From NCBI RefSeq assembly GCF_025685685.1, contig NZ_JAGSYH010000008.1, forward strand, positions 62,001 through 126,000: a stretch of DNA of 64,000 nt, written 5' to 3'. Below are positions 1 to 64,000 of this stretch, one piece after another (the first letter of the stretch is position 1; each line of letters begins with the position of its first letter). Source of the DNA: Acidicapsa dinghuensis (GTDB lineage Bacteria > Acidobacteriota > Terriglobia > Terriglobales > Acidobacteriaceae). A program made the translations under genes and the position numbers. The notes beneath the pieces are model-generated. The model did not search any database and had not been told where the DNA came from. It worked only from the letters and a program-made list of their open reading frames with translations.

Positions 1-56
1 ATACGATAGCCCAGTTCGCGCGGAAGCTTCACTGGTGATTCGACGGATGCGCTCAC
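1..56 (-). CDS. aguA: agmatine deiminase, N-terminal fragment (runs off window)
   Basis: Only the first 18 codons are inside the window. The frame begins with GTG at 56, overlapping the aguB stop by four bases (GTGA), with a GGAG five bases upstream. It reads SASVESPVKLPRELGYR. The LPRELGYR stretch matches my memory of how agmatine deiminases begin (PRELGYRMPAEW). A second in-frame GTG at 32 is possible but has poorer spacing. Agmatine deiminase converts agmatine to N-carbamoylputrescine, the substrate of the neighbouring AguB, so the order aguB-aguA makes metabolic sense. The call rests on eight residues plus context and needs the adjoining sequence. Confidence 0.6.
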   Translation of the reverse strand, partial: MSASVESPVKLPRELGYR

Positions 57-1009
57 TTCCACTCCGAAAGCTCTGGCGCAGGATCGAGGAAACGCTGCGT
101 TACGCCGCCATAAGCATCGATGCGCCGGTCGCGCAGGAACGGCCAGTTGCGGCGCGTCTCTTCGATCAACGCCGGATCGATCTCCGCCATCAACACTTCT
201 TCCGAATCATGCGAAGCCTTCGCCACAATGCGCCCAAAGGGATCGGCCAGGAACGATCCGCCCCAGAACTCAAGTCCAGCGCCTTCCGCGCGATTGCCCA
301 ACACATCGCCCTGCTCATGCCCGACGCGGTTTACGCCCGCAACATAGACACCGTTGGCAATAGCATGCGCCCGCTGGATCGTCTGCCACGCCTCATATTG
401 TGCGTGCCCAAACTCCGCCTTCTCTGCCGGATGCCAGCCGATCGCGGTTGGATAGAACAGCGTTTCCGCCCCTTGCAGCGCCGTCAGACGAGCTCCCTCG
501 GGATACCACTGATCCCAGCAGACCAGCGTACCAATGCGGCCAGCAGCCGTATCCACAGCCTGGAAACCGCGGTCGCCCGGCGTGAAGTAGTACTTCTCGT
601 AGTACAGCGGATCGTCCGGAATGTGCATCTTGCGATACACGCCAGCGATCGATCCGTCGGTATGAAACGTCACAGCAGTGTTGTGATACAGACCTGCGGC
701 ACGGCGCTCGAACAGTGAAGCGATCACAACCGTCCGCGTCTCGCGAGCGACCTCGCCAATCGCAGCGGTCGTTGGCCCGGGAATCGGCTCCGCCAGATCA
801 AAGAGGTGTGTATCCTCGCGCTGGCAGAAGTATTGAGCGCGGAAGAGTTCCGGCAGGCAGATTACATTGGCGCCAAGACGCGCAGCCTCACGGATATGCT
901 TGATAGCCGCTTCAGTATTTGCCGCCGGATCGGCGCCCATCTTCATCTGAATCAGGCCAACGTTGTACTTGCGCGACTTCGCGCCGACTGCATGTGACAT
1001 TTCCAGCAT
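53..1009 (-). CDS. aguB: N-carbamoylputrescine amidase (nitrilase superfamily)
   Basis: Carbon-nitrogen hydrolase that converts N-carbamoylputrescine to putrescine, CO2 and ammonia in the agmatine route of polyamine synthesis; cytoplasmic. The Glu-Lys-Cys triad motifs are all visible: CLPELFRAQYFCQ (Glu), YRKMHIPDDPLYYEKYYF (Lys) and VCWDQWYPEGARL (Cys). The two latter motifs are very typical of plant and bacterial AguB. From 1009 the protein has 318 residues; from an ATG at 1000 it has 315. The frame is open to 1156, but the extra residues look like untranslated leader. GGAG lies 11 bases before the 1000 start, so 1000 is equally likely. It is translationally coupled to aguA downstream. Confidence 0.9.
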   Translation of the reverse strand: MLEMSHAVGAKSRKYNVGLIQMKMGADPAANTEAAIKHIREAARLGANVICLPELFRAQYFCQREDTHLFDLAEPIPGPTTAAIGEVARETRTVVIASLFERRAAGLYHNTAVTFHTDGSIAGVYRKMHIPDDPLYYEKYYFTPGDRGFQAVDTAAGRIGTLVCWDQWYPEGARLTALQGAETLFYPTAIGWHPAEKAEFGHAQYEAWQTIQRAHAIANGVYVAGVNRVGHEQGDVLGNRAEGAGLEFWGGSFLADPFGRIVAKASHDSEEVLMAEIDPALIEETRRNWPFLRDRRIDAYGGVTQRFLDPAPELSEWK

Positions 1010-1281
1010 TTCTCCAGTTCTCTTGCCCGTTTTCAGGACGAAATCGGGACTGCTCCGACATAAGAGTTTATCGCACCAGCGCGTCTCGGAAGCAGTAGAT
1101 AAGATGCTCCGGCTCTCGTAACGATGCGACTTTGACGCGGTATTCACACAAACCACGCCCTAACCTGAATTGCCACTCGAAAATCCCGAGTGATAGCCTT
1201 TCTTTTCGGCCCGAAATTGTCATTTCTCCACTCCGGGCCGTGCACTTCATCCGATACGTCGAAAGGAAATGGGGCATAGCA

Positions 1282-2682
1282 ATGCAAAGCAGCTACAACG
1301 GGTTGGCCTTGCCGGCCGACGGCGCGCCAATCGAGTACAACAATGGTCAATTCACAGTTCCCGACAACCCCATCATTCCTTACATCGAAGGCGACGGTAC
1401 GGGCCGCGATATCTGGAAGGCCTCACAGCGCGTCTTCGACGCAGCCGTAGAGAAGGCTTACGGCGGCAAGCGTTCAATCAAGTGGTTTGAGGTCTATGCA
1501 GGCGAAAAGGCCTTCCGCAAGTTCAACACATGGCTGCCTGATGAGACGGTGAACGCAGCACGTGATCTGCGCGTCTCTATCAAAGGACCACTGACGACGC
1601 CTGTCGGCGGAGGTATTCGTTCGCTCAACGTGGCACTTCGTCAGATCCTTGACCTTTATAGCTGCGTGCGCCCTGTGAAGTACTACTCCGGCGTTCCTTC
1701 TCCCGTAAAGCGTCCCGAGAAGCTCGACATCATCCTGTTCCGCGAGAACACTGAAGATGTTTATAGCGGCGTCGAATTCAAGCAAGGTACTGAAGATGCA
1801 GCTCGGCTGATCGCCTTCCTGAACGATGACCTGCTCTCGAAGACCAAGAAGAAGATTCGCACGGATTCGGGTGTCGGCATCAAGCCGATCTCAATCTTCG
1901 GCACCAAGCGCCTTGTCCGCTCGGCGATTCGTGAGGCTCTCAAGACTGGCCGTAAGAACGTTACGCTCGTTCACAAGGGCAACATTCAGAAGTTCACCGA
2001 AGGTGCATTCCGCGAGTGGGGTTATGAGGTAGCCACGCAGGAGTTCCGGAACGACGTCATCACTGAGCGTGAGAGCTGGATTCTCGGCAATCTGGAAGCA
2101 AATCCGAATCTGACGGTGGAAGAGAATGCTGCACTGGTTGAGCCGGGTCTGGAGTTTGCTACCGATGCCTTCCGCGAAGAAGTCTACGCTGAGATTCGCA
2201 ATGTAATCGCAGCCATCGGCAACAGCCACGGCGACGGGCAGTGGAAGAAGAAGATCCTGATCAATGACCGCATCGCGGATTCTATCTTCCAGCAGATCAT
2301 TATTCGCCCTGAGGACTACAGCATTCTGGCAACGAGCAACCTCAACGGAGACTACATCTCTGACGCTGCCGCGGCGCAGGTGGGCGGACTGGGCATCGCG
2401 CCCGGCGCGAACATCGGCGACGGCTTTGCGGTCTTTGAAGCGACGCACGGCACAGCGCCTAAGTACGCAGACAAGGACATGATCAATCCCGGTTCGGTGA
2501 TCCTGTCGGGCGTCATGCTGCTGCAGTTCCTGGGCTGGAACGAGGCTGCCAAGCTAGTGGAAGATTCGCTCGAAAAGACGGTGATGCAGAAGACTGTCAC
2601 CTATGACTTCGCGCGGCAGCTTGAGGGAGCAACGAAGGTCGGCACGAGCCAGTTTGCGACCAACATGATTGCGAATATGTAA
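1282..2682 (+). CDS. icd: isocitrate dehydrogenase (NADP-type)
   Basis: Oxidative decarboxylation of isocitrate to 2-oxoglutarate in the TCA cycle. It has 466 residues, somewhat longer than the roughly 416 of the E. coli enzyme. Family signatures are clear: [13 protein letters not shown] near the N-terminus, the substrate-binding stretch [17 protein letters not shown] followed by [12 protein letters not shown], and [12 protein letters not shown] plus [12 protein letters not shown] in the cofactor-binding C-terminal part. The start at ATG 1282 follows a GGGG six bases upstream; the frame is open to 1132, but those residues are not family-like. It precedes mdh by 84 bases on the same strand, forming a TCA-cycle pair. 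Confidence 0.95.
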
Positions 2683-3693
<1,011 letters not shown>

Positions 3694-3710
3694 GCAATGG
3701 CAAACAAAAC

Positions 3711-3738
3711 AAAAGGGTCGCCATCCGGCGACCCTTTT
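3711..3738. terminator. bidirectional rho-independent terminator after mdh
   Basis: Perfect 12-base stem AAAAGGGTCGCC / GGCGACCCTTTT with a four-base loop. T-rich tracts lie on both strands. It sits between the convergent mdh (plus) and cyclophilin (minus) genes and should stop both. Confidence 0.9.
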
Positions 3739-3768
3739 GTCTATGCAGAATTAAGTCCATGGCGGTTT

Positions 3769-4299
3769 TCAGGCTACGCGCTCGATAACAACCGACTCAA
3801 GCACGACGGGCTTGTGCGGCTTATCCTGCGCGTTGCGCGGAACCTGCGTAATCTTATCGGCGATATCCTGGCCTTCGACCACTTCTCCGAAGATGGTGTG
3901 CTTGCCCGTCAGCCATTCCGTATTTACGGTGGTGATGAAAAACTGGCTGCCATTGGTGTTCGGACCTGCATTGGCCATGGCGAGCTTGCCTGGCTTATCG
4001 AACTTGTGTGGAGAGCCCTTGGTTTCATCCTGGAAGCGATAGCCTGGGCCGCCCATACCAGTGCCTGCCGGATCGCCGCCCTGCACCATGAAGTTTGGAA
4101 TAACGCGATGGAAGATGGTGCCGTCATACAGCTTGCTCTTTGACTTCACGCCGGTCACAGGATGGGTCCACTCCCGCGCTCCCTCGGCGAGCTCAATAAA
4201 GTTGGCTACGGTGACGGGGGCCACGTCAGGGAAAAGGCGAACGGTGATCTTACCTTCAGTCGTATTGAAGATTGCGTAAGTGCCTGGGGCGAGTGCCAT
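3769..4299 (-). CDS. peptidyl-prolyl cis-trans isomerase, cyclophilin type (cytoplasmic)
   Basis: 176-residue single-domain cyclophilin that catalyses proline isomerisation during protein folding. Signature segments are visible: DGTIFHRVIPNFMVQGGDPAGTG, GKLAMANAGPNTNGSQFFI and TEWLTGKHTIFGEVVEGQD, with the active-site Arg in FHRVIP and the Trp of TEWL that is linked to cyclosporin binding. No signal peptide is seen. ATG 4299 is chosen because AGGAG lies seven bases upstream; the frame extends to 4347 without a better start. It is the first of two tandem cyclophilins; its neighbour at 4380-5132 is an exported paralogue. Confidence 0.93.
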   Translation of the reverse strand: MALAPGTYAIFNTTEGKITVRLFPDVAPVTVANFIELAEGAREWTHPVTGVKSKSKLYDGTIFHRVIPNFMVQGGDPAGTGMGGPGYRFQDETKGSPHKFDKPGKLAMANAGPNTNGSQFFITTVNTEWLTGKHTIFGEVVEGQDIADKITQVPRNAQDKPHKPVVLESVVIERVA

Positions 4300-4379
4300 A
4301 TCAACTCCTGTTTTCTGAAACGGTTGACTCTGCTGATTTGGAATCATGACTCCGCAGCAGAGATATAGGATTTGTTGCG

Positions 4380-5132
4380 CTATTGAGCAGAACCGCTGCC
4401 TGCGGCGTCAGCACTAGAGGGCCTGGGCGGCAACGGAGCTCCGTCAGGAACAATGGTGACTTTGCGAAGAACAACTGGCGTCAATGGCTTATCGTCGGAA
4501 TCACGCTGCACGCGTGCGATTGCCTTGACGACTTCAACACCAGCGTCATCGCATTGTCCGAACAAGCTGTAATGCTGGTTCAAAGTGTCGTAAGGCGCTT
4601 CCGTGATGAAGAACTGACTTCCATTTGTATTGGGGCCGGAATTTGCCATCGCCAGCCGGCCAGGAACGTCGAAGTTGAGATTTGGATCGAACTCATCGGC
4701 GAACTGATATCCGGGGTCTCCCATGCCGGTTCCGGCGGGATCGCCGCCCTGGATCATGAAGTCGGGAATGACACGATGAAAGGTCGTGCCGTCATAGAGC
4801 GGCTTGTTGTGCATGACCTTGTGCGTTGTGGGGTCGGTCCAATCTTTTGTGCCCTCTGCCAGCGCGATGAAATTGGCCACTGTCTTCGGCGCCTGTGCCT
4901 GATAGAACTGGCAAGTGATACGCCCCATCGAGGTGTCAAAAACAACTCTGGGACCATTGGGATGAATAAGTGCGGCGGCGGTCGGAGTGGGTGAATCGGG
5001 CAACTGCGCGGAACTATCCGAAGTGGCCGGCTGCGTCGTTGTTGCCGGGGTGGGAGACTGTTGGGCTGCGGCGGAGAAACCGGCTCCGATCGCCAGCGCA
5101 AATGCAAAAAGGCTACGTGCTGAAACAGGCAT
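4380..5132 (-). CDS. peptidyl-prolyl cis-trans isomerase, cyclophilin type (exported)
   Basis: 250 residues. An N-terminal signal peptide (about residues 1-23, hydrophobic core LFAFALAIGAGFSAAAQ) is followed by a Pro/Thr/Ser-rich linker to about residue 55. A cyclophilin domain follows with FHRVIPDFMIQGGDPAG and GRLAMANSGPNTNGSQFFI, and then a short Pro/Ala/Ser-rich tail. It is likely a periplasmic folding helper. Relative to its cytoplasmic neighbour, the Trp position after the FFI motif is occupied by APYDTLNQHYS, so the cyclosporin-type Trp is missing, as in many bacterial periplasmic cyclophilins. It probably arose by duplication of, or shared ancestry with, the gene at 3769. Confidence 0.92.
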   Translation of the reverse strand: MPVSARSLFAFALAIGAGFSAAAQQSPTPATTTQPATSDSSAQLPDSPTPTAAALIHPNGPRVVFDTSMGRITCQFYQAQAPKTVANFIALAEGTKDWTDPTTHKVMHNKPLYDGTTFHRVIPDFMIQGGDPAGTGMGDPGYQFADEFDPNLNFDVPGRLAMANSGPNTNGSQFFITEAPYDTLNQHYSLFGQCDDAGVEVVKAIARVQRDSDDKPLTPVVLRKVTIVPDGAPLPPRPSSADAAGSGSAQ

Positions 5133-5329
5133 ACATCAGCAAGGGTAAATCAGAGGAGTGAGGGTGGGCTAGACAGCATCTCCCTGCGCTTAAGTCGCCG
5201 AGATGGATTTTTATCTGAACTATCTTGCAGCTGCTTTGGTGTTGTGCTACGGTGTGGGCGGTTTTCGGCAGACAATGCGGCAAATGCTGAGCGGTGCGCA
5301 TGCTCCGAACCGCAAGGAGAACCATCGTA

Positions 5330-6121
5330 ATGAAGAAGATTGCTCTTTCCCTTCTGGCACTCGCGATCGGCGTCTGCGCCAACGGCATCGCGCAACCATC
5401 CGACTCCAACAGAATCGACGTGGATTCTGCATGCAGCCAACTTCCTGCGCACGGACAACTACAGTCAGCCCTGGCAGCGGCGCGCGCTCAAAGCAATGGC
5501 GGATTCAATCTGGATATGTGGGGAACGGTCGTTAACAGGGATGGCGTCGTTTGCGCTGTAGCCTTCACGGGTGCTAATCGTGGTTCGCAGTGGCCTGGGA
5601 GCCGGGTTATATCGGCGCAAAAGGCTAATACTGCAAATGCTTTTAGCCTGCCGCAGCTGGCGCTTTCCACCGCAAATCTGTACACGGCAGTGCAACCGGG
5701 AGGCAGTCTGTATGGCCTGCAAGCCTCGAATCCGGTCAATACAGACGTAGCCTATCGTGGCGATCCGGCTGACTATGGCCAGAAAAACGACCCTATGATT
5801 GGGGGACGCATTGGCGGAGTCAATGTGTTTGGCGGAGGGCTCGCGCTTTACAACGCCAAGGGGGTTCTTATTGGCGCCATTGGAGTCAGTGGAGACTCTT
5901 CATGCGCCGACCACAACATCGCATGGCGGACGAGACACACATTGAAACTGGACTACGTTCCGGCGGGTGTGAGCGGAGACGCGGCTCATCCCGACAACAT
6001 CGTTTATGACATTACAGCCGCGCAGGGATTGCAGATCGGCGTAAGCACCAGCGGCTGGGGACATCCGGCCTGCAGCGCACTGGCAACCAGCATTGCAGCT
6101 GGTCTTCCGGCTATTCCTTAG
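5330..6121 (+). CDS. exported heme-binding-type protein (GlcG/HbpS, DUF336 fold)
   Basis: 263 residues with a clear signal peptide (KKIALSLLALAIGVCANGIAQ). The mature part has the GlcG/HbpS layout: an N-terminal helix ending in AALAAARAQ-like sequence, GVVCAVAFTGANR, RVISAQKANTANAFS, GGRIGGVNVFGGGLALY, and VLIGAIGVSGDSSCADHNIAW. Family members bind heme or act in redox sensing; the exact ligand here is unknown. Two cysteines lie in the C-terminal half (SSCADHN and HPACSAL). ATG 5330 is chosen for AAGGAG ten bases upstream. The gene stands alone and is followed by a large hairpin. Confidence 0.8.
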   Translation: MKKIALSLLALAIGVCANGIAQPSDSNRIDVDSACSQLPAHGQLQSALAAARAQSNGGFNLDMWGTVVNRDGVVCAVAFTGANRGSQWPGSRVISAQKANTANAFSLPQLALSTANLYTAVQPGGSLYGLQASNPVNTDVAYRGDPADYGQKNDPMIGGRIGGVNVFGGGLALYNAKGVLIGAIGVSGDSSCADHNIAWRTRHTLKLDYVPAGVSGDAAHPDNIVYDITAAQGLQIGVSTSGWGHPACSALATSIAAGLPAIP

Positions 6122-6148
6122 GTTCATCACAAAGACAACACGTTAGCC

Positions 6149-6194
6149 TCGCAAAGCTGCCGCACGCATTGACGCATCTGCGGCAGCTTTGCGA
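6149..6194 (+). other. long hairpin after the heme-binding gene
   Basis: A 16-base perfect stem (TCGCAAAGCTGCCGCA and its complement) encloses a 14-base loop. No T-run follows, so it is not a canonical intrinsic terminator. It ends only 11 bases before the ATG of the next gene, which has no visible Shine-Dalgarno sequence. It may terminate the upstream message or influence translation of the downstream one. Confidence 0.6.
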
Positions 6195-6205
6195 GACTCG
6201 GCCAT

Positions 6206-6916
6206 ATGCCTTATTCGGGAAAACTGGAGTACGCGCACGAGCGGAAGATCCGCGAGCGCAACACACGTATTTATCGCCTCGCGCATTGGCCAATCTGGAT
6301 CTTTGTCTTTTTCCTCGCTCCAGGCCCGCTGACGTTTTCATTGTTCGCGCATGGATTCAGTTGGGCAAATGGAACCTGGCTGGCGCTGGTGCTCATTGGT
6401 ACTGGCACGGCGGGACTGTTCGGCCAGATGCCGGGCGCTGAGCCTCGGCCCTACATTCTGCGGTTTGATGAAGATAAGCCCAATCTTCTTTATCGGTGCG
6501 TCTGCTATACCTTCGCGTGGAATGCCGCGATCAACTTTGCGCTGATGAATTTAATCGGGTTGATTGTAGCCTCGGTTACTGGCCACTGGATGATGGCTCA
6601 GATTTACAGCTATGCGTATCTGCCGGTCTGCGGGTTCATTCTGCTGCTTGGTGTGCTAGGCTTCTTGCCGCGCGCGCGTCGCTCGACAAAAGGTGAGGGA
6701 TATGAACGACGCTATTTTTATTGCACCGTTTGGACAGTGACGCTGGCTCAGACAGTGCTGCTGCTGCTTTGGAAGACGATGCCGATTACGCAGACTACCA
6801 GTGCTATTAAGCTGGCGATCTATGTTGTAGCGTTGGCCATCGTTGGCACTGCGGCTGTGCAGGGAAAATTGCCGCGAACGCGCCCCATCGTGCCGGGTGA
6901 ACTGATCGTCGACTAG
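6206..6916 (+). CDS. unknown integral membrane protein
   Basis: 236 residues; I do not recognise a family. A basic N-terminal stretch (residues 1-25, rich in Arg/Lys/His) precedes about six hydrophobic segments. The clearest are at 27-50 (WPIWIFVFFLAPGPLTF), 55-72, 100-125, 130-152 and two near 175-215. A cytoplasmic Arg-rich loop (LPRARRSTKGEGYERRYF) separates the last two. No catalytic motif is visible. The start lacks a Shine-Dalgarno sequence and lies just after a hairpin. The next gene is also a multi-pass membrane protein of unknown role, but it has its own promoter. Confidence 0.7.
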   Translation: MPYSGKLEYAHERKIRERNTRIYRLAHWPIWIFVFFLAPGPLTFSLFAHGFSWANGTWLALVLIGTGTAGLFGQMPGAEPRPYILRFDEDKPNLLYRCVCYTFAWNAAINFALMNLIGLIVASVTGHWMMAQIYSYAYLPVCGFILLLGVLGFLPRARRSTKGEGYERRYFYCTVWTVTLAQTVLLLLWKTMPITQTTSAIKLAIYVVALAIVGTAAVQGKLPRTRPIVPGELIVD

Positions 6917-7016
6917 TGCATGTAATGGCGATTAGCTGGCAGTTTCATTTCTGCTTTCAGATCTTGCAACAACTTAGAGGCGTTTCCAGAAATCTGATAC
7001 TAACTACAGAAATTGT

Positions 7017-7045
7017 TTGACTATTGGGCGCATATCCACTATTTT
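7017..7045 (+). promoter_or_regulatory. sigma-70-like promoter, probably giving a leaderless mRNA
   Basis: TTGACT at 7017-7022 and TATTTT at 7040-7045 are separated by exactly 17 bases. Transcription should begin near 7052, one or two bases before the ATG of the membrane-protein gene at 7054. That gene has no Shine-Dalgarno sequence, which fits a leaderless transcript. Confidence 0.55.
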
Positions 7046-7053
7046 GATCGCCC

Positions 7054-7830
7054 ATGGATTTATCTCCGATAACACCCAGCTCGATCGTACTTACGATCGC
7101 CTACACGATCCTCCTGTTCTGGGGCGCGTGGGTGGGTGTGCGCCAGGTCTACCAGGGGTTCTTTCGGCCTCAAGAGCTTCTAAATCCACTATTTGGCAAC
7201 CGTCAGGCGATTGAGATTTTCACCTTTCATCTAATTGTGGTCTCGCTTGACTTATTTGTATGCGGGCCGATTTCGCTGCATTACAAAAGCCGTCTCTGGT
7301 ACTGGGGTGGGCGTATCGCGCTGCTTTCTTCCTCGTTACCGGTGGCGACCTATTTCAATCGAAACCCCCAATCGTTTGGGCATCTGATCGGCTATTGGGT
7401 GCGGCTACGCAACTATTTTGAGATATCGCTGCACGTACTAGTCGCAGCACTCGCGTTGAACTGGTTTTATTACTACGGACTACTGTATTGGTTGGTGGCA
7501 TACCGTTATCTCGACGTCGGCCCGCGACGCACGATTCAGAAGCTTTATGGAACTCCAGAACTGAAAGCCGCGCGGCCATGGGCGCCTTATCTGAACTGGG
7601 TCGTGATCGTCACCATCTATGTTTCAGCGGCTGTTGCCGTATATCACCGCAAGATCATCTTTGCAGCGCCGCCCGCAGATTCAATGCCTGTGCATGTTTC
7701 ACCGACATGGGAGTACATCGTAGTCGTAGGTATCAATGTTGGAATCGGGATCATTGTCTGGAACATGATGCGCAAATATACCGGTCCTGGACCGGCTGAA
7801 GCGCTGCTCCCCGCGGGGGCAGAACCCTAA
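7054..7830 (+). CDS. unknown integral membrane protein
   Basis: 258 residues, not recognised. It has about six transmembrane segments: near 9-32, 55-75, 80-98, 120-150 (aromatic-rich, NWFYYYGLLYWLVAYRY), 180-200 and 218-240. The short soluble loops include LYGTPELKAARPWAPY. No active-site motif can be named. It lies 31 bases upstream of an NTF2-like gene on the same strand, so the two are probably co-transcribed. It may pair functionally with the preceding membrane protein at 6206, but no similarity beyond topology is evident. Confidence 0.7.
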   Translation: MDLSPITPSSIVLTIAYTILLFWGAWVGVRQVYQGFFRPQELLNPLFGNRQAIEIFTFHLIVVSLDLFVCGPISLHYKSRLWYWGGRIALLSSSLPVATYFNRNPQSFGHLIGYWVRLRNYFEISLHVLVAALALNWFYYYGLLYWLVAYRYLDVGPRRTIQKLYGTPELKAARPWAPYLNWVVIVTIYVSAAVAVYHRKIIFAAPPADSMPVHVSPTWEYIVVVGINVGIGIIVWNMMRKYTGPGPAEALLPAGAEP

Positions 7831-7861
7831 TTGACGCAGCCCAGTAAGGAGAAGCAACGTC

Positions 7862-8542
7862 ATGCCGAAATACGACATCACCAAGTCTCTGGAGCCGATC
7901 GATCAGCTTCTCGCTGTCACCACCAATCCTCGTCATCGTTATCTTCTGTTGGCTTACGCGCGCCATCTTTATCTAGAAATGTCAGGCCGCTATGATGACG
8001 TACTTGGCGACGACATGATGGTGGACAATCCCGTCTACAATCTGCACGCGCTGGGTTTTAACACGACGATCAGCGGTAAGGACAATGTACGGAATCTGTA
8101 TAAGTTCTGGGCGGAGACGAACCAGAGTGTTTTCTATGGGGAGAATCTACAGGTTGCGGTCGCGGATAACTTCATCGCACTGACTGTCCTCGCACACCAG
8201 CAGGTATGGGGCGGATCCATCTTGTCGTCAAAAGCGCTCGGACTGCTGCCGAAGGGGCTTTCGTCAGAAGTGTTGTTGGAAATGTTGAAGCTGAAAGGCA
8301 TGAAGGCTGAACCCGACTGCATGTATCTCTACACCAATTTCGAAGAGACGATCTGGCCTTATGATGACCGCGGACGTCTCGTTCGCGAAGATGTGCTGGA
8401 GCCGAATCCTGCCGCGGCACAGATCACGAAACTTGACCCTCAGGACGTGCTTACAACAGCTCAGGCAGCGGCGTTGCTCGCGCCGTTTATTAAGCCTTTG
8501 CCGAATTTCGACGAATACGTGTTGGGTAAGTCGGCATCGTAA
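7862..8542 (+). CDS. NTF2/SnoaL-like fold protein of unknown function
   Basis: 226 residues, soluble, no signal peptide. The first 120 residues look like an NTF2/SnoaL cone-fold domain: an N-terminal helix (RHRYLLLAYARHLYLEMSGRYDDV), then MMVDNPVYNLHALG, GKDNVRNLYKFWAET and strands around NFIALTVLAHQQVWGG. A second part ends with TNFEETIWPYDDRGRLVREDV, which reads like the closing sheet of such a fold. Some family members are hydratases or isomerases of small hydrophobic molecules; nothing here fixes a substrate. A good AAGGAG precedes ATG 7862. It is probably in an operon with the membrane protein at 7054. Confidence 0.65.
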   Translation: MPKYDITKSLEPIDQLLAVTTNPRHRYLLLAYARHLYLEMSGRYDDVLGDDMMVDNPVYNLHALGFNTTISGKDNVRNLYKFWAETNQSVFYGENLQVAVADNFIALTVLAHQQVWGGSILSSKALGLLPKGLSSEVLLEMLKLKGMKAEPDCMYLYTNFEETIWPYDDRGRLVREDVLEPNPAAAQITKLDPQDVLTTAQAAALLAPFIKPLPNFDEYVLGKSAS

Positions 8543-8606
8543 AGCGGTAACGATAAAGACCCACTGAAACAGAACTCCCCCTCAAGCAAAGAGAGGAGAT
8601 TGCAAC

Positions 8607-9029
8607 ATGAACTGGTATCTGGAAGTTCTGAAGAAGTATGCCGACTTTAACGGGCGCGCTCGCCGCAAAGAATACTGGATGTTTACGCTCTTCAACTGCA
8701 TTTTTTGCTTCGGGTATTGTATCTTTGCGATGCTAGCTATTGTGGCCATGGGACGCAACGCTGCACCAATGGCGATGCTGATATTTGTTCCGTACTGGCT
8801 CTATACGATGGCGCTTTTGATCCCGAGCCTGGCCGTAACTGTGCGCCGACTCCATGACACCGGTCGAAGCGGTTGGTGGCTTCTGATTTCGCTTGTGCCT
8901 TTTGTCGGGGGAATTATTCTACTGGTGTTTGTCTGCAGCGATAGCCAGCCCGGCCCGAACTTGTTTGGCCCGAATCCTAAGGGTATCCAGGCGTTCGGAC
9001 AATATATGCCAGCCATTCCCAGATACTGA
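8607..9029 (+). CDS. DUF805 membrane protein
   Basis: 140 residues. It has the typical DUF805 opening ([20 protein letters not shown]), a first membrane pair, the conserved [15 protein letters not shown] motif, and a last membrane span followed by [13 protein letters not shown]. There are four predicted membrane segments. The family is widespread and of unknown function. The RBS AGAGGAG is well placed before ATG 8607. Confidence 0.92.
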
Positions 9030-9062
9030 CTTTCGACGCGACGCAGCTGCCATCCAGATCGA

Positions 9063-9096
9063 GAACCGCAGAGGTTTTCCGAGATCTTTGCGGTTC
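9063..9096. terminator. hairpin between convergent genes
   Basis: Eight-base perfect arms (GAACCGCA / TGCGGTTC) around an 18-base loop lie between the DUF805 gene (plus) and the zinc-ribbon gene (minus). There is no T-run, so terminator function is tentative. Confidence 0.4.
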
Positions 9097-9106
9097 GCAC
9101 ATATCG

Positions 9107-9778
9107 CTACTTGGTGCTCTTCGTATGCACGATCGAAATGCGCGTCTTGCCGTCATCCTGGCCTGAATTGGCATTGACGGTGACCATCACCGACTCATGC
9201 TCCCCTTTATTCACACTCAGCACGGCGCTGTTGCCCGCATCAAATGTGCTGGCCTGGCTGCCTAGCTTGTCCTTATAAAACGCGACCACCTTATCTTTTG
9301 GATCACTTGTTACGAAGACCCCGGTAATCATTGAGCCGGTAGGCAGATCCATTTTCAGGCTGCCGTGTCCGTTCTGTGCGCCCGGATAAATATCCACGCC
9401 AAGATCGGATGCGGTAAAGGTCTGGGCATCGCTTGCGGTAATGGACCCACTGCCTGTATCGACCGTGACTTTACCGTCAGGCCCGGTACTGGATACGTGG
9501 ATAGTATGAGCAACCCGCCATACCGTAAAAGCGAAGATGCCTGCGCCGATGATTCCCAATCCGACGCATACCGCGACGACGATCAGGATAATCTTGACCG
9601 CACTTGGGCCGGAAGATTGCGGCACAGGCGCGGGCATCACAGTACCGGGCTGCATTGAGCTTGTATAAACGGGACCGGTTGCCGCGATAGGCTGGCTCTC
9701 GACCGGCGCGCCACAACGGGTACAGAAACGTGTATCTGGATTGAGCGTAGCTCCACACTTGGTGCAAAAGTTTGCCAT
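9107..9778 (-). CDS. zinc-ribbon membrane protein
   Basis: 223 residues. An N-terminal zinc ribbon with four cysteines (FCTKCGATLNP then RFCTRCGAPV) is followed by a Pro/Ser-rich linker. One transmembrane helix lies near residues 65-88 (IILIVVAVCVGLGIIGAG). The outer domain of about 130 residues has IYPGAQNGHGSLKMDLPTG, FVTSDPKDKVVAFYKDKLG and a final strand-rich part. Such layouts are common among bacterial membrane proteins whose outer domain senses or binds something unknown. It has a good AAGGAG before ATG 9778. Confidence 0.75.
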   Translation of the reverse strand: MANFCTKCGATLNPDTRFCTRCGAPVESQPIAATGPVYTSSMQPGTVMPAPVPQSSGPSAVKIILIVVAVCVGLGIIGAGIFAFTVWRVAHTIHVSSTGPDGKVTVDTGSGSITASDAQTFTASDLGVDIYPGAQNGHGSLKMDLPTGSMITGVFVTSDPKDKVVAFYKDKLGSQASTFDAGNSAVLSVNKGEHESVMVTVNANSGQDDGKTRISIVHTKSTK

Positions 9779-9929
9779 AATTTCTCCTTACGAATGGCGG
9801 ACTGCACGGATAGTGGTGAAGTGATAGGAGCCAATGTTACACGGAATAATAATAAGTGAGGCAAAATCTTTGATCAGCGCTGCGCTGACAGGCAATTGGG
9901 GCTGACAGAAACAGGGGAAAAATAGAAAA

Positions 9930-9951
9930 GGAGCCTCGAAAACGAGGCTCC
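9930..9951 (-). terminator. rho-independent terminator of the GMC/isomerase operon
   Basis: Stem GGAGCCTCG / CGAGGCTCC with a TTTT loop on the minus strand, directly followed on that strand by TTTTCTATTTTT. It lies 33 bases after the sugar isomerase stop. Confidence 0.85.
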
Positions 9952-9983
9952 CAGGATTTATTCGGCAAAGATTTCGAACGATT

Positions 9984-10883
9984 TTAGATCGCAGCTCCTA
10001 CATGGTGCATATACTCGGCATCGATCTTGAGAGATTCCTTCCACGGCACGGTAAATGCTTCCTGTTCCACAAAGCAATGCCGGATGTGGCCTGTTGCCGC
10101 AGCGGCGCCAATGATGGGCCTGTAATCCACATCGCCGTGGCCAAGCTCCACCGGCTTTGGCTCGGTTGTTGCCGGGTGACCGCCTCCGCGAACGAAACCT
10201 GCCGGCAGCTTGAAATCCTTGACGTGAAGCATCGAGATTCGATTGCCAAAGTGTTGCAGTAGATTGACAGGATCGCCACCACCGACGATGACCCAGCCGC
10301 AGTCCATCTCCACAGTGACTTTTGCCGGATCGGTGAGGCGCATGAGCTCCGTAAACGGCAACACGCCATCGACCTGCGTGAACTCTACGGTGTGATTGTG
10401 GTAGCCGAATTTCATGCCGGCTGCTGCAATCTTTTCGCCAATTTTATTGAACTCATTGGCGTTCCACTTCCAGTCATCCATGACGAAATCATGCTTGTGC
10501 TCGTTGCCGGGCGCTTTGCCAGGAAAAGAGCAGATGATGTATTCGAGGCCGAGATCGTGGCTGAACGCAATGATCTGATCGAGATTCTTGTGCAGATCGA
10601 CAGAGCTGTGATGTGCACTCACCAGCTTAAGACCCGCGCCGGCAATGGACTGCTTCACCTGCGCGGCAGAGTGATTGTAATATCCAGCCGATTCGACTTG
10701 CCGATAGCCGAGCGTGTGTAGCTCCTTCAGCGTGCCATCGTAGTCCGTTGGGAGTTGATCACGGACCGAGTAGAGCTGAATGCCGAGGGGAAGCCCCAAC
10801 GATTTGGCGTAAGAACGAATAGCGGAAGCGAAGACAATCGACGCCGCGCCGGCTTTGACAAATGTTCTGCGAGAGGAATTCAC
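9984..10883 (-). CDS. Tat-exported sugar phosphate isomerase/epimerase-like TIM barrel
   Basis: 299 residues. A twin-arginine signal (SSRRTFVKAGAASIVFASA) is followed by an AP-endonuclease-2/xylose-isomerase-like barrel: GIQLYSVRDQL, LHTLGYRQVESAGYY, GYHNHTVEFTQ, VTVEMDCGWVIVGGGDPV, ISMLHVKDF and VELGHGDVDYRPI. The His/Glu/Asp residues of HNH, EMDCGW, HVKDF and GHGDVD form the usual divalent-metal site. In known oxidative glycoside pathways, relatives act on 3-keto-glycosides. Here it follows a GMC oxidoreductase and a gluconate 2-dehydrogenase subunit 3 relative in the same direction, so a periplasmic 3-keto-sugar lyase, hydrolase or epimerase is plausible but inferred. Confidence 0.8.
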   Translation of the reverse strand: MNSSRRTFVKAGAASIVFASAIRSYAKSLGLPLGIQLYSVRDQLPTDYDGTLKELHTLGYRQVESAGYYNHSAAQVKQSIAGAGLKLVSAHHSSVDLHKNLDQIIAFSHDLGLEYIICSFPGKAPGNEHKHDFVMDDWKWNANEFNKIGEKIAAAGMKFGYHNHTVEFTQVDGVLPFTELMRLTDPAKVTVEMDCGWVIVGGGDPVNLLQHFGNRISMLHVKDFKLPAGFVRGGGHPATTEPKPVELGHGDVDYRPIIGAAAATGHIRHCFVEQEAFTVPWKESLKIDAEYMHHVGAAI

Positions 10884-10933
10884 TAGGGGCTCCGTTTAGC
10901 GTGGTTGAAAGTTGGCTTACATTCCGATGCGAA

Positions 10934-12505
10934 TTATACGTTGCCTTGACGCATCTCATCGGCCAGTTTCTCACTTGCGCGCATTGATAGAGCGAGAATC
11001 GTCATCGTTGGATTCTGCCAACCAGAACTCACGAAACTGCTGGCATCCACGATCCAGAGATTCTTATGATCATGGCTTTGGTTCCACTTGTTGAGCACGC
11101 TCGTCTTGGGATCATCTCCCATGCGGCAGGTGCCCAGTTCATGAATGCTGTATCCAGGCGGGTTGGGATCGTAGTTTTTGGCGAGTATTTCGAATCCTGC
11201 CGCTTCTGCAACCGCTGTGCAGGTATCGACCATGTCGCGAGCCATGTTGAATTCGTTGTCGGTGTACTTGGTATCGATATGCAGAACGGGTATGTCCCAT
11301 GCGTCCGAGACAGTCTTATCGATGGAGACGTGATTTTCGCGGCGGCCCAGCACTTCGCCCATGATGCCGCAATAGAAACCGCTGCCATGGTAGCCTTCAA
11401 GTTTCTTGTTCAGCGCATCGCCGTACTCGGCGAAGTTGCGCGGATCCACGCCACCACCGCTTGAAAACACATTCACAGCGTAACCGCGCAGGAAGTTAGA
11501 GGCTTTGCTGTTGATATTTCGGAAGCGTGGAATGAGCGCGCCACCACCCATCAACTGCGGCGTGGACTTGCCGTCGCGTGCTTCGGGAACCGAGCAGGTG
11601 ATGCCAGCGCCGTATATCTGGTCCATCAGGTAGTGACCGACGACGCCGGAGGAGTTGGCTATTCCGGAGTTAAGCAACAACCGCGTCGTTTCGAGAGTAC
11701 CGCAAGCAAGCACAACAACTCTGGCCTGAACAGACATCTCGCGGCGGGAGATGCGATCGACAAAATGCGCCCGGTTGATCAGGCCTGTGTTTGGATCGGC
11801 GGTAAGCGATCGCACAACGACGTTGGGAATAGCGCGCAGCTTGCCGGTAGCGAAGGCATCGGGTAGAAGCAGGTTGACGGAACTGGCAAGACCGTCAACT
11901 CCCATTGAACTGCGAGCCTTGCAGACGGTCACTCCCTTGGCTTTGCCTGCATCGACAAAGCGCTGCATGCAGCCGGTCCATGGAGAGTTGTCGGGAACGA
12001 AATTGCCATCCGGATATTGAGGTATTCCATAAGGTCGCCCACTGACCCGGAAGATGCCTTCCACTCTCGAATAGTACGGAGCTACATCGGCGAGAGAGAT
12101 GGGCCAGTCATCGCCATATCCATCATGCGATTTACCTTTGAACTCGTAATCACTCAGACGAAACGACTGACGCGACCAGAAAAGCGAACGGCCGCCAAAG
12201 AGCCGAACGCGTACCCAGTTATAGCTTTGGCCCGGTTCATAGGTATAGGGGACTTCTCTCTCATCTACCCAGGTATTGGCGTTGAATTCATTGGATTGGA
12301 AGACATGAGGAAGCTGACCGGGCTGCTTGAAACCACGATAAGGTAAAGCGTATGCAGGCTTGACCTCAGTATCTTTGTGCGTGTCCGCAACAGGACCGGC
12401 ATTGAGCATCAGGCAGTTGATGCCCTTTTCTGTAAGTATCTTGGCCGCCATGCCTCCTGAGTGGCCCGAGCCAATAATGAGAACGTCTACTTTTTCTTCA
12501 GGCAT
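10934..12505 (-). CDS. GMC-family oxidoreductase (FAD, likely sugar/glycoside dehydrogenase)
   Basis: 523 residues. The N-terminal FAD-binding motif [15 protein letters not shown] is present, with the insertion typical of cytochrome-linked sugar dehydrogenases ([21 protein letters not shown]) and a C-terminal GMC domain with [12 protein letters not shown]. The C-terminal [20 protein letters not shown] stretch supplies the active-site Asn/His region. It has no signal of its own. The gene 59 bases upstream encodes a Tat-exported subunit 3, which in this enzyme class carries the folded catalytic subunit across the membrane. Together they resemble glucoside 3-dehydrogenase or gluconate 2-dehydrogenase. 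A cytochrome partner is not in the window. Confidence 0.85.
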
Positions 12506-12564
12506 GATTCCTCGAAATAGGTTTGCCTTGCGTTGGATAGCGGATGCGCCGGATCGATCGGCGA

Positions 12565-13254
12565 CTAAGATACTTGATCGCTGTGAGCGCCCGACGAGAC
12601 TTGTCGCCGCAAATCGGGATCGACCGGATACCAGTAGAGATCCAAGTTCGGAGTTCCCTCGCCTGCTTTCTTCGCGGCGTCAGCCCAAGCGTGCGAATTT
12701 TCAGTTGCGGTGCGGATATCTACCTGAACCGTTGCGATGAAATGCTCGAATGGTTCGGCGGGCGGATGATCATTCATCCACGTACTCAGGCCGGGACGAA
12801 TAATCTTGTCAGCCTGACTGGGATCAAGGCTCGCGAAGGACTTCGAGAATTGTTGCTGAGCATCGGACTCCAGACGCGCCAAACCTGATCGATAGATCTG
12901 CTGTTGGTCTTCAGGAGAAATTCCGGTGAGGAAATCGAGAAACTGCGGTGTACCCGCATCAATGGCGCCCGGATGGTGTTTGTATGCTGGCTGAAACAGT
13001 TCACAGAGGCGACGCAGAGTCGCTGTCTCGGTCGGATTGAAAAATTGAGTATCTGTCTGCGCAAACGCGTCGGCAGTGAGCGGCGTAATGGGTAGCGGCT
13101 TTAGTTCCATCAGCCCACGTTCCCACGGGACTGGACCAGGAGCCGGTGTTGCCTTGTGGGGAAGAACTGGTGGAGCAGCGGGCTTTTGGGCAACAGCAGA
13201 AGCAGCGGTGACGGATGCCGCCATTAGAGTTTTTACAAAGTCGCGCCTGCGCAT
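12565..13254 (-). CDS. gluconate 2-dehydrogenase subunit 3 family protein (Tat hitch-hiker subunit)
   Basis: 229 residues. The Tat signal is [19 protein letters not shown]. After a Pro-rich linker the domain shows [37 protein letters not shown], the recognisable core of this small subunit family, and ends with a helical region. The subunit binds and exports the GMC catalytic partner encoded immediately downstream. It is the first gene of a three-gene minus-strand operon (subunit 3, GMC, isomerase) lying downstream of an alpha-L-rhamnosidase in the same orientation. Confidence 0.85.
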
Positions 13255-13440
13255 GCTGAATGGATTCTCCTATAAGCTACGTATTGGTCTTGCGTAGGTC
13301 TTTACAAATATCCCGGTTGGTATCGATTCCATTCACGCAGCGGATTTGCACGTTGCGGTGTCGAACAACCAGATATTTGCTGGCGTCATGAGGTTACGAG
13401 GCTCGGGGTACTGAATGCAAATGGTTCTTTCTCCGCGGCC

Positions 13441-16400
13441 TCACTGCACTCCTGTGACTTCAAAATCGTACGTGCCCGCAGGAACGATATAGCCACGCTC
13501 GCCGTCGCGTTGCGAAGCCTTCACCAGATTACTCTTGCTGATGAAGACGCCGCTTATTTTGTACCTCGATGCATCGGATTCAGGGAGCGCCAGCCAGCCT
13601 GTTGTATTGGCTGGGACAATCAAATGCCAATCTGCCGTGTTGCCCTCGATTTTCCAGCGGGAATGGATTGCGCCGTAGGGAGATGCATAGGTGAAATCGA
13701 TACTCGATAGCTTGGAATCGAACGTCGGATGCAGATAGATGGTATGGAAGCCCGGATCACCAGCCAGCGTGTCAACGCCCGCAGCATAGCGGTAAATCCA
13801 GTCAGCGACGGCTCCGTAGGCGTAGTGGTTGTACGAGTTCATACTGGGGTCGTTACGCATCTGGTCGCCGTTCCAGCGCTCCCACATCGTTGTGGCACCG
13901 TGATCGACAAGATAGCCCCACGAGGGATATTGCGTGTTGAGCAGTAGATGATAGGCCAGATCGCGATGCCCTGTTTCTGTCAGCACAGCCAGTAAATATG
14001 GGGTGCCGAGGAAGCCCGTACCAAGCAGGCCATGGTTCGTTTCGATTTTGTTCACGAGATGCTGAGCAACTGCGGGTCGCAGCGAATCAGGCACAAGGCG
14101 CATGTGCAAAGCAAGCACATAGCCAGTCTGAGTGTCACCGCCCTTGGCTCGGGCCTCTGGATTGTTGATGACACCAAACGGAGATGCGCCAGTATCTGCT
14201 CCGGCAACGAAGCCATCCGGAGCAACGAATTCTTTTTGAAACGCAGCTTTGATCTGTTCGAAGAGTTGCGCATAATGCGCTTCGGCGTCGGCTTTTCCCA
14301 GCGTATGCGCCATCTCGCGCATGAGCGAAACGTCATAGGCCCAATACGCTGTCGCGATCAATGAGAACCGTGTTGGCCCCTCCGGGGAAAGCCAGTCACC
14401 GAATGAGATTCCTGCGTTTTTACTCCAGAGATGATCGGGATTCGTGCGCTCAATGGCATCGAGATAATGGGTCATGGCATCCCAGTTTTGCTCGACAATC
14501 TTTGTATCTCCAGTCTGCATCCAGGATGTCCAAGGGATGATGACTCCGGCATCGCTCCAGCCTGCTCCGGATTGTGAACTGGTCGTAGCAATCCCTGGTG
14601 CAAAGATTCCGAAGATGTCTCCTGCCGTCGGCCCTTCTCCGCTACCCAACTGTGTTCCGCGAACATCGGCGGAGAATTTGCGGGAGAAAGTTGTGAGATC
14701 CATGTTGAATGTGGCTGCGCGCCAGAAGACCTGCGCATCGGCAGTCCAGCCGAGGCGTTCATCGCGCTGCGGGCAATCTGTTGGCACTCCAACAAAGTTG
14801 GAACGCTGGCCCCAGAGAATGTTGCCCCAAAGCTGATTGAGCATAGGGCTGGCAGTCTTCAATTCCGCTGTAAACGGCGCATCCGTATGAAAGACGACGC
14901 CTTGTATCTGATCCACTGATGGCTTGGAAGATAAGCCTGTGAGCTCGATATAGCGGAAGCCATGAAATGTAAATTGAGGCTGAAGCACCTGCACGCCTGA
15001 GCCATTGAGGATGAAGTGATCTGTGGACTTTGCTGTGCGCAAATTCTCGGTATACAGAGTCCCATCTGCATTCAGTACCTCTCCGGTACGCACCTTCACA
15101 TCGTCGCCCGCTGCACCAGAAATGCGCAGCTGTTCCACACCCGAGAACTCCTGACCGAAATCTACGATATATGTACCTGGCGTTGGCTCGGTAATCGCCC
15201 TAGCCGAAAGCATGCGTTCGATGCGTATCGGCTGGAAATCCTGTGCGCTTATCTGAACCTTTGAGAGCTCAGGCGTATGCACCTCTGCGGAATGCCAGGA
15301 GTCTGCATCGAAGCTTGCAGTGTTCCATCCAGGTTGAATACGGCGCGTATCCTGCGTTTCGCCGTCATATATCTCGGACTTGAGGATCGAAGATTCCGAT
15401 GCTTGCCATGAAGAGTCGGTGACAACCCAATCGACCGAGCCATCGGTGTATTGAATGCGGAGCCGCGCGTTCAGCGACGGCGGAGCTGTACCGAACACGT
15501 TAGGCTGCTGGAACCACTCAAGCGGCGACGAATACCAGCCCGGAGCCAACAACGCACCAATTGCATTTGCGCCCTGTGCAAGCTGGGTTGTTACATCGTA
15601 GGTCTGATATTTCAGGCGCTCGCGGAAATCAGTCCAACCCGGCGCGAGCACATCGTCTCCAGCGCGCTTCCCATTCACGAAGAGCTCATACGCACCAAGC
15701 GCGGTAGCGTAAACACGTGCTGAAGCTACTGGTTTATTGATGGTGAATACACGACGAAGCGCTTTGATCGATTGCGTTGGCCAGGGATTGCCAAGTGGCT
15801 CACTCATCGGTCCGGCAGCCTGCTCGTAGGAGATGGAATCTTTGAAAGAAGAATCGAGCATGGTGGAGGTCATCCAACCAGACACCGGATGAATCGACAC
15901 CTTGCAATCGCCGCCGACCTTGCTGGCGAATGTCGCAATCGATCCATCGTTGTATTGGACTGTAAGCGTGGCGCTCATCGGAGGAGCTTCACTTGTTGCC
16001 ATGCCATTGGGGTTTACAACGTAGTGCGTAATCTCAACAGCGAGAGCATTGATTCCTTCCTTTAGCGCCGACGTTGCATCGACCTGTACATACTTTTTCC
16101 AGGGAAGCTGCTTCCATGGCGGCAGCGGTGCACCGATGGCTATTTTCTGACCATTAATCCATGCTGACGCTACGTCTTCTCCCGTGACGAAGAGATATGC
16201 AGAGCGAACAGACTTTTCGATGGTTACAGGCAAACGATAGGCAATATGCTGCTCTGGCTGTTTCATGCCACCAAGCTCGATGCCATCTGGAGTGGTTATC
16301 CACTGCGCATCAGCCTGTCGTACAGCAGCTTCATACCAGCTTTGATAGCCGACCCATTGCACCTGAGGTGAACCAGAATTTGAGCCTGTTGTATCGGTAA

Positions 16401-16869
16401 AAGCCTGCGGGTTTAACAGCCCAGTCTCCCACCAGCTTGTTTCGCTTGCAGGATAAGGATTGCCACCGCTGTCCCACGCGAGAGTACGCCAGAAGTAGCG
16501 CGTGGAAGGCGTGAGAGCTGCTCCTTTGTAGACGAGTCCAATGGAATGATCCGATTGAATCTTTCCGCTGTTCCAGATATCCGGATGCCCAGCTTTCAAC
16601 AGTTCTTCATTGGAAGCAACCTGAATCTCATATGCGGTTTGCCGCGCGCCGCGTCGGCCGTCGCGAAGCTGCCAAGAGAATTGTGGAGCGCGATCGTCGA
16701 TTCCGAGGGGATGCTGCAAATTGTCGACTTCCAGCTGAGCCGGAGCGGTGACACTGAGATCACTGCCGGATGGTCTCTGTGAAGCTTGCGATGTCGGAGT
16801 GAATCCGATCAATGTTCCGGTCAATGTACTGGCCAAGGCAACTTGCAAAAGAGTGACTCGAAACGGCAT
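13441..16869 (-). CDS. alpha-L-rhamnosidase, GH78 family, exported
   Basis: 1142 residues with an N-terminal signal peptide (FRVTLLQVALASTLTGTLIG). Typical multi-domain GH78 layout: a fibronectin-like N-domain (LQHPLGIDDRAPQFSWQL), two carbohydrate-binding beta domains, the (alpha/alpha)6 catalytic barrel with the family hallmark DCPQRDERLGWTADAQ at its start, and a C-terminal beta domain. The acidic residues in DERLGW and the Glu/Trp-rich MWERWNGDQ region line the catalytic pocket in solved relatives. It releases terminal L-rhamnose, which the divergent rhaEW/rhaB genes then degrade. ATG 16869 has AGGAAAGAGG upstream; the open frame to 16935 is ignored. Confidence 0.93.
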   Translation of the reverse strand: MPFRVTLLQVALASTLTGTLIGFTPTSQASQRPSGSDLSVTAPAQLEVDNLQHPLGIDDRAPQFSWQLRDGRRGARQTAYEIQVASNEELLKAGHPDIWNSGKIQSDHSIGLVYKGAALTPSTRYFWRTLAWDSGGNPYPASETSWWETGLLNPQAFTDTTGSNSGSPQVQWVGYQSWYEAAVRQADAQWITTPDGIELGGMKQPEQHIAYRLPVTIEKSVRSAYLFVTGEDVASAWINGQKIAIGAPLPPWKQLPWKKYVQVDATSALKEGINALAVEITHYVVNPNGMATSEAPPMSATLTVQYNDGSIATFASKVGGDCKVSIHPVSGWMTSTMLDSSFKDSISYEQAAGPMSEPLGNPWPTQSIKALRRVFTINKPVASARVYATALGAYELFVNGKRAGDDVLAPGWTDFRERLKYQTYDVTTQLAQGANAIGALLAPGWYSSPLEWFQQPNVFGTAPPSLNARLRIQYTDGSVDWVVTDSSWQASESSILKSEIYDGETQDTRRIQPGWNTASFDADSWHSAEVHTPELSKVQISAQDFQPIRIERMLSARAITEPTPGTYIVDFGQEFSGVEQLRISGAAGDDVKVRTGEVLNADGTLYTENLRTAKSTDHFILNGSGVQVLQPQFTFHGFRYIELTGLSSKPSVDQIQGVVFHTDAPFTAELKTASPMLNQLWGNILWGQRSNFVGVPTDCPQRDERLGWTADAQVFWRAATFNMDLTTFSRKFSADVRGTQLGSGEGPTAGDIFGIFAPGIATTSSQSGAGWSDAGVIIPWTSWMQTGDTKIVEQNWDAMTHYLDAIERTNPDHLWSKNAGISFGDWLSPEGPTRFSLIATAYWAYDVSLMREMAHTLGKADAEAHYAQLFEQIKAAFQKEFVAPDGFVAGADTGASPFGVINNPEARAKGGDTQTGYVLALHMRLVPDSLRPAVAQHLVNKIETNHGLLGTGFLGTPYLLAVLTETGHRDLAYHLLLNTQYPSWGYLVDHGATTMWERWNGDQMRNDPSMNSYNHYAYGAVADWIYRYAAGVDTLAGDPGFHTIYLHPTFDSKLSSIDFTYASPYGAIHSRWKIEGNTADWHLIVPANTTGWLALPESDASRYKISGVFISKSNLVKASQRDGERGYIVPAGTYDFEVTGVQ

Positions 16870-17198
16870 CCGTGCCTCTTTCCTGATTAATTCGGTTTTC
16901 GCGTGTGCAGAGTCACGGCTTGGATTAAGACCCATATTCCTGCAAGGAAATAGATTCCGTATAGGTATACGGGCCTATTCATACCATGGTCAAGACGATT
17001 CAAAAGCGCCACCTGCCTATCTGACTGGAGCATTGCCTGCTGACGGGAAGAGACGAGCTTCAATTGACGCTCTCGCCTCATACGCAAGTCAGTTCAATAT
17101 TTGTATAAGAAATTATTTCCCTATTGCTTTTTCAGTTATTCTTGATTAGTACACTGGACAAGATCAAGACTGCGCGTAACAGGCAAGGGGGAATCAAA
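16870..17198. promoter_or_regulatory. divergent intergenic region of the rhamnose genes
   Basis: 329 bases between the rhamnosidase (minus) and rhaEW (plus). It is AT-richer than its surroundings towards rhaEW (17095-17160). It contains two inverted repeats: TTCCT-GCA-AGGAA at 16937-16949, and the 16-base palindrome listed separately at 16957-16972. I see no open frame with a credible start, and I cannot place promoter hexamers with confidence. Confidence 0.5.
16957..16972. promoter_or_regulatory. palindromic candidate operator for rhamnose genes
   Basis: CCGTATA-GG-TATACGG, perfect seven-base arms with a two-base centre, lies about 88 bases upstream of the rhamnosidase start and 227 bases upstream of rhaEW. 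The size and symmetry fit a dimeric repressor such as a LacI or GntR protein. No regulator gene is nearby, so the binding protein is unknown. Confidence 0.5.
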
Positions 17199-19442
17199 AT
17201 GGCTGTCGCTGAAGTTGCTTCAACACTGAAATATCTGGAAGACCGCTGGGACGATGCGGTAGCCGCCACTCTCGATGAACCGGAGCTACTGCGTTATCGG
17301 TCAAACCTGCTTGGTTCAGATCTGCGGATTACCAATTTCGCAGGCGGCAATACAAGTTCGAAGATTCGCGAGACAGATCCTCTGACCGGCGAAGCAGTAG
17401 AAGTGATTTGGGTCAAAGGCAGCGGTGGCGACCTCGGGGGCATCAAGCGCGGTGGATTTGCAACTTTATATCTGAACAAACTACTGGCGTTCGAAGCGCA
17501 ATATCGAGGGGTCGAGTTTGAAGATGAAGTAGTAGCTCTTTACCCGCTGGCCGCCTTTCGCGCCAATCCCGTAGCCGCCTCGATCGATACCCCACTCCAT
17601 GGTTTCCTTCCCTTCCCGCACGTGGATCACCTGCATCCCGACTGGGGCATTGCACTGGCTGCCGCCGCGAACGGCAAGGAAAAGATGGCGGAGTTTAATC
17701 GCGAATTTAACCACAAGCTAGTCTGGATCCCATGGCAGCGGCCCGGATTTGAACTTGCAATGATGATGAAGCGGGCCGTCGTGGAAAACCCCGGATGCGA
17801 TGGCATTGTTCTCGGTGGACACGGCCTTTTCACATGGGGTCAGACGCAGCGCGAATGCTACCTGAACACCATCACGGTCATCGATCAGCTTGGCCAGTTC
17901 ATCAACACGCATGCGATTAAAGTCGGTAGCGCAATGTTTGGCGGCCAGACTGTTGAAGTACGTGAAGACAGGCACGCCGTAGCGACCGCGATTCTGCCCT
18001 ATCTGCGCGGATGTCTGGGCGCACATCGGCGATCGATTGCCAGCTATTCGGATGCGGAAGATGTGCTCGGCTTCGTGAACTCAAAGCTGGCTCAAAATAT
18101 GGCGTATCTTGGCACAAGCTGTCCGGACCATTTCATCCGCACTAAGATTCGCCCCATGTTTGTGCCGTGGAACCCGCAGGCCAACAGCACTGACAACGGG
18201 GTCGCCGCGTTAAAACAGCAGATCTCCGAATCGTTGCACACGTATCGCGCTGAATATGCGGAGTACTACAAGAAGCACGCCGTTGCTGACTCGCCCGCAA
18301 TGCGCGATCCAAGCCCTAGCGTAGTGCTGATTCCCGGCATCGGCATGTTCAGCTTTGGTAAGAACAAGACCGAGGCGCGCATCGTCGGCGAGTTCTATAC
18401 GAACGCCATTCATGTGATGGAGGGGGCAAGCGCCCTTGGTTACGGGTCAACCGAGATCAAGTCAGGTGACGACATGCCGCAGGCTGGACCGGCAGCGCCC
18501 AGTTCCGCGTTCTCCGTATGTAGCAACTATGTCGCACTGCCGCCATTGGAAGCTTTTCGCATCGAGTACTGGTTGCTGGAAGAAGCGAAGATTCGCAGGC
18601 AGCCTCCGGAAAAAGAGCTTAGCCGCAAGATCGCACTCGTAGTTGGCGGTGGAAGCGGGATTGGCCGCGAAGTTGCGCGCATAGCTGCAGAACGCGGAGC
18701 CCACGTCATGGTGGCTGATCGCGATACTGCCGGAGCCGAACGAGTCGCCGGCGAGTTGAAGAAGATTGCGCATCCTGAATTCGCTGGCTGGACGGGCGTT
18801 GATATCTGCGACCGTGCCACGATTCGCAAAGCGCTCGAAGCCACAATCGCCGCATTCGGCGGCATCGATCTGCTGATTAACACAGCAGCGATCTTTCCTT
18901 CTTCGCCTGACGGAGTAGTTTCAGACGCAATGTGGACCACGACTCTTGATGTCAATGTGAAGGCAAATTATCTTCTCGCGGATGAAGCAGAGAAAATCTT
19001 TAAAGATCAGGATCTGGACGGCGCGGTTGTACTTACGAGCTCGGCCAATGCGGTTGTATCCAAGCGCGGCAGCGAAGCGTATGACGTAAGCAAGGCAGCG
19101 TTGAGCCATCTGGTGCGAGAGCTTGCAATTAGCCTTGCGCCGAAGGTCCGCGTAAATGGTATCAGTCCAGCAACTGTGGTGAAGGGATCGACGATGTTTC
19201 CGCGCGACCGCGTGCGGGCTTCGCTGACCAAGTACAACATCGCATTTGACGATTCGATGAGTGACGATGAACTGCGCAATCTGCTGGCGAAGTTTTATGC
19301 CAAGCGCACGCTGACTCATCAACCGATTGAGCCAGTGGATTGCGCCGAAGCGATACTCTTTCTTGCCGGAGAAAAGACACGCTGCACCTCAGGACATCTC
19401 ATTCCCGTAGATGGCGGCTTGCCTGAGGCTTTTCTTCGATGA
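17199..19442 (+). CDS. rhaEW: bifunctional rhamnulose-1-phosphate aldolase / L-lactaldehyde dehydrogenase
   Basis: 747 residues, a fusion. Residues about 1-420 are a class II (zinc) aldolase with DLGGIKRGGFATLYL, FPHVDHLHPDW (metal His) and VLGGHGLFTWG. Residues about 430-747 are a short-chain dehydrogenase: VVGGGSGIGREVARIAAERG (NAD-binding), INTAAIFPSS, the catalytic SSANAVVSKRGSEAYDVSKAAL (Ser, Tyr-x3-Lys) and GHLIPVDGG. It splits L-rhamnulose-1-phosphate into DHAP and L-lactaldehyde and oxidises the latter to lactate, as described for RhaEW of other bacteria. ATG 17199 follows AAGGGGGA. It overlaps rhaB by four bases. Confidence 0.93.
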   Translation: MAVAEVASTLKYLEDRWDDAVAATLDEPELLRYRSNLLGSDLRITNFAGGNTSSKIRETDPLTGEAVEVIWVKGSGGDLGGIKRGGFATLYLNKLLAFEAQYRGVEFEDEVVALYPLAAFRANPVAASIDTPLHGFLPFPHVDHLHPDWGIALAAAANGKEKMAEFNREFNHKLVWIPWQRPGFELAMMMKRAVVENPGCDGIVLGGHGLFTWGQTQRECYLNTITVIDQLGQFINTHAIKVGSAMFGGQTVEVREDRHAVATAILPYLRGCLGAHRRSIASYSDAEDVLGFVNSKLAQNMAYLGTSCPDHFIRTKIRPMFVPWNPQANSTDNGVAALKQQISESLHTYRAEYAEYYKKHAVADSPAMRDPSPSVVLIPGIGMFSFGKNKTEARIVGEFYTNAIHVMEGASALGYGSTEIKSGDDMPQAGPAAPSSAFSVCSNYVALPPLEAFRIEYWLLEEAKIRRQPPEKELSRKIALVVGGGSGIGREVARIAAERGAHVMVADRDTAGAERVAGELKKIAHPEFAGWTGVDICDRATIRKALEATIAAFGGIDLLINTAAIFPSSPDGVVSDAMWTTTLDVNVKANYLLADEAEKIFKDQDLDGAVVLTSSANAVVSKRGSEAYDVSKAALSHLVRELAISLAPKVRVNGISPATVVKGSTMFPRDRVRASLTKYNIAFDDSMSDDELRNLLAKFYAKRTLTHQPIEPVDCAEAILFLAGEKTRCTSGHLIPVDGGLPEAFLR

Positions 19443-20896
19443 GCAACGAGGCTACGAGCTTCGACAAGCGAGCACACGTTGCAATCGATCTTGGAGCTGA
19501 AAGCTGTCGGGTTTCTCTGCTGCAATGGCGCAATGAGGAACCTGAAGTCACGATGCTGCATCGCGTGCCTAATGGCCCTGTGGAAGATATCGGCCATCTT
19601 TACTGGCCACTGAACAGAATTCTTTCCGGTGTCGAAGAGGGGTTACGCAAAGCGGCAGACGCTGCTCCGGAAGGAATTGCATCGATCGGCGTCGACGGTT
19701 GGGCCGTAGACTATGTTCGTTTGAGTGAAGATGGCAAACCAGTATCGGCGCCATTTTGCTATCGCGATGAACGCACCGTGAGCGCGAAAACTGAGGCTGA
19801 AACACGAGTCAACGCTGGAGAGATGTTTCGCCGCACCGGGGCTCAGCCTCTTCGTATCAACACCGCCTATCAGCTTATAGCGGATCTATTGGCCGGCAAC
19901 GAGAGAGAGACGCCCTGGGTTTTGCTGCCGGAATATGTGCTGCACTGGCTCGGTGGCAGACGTGTTGCGGAATACACCAATGCCACACACACCGGTCTCG
20001 TAAATGTGGAAAGCGGCGATTGGTGCGAGCGGACAATCGAGCTGCTTGGACTTTCTCTCGCTGCGGTGCCTGAAATCGTTCCATCCGGTTCAGTTGTTGG
20101 CAAGCTCTCTGGAGCGCTCACTTCCCTGCCCGCATTCGCAAGCACAGAATTGATTGCCCCGGCCTGCCATGATACGGCTTCAGCTATCGCCTCAATTGAT
20201 GAACCGATAGAGCACACTGCCTATATCGTGAGTGGAACCTGGTCGCTGGTGGGAACGGTCATTGAAAAACCTGTGTGCTCAACCGAAGCTCAGCAAGCAG
20301 GATTTACCAATCAGGGTGCGGTATCTGGCGGATATTGTTTTCATCGCAATGTGAATGGCATGTGGATGCTGAAACAGTGTATGGAGCATTGGGCTGCCGA
20401 AGGACGCGTGCTGGATATCGCGGAATTGATTGCGCAGGCTGGCAACGTCGATCCGATTCCTGGCCTAATTGATGTGGATCTGCCTGAACTGCTGCTGGCA
20501 GGCAATATGTCTGCGCGCATCAATGAAGCTCTGCGGCTTGCAGGCTCAAACACTATTGACGATTCGGCGGGACATGAACCCATCTTTGCACGCGTCATTT
20601 TCGCAAGCCTCGCACATGGCTACGCCAACACATTGCGCAATCTCGAGTCGCTGACTGGACGCACATTTGAGCAGATCATGATCCTCGGCGGCGGAAGCAG
20701 AAATGCGCTGTTGCGAAAACTAACCGAAAAGAGCACTGGGCTACCAGTGATTTGCGGGGAAGTTGAAGGATCCACGATCGGCAATTTCGCAGTGCAGCTT
20801 GCAACACGCGAAGCGCAGCCCGGCACTCCTGGCTTTGCTGGGAGTGTTCGCCGATGGGCTCATCGTCTGGGATCACATAAGGAAGCTTGCGCTTAA
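19439..20896 (+). CDS. rhaB: L-rhamnulokinase
   Basis: 485 residues, close to the 489 of E. coli RhaB. FGGY-type sugar kinase: VAIDLGAESCRVSLLQW (phosphate 1), GVDGWAVDYVRL, ACHDTASAIASI, SGTWSLVGT (phosphate 2) and ILGGGSRNALLRKLTE (adenosine). It phosphorylates L-rhamnulose to the 1-phosphate used by RhaEW. The ATGA overlap with the upstream gene indicates translational coupling. The isomerase that makes L-rhamnulose (RhaA or RhaI) is not in this window. Confidence 0.95.
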   Translation: MSNEATSFDKRAHVAIDLGAESCRVSLLQWRNEEPEVTMLHRVPNGPVEDIGHLYWPLNRILSGVEEGLRKAADAAPEGIASIGVDGWAVDYVRLSEDGKPVSAPFCYRDERTVSAKTEAETRVNAGEMFRRTGAQPLRINTAYQLIADLLAGNERETPWVLLPEYVLHWLGGRRVAEYTNATHTGLVNVESGDWCERTIELLGLSLAAVPEIVPSGSVVGKLSGALTSLPAFASTELIAPACHDTASAIASIDEPIEHTAYIVSGTWSLVGTVIEKPVCSTEAQQAGFTNQGAVSGGYCFHRNVNGMWMLKQCMEHWAAEGRVLDIAELIAQAGNVDPIPGLIDVDLPELLLAGNMSARINEALRLAGSNTIDDSAGHEPIFARVIFASLAHGYANTLRNLESLTGRTFEQIMILGGGSRNALLRKLTEKSTGLPVICGEVEGSTIGNFAVQLATREAQPGTPGFAGSVRRWAHRLGSHKEACA

Positions 20897-20930
20897 CCGA
20901 ACTCCACGGGCGAATCGGTATGATGACTGT

Positions 20931-21653
20931 ATGTCATCTCCATCCGCAAACCTGCTCAAGCTGACGGGCCAAACACTGCTGATCGATGCCGACGATACTC
21001 TATGGGAAAACAACATTTACTTTGAGCGCGCAATCGCGGCTTACATCTCTTATCTGGATCATCTGCCTCACACTCCAGAACAGGTTCGAAAGACCCTCAA
21101 CCAGGTTGAGCGCGAGACGATCCTGTCTCACGGTTACGGACTGACGAGCTTTGCGCAGTCGTTGATTACATGCTTCGAGAGATTGACAGAGGTACCGATA
21201 GCTGCCGAGCACGAAGGGCAGATTCGCAGCTTTGCACAGAGCATTGCAGATCACGAGATAGAGTTGTTGCCGGGCGTGTCAGAGCTGCTTCCAAAGCTTG
21301 CAGAGCGGCACCGTCTCATACTTATGACCAAGGGATCGCAGGCGGAGCAGGCAGATAAACTTGCACGCTCAGGTTTGGCGCCTCACTTCACAGGAGTAGA
21401 GATTGTAGCGGAGAAGAATCCAGCGGCCTATCGCGAGGTAATCAACCGCTACGGTTGCGAAGCAGGCTCCACATGGATGATCGGAAACAGCCCAAAGTCG
21501 GATATCAACCCTGCTCTCGCCGCTGGTTTGCATGCCGTCTTCATCTTTCACAAAGATACGTGGGTGCTTGAGCATGCTGAGCTGTCAACTGCGCCCGATG
21601 GGCAGAAGCTGCTAGAAGTCGATTCATTCAGAGGCTTGGCGAAAATATTCTGA
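20931..21653 (+). CDS. HAD-superfamily phosphatase
   Basis: 240 residues. The HAD motifs are visible: I, LLIDADDTLWENN (nucleophile and acid Asp); II, LILMTKGSQAEQ; III, the Lys in VAEKNPAAY; IV, WMIGNSPKSDINPALAAGL. A helical cap lies between I and II, so it is a C1-capped phosphohydrolase. It follows rhaB by 34 bases and may be co-transcribed; the substrate is unknown. ATG 20931 is preferred because the open frame back to 20763 overlaps rhaB extensively in another frame. Confidence 0.85.
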   Translation: MSSPSANLLKLTGQTLLIDADDTLWENNIYFERAIAAYISYLDHLPHTPEQVRKTLNQVERETILSHGYGLTSFAQSLITCFERLTEVPIAAEHEGQIRSFAQSIADHEIELLPGVSELLPKLAERHRLILMTKGSQAEQADKLARSGLAPHFTGVEIVAEKNPAAYREVINRYGCEAGSTWMIGNSPKSDINPALAAGLHAVFIFHKDTWVLEHAELSTAPDGQKLLEVDSFRGLAKIF

Positions 21654-21742
21654 ACAGGTCTGATCGAATCCCGGGAGACAACGCAGCTCGGTGCACGGTG
21701 CTTGACTGACTTCCCGCGGCTCTGGTCTACTGGCTATAAGTT

Positions 21743-21826
21743 ATGCAGTACGTCATCATTTGCGCGATTCGAATTAGCGGCCCCAATTTGTTGCTGGGCG
21801 TGCGCGGGAGACGCTGCCAGAAATAG
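21743..21826 (+). CDS. branched-chain amino acid leader peptide (ilv-type attenuator)
   Basis: 27-codon open frame beginning MQYVIICAIRISG and continuing with NLLLGV, ending in TAG at 21824. Nine of 27 residues are Ile, Leu or Val (codons 4-6, 9, 11, 16-18 and 20), with Ile clusters first and a Leu triplet later. It lies 78 bases before the threonine dehydratase start and is followed by a terminator hairpin. This is the classical layout of ribosome-mediated attenuation, with stalling at Ile/Leu/Val codons favouring read-through into ilvA. Translation initiation is unclear: no Shine-Dalgarno sequence is seen, and the start could be very close to the 5' end of the RNA. Confidence 0.6.
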   Translation: MQYVIICAIRISGPNLLLGVRGRRCQK

Positions 21827-21885
21827 CAGAAATCAAATCTGATTGAAGGAAACAGACCACCTCCCGCAGATGCGGCGGTGGTTTT
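21804..21885 (+). promoter_or_regulatory. transcription attenuator of ilvA (antiterminator and terminator)
   Basis: The terminator has arms ACCACC (21856-21861) and GGTGGT (21877-21882), an inner stem CCGC / GCGG (21864-21867, 21872-21875), and then TTTTCTT. The segment GCGGGAG at 21804-21810, within the leader-peptide frame, is perfectly complementary to CTCCCGC at 21861-21867, which is part of the terminator's 5' arm. Pairing of the two would prevent terminator formation. This mutually exclusive pairing is the hallmark of an attenuator. The structure is read directly from the sequence; the regulation is inferred. Confidence 0.6.
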
Positions 21886-21904
21886 CTTGCGTTAGGAGCA
21901 AATT

Positions 21905-23119
21905 TTGGAATCGGTCACACTTGGCACGATTGAAGCAGCACGTGAACGTATCGGCGAAGCCATTCACCTTTCGCCCTGTCAGCTCTCCCATCACCTCACG
22001 GAGCGAATTGGCCTGCCAATTTATCTGAAGCTTGAAAATCTGCAACGCACCGGCTCGTTCAAAGAGCGGGGCGCACTGAATAAGTTGCTCACGTTGAGCG
22101 AGGAAGAGCGGGCTCGCGGCGTGATCGCTGCCTCGGCCGGTAATCACGCGCAGGGAGTGGCATTTCACGCGAACCGGCTCGGAATGCGCGCACAGATCGT
22201 GATGCCCCAGGCGACCCCTCTGGTCAAAGTGGTTTCAACTCGCGGATTCGGTGCGGAAGTCATTCTGCACGGAGCCAACTACGACGAGGCCTGCGAAGAA
22301 GCCTTGAAGCGATGCGAAGAACAGGGATTGACATTCATCCATCCTTTCGATGATCCAGTGGTTATCTCCGGCCAGGGAACCATTGGGCTTGAATTACTGG
22401 AGCAGATTCCAGATCTCGAAGCGGTAGTTGTACCCATCGGAGGCGGAGGGCTGATCGGCGGTATTGCTTGTGCTTTGAAAGAGCAGACTCCGCGAATTCA
22501 AGTGGTCGGAGTGGAGCCCGAGAAGCTGCCATCCATGCTGCGCGCGCGCGAAGCAGGTGAACCGATTACACTCGCGCCGCAGGCCACTATCGCGGACGGT
22601 ATCGCCGTGCGCAGAGCGGGAGACGTTACGCTACCGCTGGTTTCGCGCTATGTCGACGAGATTGTGACAGTGGATGATGAAGAGATCGCCAGTGCGATTC
22701 TGATGCTGCTGGAGCAGGAAAAAACCCTGGCCGAGGGAGCCGGAGCTGCCGCGTTGGCTGCGCTTCTGCAGGATAAGACGCGTCTTCGCAATCGGCGCAC
22801 CGCAGTTTTAGTCTGTGGTGGAAACATTGATGTAACGTTGCTGGCAAAGATCATTGCCCGCGGTCTCGTAAAAGATGGAAGATTGCTGAGAATCCGGGTT
22901 TATCTACTGGACCGGCCGGGCGCATTGCTGCAACTCACTGAGGTGCTGGCGCGCGAGCGGGCAAACATCGTGGAAACAGTCCATAACCGCGCTTACTACG
23001 GGGTCAGCCTGGGAGAGACTGTGATCGATGTGACGATTGAAACTCGTGGCGCCGCCCATATCACTGCCATCAGTCACGCACTGGCCGAGGCATATTTCCG
23101 ATTCGAACGAATTATGTAA
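21905..23119 (+). CDS. ilvA: threonine dehydratase (threonine ammonia-lyase) with ACT domain
   Basis: 404 residues. A PLP-dependent fold-type II domain comes first: Schiff-base lysine in TGSFKERGALNK (about residue 53), AASAGNHAQGVAFHA, and the glycine loop PIGGGGLIGGIA. A C-terminal ACT domain occupies about residues 325-404 (RIRVYLLDRPGALLQLTEVL). It makes 2-oxobutyrate, the first step of isoleucine synthesis. The start is TTG at 21905, supported by TTAGGAG six bases upstream. The ACT domain suggests allosteric control, and the upstream leader/attenuator suggests transcriptional control by branched-chain amino acid supply. Confidence 0.93.
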   Translation: MESVTLGTIEAARERIGEAIHLSPCQLSHHLTERIGLPIYLKLENLQRTGSFKERGALNKLLTLSEEERARGVIAASAGNHAQGVAFHANRLGMRAQIVMPQATPLVKVVSTRGFGAEVILHGANYDEACEEALKRCEEQGLTFIHPFDDPVVISGQGTIGLELLEQIPDLEAVVVPIGGGGLIGGIACALKEQTPRIQVVGVEPEKLPSMLRAREAGEPITLAPQATIADGIAVRRAGDVTLPLVSRYVDEIVTVDDEEIASAILMLLEQEKTLAEGAGAAALAALLQDKTRLRNRRTAVLVCGGNIDVTLLAKIIARGLVKDGRLLRIRVYLLDRPGALLQLTEVLARERANIVETVHNRAYYGVSLGETVIDVTIETRGAAHITAISHALAEAYFRFERIM

Positions 23120-23172
23120 GTCACTTGAACCGACGGGAGGCTTCCGGCATACTCTGCTAGCGGGGGTGAAGA

Positions 23173-23511
23173 ATGATTGCTCGGGTATGGCATGGCGTGA
23201 CGAGCCTTGAACATGCAGATGCGTACGAGAATGAACTCAAGCCGGAACTATTACCAGGAATTAGTGCTGTCCCAGGGTATCGTGGCAGTTATCTTTTGCG
23301 TCGCCCAGTAGGAGACGAAGTCGAGTTCATTACGATTGTGCTTTTCGACTCTCTGAACCACATTCGCGCCGTGGCAGGCGAAGATTATGAAAACGCAATT
23401 GTGCCGGATATTCGACGTAAATATCTGCTGCGGTGGGATGAAAAAGCCAAACATTATGAGGTATCTGCCACTCACGGGCTGCAGGCTGGACTCGGTCTTA
23501 TCGGAAGTTGA
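23173..23511 (+). CDS. antibiotic-biosynthesis-monooxygenase-like (ABM) domain protein
   Basis: 112 residues, a single dimeric ferredoxin-like alpha/beta domain: MIARVWHGVTSLEHADAYE, then VPGYRGSYLLRRPVGDEVEFITIVLFDSLNHIRAVAGEDYE. This is the usual form of small ABM-fold proteins, many without proven activity. GGGGGTGAAGA lies just before ATG 23173. It is followed closely by the paiB-like gene. Confidence 0.75.
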   Translation: MIARVWHGVTSLEHADAYENELKPELLPGISAVPGYRGSYLLRRPVGDEVEFITIVLFDSLNHIRAVAGEDYENAIVPDIRRKYLLRWDEKAKHYEVSATHGLQAGLGLIGS

Positions 23512-23531
23512 TATAACTCTAAGAACAGGCT

Positions 23532-24176
23532 ATGTATATCCCGAAGTTTAACGAGGTCACGAACCGCGGCATACTGATCGAAGCCATGAAAACGTGGCCC
23601 TTCGCCACGCTCTTCGGGCCGGATGAGAATGGACAACCAACCGCAACCCATCTTCCGCTCGTTGTGCTCGATGAGGGGGTTCACGGCGTACTCGAAGGGC
23701 ATTTCGCAAAGGCAAACTCGCACTGGAAAGGGCTTGTTGGCCGCGAGACGCTTGTGGTTTTCTCAGGCCCACATAGCTATGTCTCGCCCTCGTTGTACGT
23801 TGAACGAAAATCGGTCCCTACCTGGAACTACATAGCAGTGCATGCCTACGGCAAGCTCCGGATAGTCGGGGATACAGACACAGACTTACCCGACGATTTT
23901 GCAACGAAAGACGCTCTTCTCAAGCGATTGATTGCTATACATGAACCAGCCTACGCGGCCCAATGGAGCGAACTTCCAGAAAGCTATCGCACGGGGATGC
24001 TACGCGGCATCGTCGGCTTTCACATTGAAATTGAGCGGATCGAAGGCAAGTTCAAGCTAAGCCAGAATCGCCCCGAAGAGGACCGGCAAAATGTCTATGT
24101 CGCTCATCGTGCCGGCGATCTATCACAAAAGGAGCTCGCGGACTGGATGCGGCGTTTGATACCCCGACTCGAATAG
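23532..24176 (+). CDS. paiB: PaiB-family FMN-binding protein
   Basis: 214 residues, matching the PaiB/FMN-binding family: it begins MYIPKFNEV, then FATLFGPDENGQPTATHLPLVV, GHFAKANSHWK, FSGPHSYVSPSLY, VPTWNYIAVHAYGK and a C-terminal FKLSQNRPEEDRQNV. B. subtilis PaiB is named a negative transcriptional regulator, but the fold is that of split-barrel FMN proteins. No PaiA is adjacent, although a GNAT acetyltransferase gene follows 48 bases downstream; PaiA itself is a GNAT, so that pairing is suggestive. Confidence 0.88.
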   Translation: MYIPKFNEVTNRGILIEAMKTWPFATLFGPDENGQPTATHLPLVVLDEGVHGVLEGHFAKANSHWKGLVGRETLVVFSGPHSYVSPSLYVERKSVPTWNYIAVHAYGKLRIVGDTDTDLPDDFATKDALLKRLIAIHEPAYAAQWSELPESYRTGMLRGIVGFHIEIERIEGKFKLSQNRPEEDRQNVYVAHRAGDLSQKELADWMRRLIPRLE

Positions 24177-24224
24177 GCAAAGAAATTCTGATTCGTCTGC
24201 GATTCCGATTCATCGATCTACTAC

Positions 24225-24929
24225 ATGGATCTCTCTGAAAAGTTGCTCGACAATCCCATCTGGAATTCCCTTCGCACACATCTTGCATATTTTTCCGAGG
24301 GCGGTGAGCTAGCCCGGCGTTTTCAAGCAAAGATTGGTCCGCTGGCAGGATTAAAAGAACAGAGCACTGAAGCCTATGCGGAGCTGAGGTCGCTTCTCAA
24401 ATCCGGCGAATACGGAGTTCTGTTTCTTGCCGATGAGCCTCGCCTTCCGGAAGGCTGGAAGTTGCTCAAGCATGGTCGTGGAGATCAGATGATCTGTCGC
24501 AAAACCCTGCCCGTCCCTCTTACGGGTTTTGAAATTGTACCGCTTGGCCCAAATGACGTGCCGGAGATGCTATCACTCACGCAGCTAACCGATCCGGGAC
24601 CATTTCGCGAAAGAACGATTGAGCTCGGCGCATTCTTTGGCGTTCGCCAAAATGGAAGGCTTGCAGCGATGGCCGGTCAGAGGCTTTCCATGCCCGGCTT
24701 TGTCGAAGTGAGCGGAGTTTGCACGCATCCTGACTTTCGCGGACACGGTTATGCGCAGGCGCTTGTCGCTTATGTAACAGCGTTGATTCAACGCAGGGGT
24801 GACACGCCGATTCTGCATGTCTACTCGAAAAATGATTCGGCTATCCGCGTATATGAGCGGCTCGGGTATACCCGAAGATGGAGCGCTCACGTTGCAGTGA
24901 TAACGCCCCTTTTCGAGGGCCAGCAGTAA
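24225..24929 (+). CDS. GNAT-family N-acetyltransferase
   Basis: 234 residues. The N-terminal half (about 1-110) is poorly conserved, and the C-terminal half is a GNAT domain: MLSLTQLTDPGPFRERT, AAMAGQRLSMPGFVEVSGVCTHPDFRGHGYAQALV (acetyl-CoA pyrophosphate loop, R-G-H-G-Y-A) and LHVYSKNDSAIRVYERLGYT. The layout resembles FR47-like acetyltransferases. The substrate is unknown. The position after paiB suggests a possible PaiA-like polyamine or small-molecule role, which is inference. Confidence 0.85.
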   Translation: MDLSEKLLDNPIWNSLRTHLAYFSEGGELARRFQAKIGPLAGLKEQSTEAYAELRSLLKSGEYGVLFLADEPRLPEGWKLLKHGRGDQMICRKTLPVPLTGFEIVPLGPNDVPEMLSLTQLTDPGPFRERTIELGAFFGVRQNGRLAAMAGQRLSMPGFVEVSGVCTHPDFRGHGYAQALVAYVTALIQRRGDTPILHVYSKNDSAIRVYERLGYTRRWSAHVAVITPLFEGQQ

Positions 24930-24942
24930 AGCTACTAGCCTC

Positions 24943-26058
24943 TTATTTCATCGAGGCCGCGGCAACCAAAGCATCCAAAGCAGCTGTCTGTCGTGTCCCG
25001 TCTCCTGAGTCAAACGGACCCTGCCATAGAGCGCCAAACTTATGGTTGGCTCCCTGATCATGCTTCCAGATGCTTTGTGCGTTGGCATCGGCAAAATGCT
25101 TATATTTCTCATCCGGCGCGGCTTTATAGAGAGCAGCCAGATTACGTAGAAATACGCCTTTGAATTGTGGCGTGTCTTTGCCGGAAACGGTCTTTTCCTG
25201 AAGAATGCCGTCGGAGTTCGACAGTCCAGCGATTGACGCATGCGCGATGGCGTTCGCTTCGGCGATCAGGCTGGCATTGGAAACTGCCTTATTCAATTCA
25301 ACAAGACCGCCGAGAATTACGCCCTGGTTATAGGTCCAGGTATTTTCGCCATTGTTGACGCATGCATGTGGATTCTTTGAATTGAGGCCATCGTTGACGA
25401 GATGCTGTCCGTTAATCATTCCGGACGCCTTGAACCATTGCCATTCCCGCTGGGCCCAATCAAGATACTTGTGCTTCTCTGCTGCATTCTGAACACGGTT
25501 TGCAAGCGCCGCCGAGAGCGAAAGGAAAAGCTCGTTGGTGATGGCGTTTTTATATGTGTGTTTCTCATCCCACCAGACACCACCGTTGCAAGTCTGATCC
25601 CACTGATCGGCGATGTTGGTGAAGATCGTTTCGGCCATCTTCAGGTATTTTTGATCGCCAGTTATGTCGTAGGTATCGACCCAGGCCAGTGCCCACCACC
25701 CCTCGTCGTCGTATGAGGCATTGAGAAAGTCGTGGGTACGATAGGCGCCGTTTGCCCGGTCAAATGTATTGCTGACGACAGAAAGATATTCACGGGTATG
25801 GCTCACGCGCGAGTAATCAACCAGCACTGTCATGGCGTTGGCTGCATTCCACCAGTCGGTGGGTTGTGCATACATACCTGTATCGTTTGAATACCAATGC
25901 TGGAGCGTTTTTACTCCGTCCGTTGCCATCTGAATGTACGTGGGAGACGAGCCAATTTCGCGTGGCTTCGCCGTTTGGGCATTGAGGAGCAGTGAGGGCA
26001 ACAGAAATGCCAGAGCGATCAGTGGGAATAGCGTGTTTATTCTGCCTTGAGAAGTCAT
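24943..26058 (-). CDS. GH76 family glycoside hydrolase (alpha-1,6-mannanase-like), exported
   Basis: 371 residues with a signal peptide (hydrophobic core LFPLIALAFLLPSLLLNA). It is an (alpha/alpha)6 barrel with the GH76 catalytic Asp pair in NASYDDEGWWALAWVD, then YDITGDQKYLKMAETIF, CNGGVWWDEKHTYKNAITNELF, TYNQGVILGGLVEL, QFKGVFLRNL and the final DQGANHKFGALWQGPFD. Family members hydrolyse alpha-1,6-mannans. Two starts are possible, 26058 and 26082; 26058 gives a normal signal peptide, and GAGAAA lies upstream. It is convergent with the GNAT gene, with only 13 bases between them. Confidence 0.85.
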   Translation of the reverse strand: MTSQGRINTLFPLIALAFLLPSLLLNAQTAKPREIGSSPTYIQMATDGVKTLQHWYSNDTGMYAQPTDWWNAANAMTVLVDYSRVSHTREYLSVVSNTFDRANGAYRTHDFLNASYDDEGWWALAWVDTYDITGDQKYLKMAETIFTNIADQWDQTCNGGVWWDEKHTYKNAITNELFLSLSAALANRVQNAAEKHKYLDWAQREWQWFKASGMINGQHLVNDGLNSKNPHACVNNGENTWTYNQGVILGGLVELNKAVSNASLIAEANAIAHASIAGLSNSDGILQEKTVSGKDTPQFKGVFLRNLAALYKAAPDEKYKHFADANAQSIWKHDQGANHKFGALWQGPFDSGDGTRQTAALDALVAAASMK

Positions 26059-26102
26059 CGAAATGATTTTCTCAAGCGGCATCCGCCTGACGTCAAAAAA
26101 AT

Positions 26103-26138
26103 CCGGGCGACGATGCGGAGGATTTGTCTGTCGCCCGG
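26103..26138 (-). terminator. rho-independent terminator of the sigma factor gene
   Basis: Nine-base stem CCGGGCGAC / GTCGCCCGG with an 18-base loop, followed on the minus strand by ATTTTTT. It lies 11 bases after the sigma-factor stop. Confidence 0.75.
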
Positions 26139-26149
26139 TGGGATAAAAA

Positions 26150-26974
26150 CTAAGCGGCTTTTTGAGCAGGCTGCCGGTAAGCGGACTGCTTGACGATCGA
26201 ACGGCGAAATGGAATGAGAGCTTTGCGAGCTTTTGGAGATATCCCTTTCATGGCCGCGCGAAGAGAAAGAATCGCTGATGCGCGAATACGGCCAACCTCA
26301 ACGGTACTTAAACCGAGGAGCTGCGCGATTTCCGTGCGGGCTTTCCCCTCATTGAAGTACAGATGAACTACCCGTTTTTCAATATCGGGAAGCTGTTCAA
26401 TGGCATGGCTAAGCCGTATTTCCTGTTCGCCGCGCAGACACGCGAGAAGTGGGCTGTCCTCTTCCGGCCCGGATACATAGACAAATTCCTCGTCCCCGGA
26501 GTCATCCTGAGCCTTCCGGTGCAAAGAGCCAATCTCGAGCGACGCCAGCTGCCCTAACAAATATTGATATTCAGATAGAGGAATCTGGAGCTCCGTGGCT
26601 ATCTCATCCTCAGAAGGATTGCGTCGCAACCGGGCGGAAAGAGCCCTAATCGCTTCCTGAATCTCACGAGACCGGCGGCGAAGTCCACGAGGCGCCCAAT
26701 CCAGATCGCGGAGGCTATCTACGATGGCCCCCTGAATGCGCCGGTACGCATAGCTGCTGAAATCGACATTCTTGACCGGATCGAACTTTGCAGATGCCTC
26801 CAGTAATCCCAGCATGCCCGCCGAGACGAGATCATCGAACTCGACATTCTGGGGCACCCGGCGATGAATGCGCCGCGCAAGCGACTGCACAAGTGGCAGA
26901 TACTGCTGGTACACATGCTCCTGGGTCTTTGTTTCCCCCGAAGCTCCTTCATTCGAAACCATCGCTGCACGCAT
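26150..26974 (-). CDS. FliA/WhiG-type RNA polymerase sigma factor
   Basis: 274 residues, sigma-70 family group 3. Region 2 is VEFDDLVSAGMLGLLEASAKFDP with FSSYAYRRIQGAIVDSLRDLDWAPRGLRRRSREI, the last part being diagnostic of FliA/WhiG/SigD types. Region 3 is RRNPSEDEIATELQIPLSEY, and region 4 is LPDIEKRVVHLYFNEGKARTEIAQLLGLSTVEVGRI. A basic tail follows. ATG 26974 has GGAAAG six bases upstream; starts at 26989 and 26962 are also possible. No flagellar gene is present nearby, so it may direct a non-motility regulon. Confidence 0.88.
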   Translation of the reverse strand: MRAAMVSNEGASGETKTQEHVYQQYLPLVQSLARRIHRRVPQNVEFDDLVSAGMLGLLEASAKFDPVKNVDFSSYAYRRIQGAIVDSLRDLDWAPRGLRRRSREIQEAIRALSARLRRNPSEDEIATELQIPLSEYQYLLGQLASLEIGSLHRKAQDDSGDEEFVYVSGPEEDSPLLACLRGEQEIRLSHAIEQLPDIEKRVVHLYFNEGKARTEIAQLLGLSTVEVGRIRASAILSLRAAMKGISPKARKALIPFRRSIVKQSAYRQPAQKAA

Positions 26975-27173
26975 GATCATCTTTCCCATCAGTGAGTTGC
27001 CCCAACAATCAGGACTCACAGGATCGAGGATTCCAACCGACGGGGGATGCCAAGCGCGCCCCAGAGCCGCGTTACTTTGGATTACCTTTGAATCGCTGTG
27101 TTGTTACCATTGAACAGCGAGACGAGCGGAGTCTCCGTGATGTTCGTCACCCGACTTGCTGGCCCGCGCGAGC

Positions 27174-27202
27174 TTGGGACGAAGCCTCACCTTTGCTATA
27201 CT
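27174..27202 (+). promoter_or_regulatory. promoter of tRNA-Leu (and possibly secG)
   Basis: TTGGGA at 27174-27179 and TATACT at 27197-27202, 17 bases apart, lie 16 bases before the tRNA 5' end. Spacing and -10 hexamer are near consensus. Confidence 0.6.
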
Positions 27203-27218
27203 TGTCTGGTTGCCTCGT

Positions 27219-27303
27219 GCGGAGGTGGCGAAATTGGCAGACGCACAAGCTTGAGGTGCTTGCGCCGCAAGGCATAGGGGTTCAAGTCCCCTCCTCCGCA
27301 CCA
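27219..27303 (+). tRNA. tRNA-Leu (anticodon GAG)
   Basis: 85 bases including an encoded 3' CCA. The acceptor stem is GCGGAGG / CCTCCGC, and the D arm begins TGGCGAAATTGGCAGACGC. The anticodon stem is CAAGC / GCTTG with loop TTGAGGT (anticodon GAG). A long class II variable arm follows, then the T arm GGGGTTCAAGTCCCC. The type II structure with this anticodon makes Leu certain. secG begins 79 bases downstream. Confidence 0.97.
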
Positions 27304-27382
27304 AGATTCTTCCGCGGCATATTCAGGCTCGGTTCTGAACAACCAGCCAGCGCGCCGTGAGACCCACGAAAGTAGTGTTCCG

Positions 27383-27700
27383 ATGCACTTTCTGCTTTAC
27401 GCCATCATCACCGTGCACATGATCGTGTGCTTCTTTCTAATCGGAGTTATTCTCCTGCAACAGGGCAAGAGCGCCGATCTGGGCGGCTTCTTCGGTGGTC
27501 AGGGTTCGCAGACCGCTTTCGGTCCCCGCGCAGCAGCGAGCCTCATGACGAAGCTGACCGGCTGGGCGGCAGCCATATTCATGGTCACCTCGATGTCACT
27601 CACTGTGCTATATCTGCGCTCGTCTGGTGAGGGATCTTCGGTGCTCTCCGGCCTCAAGGCTGGAACTCCTGTTTCCGCTCCTGCAAAGCCAGGCAAGTAA
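27383..27700 (+). CDS. secG: SecG preprotein translocase subunit
   Basis: 105 residues with two transmembrane helices: about 3-24 (LLYAIITVHMIVCFFLIGVILLQQ), and about 55-75 (GWAAAIFMVTSMSLTVLYL). The conserved SecG loop LLQQGKSADLGGFFGGQGSQTAFGPR lies between them. A short Ala/Pro/Lys tail follows. It is an accessory component of the SecYEG channel. It sits directly after tRNA-Leu(GAG) and ends in a strong terminator. Confidence 0.95.
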   Translation: MHFLLYAIITVHMIVCFFLIGVILLQQGKSADLGGFFGGQGSQTAFGPRAAASLMTKLTGWAAAIFMVTSMSLTVLYLRSSGEGSSVLSGLKAGTPVSAPAKPGK

Positions 27701-27734
27701 TTCCGAGCATCGGGTGCCGATGCCATCGAGTTTA

Positions 27735-27764
27735 GAAAGGGCAGGCTACATAGCCTGCCCTTTC
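27735..27764 (+). terminator. rho-independent terminator of secG
   Basis: Perfect 14-base stem GAAAGGGCAGGCTA / TAGCCTGCCCTTTC with a two-base loop, followed by TTGTTG; the stem itself ends in TTTC. Confidence 0.85.
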
Positions 27765-27812
27765 TTGTTGCTATGGAACAGAGTTTGTCTGACGCTCCCG
27801 TAGAATCGAGAG

Positions 27813-28454
27813 ATGAAAACCGACAGAGTGGTTCTTGAGACCTTCCCAGTTGGACCGCTACAGTGTAACTGCACCATTCTTGGCGACCCGGTGAGCAAAG
27901 AAGCGATCGTCATTGATCCGGGAGACGACATTGCACGCATTTATCGCCGGCTGAATGAGCTCGGATTGAAACTCAAGCAAATCCTCATAACGCACGCTCA
28001 CATCGACCATGTGGGTGGCGCGCTGAAATTGAAACAGCTGACCGGTGCTCCGATCCTGCTGAATGAAAACGATCTGCCACAACTGGAGATGATGGATCAA
28101 CAAGCAGACTGGCTTGGAGTGGAAACGCCCGAGGTCACCACTCCAGACGAAATTCTCAAAGATGGCATGAAGGTTGGGCTGGACGACTACAAAGCCCAAG
28201 TTCTGCATACGCCTGGTCACACGCAAGGCAGCGTTTGCCTCTATTTCAAACCTCTGGAATTGCTGGTTGCCGGAGACACTCTATTCGCCGGAAGCATTGG
28301 CCGAACGGATCTTCCCGGTGGCAACGGCGAGCAGATTCTGAGATCCATCCATCACAAGTTGCTGGTGTTACCCGAAGATACCTGCGTGCTGCCAGGGCAC
28401 GGACCGCTTACGACGATTGGTGAAGAGAAGCTCCGAAACCCGTTTCTTATCTGA
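27813..28454 (+). CDS. metallo-beta-lactamase-fold hydrolase (glyoxalase II-like)
   Basis: 213 residues of the YcbL/glyoxalase II-like type. The metal-binding motif is ITHAHIDHVGGA (HxHxDH); further ligands are in HTPGHTQGSVCLY and VAGDTLFAGSIGRTDLPGG and the final LPGHGPLTTIGEEK. It probably hydrolyses a thioester such as S-lactoylglutathione or another small thiol ester. It is shorter than classical GloB and lacks its C-terminal domain. A TAGAAT hexamer ends seven bases before the ATG with no clear Shine-Dalgarno sequence, so a leaderless transcript is possible. Confidence 0.9.
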   Translation: MKTDRVVLETFPVGPLQCNCTILGDPVSKEAIVIDPGDDIARIYRRLNELGLKLKQILITHAHIDHVGGALKLKQLTGAPILLNENDLPQLEMMDQQADWLGVETPEVTTPDEILKDGMKVGLDDYKAQVLHTPGHTQGSVCLYFKPLELLVAGDTLFAGSIGRTDLPGGNGEQILRSIHHKLLVLPEDTCVLPGHGPLTTIGEEKLRNPFLI

Positions 28455-28849
28455 ACAGCGATCCTGTTTCGTCCTCCGAATGAGGCTAAGAATGCATTGA
28501 AGGGGAGGGGGTGTATATTTTCCCTCCAAAATTCCCCTCTAAACCTCTGTATATCAATCGGATATGAACACCATAGATAGTGCAACATGGCGCGATTAGC
28601 GCAGCTTTTGCTGCATATTTGTGCACTTAATTTTGATTCAATTGAGCCCACGGAGTGAGCGGACCGGAGATCGACTCACGCTTCAACCAGCCCCTCTTTA
28701 TTTTGCAGCTTTATGGGTTAATTGAATGCAACTGGCGTGCAAAGAACTGTCGCGGTTTTCTGCCAAGAGAGTGAAGCCCACCGAGCGTCTGCTCGATGGG
28801 CTTTCCAACTTGCCAGGCTTCGCAAAACCCGCCAGATATACATCTAAGG
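28455..28849. other. intergenic region between convergent genes
   Basis: 395 bases, AT-rich in the middle. A hairpin with arms AAGCCCA..CGAGC and GCTCGATGGGCTT spans 28774-28804 and may separate the two converging transcripts, but it lacks a T-run. A 23-codon frame starts at 28587 without a ribosome-binding site or a downstream partner. I see no other feature. Confidence 0.5.
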
Positions 28850-31168
28850 CTAATTGCCGCCAGTTGCAGCCTCCGCTTTCAGCGCGTCGGTTGCGGAATC
28901 AATGATCTTGCTTTCGTTGTCGAGCACCTTTCCGACCGAGAGGGTGGAAGCATCGGCGATCGACCATTTGCGCTGCTCGATGGCTTCGCGAATAGCAGGC
29001 AATGTTTTCACTCCATACCCTGTATAAGCGCCCGGCGCATAGAGCTGGTGTTTAAAGTAGCTGCGTCCCGGCAGACCCTTGGGATCGAAGTAACCGCGCT
29101 CGGTCTGCATCAGGATCTGGTTGACCTTGTCGATGGACGGTAAATCAAGGGATTCGCCTCCATGCGCTTCGGCAGCCTTGAACGCAGCTTCGTACGCCTT
29201 GGCACTCGCGGTCAGGGCTGCTGAACCGTTCTCCAGCGGAGCAAAGTTCAGGAAAGGTGGCAAGTCCTCATGCTTCGGAGCGGCAATTGGATTCTTCGGG
29301 TCGCTGATGGCTGTGAAGACGCCTTCATCGATTTCCTTGTCCTTCTCTGAGATCTCATCCTGCTCACTCTTCAGAAGTGACTTCACCTGATCGACGTAAG
29401 TGCCGACGGTATCTGCGGTGTTGGCGAAGTTGTATGGCAGCAGCTCGGCATCGGCCATGCGCATCATGGCTGTGCCGGCGAACTGCGCCAGTGCCCGGCC
29501 ATAAACGAAATTGGTGTCTCCGAAATGGGTGTACCAGTAGAAGTCGTCATAGATGGAGTGGTACTGGCTGCCACGGTCTTCGCCACCAAAGCCTAGATCG
29601 AGCGACGGGATACCGACAAAGTCCTGGAATGAAACGTAGTCCGATCCGTCGCCGAGAGCGCCAAGGCGCAGGTCGGGCCGGTTTCGGGCCTCTGCTCGTT
29701 CAGCACCGTGGGCCCGGGAGATTTCAAGGAGCCGACGGCGTTCGAGAATCGAAATTCCCTTCTCCGGATCTTTGACATTGGAGGCGACGCCATTGATGAA
29801 ATGCTCAAGGCCGTGCGAGCCCTCAAGGAAGGCGTAACCGCGGCCATTGGAGTCGCTGTTGAGATACATCACGCCTTTTTGCCTTAGCTCATCGGCGTGG
29901 GTTTCCACCCACTCTGTCGATCCGAGCAGGCCGGGCTCTTCGCCGTCCCAGACGCAATACACAATCGTCCGACGCGGCTTCCAGCCTTGCTTAAGAAGCT
30001 CACCGAGTGAACGAGCCTCTTCGAGTTCCGCTGCGGCGCCCGATACCGGATCGGAAGCTCCGTTGACCCAGGCGTCGTGATGATTGCCGCGAATCACCCA
30101 CTCATCTGGCTCGGTGCTACCAGGGATTTTCGCGATGACGTCATAGAGCGTCTTGATGTCCCAGTTGGAATACATCTTCATGTGGACCTTAGCTGTGCCG
30201 GGACCAATGTGGTAGGTGATCGGCAGTCCGCCACGCCAGTTCGCGGGAGCAACGCGGCCGGTGATGGCCTGCAGCAGCGGCGTTGCATCGGCGTACGAGA
30301 TCGGGATGACTGGAATTTTGGTGATGATGGGAGTGTCTTTGATATCGAGACGTTTAGCGTCCTTCGTCGCACCCACACCCGGAGTCAAAGGATCGCCAGG
30401 AAAGTCCGTGTCGTTCACTCCGCCACGCTGTACACCGTCTTTGGGCCGGCCTGCGCCCTTTGGGTAGGAATCGGCTACACCATAACCGTCGTTTGCGGGA
30501 TCGGAATAGATGATGCAGCCGACTGCTCCATGCTCTGCGGCAACCTTGGGCTTGATTCCGCGCCATGCTGCGCCATAACGGGCGATGACCACCGCTCCCT
30601 TAACGGAAATGCCGAGGCGATCGAGTTCTTCGTAGTCCTCGCGCGTGCCGTAATTCACGTAGACCAGAGGACCGGTTACATCGCCGTCGGCTGAATATGC
30701 GTTGTAGGTGGGGAGCTGCTCGGAGGTCTGGTTGGAGGTTGGATCCTCAGGGATGGGTGGCTCTTTGAGCGAAGCAGTAAACTTGGTTGGCTCAATCAGC
30801 TCAACAAGGCGCTCCTTAGGTGTTGGAAAGAGCACATAGAAGTTCTCAATCTGCGCGTCAAATCCCCACTCTTTGAATTTTGAAAGCATCCACTCAGCGT
30901 TGTCTTTGTCATAGGGAGAACCGACGTGGTGCGGGCGAGCCGAGAGGCGGCGCATGTTTTCGCGAACGTTATCCGGTTGCGGAAGTGCTTGAAATTTCTC
31001 TTCCCACGAACGCTCTGCGTCGGACGTGGTCCGCGAATATCCATCCAGCGGAGACATTGCGCGAGATGCTTCGCCGGGTTGCTGAGCTATGGCCATCATG
31101 GGTGACAGGATCAGGCCGGGAATCAGGGAAGGCGTCAAGGCGAAGGCTAGCAGCCTGGAACGGATCAT
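28850..31168 (-). CDS. M28-family metallopeptidase, PSMA/transferrin-receptor-like, exported
   Basis: 772 residues. The signal peptide has core LLAFALTPSLIPGLILSPMMAIAQ. The layout matches glutamate carboxypeptidase II. A PA (protease-associated) domain appears as GAVVIARYGAAWRGIKP and HGAVGCIIYSDPANDG. The di-zinc M28 peptidase domain has VIRGNHHDAWVNGASDPVSG, the catalytic Glu in VWDGEEPGLLGSTEW, and GDGSDYVSFQDFVGIPSLDLGFGG. A C-terminal helical dimerisation domain completes it. It probably trims peptides in the periplasm or outside the cell. ATG 31168 has GGAGAAACG upstream; the much longer open frame to 31366 is non-coding leader. Confidence 0.93.
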   Translation of the reverse strand: MIRSRLLAFALTPSLIPGLILSPMMAIAQQPGEASRAMSPLDGYSRTTSDAERSWEEKFQALPQPDNVRENMRRLSARPHHVGSPYDKDNAEWMLSKFKEWGFDAQIENFYVLFPTPKERLVELIEPTKFTASLKEPPIPEDPTSNQTSEQLPTYNAYSADGDVTGPLVYVNYGTREDYEELDRLGISVKGAVVIARYGAAWRGIKPKVAAEHGAVGCIIYSDPANDGYGVADSYPKGAGRPKDGVQRGGVNDTDFPGDPLTPGVGATKDAKRLDIKDTPIITKIPVIPISYADATPLLQAITGRVAPANWRGGLPITYHIGPGTAKVHMKMYSNWDIKTLYDVIAKIPGSTEPDEWVIRGNHHDAWVNGASDPVSGAAAELEEARSLGELLKQGWKPRRTIVYCVWDGEEPGLLGSTEWVETHADELRQKGVMYLNSDSNGRGYAFLEGSHGLEHFINGVASNVKDPEKGISILERRRLLEISRAHGAERAEARNRPDLRLGALGDGSDYVSFQDFVGIPSLDLGFGGEDRGSQYHSIYDDFYWYTHFGDTNFVYGRALAQFAGTAMMRMADAELLPYNFANTADTVGTYVDQVKSLLKSEQDEISEKDKEIDEGVFTAISDPKNPIAAPKHEDLPPFLNFAPLENGSAALTASAKAYEAAFKAAEAHGGESLDLPSIDKVNQILMQTERGYFDPKGLPGRSYFKHQLYAPGAYTGYGVKTLPAIREAIEQRKWSIADASTLSVGKVLDNESKIIDSATDALKAEAATGGN

Positions 31169-31594
31169 CGTTTCTCCAAAGACAACTAGATTGAAGTGAA
31201 GAACGCTCCGGATAGTGCGAACGCATCGTACAGGGCAACAGGTTCTTCCGGATGGGAACCAGTATAGACGCCTCAAAACGGACGGCATTTGCCTGAAACA
31301 AGTGCCAGATCTCGCTCTCCGATTCCGCAAAGCTTTGCAAATCAATCGCTCTCTTCCATCTGCCAAAAAACTATTTTCCTTCGTTCGGTTGAAACGGACA
31401 GCGAATGCTCTGCACTACTGCAGCGTAAGTCCCAATTCTCCAGTCGCAATCGATGATGATTGCGCAGGATATTTACGATCTCCGGGTCCCGTCCAGATTT
31501 CCGGCTTTCTTAAAGGGTTGGGCTCAACACAGACCAGCGGGGCTTTCTCCGTCTAGCGGCTCCCCTAACTAAATTGCAATGAACGTTGGGTCTC
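31169..31594. other. divergent intergenic region upstream of the sigma/CHAT locus
   Basis: 426 bases between the M28 peptidase (minus) and the first gene of the ECF sigma/CHAT locus (plus). It should contain promoters for both directions. I could not identify convincing hexamers, repeats or a coding frame. Confidence 0.4.
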
Positions 31595-31903
31595 ATGCAA
31601 AAGATCTTGCAATCTACAGGAAACTCCCGCTCGCAAATTGATTGTGTTGACGCCGCGGAACTAACTCCAGGAAATCAGGCATACAGAAGGGCAGTTCTTT
31701 ACTGCGGCTTTGCATGTCTGTGGTTGATCGTGCTGGCAGCGATCTTCACGTTGAATCAGTGGATCGGCCTCGCGATTCAGGCACTTGCCCTTTCAAGCTC
31801 GCTGCTGATTCAGCGCGAGAACACCAGCGGGTTGTCGAGCCCTCAAGTTGAATATGCGGAAGGATATGGGCCATGTCCGGCGGAGAAAATCGTGAAGCGA
31901 TAA
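31595..31903 (+). CDS. small membrane protein of unknown function
   Basis: 102 residues. The N-terminal 30 residues are polar. Two hydrophobic segments follow at about 34-53 (VLYCGFACLWLIVLAAIFTL) and 57-74 (GLAIQALALSSSLLIQ), then a polar tail with EYAEGYGPCP. No family is recognised. The ribosome-binding site is weak, and a TTG at 31586 is an alternative start. It precedes the 51-residue gene by 29 bases and may be the first gene of the ECF sigma/CHAT locus. Confidence 0.45.
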   Translation: MQKILQSTGNSRSQIDCVDAAELTPGNQAYRRAVLYCGFACLWLIVLAAIFTLNQWIGLAIQALALSSSLLIQRENTSGLSSPQVEYAEGYGPCPAEKIVKR

Positions 31904-31932
31904 GGACCGGTAAAGCACAGGAGGATAAGACG

Positions 31933-32088
31933 ATGAACCTGATGTATTTCGGTTTTGCGTCAGTTAACGTCCGAGGCCCGGCCACCGGCCAGCTCTACCA
32001 CTTTTCCAAGACGAACCCCGTACAGGCGGTCGATGTACGCGATGCAGCACCCATCTTAAAAACCAGACTATTTCGGCGGATTCGATGA
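31933..32088 (+). CDS. 51-residue protein with a phage-type motif
   Basis: The start is well supported: AGGAGG lies eight bases before ATG 31933. The protein reads NVRGPATGQLYHFS, then VQAVDVRDAAPILKTRLFRR. From memory, short phage structural proteins carry a similar pattern: a Gly-Pro-x-Thr-Gly turn followed by a Tyr/Phe strand, then VDxRDAxxLL and a terminal aromatic/Arg patch. This was not checked by a search. Its stop overlaps an in-frame ATG of the sigma factor frame at 32085. It may be a small partner or sensor protein of the locus, or a domesticated phage gene. Confidence 0.6.
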   Translation: MNLMYFGFASVNVRGPATGQLYHFSKTNPVQAVDVRDAAPILKTRLFRRIR

Positions 32089-32210
32089 TGCAGACAGGAA
32101 TGCAGCCAAGAATGCAGCAGAAGCCCCGGCTTGGAGCGCACGGCCGGGGACATTGCACGATTCAAGAGGAACAGCGTAATCACGCGTACGGTACGGAGCG
32201 GGACAGCGCG

Positions 32211-32840
32211 ATGCTATACTTGCGGCCTAACCGATATGCGGAGCCTGTCTTGGAATTTTGCACGTTCGATGCTGCATATATAGACAATCTTTGCGCGGGA
32301 GATCGCCGGACGCAGGATCACTTTGTCAGCTACTTCACAGCGCTGCTGGAGCTGAAGCTGCGCTCACGGCTTCACTCTCCGCAGGCAGTGGAAGACGTGC
32401 GGCAAGAGACGTTTGTCCGTGTGCTGCGGGTTCTGCGTAAAGACGGTGGACTGCGCCAGCCGGAGAGGCTTGGCGCGTTCGTCAATACCGTATGCAATAA
32501 CGTGCTTTTTGAACACTATAGATCCTCGTCGAAAAGCCAGTCTCTCGACGAAGAAGGTCAACCGGAACTGCCCGCCGTGGGAGCGAGCGCACTCGATATA
32601 GCTTCTTCGAAGCAACTAAGCGGCAAGGTGCGGGAGATTCTGCTGGGGCTTCCACAAAAGGATCGCCGGTTGCTGAAGGCTATCTTTCTGGACGAGCGCG
32701 ACCGAGATGATGTGTGCCGAGAATTTGGGGTAGATCGCGAGTATTTGCGGGTGCTTCTGCACCGGGCCAAGCAGGAATTCAAGGGTGAATATTTGAAGCG
32801 AATGGGAAATCCACTCGCACTGGGAATGAATGCATCATGA
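32211..32840 (+). CDS. ECF-type (extracytoplasmic function) sigma factor
   Basis: 209 residues from ATG 32211. Region 2 is DHFVSYFTALLELKLR, then AVEDVRQETFVRVLRVL and LGAFVNTVCNNVLFEHYR. A Ser/Glu-rich linker follows. Region 4 is LPQKDRRLLKAIFLDERDRDDVCREFGVDREYLRVLLHRAKQEF. The frame is open back to ATG 32085, which overlaps the stop of the 51-residue gene; the extra 42 residues are Gln/Arg-rich and not sigma-like, and they span a CCCCGGC / GCCGGGG hairpin (32124-32149), so I prefer 32211. The next gene is its probable anti-sigma factor. Confidence 0.85.
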   Translation: MLYLRPNRYAEPVLEFCTFDAAYIDNLCAGDRRTQDHFVSYFTALLELKLRSRLHSPQAVEDVRQETFVRVLRVLRKDGGLRQPERLGAFVNTVCNNVLFEHYRSSSKSQSLDEEGQPELPAVGASALDIASSKQLSGKVREILLGLPQKDRRLLKAIFLDERDRDDVCREFGVDREYLRVLLHRAKQEFKGEYLKRMGNPLALGMNAS

Positions 32841-32921
32841 GCAGGAAACGATTTCATCACGCGGCACACTATCCAATGGAACGGGATGGAGCTGGGACAA
32901 GGTTGAGAGGTTAAAAAGCCT

Positions 32922-33629
32922 ATGGATCACAGCGAAGCCGTAAACGCGATGATGGCAGAACGATATTTGTTGAATGAGCTGTCGGCCGATGAGCGCGACG
33001 CATTTGAAGAGCACTTTTTTGACTGCGCCGAGTGCGCAATTGACGTACGGGCAGGAGCCGCTTTTGTGCAGGAAGCAAAAGCGCAATTGCCCGGATTAAC
33101 CCTGGAGGCGGCGCCGCGAGTGCGCTCCACCGAAGCACCGGCAAAGAAAGACAGTTCGTGGTTGGACCGTTTACGCCCGCTTTTTGCATCGCCGCTGATC
33201 GCTGGGCCGGTCTTTGCCGGCCTGATCGCGATTGTCGGCTATCAGAATCTGGTGACTGTACCCGGCTTGCGAACTGCTGCGACAGAGCCGCGCCTTTTGG
33301 CCCCTGTCACGCTGCACGGAGCCACCCGCGGAGAGCCCGTCACGATCGATGCGGACCTAAATGCTGGAGTAGTACTAATGGTTGATGTCCCAGTAAGGCC
33401 GGATATCACAAGCTATTCATTGGCATTAACCGATCCTCAGGGTAAACTTGCGTGGACGCGGAGTGTGACAAGCGATACTATTGCGGCTCAAGGCGATAGC
33501 TTGTCGCTGGTGATTCCGGGGTCCGGGCTGCAATCCGGCACGTATTCCCTGCAAATTTCGGGTTCTTTGCCGGCAGGAACGCAGACACAGCTCGAGCAGA
33601 TGAGCCTCACGATCCGGTTAAAGAATTAA
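32922..33629 (+). CDS. membrane-anchored zinc-finger anti-sigma factor
   Basis: 235 residues. The N-terminal ZAS-type zinc-binding anti-sigma domain has H31-x3-C35-x2-C38 in EEHFFDCAECAID, preceded by MAERYLLNELSADERDAFE. One transmembrane helix lies at about 90-108 (SPLIAGPVFAGLIAIVGYQ). The outer part (about 115-235) is beta-rich and ends SGTYSLQISGSLPAG, resembling a small Ig-like sensor domain. It should hold the ECF sigma factor at the membrane until the outer domain is altered. It lies 81 bases after the sigma gene. Confidence 0.85.
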   Translation: MDHSEAVNAMMAERYLLNELSADERDAFEEHFFDCAECAIDVRAGAAFVQEAKAQLPGLTLEAAPRVRSTEAPAKKDSSWLDRLRPLFASPLIAGPVFAGLIAIVGYQNLVTVPGLRTAATEPRLLAPVTLHGATRGEPVTIDADLNAGVVLMVDVPVRPDITSYSLALTDPQGKLAWTRSVTSDTIAAQGDSLSLVIPGSGLQSGTYSLQISGSLPAGTQTQLEQMSLTIRLKN

Positions 33630-33665
33630 TCGCCTCCGAAAAGCAAGAAGGAGATAGAACACCGT

Positions 33666-34541
33666 ATGGCTGATTCGGTTGAACGTACCCACCTCTATCA
33701 CGCCGAGGCTTCGGCCCTGAGTGGCCATCTGCAACTGCCGTTTGATTTGGAAATTGAACAACCGGCATCCGTGGAACTACCTGAGAAGGGTGGATACCTC
33801 ACGCAGCGCGGACTGGACTACCGGCTAGGATCGGCCATCTCTTACAAGCATGCTTACACGCATGTTGCCGGCAACAAAGAAACGAAGCCGGGGCACGGAT
33901 GGAATACGCTGGCGACCTCGGTGATCGAGGGATTCAATGTACTGGAGGTGGTGACCGCTGATCGGATTGTTGCGCAGATCGGCACAGATCATCCCCCGGA
34001 GGGGCACGTGCCCACGGTGACGTTTCTCGGCTCCCGGTTCGAAAATCTCCGGATTGCCGGTCATCCAGTCGAGCTGGACCTGAATTTCAGCATTGTCGGC
34101 GACAAGCCGGAGAGCGATGCTCCGTATACCGATCCCTCCAGTTCGGGATTATTGGGGCGCGCGGCGGCACAGCATGCGCGAGTTCGTGACCAACACAAGG
34201 ATTACAAGAATCCGATCGAGGGATTGCTGGAACGCTTTCACCTATTGCCCGACAAGCCGACCCGCGGCGACGGAGATGAAGAAAGCATCGAGTGCTCCTT
34301 GGTGAACCAGGCTTCGGGGCCGTTTCCGGGGTCGTGCTTTGGGCATGTGATTCATGTGCCGCACTTCGGCACGATTTATCTGGCGGTGCTCAAGGTTCGC
34401 CATAGCAAGTTCCTTCAAAAAGGCCGCTCGCCTCAGCTCACGAATTTCGAACTCAGCATGATCGATATTGACATGGGGTGCATCGGAAGCGGGAAAACAA
34501 GCGGAGCTACGGCGAAAACGAATGGGGTATCCGGGCAGTAA
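33666..34541 (+). CDS. unknown protein of the sigma/CHAT locus
   Basis: 291 residues; I do not recognise the family. It has no signal peptide and no transmembrane segment. The sequence looks beta-rich: HLYHAEASALSGHLQLPF, LPEKGGYLTQRG, then a strikingly regular block GWNTLATSVIEGFNVLEV, RIVAQIGTDHPPEGHVP, TVTFLGSRFENLRIAGHPVEL, and late in the protein SCFGHVIHVPHFGTIYLAVLKV. Two short charged stretches (about 160-215) could be flexible or cleavable. AAGGAG lies 12 bases before the start. Its place between the anti-sigma gene and the CHAT protease gene makes it a candidate protease substrate or effector. Confidence 0.75.
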   Translation: MADSVERTHLYHAEASALSGHLQLPFDLEIEQPASVELPEKGGYLTQRGLDYRLGSAISYKHAYTHVAGNKETKPGHGWNTLATSVIEGFNVLEVVTADRIVAQIGTDHPPEGHVPTVTFLGSRFENLRIAGHPVELDLNFSIVGDKPESDAPYTDPSSSGLLGRAAAQHARVRDQHKDYKNPIEGLLERFHLLPDKPTRGDGDEESIECSLVNQASGPFPGSCFGHVIHVPHFGTIYLAVLKVRHSKFLQKGRSPQLTNFELSMIDIDMGCIGSGKTSGATAKTNGVSGQ

Positions 34542-34592
34542 TCTTGACCTTGCGCTTTTAACTGAGAGCTGAAAATATGCCCTTTAGGCGCA

Positions 34593-37115
34593 ATGAACAA
34601 CACTCTCAATTTCAAAAGGTCTATCTCTGCCTTTTGGATACTTGTCCTCTTAAGCCTCATACCTCTCAATGATGTGCGCCGAAATTCTGCGCAGGCTGAA
34701 TTTCAAAAAACTAGGGCGTTATTTGAGCGTGGATACTTCATTGAGAGTCAGGCGAGAGCCGAAGCGTTCTACCAACAACTGCAATACACATCTCCGACCT
34801 GGGCGAACAGTTTTCGATTGTTGCATGCCGAGATTCTTACTCGACGCGGGCTATATCCTCTTGCCGAACAACTTGTCTCCGCATTACCGCAAAGTTCTTT
34901 AACCAAAGAGCAGAATGTGGAAGCACTTGGCGTGAATGCGGTCAGTTTGACCGCACTTGGCCAATTCAAAGAAGCAGATTCCGATTTGCAAAAAGCCAGA
35001 TCGCTGTGCCAACAAATCCAATCAATATATTGTGGCCAAATATTTTTATCGACAGGAGTGCTCTTAGTCGAGCAAGACCGATCATCAGAAGGCGATAGCT
35101 TTTTGCAGGAGGGTCATCGGTTTGCGATTGCTCACGCCTATCGATGGCTTCAGGCGACTGCAGACCTCGATTTAGGGTGGAGCTTACTCCAAAAGGAGCG
35201 TTATGATCAGGCGCTCGATTGGTTCCAACAAGCCAGCATTCTTGCCAGTCAAACAGGCCTACAAGATATCGCTCAACGGGCCTACGGAAACATGGGCTGG
35301 TCATATCTGCAGCTTGGCGATTCTGAACATGCTCGTGAATTGCTCATAAACGCTGAGCGTCTCGCAGATGGAATCGGAAATATCGGCAATGAAGTTAATT
35401 GGATGAAAACCCTTGGCTATCTATATAGAGATAATGGCGCGTTGGATGATGCAACTTCAACGCTGGATCGAGCACTTCTGTTTGCTACACAAATTGACAG
35501 CAAAAAAGATATTCTCGATTGTTTAGAAGATCTGGCTCATCTCTCTATCGAAACAGGCGATCTCGATTCGGCTAACAAATACATCGAAAGGGTTGCACCG
35601 ATGGCTCAAGCCAGCGGCAGTGCTCTTGACATAGCCTACGTAAATCTAGCGCGTGGTAAGCTCGCTGCGGCTCGGCACGAGGATTCGCAGGCGGAATCCC
35701 TGTTTCGCCGCGTTGAGAGCGATCCGGCCAGCCAGGTGTCGATGCGGTTTGCAGCGGAGCACGAACTGGCGCTTCTCTATCAGGCTGAAAACCGTCCCGC
35801 CCAGGCGGAGCAGATGTACCGCATGGCGCTCACTACGTTTGAGGGGGCTCGGCAGCAGCTTAAAGATGACGATTCGAAGCTGCCCTTTGTGGCAAACGCC
35901 AAAGGCATCTATGACGACTATGTGCGCTTCCTGGTGAGTCAAAACAAGCCCGATCTGGCGCTGATGACCGCCGACCAGAGCCGTGCAAGAACGCTGGCCC
36001 AAGGATTGGGCATGATGAACGAAGGAAAGAATCCTCACCTTGCCACGGTTTCTGCGCAGGCGGTGGCGCGGAAAGCTGATGCGACCTTGCTCTTTTACTG
36101 GCTTGGGGAACGGCAATCGTATCTGTGGGCAGTCACGCCACACGGGACCACGATGTTTCCTTTGCCGGCAGAGAAGCAGATCACCCCACTCATTGAACGC
36201 TACAACAGGGATCTGCTTGGCACGGAAGACCCGGTTGAGTCCGGCAACACAGCGGGACAGCAACTCTACCGGCTGTTGGTAGAGCCTGCCGAAAAGCTGA
36301 TCGGCCCTGACGGGCGGGTGATGCTGCTGACTGATGGACCGTTAAGCCGCCTCAATTTTGAAGCGCTTATTGTTCCAGCCAACACAGGTGGGAGCAAAGC
36401 GCATTACTGGATCGAAGACGCGACGGTGAGCTCGGCTCCTTCGATCTCAATGCTGGCCGGAGGATTGGCCGAACACGCGAACGGGCGGGAATCCAATGCA
36501 AAGCTCCTGCTTCTTGGAGATCCGCAGCCGCCAAGCGCCGACTATCCGGCACTTCCCTATGCCGGAGAGGAGATGGCGAAGATCGAAAAGCAATTTGGGC
36601 ATAACGATGAGATCGTATATGCCGGGCCACTGGCAACGCCGGCGGCGTATCTCAGCAGCAAGCCCGAGGGATTTCCGTTCATTCATTTTGTTTCCCATGG
36701 AGTAGCCAGCCGGATGGATCCTCTGGACTCAGCGATCATTCTTTCGCGTCCTCAGTCTGGCGATGAAGACTCCTTCAAGCTCTACGCAAGAGAAATCATG
36801 CGGCATCCGATTCAGGCCAGGCTCGTAACCATCTCGGCCTGCTATGGGAGCGGGACGCGCGCATATACGGGGGAGGGGTTGGTAGGGCTTTCCTGGGCGT
36901 TCCTGCGTGCCGGCGCACAGCGGACTATCGGCGCGCTTTGGGAGGCCAGCGACAGATCGACACCTGAGTTGATGAGCACGCTTTATGAAGGGCTTGAAAC
37001 TGGGCAGACACCGGCCTCCTCACTTCGCAACGCAAAGTTGAAGCTGCTGCACTCGGGAGGAAACTTCCGAAAGCCCTTTTACTGGGCAGCCTTTCAGCTT
37101 TACACACGTGTGTAA
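34593..37115 (+). CDS. TPR-CHAT caspase-like protease, probably exported
   Basis: 840 residues. An N-terminal hydrophobic segment (SAFWILVLLSLIPL) looks like a signal peptide or anchor. Residues about 40-430 are TPR-like helical repeats (for example AYGNMGWSYLQLGDSEHARELL). Residues about 500-840 are a CHAT domain: LLTDGPLSRLNFEALIVP, FIHFVSHGVASRMDPLDSA with His702, and VTISACYGSGTRAYTGEG with Cys750, so the catalytic dyad is intact. It ends KPFYWAAFQLYTRV, typical of CHAT. Base composition changes inside the gene: samples from the first kilobase have about 40-42% G+C against about 52-57% later. It lies 51 bases after the unknown gene of the same locus. Confidence 0.88.
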   Translation: MNNTLNFKRSISAFWILVLLSLIPLNDVRRNSAQAEFQKTRALFERGYFIESQARAEAFYQQLQYTSPTWANSFRLLHAEILTRRGLYPLAEQLVSALPQSSLTKEQNVEALGVNAVSLTALGQFKEADSDLQKARSLCQQIQSIYCGQIFLSTGVLLVEQDRSSEGDSFLQEGHRFAIAHAYRWLQATADLDLGWSLLQKERYDQALDWFQQASILASQTGLQDIAQRAYGNMGWSYLQLGDSEHARELLINAERLADGIGNIGNEVNWMKTLGYLYRDNGALDDATSTLDRALLFATQIDSKKDILDCLEDLAHLSIETGDLDSANKYIERVAPMAQASGSALDIAYVNLARGKLAAARHEDSQAESLFRRVESDPASQVSMRFAAEHELALLYQAENRPAQAEQMYRMALTTFEGARQQLKDDDSKLPFVANAKGIYDDYVRFLVSQNKPDLALMTADQSRARTLAQGLGMMNEGKNPHLATVSAQAVARKADATLLFYWLGERQSYLWAVTPHGTTMFPLPAEKQITPLIERYNRDLLGTEDPVESGNTAGQQLYRLLVEPAEKLIGPDGRVMLLTDGPLSRLNFEALIVPANTGGSKAHYWIEDATVSSAPSISMLAGGLAEHANGRESNAKLLLLGDPQPPSADYPALPYAGEEMAKIEKQFGHNDEIVYAGPLATPAAYLSSKPEGFPFIHFVSHGVASRMDPLDSAIILSRPQSGDEDSFKLYAREIMRHPIQARLVTISACYGSGTRAYTGEGLVGLSWAFLRAGAQRTIGALWEASDRSTPELMSTLYEGLETGQTPASSLRNAKLKLLHSGGNFRKPFYWAAFQLYTRV

Positions 37116-37118
37116 AGC
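37097..37118. repeat. 22-base perfect palindrome over the CHAT stop codon
   Basis: The half GCTTTACACAC is followed immediately by its exact reverse complement. It spans the last codons and stop of the CHAT gene and lies about 290 bases before the RND efflux operon. It could be a regulator-binding site or a short terminator-like hairpin; no T-run follows. Confidence 0.6.
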
Positions 37119-37130
37119 ATCTTCAGGACA

Positions 37131-37154
37131 AATCTGTTCGTATATGAACAGATT
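37131..37154. promoter_or_regulatory. inverted repeat, candidate operator of the RND efflux operon
   Basis: AATCTGTTC and GAACAGATT, perfect nine-base arms, are separated by GTATAT. A third copy of the half-site AATCTGTTC lies at 37230-37238. The size fits a TetR-type operator, which is common upstream of RND pumps. No regulator gene is adjacent. Confidence 0.5.
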
Positions 37155-37405
37155 GTTATGTAAACTGCCTGCTTGACCCGTCAAACCTACGTACAAGTCC
37201 TCGGCAGGGAGAATTTTTACCAAATCCGCAATCTGTTCTTAAAAGTCACGGATTCAGCGATCTGGTTGATTAAGATTGCAAGTGGCCCTTCCGATGGAAT
37301 TTGCAACTTTGGATGGGCATTCCTCCGTCAACAACACACAGACACTTGGTGAAATCCTAACCGCGGCATGCCGTGTCAGGGAGAGAGCACTTTTAGCCAA
37401 ATCGA

Positions 37406-38650
37406 ATGAATAATCAAGAAACTTTAGGACCCGATCATCAACTTCCCGCGCCCGACAAGGCTCCGAAACGAAGCCTGGGTGTACGCATCTTTGTATGGTT
37501 AGTCATTCTCATCATATTTGCCGCCGGTTTCGTGTGGATTCTGCGACACAAAAATGCAAGCCAGGCAACCGTTGGCCGGCGGGGCGCGGCGGGCGGGACC
37601 GTAGCTGTAACCCCAGCTACCGCCACCAACGGCGATATCGGTGTTTACATTGATGCGATTGGAACTGTGACGCCCATCTTCACGGCGACCATCACCAGCC
37701 AAGTCAACGGAATCATCACTGAGGTGCACTATCGCGAGGGTCAAATTGTACGGAAAGGCGATTCGCTGATCGATATCGATCCGCGTCCGTACCAGGCGAC
37801 ATTGGCGCAGGCGCAGGGAACACTTGAGCGCGATCAAAATGTGCTCGCTCAGGCCAAGATGGATCTTGCTCGATATCAAGTTGCGTGGTCGCATAATGCG
37901 ATTCCGAAACAGACACTGGATGATCAAGAGAAACTTGTTCTTCAGGATGAAGGGACAGTCAAACTTGATCAGGGATCTGTAGATTATGACCAGGTGCAAC
38001 TTGGCTACTGCCACATTGTTGCGCCTGTGTCGGGAAAAGCAGGCCTTCGCCTCGTTGACCCTGGCAACGTCGTGCAATCGAACAGCACGACGCCTCTGGT
38101 AGTCATTACACAAATGCAGCCAATGACGGTTGTCTTCACTATTCCTGAAGACAATCTTCCCCAAGTGCAGCCTCATCTTCGCGAACGGCAACCACTCGTC
38201 GTAACCGCTTTTGACCGTGGAGGGGATCAGCAGCTTGCAAAAGGCTCCCTGCTGACGCTGGACAACCTAATCGACACAACCACTGGAACGGTCAAGGCAA
38301 GAGCGGTCTTTGCCAATCGCGACAACGCTCTCTATCCCAACCAGTTTGTGAATACGCGGCTGCTGGTAGAGACACTCCATAATCAAACGCTGCTGCCGAC
38401 ATCTGCGATCCAGTACAACGGCACTACCGCATTCGTTTACGTCCTTGAGAACAATGTGGCTCACATTATCTACGTGAAGCCCGGTGTGACAGACAACAAC
38501 ACCACAGCAGTAGCCCCGGTAAAGCAGGGAGAACTCAAAGAAGGAGACATTGTCGCCAACAGCAGCTTTGACAAGCTGCTGGACAACGCCAAAGTCGCCA
38601 TCTCCAAAGAACATCTGCCGGAAACTACTTCGGGGAGTAGCGCTCCTTGA
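37406..38650 (+). CDS. mdtA: RND efflux membrane fusion protein (MdtA-type)
   Basis: 414 residues. One N-terminal membrane anchor (IFVWLVILIIFAAGFVWIL) is followed by a periplasmic adaptor. The lipoyl/barrel-sandwich half-motifs are TITSQVNGIITEVHYREGQIVRKGDSLIDIDPRPY and GYCHIVAPVSGKAGLRLVDPGN, with an alpha-hairpin between them (ATLAQAQGTLERDQNVLAQAK). The beta-barrel and membrane-proximal domains end near PVKQGELKEGDIV. It links the inner-membrane pumps to the outer-membrane channel. It is the first gene of a four-gene operon and overlaps the next gene by four bases. No good Shine-Dalgarno sequence is visible at ATG 37406. Confidence 0.93.
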   Translation: MNNQETLGPDHQLPAPDKAPKRSLGVRIFVWLVILIIFAAGFVWILRHKNASQATVGRRGAAGGTVAVTPATATNGDIGVYIDAIGTVTPIFTATITSQVNGIITEVHYREGQIVRKGDSLIDIDPRPYQATLAQAQGTLERDQNVLAQAKMDLARYQVAWSHNAIPKQTLDDQEKLVLQDEGTVKLDQGSVDYDQVQLGYCHIVAPVSGKAGLRLVDPGNVVQSNSTTPLVVITQMQPMTVVFTIPEDNLPQVQPHLRERQPLVVTAFDRGGDQQLAKGSLLTLDNLIDTTTGTVKARAVFANRDNALYPNQFVNTRLLVETLHNQTLLPTSAIQYNGTTAFVYVLENNVAHIIYVKPGVTDNNTTAVAPVKQGELKEGDIVANSSFDKLLDNAKVAISKEHLPETTSGSSAP

Positions 38651-41600
38651 GCCCATCGCGTCCGTTCATTCTTCGCCCGGTTGCAACTTCCCTGCTGATG
38701 GCGGCAATTCTGCTGGTGGGGCTGGTGAGCTATACCCAGCTCCCCGTATCGGCTTTGCCTGAGGTGGACTATCCCACGATTCAGGTGGTGACGTTTTATC
38801 CCGGCGCAAGCCCGTTTGTCATGGCAACGACCGTGACCGCGCCACTCGAACGGCAGTTCGGCGAATTGCAGGGGCTTAGCCAAATGACATCGACTAGCTC
38901 CGGTGGCTCGTCGATCATTGTGCTTCAATTCAACCTGTCCCTGAACATCGACATCGCTGAAGAAGAAGTCCAGTCCGCGATTAACTCCTCGACAAGCTAT
39001 CTTCCGGCGAACCTGCCGGCTCCGCCAATTTACAACAAGACAAATCCTGCCGATGCCCCAATTCTGACTCTGGCAATCACGTCCAAGTCAATGCCGCTGC
39101 CGTCAGTGGAGGATCTGGTCGACACCAGGCTGGCCCCGAAAATATCGCAGCTTGCAGGCGTTGGTCTCGTCGCGATCAGTGGCGGCCAAAAGCCTGCGGT
39201 TCGGATTCAGGCGAATCCTCAGGCACTTTCGTCGTATGGATTGAACCTCGAAGATCTCCGTACAGCCCTGAGCCAGGCGAGCGTCAATGCTGCAAAAGGT
39301 AACTTCGACGGCCCGCGGCAGGATTATCAGATCGATTCGAACGATCAGTTAGTGACCAGCACCGACTACAAGGGCATTGTTGTTGCGTATCGTAATGGTT
39401 CGCCTGTCATGCTGACGGATGTTGCTCAAATTGTCGACGGTGTCGAGAACAGCACTCAGGCTGCATGGATGAACCAGACGCCTGCAGTTATTCTCAATGT
39501 CCACCGGCAACCTGGCGGCAACACAATTACAGTCGTCAGAAGCATCAAGCGGCTTCTACCGCAACTTGAAGCAAACCTGCCGCGCGGCATCGATATCACC
39601 ACGCTCACCGACCTCACGACTCCTATTCAGGCATCTGTGAATGATGTCGAGTTTGAGCTGGGGCTCACTGTAGCGCTGGTTGTTCTGGTTATCTTCCTGT
39701 TTTTGCGCAGCCTCTACGCCACCATTATTCCCAGCGTCGCGGTGCCGCTGTCGCTTGTGGGTACGCTGGGCGCGATGTACGCCCTCGGCTATAGCCTGGA
39801 CAATCTGTCTCTCATGGCTTTGACCATCTCTACCGGCTTCGTCGTCGACGACGCTATCGTCATGGTCGAAAACATCTCCCGGTATCTGGAAGAAGGCGAT
39901 CCCCCGCTCCAGGCTGCGCTCAAGGGTGCGGAGCAGATTGGATTCACCATTCTTTCGTTGACGGTATCGCTGATAGCTGTGCTCATACCTCTGCTCTTCA
40001 TGGGCGATGTTGTGGGCCGTCTGTTCCGCGAATTCGCCGTCACCCTGGCTGTCACAATCGTCGTCTCCGCCGTGGTCTCGTTGACGCTGACTCCAATGAT
40101 GTCGTCGCGCATTCTGCGGCACAATCCCGAAGCCGAACAGGGCCGCTTCTATAAAGCGTCCGAACATGTCTTCGAATCGATGATTGCGTTCTACGGAAGA
40201 ACCCTGAAGGTTGTCCTGGAGTTTCAGGGTACAACTCTGATCGTCGCGCTTGCCACGCTTATCCTGACCATCGTTCTATACATCATTATTCCCAAGGGCT
40301 TCTTCCCTGTTCAGGATACCGGCGTGATTCAGGGTATTTCACAGGCTACTCAAACCATTGGTCCACGAGCCATGGCAGCGAAGCAGCAGGAATTGGCCAG
40401 GATTATTCTTCAGGACCCCGCGGTTGAAAGCCTGTCGTCCTTCATAGGTGCGGATGGCACGAATACAACGCTGAACAGTGGACGTATGTCGATTAATCTG
40501 AAGCCGCTCGAAGACCGGCACATGAGCGCTTCCGACGTAATTCGCCGTTTGCAGAAAAGCCTGGCGCATGTGCAAGGGATTCAGCTCTTCATGCAGCCAG
40601 TGCAGAACATCACGATCGACGATCGGGTGAGCCGAACACAATACCAATACACTCTGGAAGATCCAGACCAGAGCGAGTTGGATGAATGGACCAGCCGCTT
40701 TCTCGCTAAGTTGAAGCAACTGCCGGAGCTTGAAGACGTGGCCACAGATCAGCAATTGGGCGGTTCGGCCATATCGCTTGTCATAGACCGTGTGACCGCA
40801 TCCCGTCTTGGAATTACTCCAACGACGATCGACAATACACTCTATGACGCTTTTGGCCAACGCCAGATCAACACGATGTATACGCAGCTCAATCAGTACC
40901 ATGTGATTTTGGAAAGTGAATCTAAGTTCCAGCAAGATCCGCACATCCTGGATCATCTGTATGTCCAGAGCAATTCATCCGCCGGAGTTTCCGGAGCTGC
41001 GGCTTCATCTACCTCATCGGCTGGATCAACGTCCGCTGGTTCCAATGCGCTTACTTCCACCGCGAAATACACGCCCTCTGCGCAGACACTTACGCCTCCT
41101 GCAAGCGTGTTTTCATCATCTTCCGGATCGAGTTCGGGCAGCACATCCAACACCGCCACCACCAGTTCAACGATGAGCAACGCAGTGCCGTTTAGCGCGT
41201 TCTCTCATTTCGAGAAAACAACCGAACCGCTATCCATCACACATCAGGGGCAGTTCCCTGCTATTACAGTTTCGTTCAATCTGGCACCGCACGCTTCGCT
41301 GGGAGGAGCAATTTCGGACATCACCAAGGTCCAAAAAGATATGCACATGCCGATGAGCCTCCAGGCTGATTTTGAGGGCACGGCGGCATCGTTCCGCAAT
41401 TCGCTTTCGAATATGCCGATTCTGATCCTGGCTGCAGTGGTCACGGTATATATCGTGCTTGGTGTCCTGTATGAAAGCTTTATTCACCCAATCACTATTC
41501 TCTCGACGCTGCCTTCGGCGGGCGTTGGAGCCTTTCTGTCCTTGATCATTTTCGGTCAGGATCTCAGCGTCGTCGCAATCATCGGTCTGGTGCTGCTGAT

Positions 41601-41976
41601 TGGCATTGTGAAGAAGAACGGCATCATGATGGTTGACTTTGCTCTCGAAGCGGAGCGCAAGGATGGCAAGAGCGCCACGGAAGCCATTTATGAGGCCTGC
41701 CTGTTGCGCTTCCGGCCAATCATGATGACAACGATGGCTGCTTTGCTGGGCGGAATCCCGCTGGCTTTTGGCACGGGTATCGGCTCAGAACTTCGGCGTC
41801 CATTAGGTATAGCCATGGTAGGCGGTCTGCTGGTGAGTCAGGTGCTGACGCTCTACACCACTCCTGTGATTTACATCTTCTTCGACAACCTGGCACAACG
41901 ATTCGCCCGTAAGCAGCACACGGATGTGGCAGGAATCGGACCGCACGGGAACAATCCCTTGCCGGAGCAGGCATGA
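38647..41976 (+). CDS. mdtB: RND efflux permease 1 (MdtB-type)
   Basis: 1109 residues, longer than the usual roughly 1040. Twelve transmembrane helices in the RND pattern, with MALTISTGFVVDDAIVMVENI (the proton-relay Asp pair) in helix 4. Start TTG 38647 overlaps the mdtA stop (TTGA), with GGGGAG nine bases upstream. An unusual Ser/Thr/Ala/Gly-rich insertion of about 65 residues (about 775-843, from SSAGVSGAAASSTSS to TATTSSTMSNAV) lies in the second periplasmic domain. The sister permease has only about ten residues there. It pairs with the next gene as in the heteromeric MdtBC pump. Confidence 0.92.
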   Translation: MSPSRPFILRPVATSLLMAAILLVGLVSYTQLPVSALPEVDYPTIQVVTFYPGASPFVMATTVTAPLERQFGELQGLSQMTSTSSGGSSIIVLQFNLSLNIDIAEEEVQSAINSSTSYLPANLPAPPIYNKTNPADAPILTLAITSKSMPLPSVEDLVDTRLAPKISQLAGVGLVAISGGQKPAVRIQANPQALSSYGLNLEDLRTALSQASVNAAKGNFDGPRQDYQIDSNDQLVTSTDYKGIVVAYRNGSPVMLTDVAQIVDGVENSTQAAWMNQTPAVILNVHRQPGGNTITVVRSIKRLLPQLEANLPRGIDITTLTDLTTPIQASVNDVEFELGLTVALVVLVIFLFLRSLYATIIPSVAVPLSLVGTLGAMYALGYSLDNLSLMALTISTGFVVDDAIVMVENISRYLEEGDPPLQAALKGAEQIGFTILSLTVSLIAVLIPLLFMGDVVGRLFREFAVTLAVTIVVSAVVSLTLTPMMSSRILRHNPEAEQGRFYKASEHVFESMIAFYGRTLKVVLEFQGTTLIVALATLILTIVLYIIIPKGFFPVQDTGVIQGISQATQTIGPRAMAAKQQELARIILQDPAVESLSSFIGADGTNTTLNSGRMSINLKPLEDRHMSASDVIRRLQKSLAHVQGIQLFMQPVQNITIDDRVSRTQYQYTLEDPDQSELDEWTSRFLAKLKQLPELEDVATDQQLGGSAISLVIDRVTASRLGITPTTIDNTLYDAFGQRQINTMYTQLNQYHVILESESKFQQDPHILDHLYVQSNSSAGVSGAAASSTSSAGSTSAGSNALTSTAKYTPSAQTLTPPASVFSSSSGSSSGSTSNTATTSSTMSNAVPFSAFSHFEKTTEPLSITHQGQFPAITVSFNLAPHASLGGAISDITKVQKDMHMPMSLQADFEGTAASFRNSLSNMPILILAAVVTVYIVLGVLYESFIHPITILSTLPSAGVGAFLSLIIFGQDLSVVAIIGLVLLIGIVKKNGIMMVDFALEAERKDGKSATEAIYEACLLRFRPIMMTTMAALLGGIPLAFGTGIGSELRRPLGIAMVGGLLVSQVLTLYTTPVIYIFFDNLAQRFARKQHTDVAGIGPHGNNPLPEQA

Positions 41977-44900
41977 ACCTCTCAGCAGTATTCGTACGCA
42001 GACCAGTCGCGACGACACTCCTGACGATTGCCATAGCGATTGCGGGAGCGATCGCTTTCCGGGTGCTGCCTGTTTCGCCTTTGCCACAGGTAGACTTCCC
42101 CACAATCTCAGTAGGAGCGGGACTTCCTGGAGCGAGCGCCGAGGTCATGGCATCCTCGGTCGCGACGCCATTGGAACGCCAGTTCGGTCATATCGCTGGC
42201 GTCACCGAAATGACATCGTCGAGTAGTTTAGGAACGACGTCGATCACGATTCAGTTCGATCTGAGCCGCGACATCGATGGGGCTGCTCGCGACGTAGAGG
42301 CAGCTATTAACGCTGCCCGCACTTATCTTCCTGCAAACCTGCCCTCCAATCCGACATACAGAAAGGTCAATCCAGCCGATTCGCCGATTATGATTCTGGG
42401 CCTGACATCCGATAAATACGGCCCGGATAAGATGTACGATGCTGCGTCCACGATCATTCAGCAAAAGTTGTCGCAGATATTTGGCGTCGGACAGGTCAAT
42501 GTAGGAGGCGGCGCACTTCCTTCGGTACGCGTGGAGGTAAATCCTACCAAGCTGGCCAGCTATGGGTTGGCCATGTCCAATATCCAACAGGTATTGAGCG
42601 CACAGAATTCGGACCTGGCCAAAGGACAAATTTCCAACGGAGACGGCACGTCGGATATCGTTGCGAACGATCAGATTTCGCACGCTGTAGATTACAAGCC
42701 GCTCATTATCGGTTACAACAAGGGAGCAGCAATCCACCTGTCCGATGTCGCGGATGTTATCGACTCAACACAAAATGTACGGGCCGGTGGATACCTGAAT
42801 GGGAAGCGCGCAGTGTTGCTCATCATCTTTCGGCAACCCGGCGCTAACATTATCGATACAGTCGATCTGATCAAATCGCAGCTGCCTTCGATCAAAGCAT
42901 CCATTCCCCAGGGTATCGACATCACGCTGGTGGAAGACAGAACCGTAACCATTCGAGCCTCTGTCTCCGATGTAGAACGAACGCTGATGGTATCGATTGC
43001 TCTCGTCATCCTTGTCGTCTTTGTATTCTTGCGTCGTGTTCGAGCGACACTCATCCCTGCGGTTTCGGTTCCTGTCTCTCTCATCGGCACTTTTGCCGTC
43101 ATGTACTTGCTTGGCTATAGTCTCGACAACCTGTCGCTGATGGCCCTGACCATCTCTACCGGCTTCGTCGTCGATGACGCCATTGTGGTGATGGAAAATA
43201 TCACGCGCCACATCGAAGGAGGCATGGACCCGATGAGCGCGACTTTCAGGGGCGCTCGCGAGATCGGCTTCACAGTCTTTTCGATAAGCATGTCTCTGAT
43301 TGCCGTCTTCATTCCAATCCTTCTCATGGGTGGCATCGTTGGCAGGCTTTTCCGCGAATTTGCCGTTACCCTTTCTACCGCGATTCTGGTCTCGATGGTG
43401 ATTTCTCTCACCACGACTCCGATGATGTGCGCTTACATCCTTAAGAATGAAAAGGATCTCAAACACGGAAAGGTATATCAGTTTACCGATCGAATATTCG
43501 AGTGGCAGCTGTCGCTCTATCGCCGCACCCTGCATTGGACCCTCGATAACTCTGTACTCACGCTGGTTGTTTTGTTCCTCGTAATTTTGATGAATCTGGC
43601 CGTGGTCTTGAAGATACCCAAAGGCTTCTTCCCGCAACAAGACACGGGCATTCTGGTTGGTGGTGTTCAGGGACCTCAGGATTCCTCCTTCCCTGCCATG
43701 TATGCCGCCATAAAGCAGATTGCAGGAGTGATCAAGGCAGATCCAGCCGTGCAAAACGTAGTGGCATTCACCGGTGGCGGGGGAGCTACAAATGGTGGAT
43801 TTGTCTTCCTATCCCTGAAGCCCTTGAATGTGCGCAAGGTTGGTGCGCCAGAAATTATCAATCGTATTCGCCCGAAGCTGAACCGGCTGCCGATTGCCTC
43901 AACATTCCTCCAAGCGGCACAGGATCTGCGAATTGGGGGGCGCTCTAGCAGCGCGCTATATCAATACACGATTCAAGCAGATAACCTGACCGACTTAAAG
44001 ACCTGGGGTCCTCGGCTGCTTGCGGAGATGAAGCGTCTTCCGGGCTTGCAGGATGTAAATTCGGATCAGCAAAATGGCGGCCTGGATGAATATGTAACCT
44101 TCGATCGAGTGAGAGCTGCGCGACTGGGCCTCACAGCAAGCTCCATCGATAGCGCGTTATACGGAGAATTCGGTCAGTCTGAGGTCTCCGTTATCTACAC
44201 CCAGCTGAATCAGTATTACGTTGTATTAGAGGTGGCTCCGAAATACTGGCAGAGCCCCGAGGGACTTCATAACGTCTATTTCCATCCATCGGGCACAAGC
44301 AGTGCTACCCCAACCGGCAATGTCCCTCTCTTCAGTCTCGCTAACACTCACGAGACAACCATTCCTCTCTCGTTGAATCACACCGGACTCTTTCCTTCGG
44401 TAACGGTCTCGTTCAATCTCGCTCCCGGCATGTCAATGAGCGACGCAACTCTCGAGGTTGAACAAATGCAGCAACGGCTGGGAACGCCTACCACGATTCA
44501 CGGCTTTTTTGCTGGCACGCTGATGGCATATCAGCAATCGCTGGGCACGGAACCTCTGCTTGTGCTCACCGCTCTGCTTGCGGTTTACATTGTTCTGGGC
44601 ATTCTGTATGAGAGTCTGGTGCATCCGCTCACCATCATCTCCACACTTCCCTCGGCCAGCGTAGGCGCAATGCTGGCGCTGATGGTATTCAAGGTTGATT
44701 TGAACGTCATCTCAATCATCGGCATCGTATTGCTAATTGGCATCGTGAAAAAGAATGCCATCATGATGATCGATTTTGCCCTGCAGGCTGAGCGCGAAGG
44801 TGGCAAGACACCAGACGAAGCCATCTTTGAAGCTTGCATGTTGCGATTTCGCCCGATTCTTATGACAACGACAGCAGCACTCTTTGGCGCGCTGCCTTTG

Positions 44901-45098
44901 GCCTTTGGAACGGGAACAGGATCTGAGCTTCGCCGTCCTCTGGGCATCACTATTGTGGGCGGTCTTATCTTCAGCCAATTGCTCACGCTGTATACCACGC
45001 CGGTGGTCTATCTCACCTTCGACAAGATTCGCCTGCGAATGCTGGGCAAGGAACGCGACACATTCCACGTGAACGTTGAGCCCTCACCTGCGGATTGA
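41973..45098 (+). CDS. mdtC: RND efflux permease 2 (MdtC-type)
   Basis: 1041 residues, standard RND length. It has the same architecture as the previous gene: N-terminal helix with MNLSAVFVRRPVATTLLTIA, large periplasmic loops, helix 4 with MALTISTGFVVDDAIVVMENI, and the C-terminal LLIGIVKKNAIMMIDFALQAE and GTGTGSELRRPLGITIVGG. The ATGA overlap with mdtB gives translational coupling. Two adjacent, different permeases with one adaptor mark an MdtABC-type drug or bile-salt exporter; the substrate here is not known. Confidence 0.93.
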   Translation: MNLSAVFVRRPVATTLLTIAIAIAGAIAFRVLPVSPLPQVDFPTISVGAGLPGASAEVMASSVATPLERQFGHIAGVTEMTSSSSLGTTSITIQFDLSRDIDGAARDVEAAINAARTYLPANLPSNPTYRKVNPADSPIMILGLTSDKYGPDKMYDAASTIIQQKLSQIFGVGQVNVGGGALPSVRVEVNPTKLASYGLAMSNIQQVLSAQNSDLAKGQISNGDGTSDIVANDQISHAVDYKPLIIGYNKGAAIHLSDVADVIDSTQNVRAGGYLNGKRAVLLIIFRQPGANIIDTVDLIKSQLPSIKASIPQGIDITLVEDRTVTIRASVSDVERTLMVSIALVILVVFVFLRRVRATLIPAVSVPVSLIGTFAVMYLLGYSLDNLSLMALTISTGFVVDDAIVVMENITRHIEGGMDPMSATFRGAREIGFTVFSISMSLIAVFIPILLMGGIVGRLFREFAVTLSTAILVSMVISLTTTPMMCAYILKNEKDLKHGKVYQFTDRIFEWQLSLYRRTLHWTLDNSVLTLVVLFLVILMNLAVVLKIPKGFFPQQDTGILVGGVQGPQDSSFPAMYAAIKQIAGVIKADPAVQNVVAFTGGGGATNGGFVFLSLKPLNVRKVGAPEIINRIRPKLNRLPIASTFLQAAQDLRIGGRSSSALYQYTIQADNLTDLKTWGPRLLAEMKRLPGLQDVNSDQQNGGLDEYVTFDRVRAARLGLTASSIDSALYGEFGQSEVSVIYTQLNQYYVVLEVAPKYWQSPEGLHNVYFHPSGTSSATPTGNVPLFSLANTHETTIPLSLNHTGLFPSVTVSFNLAPGMSMSDATLEVEQMQQRLGTPTTIHGFFAGTLMAYQQSLGTEPLLVLTALLAVYIVLGILYESLVHPLTIISTLPSASVGAMLALMVFKVDLNVISIIGIVLLIGIVKKNAIMMIDFALQAEREGGKTPDEAIFEACMLRFRPILMTTTAALFGALPLAFGTGTGSELRRPLGITIVGGLIFSQLLTLYTTPVVYLTFDKIRLRMLGKERDTFHVNVEPSPAD

Positions 45099-45122
45099 TT
45101 TTTACTGACGGAAGTTAACGAT

Positions 45123-46640
45123 ATGACGAGATTTCAGAACAAACTCGCATTATTCCCTGCGGCAGCCGCGATGATTCTCGCAGGTTGCCGCGTCGGGCCA
45201 CCTTACCAGCAGCCTGTGGCTACAACACAGACACCACCACCGGCCTATAAGGAGTCCCCGGATCAGCATCCAGAGGAGACGCAGGTATGGAAGACCGCGC
45301 AACCGCAAGATGCCATGCTCCGCGGAAAATGGTGGGAGATTTACAACGAGCCCGAATTAAATGATTTGGAAGAGAAGCTCATCGTTAACAACCAGACCAT
45401 CAAGCAGTCGTTTGAAAACTACATGGCTGCGCGCACCCTCATCGCTCAGGCGCGGGCACAGCTTTTTCCCACCTTATCAACTGGCCCCACATGGTCACGC
45501 TCAAGGTCATCCGTGAATCTCGGCAAAGAAACCGCGGGTGCGAGCGGCGCTGGCTCCGCGAGTTCATTAGCGACGCTTCCCTTGACAGCGTCATGGGAGC
45601 CAGACCTTTGGGGGCGTGTACGAAACCTCATTCGCGAGGAACAGTTTAGCGCGCAGGCCAGCGCTGCCGACCTTGAAAACGAAAAGCTCGTGGAACAAGC
45701 CACCCTGGCGATAACCTACTTCGAGATTCGCGGACAGGACGCTCTTCGTAAGCTATATAAAGACACTGTCGATGCAGACCAGAAAGCGTACGACATAGCC
45801 AAGGCTGGATACGACGCGGGCACCGTTGACCAGATTACCGTCGTAGAAGCAGAGAGCACTCTTGAATCGGCCAAATCATCGTGGATCAACTTGGGCATAG
45901 CCCGAGCTGAAGATGAGCACGCCATTGCCATGCTCATTGGGATGCCTGCGTCTAACTTCACTCTGCCGGAGAAGCCCCTAACCACCGCGCCGCCGGCAGT
46001 CCCCGTTGGTGTACCCGCTCAATTGCTGGAACGGCGTCCCGATGTAGCTGCTGCAGAGCGAACCATGGCATCAGCCAACGCAGAAATCGGAATAGCCGTC
46101 GCAGCCTACTACCCCAATCTCACGCTCAGCGCCGAGGGTGGTTTTGAGAGCTCTACCTGGGCACATTTGCTCGACTGGCCAAGCCGTTTCTGGTCTATTG
46201 GTCCGACGATCAGCGAGACTATTTTCGATGCTGGACTGCGCCGCGCAACGGTTAATCAATACGTCGCCACCTATAACGGAGATGTAGCAAGTTATCGGCA
46301 GACCGTACTGAACGCTTTCCAACAAGTGGAAGACTACCTGGCCGCGACTCGCTTGTTGTCGCAGCAGATTGTGGAAGAAGAGAAGGCCGTCACGGCGGCA
46401 CAAAAAACTCTGGAGTTAGAGCAGAATCGCTATGACACTGGCATCGATCCCTATGTCGATGTTGTGACAGCGCAAACAACCCTGCTCTCAGATCAGCAGA
46501 CGCTGGCTAGTATACACATTCAAGAGATGACATCTTCCGTACAGTTGATCGAAGCGTTGGGTGGTGGATGGGACAAGTCGCAGCTTCCCTCGCCAACTGA
46601 AGTCTCACAAAAGATAGGTAAGCTGGCGATTGATAAATAG
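45123..46640 (+). CDS. outer-membrane efflux lipoprotein (OprM/NodT family)
   Basis: 505 residues. The lipoprotein signal has lipobox LAGC (Cys at residue 22), followed by VGPPYQQP, the usual NodT/OprM start. The two OEP repeats are visible: NDLEEKLIVNNQTIKQSFENYMAARTLIAQARAQLFPT and ERRPDVAAAERTMASANAEIGIAVAAYYPNLTLSAEGG, with long helices that form the TolC-like tunnel. It is the outer-membrane channel for the pump encoded just upstream (24-base gap). A strong terminator closes the operon. Confidence 0.93.
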   Translation: MTRFQNKLALFPAAAAMILAGCRVGPPYQQPVATTQTPPPAYKESPDQHPEETQVWKTAQPQDAMLRGKWWEIYNEPELNDLEEKLIVNNQTIKQSFENYMAARTLIAQARAQLFPTLSTGPTWSRSRSSVNLGKETAGASGAGSASSLATLPLTASWEPDLWGRVRNLIREEQFSAQASAADLENEKLVEQATLAITYFEIRGQDALRKLYKDTVDADQKAYDIAKAGYDAGTVDQITVVEAESTLESAKSSWINLGIARAEDEHAIAMLIGMPASNFTLPEKPLTTAPPAVPVGVPAQLLERRPDVAAAERTMASANAEIGIAVAAYYPNLTLSAEGGFESSTWAHLLDWPSRFWSIGPTISETIFDAGLRRATVNQYVATYNGDVASYRQTVLNAFQQVEDYLAATRLLSQQIVEEEKAVTAAQKTLELEQNRYDTGIDPYVDVVTAQTTLLSDQQTLASIHIQEMTSSVQLIEALGGGWDKSQLPSPTEVSQKIGKLAIDK

Positions 46641-46655
46641 GTCTGTATACAACTC

Positions 46656-46689
46656 AAAGGGCGGAGCGTCTTCAGACGCTCCGCCCTTT
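46656..46689. terminator. bidirectional terminator closing the RND operon
   Basis: Perfect 15-base stem AAAGGGCGGAGCGTC / GACGCTCCGCCCTTT around TTCA. It lies between the efflux operon (plus) and the serine hydrolase/NamZ gene (minus); the stem's own A and T ends supply the U-tract on both strands. Confidence 0.85.
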
Positions 46690-46702
46690 ACCTTTATTGG
46701 GT

Positions 46703-49117
46703 TCAGTAGAGTAAGTATTTGCTACGGATCTTCTCGAATTGCTCCAGCTTGTCCTGCCATTCTTCAGCGATCAAGCGCGGATCAGTTCCTGCGGCAACAG
46801 CATCGAGAGTCGCTTTGCTCACCATCAGCCTATCGACACCCGCGACCTTATATTGGGCTGGATAGAGTGCCTGCAGCGCGGATGCAATCTCCAATCCAAG
46901 CTCGGGAGAATCAAGAGAATCGCGGTCGGTGACGATAAGGCTCACGCCGCCGCATTGCTCATTGGCATAGACCGAACTCGAAGGCATAAAGCTCGTCGGA
47001 ACAAACCGGACGCCTGAAAGCTGACGCTTGTTCAGATAGTAAGCAAGAATCTTTCCATCGATCCAGGGAGCGCCAACAACTTCAAATGGCGTATCTGTGC
47101 CTCGTCCAACAGAGATATTACTGGCCTCAATCATGCCGACGCCAGGATAGAACGTCGCTTCATTCAGATCACGCATATTCGGCGAAGGGTTGATCCAGGA
47201 TACATCTGTCGAATCGAACCAATCGCCTCTCTGCCAGCCCTCCATAGGCACGACGGTCAAATGCGCATCGATGTTGCGCTCTGCGTTAAACATCCTTGCC
47301 AGTTCACCAGCAGTCATCCCGTGGCGCACAGGAATCTGCCAGTAGCTCACAAACGATTCCCTGCCCTCATCCGCGATTGGCCCCTGAACAAACGCCCCAG
47401 TGATGGGGTTGGGCCTGTCGAGCACATAGATCGTCTTCCCCGACTTTGCTGCCGCTTCAAGAAAATAGCCCAGAGTGCTTTCGTATGTGTAGAAACGCAC
47501 TCCGATGTCCTGAATGTCATACACGATGGCATCTACTTGCGCCATCGCATCGGCACTGGGCCTGCGGCTTGCATCGCCTCCACCATAAACGCTGAACACT
47601 GGTACACCTGTGGCAGCATCGGTCGAGTTGCCAATTTGCGTTGTATCCAGTTTTCCGGCTATGCCGTGTTCAGGGCTGAAGATAGCGGCCAACTTCACAC
47701 CAGAGGCATGCGCCAGTACATCGATAGTGCGGCGCCCTTGTGCATCCACGCCCGTTTGATTAGTAATAAGCCCGACTCGCAAGGGATGATTCGAATCAAC
47801 TTTAAGCTCGCGAAAATCATGTTCTTCGAGAACATCAATACCGGTCTTCACTTCGCCATTGCGCACATCAAATCGCCGCGCCGCCATAATCGACTCGTTG
47901 TATCCTGTGATGCGCGCAAGGCGAAGTTTCTGCTGCTCCGACACTGTCAGATCGAGCGCTGCAGCCGCTGCTGTCGCCACGCGAGAGCGCAGCGAAACTA
48001 CCGACTTTCCTCCACGCGGGTGGACAGCGTTCGTCAGCAGAATGACGTATGTGTCCGTCACTGGATCCATCCAGAGCGATGTCCCGGTAAAGCCGGTGTG
48101 CCCGAAAGATCCAACCGGCAACAGTTCACCCCGGTTGCTGGCAAATGGTGAATCGATATCCCACCCAAGACCGCGGAGACTTGAAGCATTGGCAGGTTGC
48201 TGCGGCGTGGACATTTTTTCTATTGAAAGCCTGCTCAGGATCGTATGGCCGGTCAACATCTCCTGCGCAAACTTAGACATATCATCTGCGGTCGAGAACA
48301 ACCCGGCATGACCGGCTACGCCACCCATGCGGCGCGCTGTCGGATCATGCACTGTGCCGCGTAACATGTGACCGTTCTCGTCATACTGCGTAGGAGCGAT
48401 GCGCGCTGACCAATCCGATGGCGGAAGGAAGCGCGTGTCCTTCATGCCCAGTGGCTTAAAGACATGTTCCTCGGCATATTCGTTGAGCGGCTCTCCGGTG
48501 ACCTTCTCGACGAGAAAGCCAAGCGTCTCAAAATTGATGTCGCTATAGAGAAATCGCGAGCCCGGCGGATATTCGGGACGTTGCTCCATTGCCATGCGAT
48601 AAGCCGCATCGCGGCCCTGCCATGGCTGCTTCAAATCAAGGTCTGGGCCAAGACCGGAGTAATGCGTAAGCAGTTCGCGTACCGTAATGTCCTGTTTGCC
48701 GTTCTGCGCAAAGTCGGGCAGATATGCGGAAACACGATCATTCAACCGAACGCGGCCTGACTCAATGAGCTGCATCATGGACGTTGCCGTTGCGATGCAT
48801 TTGGTCAGAGAGGCAAGATCAAAGATCGTATCGACCGTCATTGGCTCTACGGACGGTTCCAGCGATCGATGCCCGAAGGCATGCCGATAGACCACCTTAC
48901 CGTTATGACCGATCAGCACAACAGCGCCGGGGATTGTGCCCTGATCCACAGCTTCCTGCACAATTTTGGCGATAGGCTCAAAGCGAGCCTGAGAATTGGC
49001 AGCCCCCTTCGAGGGAGGAGTTGCATAGCCTTTAGGAACTATCAGGAGGCTCAGGACGGCGATAGACAGGATGCTGGAGATATATGCTCTACAATTCATG
49101 CCCTTGCGCGTGAGCAT
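46703..49117 (-). CDS. fusion: serine hydrolase (beta-lactamase fold) and NamZ-type exo-N-acetylmuramidase
   Basis: 804 residues from ATG 49117. After a signal peptide (YISSILSIAVLSLLIV), a class C beta-lactamase-fold domain spans about 35-390, with SxxK in ASLTK (S103, K106) and Tyr in LLTHYSGLGPD. A DUF1343/NamZ domain (GH171) covers about 420-804: VGLITNQTGVD, IFSPEHGIAG, VYDIQDIGVRFYTYESTLG, LDRPNPITG and PFEVVGAPWIDG. NamZ removes terminal MurNAc from peptidoglycan fragments, and the hydrolase may cut peptides or esters from them. ATG 49117 follows the symporter stop by one base (TGATATG), suggesting coupling; ATG 49099 is an alternative. Confidence 0.85.
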   Translation of the reverse strand: MLTRKGMNCRAYISSILSIAVLSLLIVPKGYATPPSKGAANSQARFEPIAKIVQEAVDQGTIPGAVVLIGHNGKVVYRHAFGHRSLEPSVEPMTVDTIFDLASLTKCIATATSMMQLIESGRVRLNDRVSAYLPDFAQNGKQDITVRELLTHYSGLGPDLDLKQPWQGRDAAYRMAMEQRPEYPPGSRFLYSDINFETLGFLVEKVTGEPLNEYAEEHVFKPLGMKDTRFLPPSDWSARIAPTQYDENGHMLRGTVHDPTARRMGGVAGHAGLFSTADDMSKFAQEMLTGHTILSRLSIEKMSTPQQPANASSLRGLGWDIDSPFASNRGELLPVGSFGHTGFTGTSLWMDPVTDTYVILLTNAVHPRGGKSVVSLRSRVATAAAAALDLTVSEQQKLRLARITGYNESIMAARRFDVRNGEVKTGIDVLEEHDFRELKVDSNHPLRVGLITNQTGVDAQGRRTIDVLAHASGVKLAAIFSPEHGIAGKLDTTQIGNSTDAATGVPVFSVYGGGDASRRPSADAMAQVDAIVYDIQDIGVRFYTYESTLGYFLEAAAKSGKTIYVLDRPNPITGAFVQGPIADEGRESFVSYWQIPVRHGMTAGELARMFNAERNIDAHLTVVPMEGWQRGDWFDSTDVSWINPSPNMRDLNEATFYPGVGMIEASNISVGRGTDTPFEVVGAPWIDGKILAYYLNKRQLSGVRFVPTSFMPSSSVYANEQCGGVSLIVTDRDSLDSPELGLEIASALQALYPAQYKVAGVDRLMVSKATLDAVAAGTDPRLIAEEWQDKLEQFEKIRSKYLLY

Positions 49118-49118
49118 A

Positions 49119-50600
49119 TCAGACGCTGCTGGCATCCAGCACTGCTTTCGCAGGCATAAGGGTACTGGCCAGCCACCCAATGGCGAATGTGACTATGCTG
49201 CCCATGACGACGTACCAGGGAAATGCGACTTTGGTCCCTAGCCATAGATACATGTTGAATGCAAAGCCGCATGCCATGCCAACCATCGCCCCAGATTCCG
49301 ATGCCTTTCGTGTGAGCAATCCCAGCAGGAAAACTCCAAGAAGCGACCCATAAGCGACAGATGCGATGGACAGTCCCATCTCCAGGACCCTGCCTCCATT
49401 GCGTGCCCACACCGCAAGAACAAACAGAAGCACGCCCCAACAGACTGTCGCTACTCTGGACAAGCGAACACGCCGGGCTTCTGTCGAGCGCGGCCGCAGA
49501 TGTGCGTAGAAATCAACAATCGTCGTCGATGAAAGCGAATTCAGCGCTGCGCTGAGATTCGACATTGCCGCAGCAAGAATCGCCGCGATCAACAGTCCAC
49601 TCGTTCCGTGCGGCATGCGCGTCACGATGAAGGTCGGAAAGATGGTATCCGTGCGCGTGAATGGCTGTGCTGGTGGAGAAAGCTTGTAGTAAACGAAAAG
49701 CATCGCGCCAATCAGCAGGAAGAGTGAAAACTGCAGCAAAATCGCCAGACCGCTCGACAGCAGCGCAACCTGCGATTGCACACGGCTGCGCGCAGCCAGA
49801 AGACGCTGCACGATGAGTTGATCTGTGCCGTGGCTTGCACAGGTAAGAAATGCCCCTCCTAAGACTCCAGCCCAGAGAGTGTACGTCGTGGACAGGTTCC
49901 ATGACATATCCCACAGGCGAAACTTCTGCGCGCCATTAGACATGCTCCAGACAGTGTGCCAGCCACCCGGAACCAGGTGCAGGATCGTGAAGAAACCAAC
50001 GATGGTGCCCGCGACATAAATCGCGAGCTGAGTCACATCGGTCCAGATAACCGCTGCCATTCCGCCCTCGAAGGTGTAGACAAGCGTAAGCAGCGTCACA
50101 ATCGCAATTGCCGAAAGATCCCTCTGAAAATCGGTGAGCCCGGATAGCAAGGCACCCAGGCCAACTCTGACAACGATCGCAACCGCAAAGACCCTGACTC
50201 CCTCGGCCGCCGCTCGCGTTACAAGAAAGATGCCTGCCGTCAATGCGCGCAAACGCTGGCCGAAGCGGCGCTCAATGAGTTGATAGGCAGTCACGAGGTC
50301 GCCGCGAAAGTATTGAGGAATGAAGATGAAGCTGACAATGACCCGACCGACGAGATATCCAATAACCAGCTGAAGAAAGCGAAAGTCGCTTGCATAGGCG
50401 AGGCCCGGCACGCTGATGACCGTGAGCGTGCTGGTTTCAGCCGCAACGATCGATAGTGAAATGGCCCACCAGGGAATGGTGTTGCCGGCGAGAAAATAGT
50501 CTTTGAGCGTTCGCTGGCTTCCGCGAAAGCGAAGGCCGAAAAGCGTGACGCCAACCAGATATGCGGCAATGATGAAGAGGTCGAGGGGGCTGAGTCCCAT
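49119..50600 (-). CDS. sodium:solute symporter (SSS family)
   Basis: 493 residues with about 13 transmembrane helices, in the SSS/SGLT layout: LDLFIIAAYLVGVTLFGLRF, LKDYFLAGNTIPWWAI, SIVAAETSTLTVISVPG, and TLVYTFEGGMAAVIWTDVTQ, the family signature. The cargo is not fixed by sequence. Its operon partner is a muramidase fusion, so uptake of MurNAc, anhydro-MurNAc or another amino sugar is the most likely role. It is preceded by the IclR gene with a 27-base gap. Confidence 0.9.
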   Translation of the reverse strand: MGLSPLDLFIIAAYLVGVTLFGLRFRGSQRTLKDYFLAGNTIPWWAISLSIVAAETSTLTVISVPGLAYASDFRFLQLVIGYLVGRVIVSFIFIPQYFRGDLVTAYQLIERRFGQRLRALTAGIFLVTRAAAEGVRVFAVAIVVRVGLGALLSGLTDFQRDLSAIAIVTLLTLVYTFEGGMAAVIWTDVTQLAIYVAGTIVGFFTILHLVPGGWHTVWSMSNGAQKFRLWDMSWNLSTTYTLWAGVLGGAFLTCASHGTDQLIVQRLLAARSRVQSQVALLSSGLAILLQFSLFLLIGAMLFVYYKLSPPAQPFTRTDTIFPTFIVTRMPHGTSGLLIAAILAAAMSNLSAALNSLSSTTIVDFYAHLRPRSTEARRVRLSRVATVCWGVLLFVLAVWARNGGRVLEMGLSIASVAYGSLLGVFLLGLLTRKASESGAMVGMACGFAFNMYLWLGTKVAFPWYVVMGSIVTFAIGWLASTLMPAKAVLDASSV

Positions 50601-50627
50601 CCCCCTCTTATACAGAATCCAGCAGGC

Positions 50628-51446
50628 TTAAGCGTGAGCGTGCATGGCTGCGCGAGCGCTGCGCGCCGCCGAAACAAAGCCCATATCCATCGAAATACCG
50701 CGCACACACTGCAAGAGGTGATTGGCGATCGCAGGAAGTTTCTGAGCTGTCACACGGAACGACGGCCCTGAAATGCTGACAGCTGCAACGGGCAGACGCT
50801 GAGCGTCGAGCACCGGCACCGCGATGCAGCGCAACCCTTCTTCCAATTCCTCATCGTCCACGGCATACCCACGACGACGTGTCTTTTCAATCTCGGTGCG
50901 CAATGCCTCGGCTGAGCCAATCGTCCGATGCGTAAAGCGCTCGAACCGCGTGCGCCGAATGACATCGGCAATACGTTCTTCGGGCAGGAACGCGAGAATC
51001 GCCTTGCCTACAGAGGTGCAATGAACCGGATTGCTGGCTCCAATGCGTGTGATCATGCGCACCGACCGGGCCGGCTCAATCTTATCAAGGTAGATGATGT
51101 GAGCCTGCTCTAGTATGCAGAGGTGCGCCGTCTCTTCTGTTTCCGCCACAAGCCTGCGCAGATGCGGCTGAGCACGCTCACGCAGGTCGTACTGCTCAAT
51201 AGCGCGATTGCCGAAGTCGAACAACCGCAAACCGAGGCGGAACTTGCCGTTCGCGGTGCGTTCGACCATGTGATGACGTTCCAGCACCATCAGGAACCGG
51301 TGCGCGGTGCTCTTGTGCAGTCCCAGAGAGGTTGCGACCTGGGCTAGCCCCAGCGGAACGTCGCTTTCTCCCAAAAGGTCGAGTACAGCAAAAGCCCGGT
51401 CAAGAGCCTGAACTTTATAAGTGCCTTGCGCGTGTCCGTCTCGCAT
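50628..51446 (-). CDS. IclR-family transcriptional regulator
   Basis: 272 residues. The winged helix-turn-helix lies at about 10-75 (VQALDRAFAVLDLLGES, GLAQVATSLGLHKSTAHRFLMVLE). The IclR effector domain follows with IYLDKIEPARSVRMITRIG, HCTSVGKAILAFLPEE and GYAVDDEELEEGLRCIAVPVLD. It is the first gene of the minus-strand operon with the symporter and the NamZ fusion, so it probably controls that operon and itself in response to a cell-wall-derived sugar. AGGGGA precedes ATG 51446. Confidence 0.93.
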   Translation of the reverse strand: MRDGHAQGTYKVQALDRAFAVLDLLGESDVPLGLAQVATSLGLHKSTAHRFLMVLERHHMVERTANGKFRLGLRLFDFGNRAIEQYDLRERAQPHLRRLVAETEETAHLCILEQAHIIYLDKIEPARSVRMITRIGASNPVHCTSVGKAILAFLPEERIADVIRRTRFERFTHRTIGSAEALRTEIEKTRRRGYAVDDEELEEGLRCIAVPVLDAQRLPVAAVSISGPSFRVTAQKLPAIANHLLQCVRGISMDMGFVSAARSARAAMHAHA

Positions 51447-51632
51447 TATGGTCCCCTATTTCGCTAGATGAACTTAAAAGACAAGTGTGCCTCGCAACCC
51501 TAAAGCGTGTCAAGAAGTAAGACGGAGTTTCACTAGAAGAACCACGTAAGCGCAACAAAAAGCGGCCCGCACCCAAAAATCGATCGCCTAAGCCTGGATT
51601 TCGGTCCAGAAAAGTCGTGCACAGGCAGTCTC

Positions 51633-51770
51633 TCAGGCCAGTTTCTCGTTCGCCAGAAAAGCACAAACTCCTACCGAAATCGCCTCGCCATCGCGCTCAT
51701 GATTAGATGCGCGCGAGTACCCTGCGACACGTTCGTAGGCAATGAGATAGCTGCGGCCCAAGCGTTCCAC
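51633..51770 (-). CDS. possible small ORF or gene remnant
   Basis: 45 codons from GTG 51770 to TGA. The translation has ordinary protein composition (ERLGRSYLIAYERVAGYS, then ERDGEAISVGVCAFLANE), and third positions of its first half are mostly G or C, as in neighbouring genes. The frame is open for five more codons upstream to a TAA, without a better start. No clear ribosome-binding site is present. It may be a real small gene, a remnant, or chance. Confidence 0.2.
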   Translation of the reverse strand: MERLGRSYLIAYERVAGYSRASNHERDGEAISVGVCAFLANEKLA

Positions 51771-51814
51771 TCGATAGCCACCGCCAAATGCATTTTAGAT
51801 ACGCCAGGGTTGCT

Positions 51815-51830
51815 AACTAATCCTTTAGTT
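51815..51830. promoter_or_regulatory. candidate BlaI-type operator
   Basis: AACTAA-TCCT-TTAGTT, perfect six-base arms, lies 84 bases upstream of the BlaI-family start. Known BlaI/MecI operators are ACTACAnnTGTAGT-like. The outer ACTA..TAGT parts agree with equal overall spacing, while the CA/TG core differs. Confidence 0.5.
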
Positions 51831-51898
51831 GATAGTCTAAGAATGTGAAGGTTGAGAGATGCACCTGGACAAACGGTGTGTAATCAATGATTTGGCCT

Positions 51899-52297
51899 AT
51901 GCCTCCCAAGAAGTCCAATACTCTGACCGCCGCCGAGTTGCGAATCATGAAGATTCTGTGGCTGCGAGGTGAGTGCGCTGTCAACGATCTTGTGGCTGCG
52001 ATGCCCGATGGCGAAGTTCTTGCTTATAACTCCGTCCTGACGACAGTCCGCATCTTAGAACAGAAGGGGTATGTGGAACACCGGCAGGAAGGCCGGGCCT
52101 TCGTTTACTGGGCAGCTGTAGCGGAAAAAGAAGCGAGCCGTTCGGAAGTACGACACGTACTGAGCCGCTTCTTTGGCAATTCGCGCGAACAACTCCTGCT
52201 TTCCCTCCTGGGCGATGACGAGATTACTCCTGAAGAACTGAAGCGGTTGAAAGAAGCAGTCAAAAGCGCGCCAGAAGATGTCGGGGAGGGCGCTTAA
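51899..52297 (+). CDS. BlaI/MecI-family transcriptional repressor
   Basis: 132 residues. Winged helix of the penicillinase-repressor type: LTAAELRIMKILWLRGECAVNDLV, LAYNSVLTTVRILEQKGYVEHRQEGRAFVYWA, then a C-terminal dimerisation helix with SRFFGNSREQLLLSLLGDDEITPEEL. It probably represses its own operon until cleaved after a signal from the downstream M56 protein. ATG 51899 (PPKKSNTLTAAE) is preferred to ATG 51887; neither has a good Shine-Dalgarno sequence. The M56 gene starts five bases after its stop. Confidence 0.93.
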   Translation: MPPKKSNTLTAAELRIMKILWLRGECAVNDLVAAMPDGEVLAYNSVLTTVRILEQKGYVEHRQEGRAFVYWAAVAEKEASRSEVRHVLSRFFGNSREQLLLSLLGDDEITPEELKRLKEAVKSAPEDVGEGA

Positions 52298-52302
52298 CGA
52301 TC

Positions 52303-53952
52303 ATGCACGCGTTCGTAATGCAACTCGGGATGTTGACCGCAGCGCGCGATAACTGGATGAGCTCACTTGCGGTTGGGGGAATGCACCTCTCGCAAACTGC
52401 TGCAACAGTCCTGATCACAGCCGTCTGGCAAGGCGCAATCATCGCTGTATGTTTCGGTCTGTCACTGCGCATCGGGAAGCGCATCCCGGCTGGCTTGCGT
52501 TTCGCCCTCTGGGCGGGCGGATTTTTGGCCGTGCTGGGACTTCCCTTCCTCCCTATGTTCGTGAGGACCGAGCTGTGGCACGTCGCGCCCAGTTCGTCGG
52601 CAGCGGTCACGCAGTCCTGGCTACAACTGGACGAGCGCTGGAGTATTGCCATCGCGCTCTTCTGGGCCGCGGCCTCCATGTACCGTGTTGCGGATCTCGT
52701 GATCCATTCCATCAGGCTTCGCCGCCTATGGATATCCGCGGTTCCGATGCAGGATCAGCCGGTCTCGGCTTTACGCTTGTGGGGCCGGAAGCCGATTGAA
52801 ATCTGCACCAGCGACGCACTGGACCGGCCAAGCGTCATCGGATTCTTCGCCCCGCGTATTTTGATTCCGTCATGGCTTGCTCCGCAGATGTTACGCGAGG
52901 AACTGGAGCAGATCATCCTGCATGAGACTGAGCATCTGCGGCGTGGTGACGACTGGACCAACCTGCTGCAGAAGCTGAGTCTCGTAGTATTCCCTCTGAA
53001 CCCGGCACTTCTTTGGATGGAGCGGCAGTTGTGTCTTGAGCGCGAGATGGCCTGCGATGAAGCTGTGATTCGCATAACCCGCGCTCCCAAAGCGTACGCA
53101 GCGTGCCTCACAAACCTCGCGGAGCGTGGACTGGAACGCCGCCTCGCCGCGCTCTCGCTCGGTGCCTGGCAACGCAAGCCGGAGCTGGTGCAGCGGGTGC
53201 ACAGCATTCTGAAGCGGCGTCAGTTACTAAGCCCACTCGGTACGCGCGGTATCGTCACCTTTATGGCCGGTAGTCTGCTGATCGGAACAGTCGAGTTAGC
53301 GCGCTGCCCGCAACTGGTGACATTCACTGCTGTCTCCAGCAAGCAACTTTCAGCACGTGCCGCATCGCCTGCACTCGGTATAAGCGGAGACTCCGTCTAC
53401 CGCGATTCTCCTCGCGCATTACCGGTGAACTCAACCGGCATGAGCAATGCGCATATGGTTGAGTTGCGCGCAACCATGCCAGTCCAGGCAGGAGTGCCAT
53501 TCCATTCCTCAGCGAGCGCAGTGCGTAGCGCCAGTTGGAGCAGGCGAAGTGTCTCTCTGAAGGGTCATGCGCGCACGCTGCAACCGAACACAATGCGACC
53601 GAAATTGACCGCCGCGCAGCCTGCGGAACAAATGCTCAAGGCGGATCTGAACGGCAACAACCCATACTTGATGGAGACATCCAGCGTAGTGGTCTTCACA
53701 ACCTGGGAAGAAGTATCTTCGCAAACAAACGGAGACCAACTCTCCACTCAAACTGAGGCGGCGGTTGATGCAAACTCTGCGGATGACCACCCCGTCGATC
53801 CGACGAAACAGGATTCAAACGCGGCTAATGCACAAAAACCTGCCAGGGTTGCGGTAACCCAGCTCGTCTTCCGCGTCGTTCCGGCCTCTTACCGTTCAAC
53901 TTCTCAAGCCATCGTTCCATTCCGCAACGGTTGGCTAATCATTCAACTCTAA
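52303..53952 (+). CDS. M56-family membrane metallopeptidase (BlaR1-like)
   Basis: 549 residues. The N-terminal multi-pass part has helices around 30-50, 60-85 and 105-125. The zinc peptidase domain has HETEH (H207, E208, H211) and LEREMACDEAVIRITRAPKAYA. Another helix near 315-330 precedes a long, low-complexity outer region. Unlike true BlaR1, no C-terminal penicillin-binding domain is present, so the signal is not obviously a beta-lactam. It should sense a stress and release the BlaI repressor. HtrA follows 30 bases downstream. Confidence 0.9.
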   Translation: MHAFVMQLGMLTAARDNWMSSLAVGGMHLSQTAATVLITAVWQGAIIAVCFGLSLRIGKRIPAGLRFALWAGGFLAVLGLPFLPMFVRTELWHVAPSSSAAVTQSWLQLDERWSIAIALFWAAASMYRVADLVIHSIRLRRLWISAVPMQDQPVSALRLWGRKPIEICTSDALDRPSVIGFFAPRILIPSWLAPQMLREELEQIILHETEHLRRGDDWTNLLQKLSLVVFPLNPALLWMERQLCLEREMACDEAVIRITRAPKAYAACLTNLAERGLERRLAALSLGAWQRKPELVQRVHSILKRRQLLSPLGTRGIVTFMAGSLLIGTVELARCPQLVTFTAVSSKQLSARAASPALGISGDSVYRDSPRALPVNSTGMSNAHMVELRATMPVQAGVPFHSSASAVRSASWSRRSVSLKGHARTLQPNTMRPKLTAAQPAEQMLKADLNGNNPYLMETSSVVVFTTWEEVSSQTNGDQLSTQTEAAVDANSADDHPVDPTKQDSNAANAQKPARVAVTQLVFRVVPASYRSTSQAIVPFRNGWLIIQL

Positions 53953-53982
53953 CGAAATCTAAACCATTGCGAGGTAGTAGCC

Positions 53983-55554
53983 ATGTCAGTAACAACTAAT
54001 TCTTTAGGTGCAAAGGTGAAGCGGTACGCACTGCCCATCGGTCTTGTGGCCGCGATGGCAGTGACGATTCCCTTTGTCACATGCCATGATCGCGTTCATG
54101 CGGCCTCAGGCACTTTTAACGGAACACCATTGGATGACAACAGCGTCTCCGCCTTGGTTTCCCTGGACAACGCAATGGAAGCGATCGCGTCCAAAGTCAC
54201 CCCCTCTGTGGTGAATGTCTCTGTAACCGCCAAGGTCACACCCGACCAGCAGGACGAAGACGACCAGCAAGGCGGCGGCGGAGTTCCCCCGAACGCACTG
54301 CCTCCGGGATGGCAGCAGTTCTTTGGCTTCGGTAACGGCCAGGGTATGAAGCCTCAGCCGCAGATCGAGCATGGCATCGGCAGCGGTGTCATCGTTTCGC
54401 CGGATGGATACATCGTCACCAACAATCACGTTGTGCAGGGCGCAACCGAGGTTCGCGTGACGCTGAATGATCGCCGCGTGCTCCCAGCGAAGGTCGTCGG
54501 CACCGACAAACTCACCGATCTGGCCGTCATTAAGGTCAATGAGCACAATCTGCCCGCGATCGCGTGGGGTAACTCGTCAAATCTGCATCCCGGCCAAACA
54601 GTGCTGGCTTTCGGAAGCCCATTCGGCTACTTCCAGTTCTCCGTAACGCGCGGCATCATCAGCGCCCTCAACCGGCCCAATCCTTACTCAGACGATGCAC
54701 GCAAACCTGGTGATTTCATCCAGACAGATGCGGCAATCAATCCTGGCAACTCAGGCGGTCCGCTTGTCGACGCACACGGAGAACTCATCGGCATCAACAC
54801 CTTCATCATCACCGGTAGCGGATCGTTCGCCGGCGCGGGCTTTGCTATTCCCTCGCAGATGGTGCGTTCTGTCGCCGATGAAATCATCAAGAACGGCGTT
54901 GTGCACCACGGCTATCTCGGCATCAGCATGAACGACGTTACGCCTGAAAACTCCAGCTTCTTCAATCTGCCTGATGCAACGGGAGCTATCGTGAGCTCGG
55001 TTACGCCTGACTCGCCGGCCAGTCAGGCTGGATTGAAACAAGGCGACGTGCTCCGCGAACTGAACGGCAAGAAGATCGATAACGGCGGTCAGCTCCAGGT
55101 TGCAGTAAGCCAGGTCTCGCCTGGCACAACGATCTCACTTGGCATCCTGCGTAATGGCAAAGCGGAAACGCTGAGCGTCAAGGTCGGTGAGTTCCATGGC
55201 GAGAAGCAGGCTGCGGGCAATAGCGGCTCGGGCGCGCAGGGCAACAACAGCGGCAAGCTGGGACTAGCAGTGCAGGATCTCAACTCTGATGCCCGTCAGC
55301 AACTGAACGTTCCTGACTCGATCCACGGGGCAGTTGTTCAGAACGTTCGCCCCGGCAGCCCGGCAGAAGATGCTGGCTTGTCACAGGGTGATGTGATCGT
55401 AGAAGTGAACCGGCATCCGGTAAGTGATGCCAACAGCTTCGTCAACGCCGTGCATGCAGCCCCCGAGGGAAAAGACATCCTGTTGCTCGTCTGGTCGCGA
55501 GGCGGCACCAGCTATCGCATCGTACATGCACCTGCCTCCGATGGCGGCATGTAA
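53983..55554 (+). CDS. htrA: HtrA/DegP-type periplasmic serine protease
   Basis: 523 residues. An N-terminal signal or anchor helix (YALPIGLVAAMAVTIPFVTC) leads into a trypsin-like domain. The triad is His149 (TNNHVVQG), Asp179 (KLTDLAVIKV) and Ser257 (NPGNSGGPLVD). Two PDZ domains follow (GYLGISMNDVTPENS and LGLAVQDLNSDARQQL), joined by a Gly/Ser/Gln linker. A Gln/Gly/Pro-rich LA loop lies before the catalytic His. It degrades or refolds damaged envelope proteins. It shares the BlaI/M56 operon, so it is probably induced by the same envelope signal. Confidence 0.94.
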   Translation: MSVTTNSLGAKVKRYALPIGLVAAMAVTIPFVTCHDRVHAASGTFNGTPLDDNSVSALVSLDNAMEAIASKVTPSVVNVSVTAKVTPDQQDEDDQQGGGGVPPNALPPGWQQFFGFGNGQGMKPQPQIEHGIGSGVIVSPDGYIVTNNHVVQGATEVRVTLNDRRVLPAKVVGTDKLTDLAVIKVNEHNLPAIAWGNSSNLHPGQTVLAFGSPFGYFQFSVTRGIISALNRPNPYSDDARKPGDFIQTDAAINPGNSGGPLVDAHGELIGINTFIITGSGSFAGAGFAIPSQMVRSVADEIIKNGVVHHGYLGISMNDVTPENSSFFNLPDATGAIVSSVTPDSPASQAGLKQGDVLRELNGKKIDNGGQLQVAVSQVSPGTTISLGILRNGKAETLSVKVGEFHGEKQAAGNSGSGAQGNNSGKLGLAVQDLNSDARQQLNVPDSIHGAVVQNVRPGSPAEDAGLSQGDVIVEVNRHPVSDANSFVNAVHAAPEGKDILLLVWSRGGTSYRIVHAPASDGGM

Positions 55555-55578
55555 TCACTAACCCTGAACACACAATCG

Positions 55579-55607
55579 GGCTGCCGCGTCGTAAAGATGC
55601 GGCAGCC
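55579..55607 (+). terminator. rho-independent terminator of the BlaI/M56/HtrA operon
   Basis: Nine-base stem GGCTGCCGC / GCGGCAGCC with an 11-base loop, followed by TTCTCTTTT. Confidence 0.8.
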
Positions 55608-55699
55608 TTCTCTTTTCCGCTCGTCCATATGAATTCGCCAATCATGCGCAGCATTGCGTAGACTGTTGCGCAACGTGAAGACTCGGAGTGAGGTGCTAT

Positions 55700-56110
55700 A
55701 TGCAGGCATCCGTAGACGCGACAACCGCCAATATAACTGCCTTGCCAGCTCAGGTGCTCACCACCGATGCGGCAATCGACCTCATACGCAAGCTGCACGC
55801 CAAGTATGGCGACCTGATGTTTCACCAATCAGGCGGCTGCTGCGACGGCAGTTCGCCCATGTGCTATCCGCGCGGCGAATTTCTGGTCGGTGACTCCGAT
55901 GTAAAACTCGGCGAAGTTGACGGACAGCCGTTCTACATGAGCAAGAGCCAGTTTGAATACTGGAAGCACACGCAGCTTGTTCTGGACGTGGTTCCTGGCC
56001 GTGGCGGCATGTTTTCGCTCGAAGGCCCAGAAGGCGTACGCTTTCTGATTCGATCGCGTATCTTCACCGATGACGAAATACGTGCATTGCGGGCTGCGGG
56101 ACGCATCTGA
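55700..56110 (+). CDS. DUF779 family protein
   Basis: 136 residues. The conserved DUF779 block is clear: FHQSGGCCDGSSPMCYPRGEF, then VDGQPFYMSKSQFEYWKHTQLVLDVVPGRGGMFSLEGPEGVRFLIRSR. Three closely spaced Cys (GGCC and MCYP) suggest metal or redox chemistry. In other genomes the family often sits beside aldehyde dehydrogenase genes; here it precedes a GH79-like gene by only 12 bases. ATG 55700 is supported by GGAGTGAGG upstream; ATG 55688 is an in-frame alternative. Confidence 0.9.
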   Translation: MQASVDATTANITALPAQVLTTDAAIDLIRKLHAKYGDLMFHQSGGCCDGSSPMCYPRGEFLVGDSDVKLGEVDGQPFYMSKSQFEYWKHTQLVLDVVPGRGGMFSLEGPEGVRFLIRSRIFTDDEIRALRAAGRI

Positions 56111-56122
56111 ATTGGGGGAAGA

Positions 56123-57721
56123 GTGAAATCTCGAGTGCGGCTTGCACCCATTGTTGTTTCGATCCTCACGTTGCTCTGTTCACGAGCGAGCGTCGCACAA
56201 GGGCAACCGGCTACAGCGACGGAAAATGTTAAGACGCTTCCAAAGCTGGGCGTCGTCAATGATCGCTTCCAGTCCTACAACATCGAGATGGTCGAGGTGA
56301 CTGGCGGACGGTTCTGGAAGCCCTATGCTTCAACCCAATCATTGAATAACCAGACAAACGATGCGGCGCACGGCAATCAGCCTGCCGGCCTCTCTGCAAA
56401 CCTCTTCGAATACAGGCCACCTATCGACCTCAATAATCCGACGTTGCGTAAACTGGCCGCTGCGCTGGGTCCTGCATATCTTCGCGTAAGCGGCACGTGG
56501 GCGAACAGCACGTACTTCGATCCAGATGGTACAGCAGGAGAGAAGCCACCTGCCGGGTTCCAGGGCGTGCTCACTGGAACTGAGTGGCGTGGTGTCCTTG
56601 ATTTTGCAAAGGCGGTTAATGCAGATCTGGTGACATCCTTCGCCGTCAGTGCTGGGACAAGAGACAAAGATGGGCTATGGACACCCGTTGAAGCGAACAA
56701 GATTGCAAGTTTCACTACGAGTGCAGGCGGACATATCTCGGCCGCAGAACTCATCAATGAGCCTACATTTCCGGAGATAGATGGATTAGGCAAAAGTTAC
56801 GACGCAACAGCATTTGCTCGCGATGTGCATGCCTTCCGCGAGTTTGCGAAACACAACCTCCCCGGCATGCTTGTCGTTGGCCCTGGCGGCGTTGGCGAAG
56901 GAGCCACGCTGATGCCGGGGAATGCGACCATTCCCGGCCCGCGTATGCTCTCTACAGCCGATCTGCTGAAAGCTACCGGCCCCGCCTTCGATGCCTTCTC
57001 GTACCATTCCTACGGTGCGGTCTCTGTGCGTTGCAATCCCGGCAAGAGCACGAATATCAATGACAGTCTCTCCACGGATACGTTTAGTAAAGCGGAACAG
57101 ATCGCTCGATACTACATGGCATTGCGCGATCAGTACGACCCCGGCAAACCCATGTGGAATACGGAAACAGCCGAAGCTGCCTGCGGCGGCGATAGCTGGG
57201 CATCTGAATTCGCAGACACTTTTCGCTATCTCAAACAACTTGGCGATCTTGCGCGCATCGGCGTCCGTGTCAACATGCACAACACGTTGTCATCCAGCGA
57301 TTATGGGCTTCTGGACGAGAATACCTATGAGCCGAGACCCGACTACTGGGCCGCTCTGTTATGGCATCGGCTAATGGGATCAACAGTGTTGGACGCAGGT
57401 TCCTCACAAGGAGAAAATCTGTATCTGTATGCCCACTGCATGCCTCAGGTTCCAGGCGGTGTCACAGTGCTTGCCATCAACGCCGATGGACACTCAACGC
57501 CTAGGCTCAAAACCGGCCTTGACTACAACCTCTATACTCTCTCGGCTGGTTCTCTCGACTCAAAGCAGGTAATGCTGAACGGACATACCTTATCGCTGAA
57601 CGCGGCAAACGACCTTCCCAGGATGGAGGGTTCCAGATTCAAGGCAGGAACGGTGGATCTGAATCCGCAGACAATTACCTTTCTTGCATTCCCTGAAGCA
57701 AACAACGCCAGCTGTCGCTGA
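56123..57721 (+). CDS. GH79-like exported glycoside hydrolase
   Basis: 532 residues with a signal peptide (LAPIVVSILTLLCSRASVAQ). A (beta/alpha)8 barrel of the heparanase/beta-glucuronidase clan: AYLRVSGTWANSTYFDP, the acid/base in AAELINEPTF (Glu213), FSYHSYGAV, and the nucleophile in WNTETAEAACGG (Glu348), then SSDYGLLDENTYEPRPDYWAALLWHRLMG, and a C-terminal beta domain. It may remove glucuronic acid or similar residues from polysaccharides. The start is GTG 56123 with GGGGGAAGA upstream. Confidence 0.82.
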   Translation: MKSRVRLAPIVVSILTLLCSRASVAQGQPATATENVKTLPKLGVVNDRFQSYNIEMVEVTGGRFWKPYASTQSLNNQTNDAAHGNQPAGLSANLFEYRPPIDLNNPTLRKLAAALGPAYLRVSGTWANSTYFDPDGTAGEKPPAGFQGVLTGTEWRGVLDFAKAVNADLVTSFAVSAGTRDKDGLWTPVEANKIASFTTSAGGHISAAELINEPTFPEIDGLGKSYDATAFARDVHAFREFAKHNLPGMLVVGPGGVGEGATLMPGNATIPGPRMLSTADLLKATGPAFDAFSYHSYGAVSVRCNPGKSTNINDSLSTDTFSKAEQIARYYMALRDQYDPGKPMWNTETAEAACGGDSWASEFADTFRYLKQLGDLARIGVRVNMHNTLSSSDYGLLDENTYEPRPDYWAALLWHRLMGSTVLDAGSSQGENLYLYAHCMPQVPGGVTVLAINADGHSTPRLKTGLDYNLYTLSAGSLDSKQVMLNGHTLSLNAANDLPRMEGSRFKAGTVDLNPQTITFLAFPEANNASCR

Positions 57722-57792
57722 CCACGTTCGCATCTGATTCAATACGAAATTTATTTCCCGGCTATGGCCCGGTCGCATAGACTGGTGGCCGG

Positions 57793-57814
57793 GCATGCAA
57801 GTGCTCTTGCATGC
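57793..57814 (+). other. hairpin between the GH79-like and GH78-like genes
   Basis: GCATGCAAG-TGCT-CTTGCATGC, perfect nine-base arms, followed by a pyrimidine-rich stretch (TTCACTTCTTCTC). It contains the ATG at 57795 that would otherwise be the first start of the next gene. It may be an intrinsic terminator for the preceding pair or a regulator site. Confidence 0.55.
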
Positions 57815-57839
57815 TTCACTTCTTCTCGGGGACACTCTC

Positions 57840-60272
57840 TTGCATAATTCCAATCGGCATATTTGGCTGCGTCTGGTTCTGTTGTCTGTTTTCACTGCAA
57901 GCATTGGCTTAAGCGCATCGGACTTATTCGCTCAAGTTGAGGCGCCTGCTCCTCGAGAACATTGGACTGCGCAGTGGATCAGCCATCCCACCGCACCGTT
58001 GCGTGAGCCGATTACATTGCACTTCAAGAAGACCTTTGAAGTGAATCAGACGCCTCAACACTACATTGTGCATGTGAGCGCAGACAATCGCTTTGTCTTA
58101 TATCTCAATGGACAAAGAGTCGGTGACGGCCCGGCGCGCGGCGACCTCTCTCACTGGCGATATGAAGACTTCGATCTTGCTCCTATGCTCAAGTCAGGAT
58201 CAAACACGCTCGCGGCAATCGTATGGAATTTTGGCATCTATGCTCCCGTAGCTCAGATGACAGAACGTACAGGCTTTCTAGTGCAGGGTGATACCGATGC
58301 CGAAGCTGCCGTGAATACAAACTCCAGTTGGATGGTGGAGCGCGAGCCCGGTCAGACTCCTCTGTCGCGTAAACAGAACGGCCTCTGGGTCTACTTCGCA
58401 TCGGGCCCAGGCGAGGTTTTACGCGCCGCTTCCTATGACTGGGACTGGAAGAATCCAGACGTCATCGGTTCGCACTGGGTTCATGCGATCTCGGCTCTCA
58501 GAGAAAACATCTATCAGGGTTCGGGCGTTGCTGCCTCCCGTGGAGTAACAGCGGATGTGCCATGGCAACTCGTACCGGACACACTGCCACACATGGCCTA
58601 CGTCAAAGAAGATGCTGGCCATGTTGTCAGAACCGCGCTGCCGCAGGCTCAATCTTTTCCTGCGCAAGCCGTGACAATTCCGGCGAAAACCGATGTACAT
58701 ATTCTGCTCGACAGATCAGAGCTAACAACTGCCTATCCGCGCCTCACATTCTCCGGCGGCAACGGATCGAAGATCACTTTGATCTACGCGGAAGCTCTGT
58801 TTGACGCGAAGATGCATAAAGGCAATCGTAATGAAGTCGGTGACAGAAAGGCTGTCGGCATCACCGATGAAATCTATCCCGATGGCGGCGATCATCGCGT
58901 CTTCGAAACATTATGGTGGCGCACTTGGCGTTATCTCGATATCGAAGTGCAGACAACCGATGAGCCGCTGACACTCGATGGGCTCGATGCGTACTACTCG
59001 GCTTATCCATTCGATGTGAAGGCATCGTTTGCTTCGAGCGATCCAGATCTCGAAAAGATATGGAAAATCGGCTGGCACACCGCGCAGCTCGATGCCCACG
59101 AAACCTACATGGACACGCCGTACTACGAGCAGTTGCAGTATTCAGGCGATACACGCATTCAGGAGATGATCAGCTACGCGGTGACCGGAGACGACCGGCT
59201 CGCGCGACAAGCGATTCGCGCTCTCAATGACTCGCGCATTCCTGCGGGCATTACGGCAAGCCGCTATCCATCACAGCTGCCGCAATACATCCCGCCCTTC
59301 TCTTTGCTTTGGATCGATTCTCTGCACGACTACTACATGAACCGGCCGGATGCGTCGTTTGTGAAGGAGATTCTTCCCGGAACCAGAAGTGTACTTGAGT
59401 GGTTCGCAAGCTATCAGCATCCCGATGGACTGCTCGGCAAAACACCGTGGTGGACATTCATCGATTGGGTCGAGACCAAGAAGGATTTTCCCTCTTACGA
59501 CAGCAAGGGCGAAACATGCCTGGTCACGATGCAATACATCGGTGCGCTCGAAGACGCAATCGATCTTGAGACCGCGCTCGGCTCATCTGCGTATGCAGGC
59601 ATCGACAAAGAGAGACTGGCATCCGCAAAGCGTGGCGTTCTCAATGGCTGCTGGGATGCGAAGATGGGGCTCTTCGCCGATTCACCGGCTAAAGACACGT
59701 TCAGCCAACATACCAACATGCTTGCTGTGCTCCACGACGTAGCTCCGAAGAAGGACCAGCAAGCTATCTTGCACAAGATCATCGGATCAGAAATCGGAGA
59801 CACTGCTCCGCCGGTCCCAAATCTCATCACAGCCAGCTACTATTTCCGCTACTATCTGGCGCGCGCGCTTGACCACGCTGGCATGGCCAATGAGTATCTG
59901 AAAACACTGGGCGATTGGCGAGGCTTTCTCAAACTGGGCTTCACCACCTGGCCCGAACAGCCAGGCGAGACACGCTCTGACTCGCATGCGTGGACAGCTC
60001 ACCCAACCTACGATCTGCTCGCTCTCGTGACTGGAATCCAGCCCTCAAGCCCAGGATTCAAGACTGTACGCATTGAGCCGCACCTCGGCGACCTCACGCA
60101 TCTCGAAGCTACATATCCGCATCCACTTGGTCTCATTCATGTGAAGTATGAAGTCGATGGCGGACAACTCCATGCTGATATCGAGATACCGTCAGGATTG
60201 ACAGGCGAGTTTGTATGGAAAGGCAAATCCACACGCCTTGCCGGTGGAAAAGCCTCGTTCAACTTGAAGTAG
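57840..60272 (+). CDS. GH78-like (alpha-L-rhamnosidase-related) exported glycosidase
   Basis: 810 residues from TTG 57840. That start has GGGGA eight bases upstream and gives a clean signal peptide (HIWLRLVLLSVFTASIGLSAS). An upstream ATG at 57795 lies inside a hairpin and is less likely. Beta domains come first (HWTAQWISHPTAP, FVLYLNGQRVGDGPARGD), then an (alpha/alpha)6 barrel with ETYMDTPYYEQLQYSGDTR, and a C-terminal beta domain (PHPLGLIHVKYEVDGG). At the catalytic entrance it has DTPYYEQLQYSGD where standard GH78 enzymes have DCPQRDERLGWTGD, so substrate or mechanism may differ. Confidence 0.82.
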   Translation: MHNSNRHIWLRLVLLSVFTASIGLSASDLFAQVEAPAPREHWTAQWISHPTAPLREPITLHFKKTFEVNQTPQHYIVHVSADNRFVLYLNGQRVGDGPARGDLSHWRYEDFDLAPMLKSGSNTLAAIVWNFGIYAPVAQMTERTGFLVQGDTDAEAAVNTNSSWMVEREPGQTPLSRKQNGLWVYFASGPGEVLRAASYDWDWKNPDVIGSHWVHAISALRENIYQGSGVAASRGVTADVPWQLVPDTLPHMAYVKEDAGHVVRTALPQAQSFPAQAVTIPAKTDVHILLDRSELTTAYPRLTFSGGNGSKITLIYAEALFDAKMHKGNRNEVGDRKAVGITDEIYPDGGDHRVFETLWWRTWRYLDIEVQTTDEPLTLDGLDAYYSAYPFDVKASFASSDPDLEKIWKIGWHTAQLDAHETYMDTPYYEQLQYSGDTRIQEMISYAVTGDDRLARQAIRALNDSRIPAGITASRYPSQLPQYIPPFSLLWIDSLHDYYMNRPDASFVKEILPGTRSVLEWFASYQHPDGLLGKTPWWTFIDWVETKKDFPSYDSKGETCLVTMQYIGALEDAIDLETALGSSAYAGIDKERLASAKRGVLNGCWDAKMGLFADSPAKDTFSQHTNMLAVLHDVAPKKDQQAILHKIIGSEIGDTAPPVPNLITASYYFRYYLARALDHAGMANEYLKTLGDWRGFLKLGFTTWPEQPGETRSDSHAWTAHPTYDLLALVTGIQPSSPGFKTVRIEPHLGDLTHLEATYPHPLGLIHVKYEVDGGQLHADIEIPSGLTGEFVWKGKSTRLAGGKASFNLK

Positions 60273-60330
60273 GGCAATACGCATCAACTGCTCAGGCATT
60301 GCATCTGCGCTCATATTGTGCACTTCACAA

Positions 60331-60359
60331 GAAATGGCTGCGTCTGTCGCAGCCATTTC
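60331..60359 (+). terminator. rho-independent terminator of the GH78-like gene
   Basis: Twelve-base stem GAAATGGCTGCG / CGCAGCCATTTC with a five-base loop, followed by TCTTTG. Confidence 0.75.
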
Positions 60360-60477
60360 TCTTTGTGGTCATTTCTCTTGGTGGTGAGGAAACATCTCCC
60401 ATGCGTGCAATCTTGCTCCATCAGCAAGGCCACAGACGCTACTATGTTTTCTCAGTACAACCGTAAGGAGACTTTCC

Positions 60478-60894
60478 ATGAAAAAACTTTTGACCGTCTT
60501 GGCTCTAGCTCTCTCGCTTCCACTTTCAGTAAGTATCACTGCTATCGGGCAAGAACCTGGTCCGTGGGTGTACGGACCGCATAGTCGTTGGGACCCAAGC
60601 TGGAATCGCAGACCCGATCCACGACGAGGCGCATGCTTCTATACAACTGCGCCATTCCAAGGCAATCGCTTCTGCGTACGCGCAGGTGACCGTCTGCCTG
60701 CATTGCCCGAGAATTTCGGTGACAACATCTCTTCAATTCAAACCTTTGGCGGCGCGCGCGTGAAGATATTCAACGATCGAGGATTTTCAGGTGGAGGCCG
60801 AGTGGTTGATCGAACTGTACCCGATCTGCGTTCGCTTCCCTTCCGTGGTGGACACACGTGGAATAATCGAATCTCTTCACTGATGGTTTTCTGA
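60478..60894 (+). CDS. small exported beta/gamma-crystallin-like protein (inhibitor I36 type)
   Basis: 138 residues. The signal peptide is KKLLTVLALALSLPLSVSI. After a Trp/Arg/Pro-rich linker comes a crystallin-like repeat pair: CFYTTAPFQGNRFCVRAGDRLPALPENFGDNISSIQTFGGARVKIFNDRGFSGGGRVV, then NNRISSLMVF. The FxG, NDxxFxG and N-x-ISS patterns are those of the Ca-binding crystallin/I36 inhibitor fold. Two Cys probably form a disulfide. A secreted peptidase inhibitor or stress protein is plausible. TAAGGAG precedes the ATG. Confidence 0.8.
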   Translation: MKKLLTVLALALSLPLSVSITAIGQEPGPWVYGPHSRWDPSWNRRPDPRRGACFYTTAPFQGNRFCVRAGDRLPALPENFGDNISSIQTFGGARVKIFNDRGFSGGGRVVDRTVPDLRSLPFRGGHTWNNRISSLMVF

Positions 60895-60946
60895 GTATCA
60901 GACTACTACCGTTGCCTTCGCGGCAATCAACGGTATAGCCGGTAAA

Positions 60947-60991
60947 AAAGAGGCTATTCTCTTCCTATCGAGGAAAGAGAACAGCCTCTTT
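60947..60991. terminator. terminator between the crystallin-like gene and katG
   Basis: Outer stem AAAGAGGCT / AGCCTCTTT with an inner TTCTCTTCC / GGAAAGAGAA pairing. It runs into TTTTTT on the minus strand, so it mainly serves katG. Confidence 0.8.
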
Positions 60992-61092
60992 GGTTTCGAT
61001 GTGGTTCTACGAAATGTAGGCCAACGCGACAGTCAAATCCAACAGCATTCCCGACGACATTGATCTATATTTCGCACAGTACCTATCTATAG

Positions 61093-63687
<2,595 letters not shown>

Positions 63688-64000
63688 ATGAACCTCCATG
63701 ACTTGAAATACTTCGCAGCAGTCGCAGAATTCCGTCATTTTGGCCGGGCAGCCGAGGCATGCAATATTAGCCAGCCGACACTCAGCAGCCAGATTCGAAA
63801 ACTTGAGGACGAGCTTGGTGTTTCCCTGCTGGAACGCAGCAACAAACGTGTCGATGTCACGCCCGTAGGACGTCAGATCCTGGATCACGTGCGACGCGCG
63901 CTCTCAGAGGCGAGTCTTATAGAGTCTGTTGCGCAAGCCGCACGGGATCCATTTGTCGGTGGGCTGCGCCTGGGGGTAATCCCTACACTTGCGCCTTACT
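63688..64000 (+). CDS. LysR-family regulator, OxyR-like (cut by window end)
   Basis: The first 104 codons are present and the frame is open to the window edge. The winged helix-turn-helix is typical of OxyR: NLHDLKYFAAVAEFRHFGRAAEACNISQPTLSSQIRKLEDELGVSLLERSNKRVDVTPVG, followed by the linker helix and the start of the effector domain (GGLRLGVIPTLAPY). OxyR activates katG on peroxide through two Cys further downstream, which are outside the window. The divergent katG makes OxyR the best call. Confidence 0.85.
   Translation, partial: MNLHDLKYFAAVAEFRHFGRAAEACNISQPTLSSQIRKLEDELGVSLLERSNKRVDVTPVGRQILDHVRRALSEASLIESVAQAARDPFVGGLRLGVIPTLAPY

Follow-up and report, generated by a model that had tools for sequence, protein, structure and literature searches.

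In the attenuators of Escherichia coli, the leader begins after a longer 5' untranslated region that carries a ribosome-binding site. Both the ilvL leader of the ilvXGMEDA operon and thrL are short leaders with control codons, an antiterminator strand near the leader end and a terminator 17–20 nt past the stop codon, and the thrL peptide, MKRISTT..., comes close to the RIS/RIT core of the acidobacterial leaders considered here. Mycobacterial polycysteine sORFs reportedly act as leaderless leader peptides (the work of Canestrari, from 2020). A leaderless attenuator peptide is also described for ilvBNC of Corynebacterium glutamicum, whose branched-chain leader IlvL (MTIIRLVVVTARRLP) is read, according to the accessible part of the report, from a transcript beginning one nucleotide 5' of the start codon (PMC11857589). 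For S. meliloti trpL, the available portion of the source likewise has the attenuator leader read from a transcript that begins at the start codon itself (PMC7298713).

The locus treated here, upstream of an acidobacterial ilvA gene, resembles the two E. coli leaders in layout and, in calculation, shows the same behavior with the ribosome stalled or on the stop codon, but it differs from them in its predicted near-leaderless start and its constrained CGA-AUU core. Moreover, ilvL serves an entire operon and has many Val and Leu residues in addition, whereas the acidobacterial leader precedes a stand-alone ilvA and is biased toward Ile only. From the C. glutamicum system it is set apart by phylum, by the gene controlled (there ilvB), by that leader's Ile/Val/Leu codons and by the three-hairpin model proposed for it; the CGA-AUU core goes unmentioned in the accessible part of that report (PMC11857589). 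S. meliloti trpL and the mycobacterial polycysteine sORFs concern other amino acids, genes and phyla. Among the matches listed in literature searches, which reach mostly openly accessible papers and some of those in part, no amino-acid attenuator in Acidobacteria was found. Hence the type of control is a known one, while an earlier description from Acidobacteria appears to be lacking, and the near-leaderless start and CGA-AUU-A core of the predicted element appear to go beyond the textbook. The ilvA leader offers a specific, testable case in several genera of the soil family Acidobacteriaceae.

We propose that the element is, very probably, an isoleucine-responsive, ribosome-mediated transcription attenuator of ilvA. 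The proposal rests on sequence comparison, namely a conserved frame, an Ile bias, an alternative pairing, a terminator and the position of the start codon; we infer the transcript start, the stalling of ribosomes and the response to isoleucine. Table 1 lists the features of the locus in the window, by which we mean the whole 64-kb stretch of DNA analyzed, part of a 6.17-Mb genome in 17 contigs.

Table 1. Features of the ilvA leader region and its neighbors (window positions)
Feature	Position	Strand	Remarks
HAD-type hydrolase gene	ends 21653		same strand, upstream of leader and ilvA
Predicted -35 element, TTGACT	21702..21707	+	TTGAC recurs in relatives
Predicted extended -10 element, TGG-TCTACT	21723..21731	+	18-nt spacer after -35
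Putative leader peptide gene, near-leaderless	21743..21826	+	27 codons, MQYVIICAIRISGPNLLLGVRGRRCQK, 9 I/L/V; stop codon at 21824
Candidate control codons, Ile5 and Ile6, side by side	21755..21760	+	sequence; in-frame Ile enrichment in relatives
Ile9 codon	21767-21769	+	immediately 5' of the CGAATTA core
Constrained core, CGAATTA	21770..21776	+	Arg10 and Ile11 codons and first base of Ser12
Predicted antiterminator strand, CGCGGGAGA	21803..21811	+	within the leader frame, near its end
Predicted intrinsic terminator hairpin, GACCACCTCCCGCAGATGCGGCGGTGGTT	21855..21883	+	-17.0 kcal/mol; runs into T-run
Terminator T-run, TTTTCTT	21882..21888	+	sequence
AGGAG, probable ribosome-binding site of ilvA	21894..21898	+	sequence
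ilvA, threonine ammonia-lyase	21905..23119	+	TTG start, 404 aa
Frame of 112 aa, without Pfam match	23173-23511		between ilvA and the FMN_bind_2 gene
FMN_bind_2 (PaiB-like) gene	23532..24176	+	possible further member of the controlled transcript

The preliminary description of this DNA had pointed to the 27-codon frame with its nine branched-chain residues, adjacent Ile pair and Leu triplet, to a match between leader and terminator, to the terminator with its T-run, and to a threonine dehydratase gene as the target. All of these are present: GCGGGAG (21804–21810) is exactly complementary to CTCCCGC (21861–21867), the duplex of the antiterminator strand with the terminator 5' arm is worth -15.8 kcal/mol, and the IlvA product scores above cut-off with both TIGR01127 (493 bits; cut-off 379) and NF005600 (510; cut-off 496). 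The broader suggestion of ribosome-mediated attenuation in an acidobacterium is well supported, the parts being conserved and the named organisms among the IlvA relatives being acidobacterial (Acidobacteria MAGs, Granulicella, Terriglobus and Edaphobacter).

On the proposed mechanism, RNA polymerase would start at about 21739, as judged from the promoter position, and ribosomes would load almost at the 5' end and read the 27-codon leader. With ample Ile-tRNA, the ribosome would reach the stop codon at 21824 and cover most of the strand at 21803–21811, such that the terminator at 21855–21883 could form and ilvA would be off. With Ile-tRNA scarce, a ribosome stalled at Ile codon 5, 6, 9 or 11 would leave that strand available for pairing with the terminator 5' arm while the 3' arm has yet to be transcribed, and polymerase would read through into ilvA.

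Taken by itself, the single locus is weak evidence and does not rise beyond chance; it is the relatives that lift it well above. The high count of branched-chain codons, offered as evidence in the preliminary description, is not significant alone: judged by codon usage in 24 long frames of the window, the probability of at least nine I/L/V in 26 codons is 0.11, and that of at least four Ile in the leader is 0.059. The fold of 21700–21910 (211 nt) that the same description had proposed as a check has the stability expected of shuffled sequence (z -0.11), and the window's antiterminator pairing falls short of significance against dinucleotide shuffles (p = 0.085). The calculated switch is modest here, with the terminator 5' arm sequestered at 0.58 with the ribosome stalled versus 0.28 with it on the stop codon. 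A generic consensus scan calls neither promoter nor terminator at the window locus.

We gathered ilvA orthologues from 120 family genomes and from the genus. In the family, 71 were found at E below 1e-120, of which 69 were used (G118 and G057, whose matches start well inside the gene, were excluded), one of them fetched twice (L012 = L076). The 78 upstream regions scanned represent 77 distinct places, one with just 43 nt of upstream DNA (L019), and none was drawn from the core-based pattern search described below. The scan was blind to peptide sequence, combining a promoter score with a frame of 14–55 codons whose start lies 0–9 nt from the predicted transcript start, and with a terminator no more than 60 nt from the stop; reversed, complemented and reverse-complemented upstream regions served as control strands (n=234). 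Matches were found in 19 of the 78 regions versus 0 of the 234 control strands, related loci not being independent of one another. Every one of the 11 same-genus ilvA genes recovered is among the 19 (the threshold being E<=1e-150, at which 4 of 15 genomes of the genus had no ilvA match), and eight of those 11 leaders are exactly 27 codons long. Eight more regions have an in-frame CGNATTA core and a called hairpin, yet were missed by the strict scan (L013, L026, L030, L031, L060, L068, L074 and L075; the hairpin is weak in L060). About 50 of the 77 orthologues satisfy neither rule, and the element is therefore patchy in the family.

Beyond the family set, a search of the phylum matched 53 of 247 genomes, and of 28 ilvA loci scanned from it one matched, in a genome already in the family set (L312 = L038). 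Among 16 named ilvA loci there was likewise one match (L078, the same place as L009); a further locus, L079, has core and hairpin by eye but was missed by the scan. In the genus, the motif-blind scan found no such leader upstream of homoserine dehydrogenase (0/16), aspartate kinase (0/15), ilvB (0/14) or leuA (0/13), nor at seven IlvA paralogues of the window's own genome. No regulon is shown within the genus by these searches, the scan needing a near-leaderless start and being liable to miss other designs. By eye, an opposite-strand regulator-like gene seems to precede leuA in the genus (L228–L239), which suggests different control of the leu/ilv cluster. A search of the own genome with the pattern CGAATTA..GCGGG..CCCGC gave 0 matches and is uninformative, because the window's own GCGGG–CCCGC gap of 54 exceeds the allowed gap of 50.

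A terminator hairpin is called in 36 of 41 core-bearing ilvA loci, the exceptions being L011, L061, L077, L259 and L261. In a swap test on these 36 loci, which took the strand between core and hairpin, native antiterminator/terminator 5' arm duplexes averaged -19.05 kcal/mol versus -16.17 kcal/mol when permuted, and 0 of 5000 permutations matched the native mean (p = 0.0002). Thirteen of the 36 came from a pattern that already demanded the core and a CCACC..GGTGG stem, and L051, L067, L068 at -304 and L075 at -84 had been dropped by eye beforehand as chance matches. Against dinucleotide shuffles, the pairing has z<0 in 35 of 36 loci and p<=0.05 in 21 of 36. Arm changes are matched between loci: L026, L027, L031 and L037 have CACCCGC/GCGGGTG where the window has CTCCCGC/GCGGGAG. 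The preliminary description had looked to relatives for a conserved leader frame and covarying stems, and the outcome is divided: the frame is conserved, and the terminator, in a gapped alignment of 19 loci, retains 206 of 209 pair cells and shows 2 of 11 pairs changed on both sides, but for the antiterminator the figures are 96 of 128 cells paired and 0 of 7 pairs so changed. This weak column signal appears to reflect a shift of register between clades.

The ribosome was assumed to cover 12 nt past the first base of its A-site codon; in the accessible part of one report, the footprint reaches up to 12 nt past a stop codon (PMC4833913). Over the 36 loci, the mean probability of finding the terminator 5' arm sequestered ahead of synthesis of the 3' arm comes to 0.71 with the ribosome stalled at the core versus 0.22 with it on the stop codon, the difference exceeding 0.1 in 34 of 36. 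The same calculation gives 0.62 and 0.79 (stalled) versus 0.00 and 0.02 (stop) for E. coli thrL and ilvL, respectively, with stall codons of our own choosing. Equilibrium folding was rejected as a test of switching: the terminator wins in most loci (median 0.99 stalled, 1.00 on stop), strong switching is seen in just 2 of 36, the L060 terminator is never favored, and the value is 1.0 in both states for thrL and ilvL too. Because equilibrium favors the terminator even in the E. coli controls, the switch must be kinetic. In a check for a protector hairpin, the antiterminator strand paired with the leader sequence upstream of it at -16.5 native versus -15.57 permuted (p 0.011); a CCCGC stretch at 21713–21717 lies upstream of the predicted transcript start. 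The stop-to-terminator spacers of the 36 leaders contain AGTTC in seven cases and GATTC in some.

The window promoter scores 18.0, versus a maximum of 12.7 among 30 shuffles; promoter and transcript start are predictions here, and the -10 goes uncalled under a stricter consensus. The leader ATG at 21743 sits 4 nt past the predicted start, a near-leaderless arrangement that would go beyond textbook attenuators, and the leader has no Shine-Dalgarno site. The likeness to E. coli attenuators drawn in the preliminary description accordingly holds for the alternative pairing and the stall/stop behavior, but not for the way in which translation would begin. Judged from promoter position, 36 of 40 ilvA leader loci (all but L030, L060, L061 and L074) have an in-frame ATG or GTG 0–9 nt past the predicted transcript start, and the promoter score beats all 30 of a locus's own shuffles in 30 of 40. 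Fifteen of these 40 loci derive from the core-based pattern, with L077 and chance matches dropped by eye. The promoter matrix was built after seeing the sequences; start-codon distance lay outside it for the 40-locus test and was a criterion in the scan of 78 regions. In three acidobacterial genomes, leaderless genes are estimated at 9.7 to 19.4 per cent in the accessible part of the source (PMC3160421).

The most constrained part of the leader is its core. All 18 RI[IST] sites of the motif-blind leaders use CGA-ATT, a count that relatedness inflates, and two of the 19 leaders (L022 and L255) have no such site. In the window frames CGA makes up 10.4 per cent of Arg codons and 5 of the 46 Arg codons that precede Ile. 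A codon choice so invariant beyond the need of the peptide could mean that CGAATTA acts as RNA, in a pause hairpin or as a protein site, and is not a control site read in translation, and the core has some complementarity to the spacer between stop and terminator (mean z -1.16). This core–spacer pairing proved unconvincing, since same-letter decoy 7-mers did as well in 8 of 150 cases for ilvA and 22 of 150 for the kinase leaders described below; many loci have no convincing partner, and the in-frame Ile bias persists with RI[IST] removed. We regard the RNA-element explanation as rather unlikely. For the fixed nucleotides our favored guess is a slow codon beside the sensing codon. On a more ambitious and frankly speculative version, more doubtful than not, CGA-AUU(-A) might be a ribosome pace-setter in Acidobacteriaceae: a rare and presumably slowly decoded Arg codon before the sensing codon would time the ribosome where a leader has no Shine-Dalgarno site and no clear pause hairpin, and, being shared by Ile leaders (ilvA and the FMN-binding gene) and Thr leaders (aspartate kinase), would form a modular timing part independent of the amino acid. 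With the invariant core, one can test cleanly whether the switch is tuned by a slow codon next to the sensing one.

As to the amino acid sensed, the preliminary description had read the signal as Ile/Leu/Val. An attenuator responding to several branched-chain amino acids would fit the three adjacent Leu and two Val codons of the window leader, and E. coli ilvL contains Ile, Leu and Val. Over the 19 motif-blind leaders, which have 547 residues once the first of each is left out, in-frame Ile accounts for 104, a 3.31-fold enrichment relative to window proteins that is still 2.79-fold with RI[IST] removed, versus 0.35- and 0.19-fold when the same DNA is read in its other two frames. Leu (0.52-fold), Val (0.67-fold) and Thr (0.59-fold) are below background, and the remaining 10 leaders of the genus contain no Leu triplet. 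Further, with a 12-nt footprint assumed, stalling at Leu17 or Leu18 would bring the ribosome as far as the antiterminator strand, and stalling at Leu16 not quite. Multiple branched-chain sensing is thus quite improbable: the Ile part of the earlier reading stands, and the Leu and Val parts do not. Cys is 4.05-fold enriched on 13 residues, but the other frames have still more (11.5 and 7.7), so that this excess is one of composition. Since in-frame Ile is enriched while Leu and Val are depleted, the residue sensed is, on this comparison of predicted and putatively translated leaders, isoleucine, the end product of the pathway opened by IlvA; the in-frame leader with end-product codons is present.

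It is very improbable that the hairpin simply terminates the HAD-hydrolase gene, with the short frame a product of chance and the ilvA promoter situated further downstream. Terminators 3' of same-strand genes are common, the I/L/V count and the single-sequence fold are unremarkable, as noted, and most ilvA orthologues are missing the element. Such a reading leaves unaccounted for the co-occurrence of promoter, near-leaderless frame, Ile bias and terminator in several genera (19/78 versus 0/234) and the fit of leader strand to terminator arm locus by locus; by eye, too, the sequence 5' of the promoter varies between relatives while the leader is constant. T-boxes control some ilv genes in other phyla, but a riboswitch or T-box-like RNA with an untranslated leader is scarcely credible here, given that a search of Rfam 15 found nothing at gathering threshold either here or in 16 related loci (the best weak match, Leu_leader, RF00512, reaches 14.2 bits against a threshold of 50, E 2.7) and that what the loci share is in-frame Ile bias and pairing and not a long conserved sequence.

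A core-based pattern was also run over 300 family genomes, 94 of which have a match, many plainly by chance; the reversed-pattern control matches in some genomes too. Repeat fetches of one place were removed (L160, L164, L170, L171, L173, L174, L249 and L250). This search exposed a second group of leaders, 5' of a gene for a monofunctional aspartate kinase (AA_kinase plus ACT_9, 494 aa). The group, from several genera, consists of Thr-rich leaders with core CGAATTA and matching terminators (L158, L159, L178, L187, L270–L275 and L279–L285). Over these 17, with L276–L278 omitted for want of a called terminator, Thr is 3.13-fold and Ile 1.38-fold enriched, as in MTTVSQKAMRITSMRTSTRITCLLGKGAW of L158, and the leader tails fit the terminator arm (swap test p 0.013, 17 loci). 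In 11 of the kinase leaders a second CGNATTA copy, not demanded by the search, is CGA too. This matching Thr-type leader extends the ilvA case. Many family genomes have two aspartate kinase matches. In one same-genus ilvA leader (L009 = L078) the core occurs twice (RRRITAAMRISG), with RIT and RIS versions in a single peptide.

In four further loci (L256, L257, L265 and L266), which were not counted among the ilvA loci, an Ile-type leader with its core at locus position 301 precedes not ilvA but a homologue of the FMN_bind_2 protein, at 56–59 per cent identity to the window protein. All four have the core AIRIS, an in-frame ATG close after the promoter and a CCACC..GGTGG hairpin; by eye, three have a TTGAC/TCTACT-type promoter and L265 has just a clear -10. 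The best IlvA-like matches in these four genomes, which are listed as 100 per cent complete, reach 38–40 per cent identity, and the ilvA ortholog discussed here is absent from them. In L010 and L248, an FMN_bind_2 homologue lies within a few tens of bases 3' of ilvA. The simplest reading would be that ilvA and the FMN_bind_2 gene share an attenuated transcript and that genomes without ilvA kept the attenuator in front of the second gene. Because the same leader precedes the gene in genomes that have no such ilvA, we predict an isoleucine-linked role for the FMN_bind_2 (PaiB-like) protein; the arrangement suggests, and would point to, an unsuspected isoleucine link for this protein family.

Elsewhere in the window, a bifunctional rhamnulose-1-phosphate aldolase/short-chain dehydrogenase gene (17124–20896) lies upstream of the HAD hydrolase and ilvA, adjoined by a rhamnulokinase-like gene that scores under the rhamnulokinase cut-off. 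The sole Rfam match in the window at gathering threshold is a tRNA gene at 27219–27300 on the + strand (RF00005, 53.5 bits).
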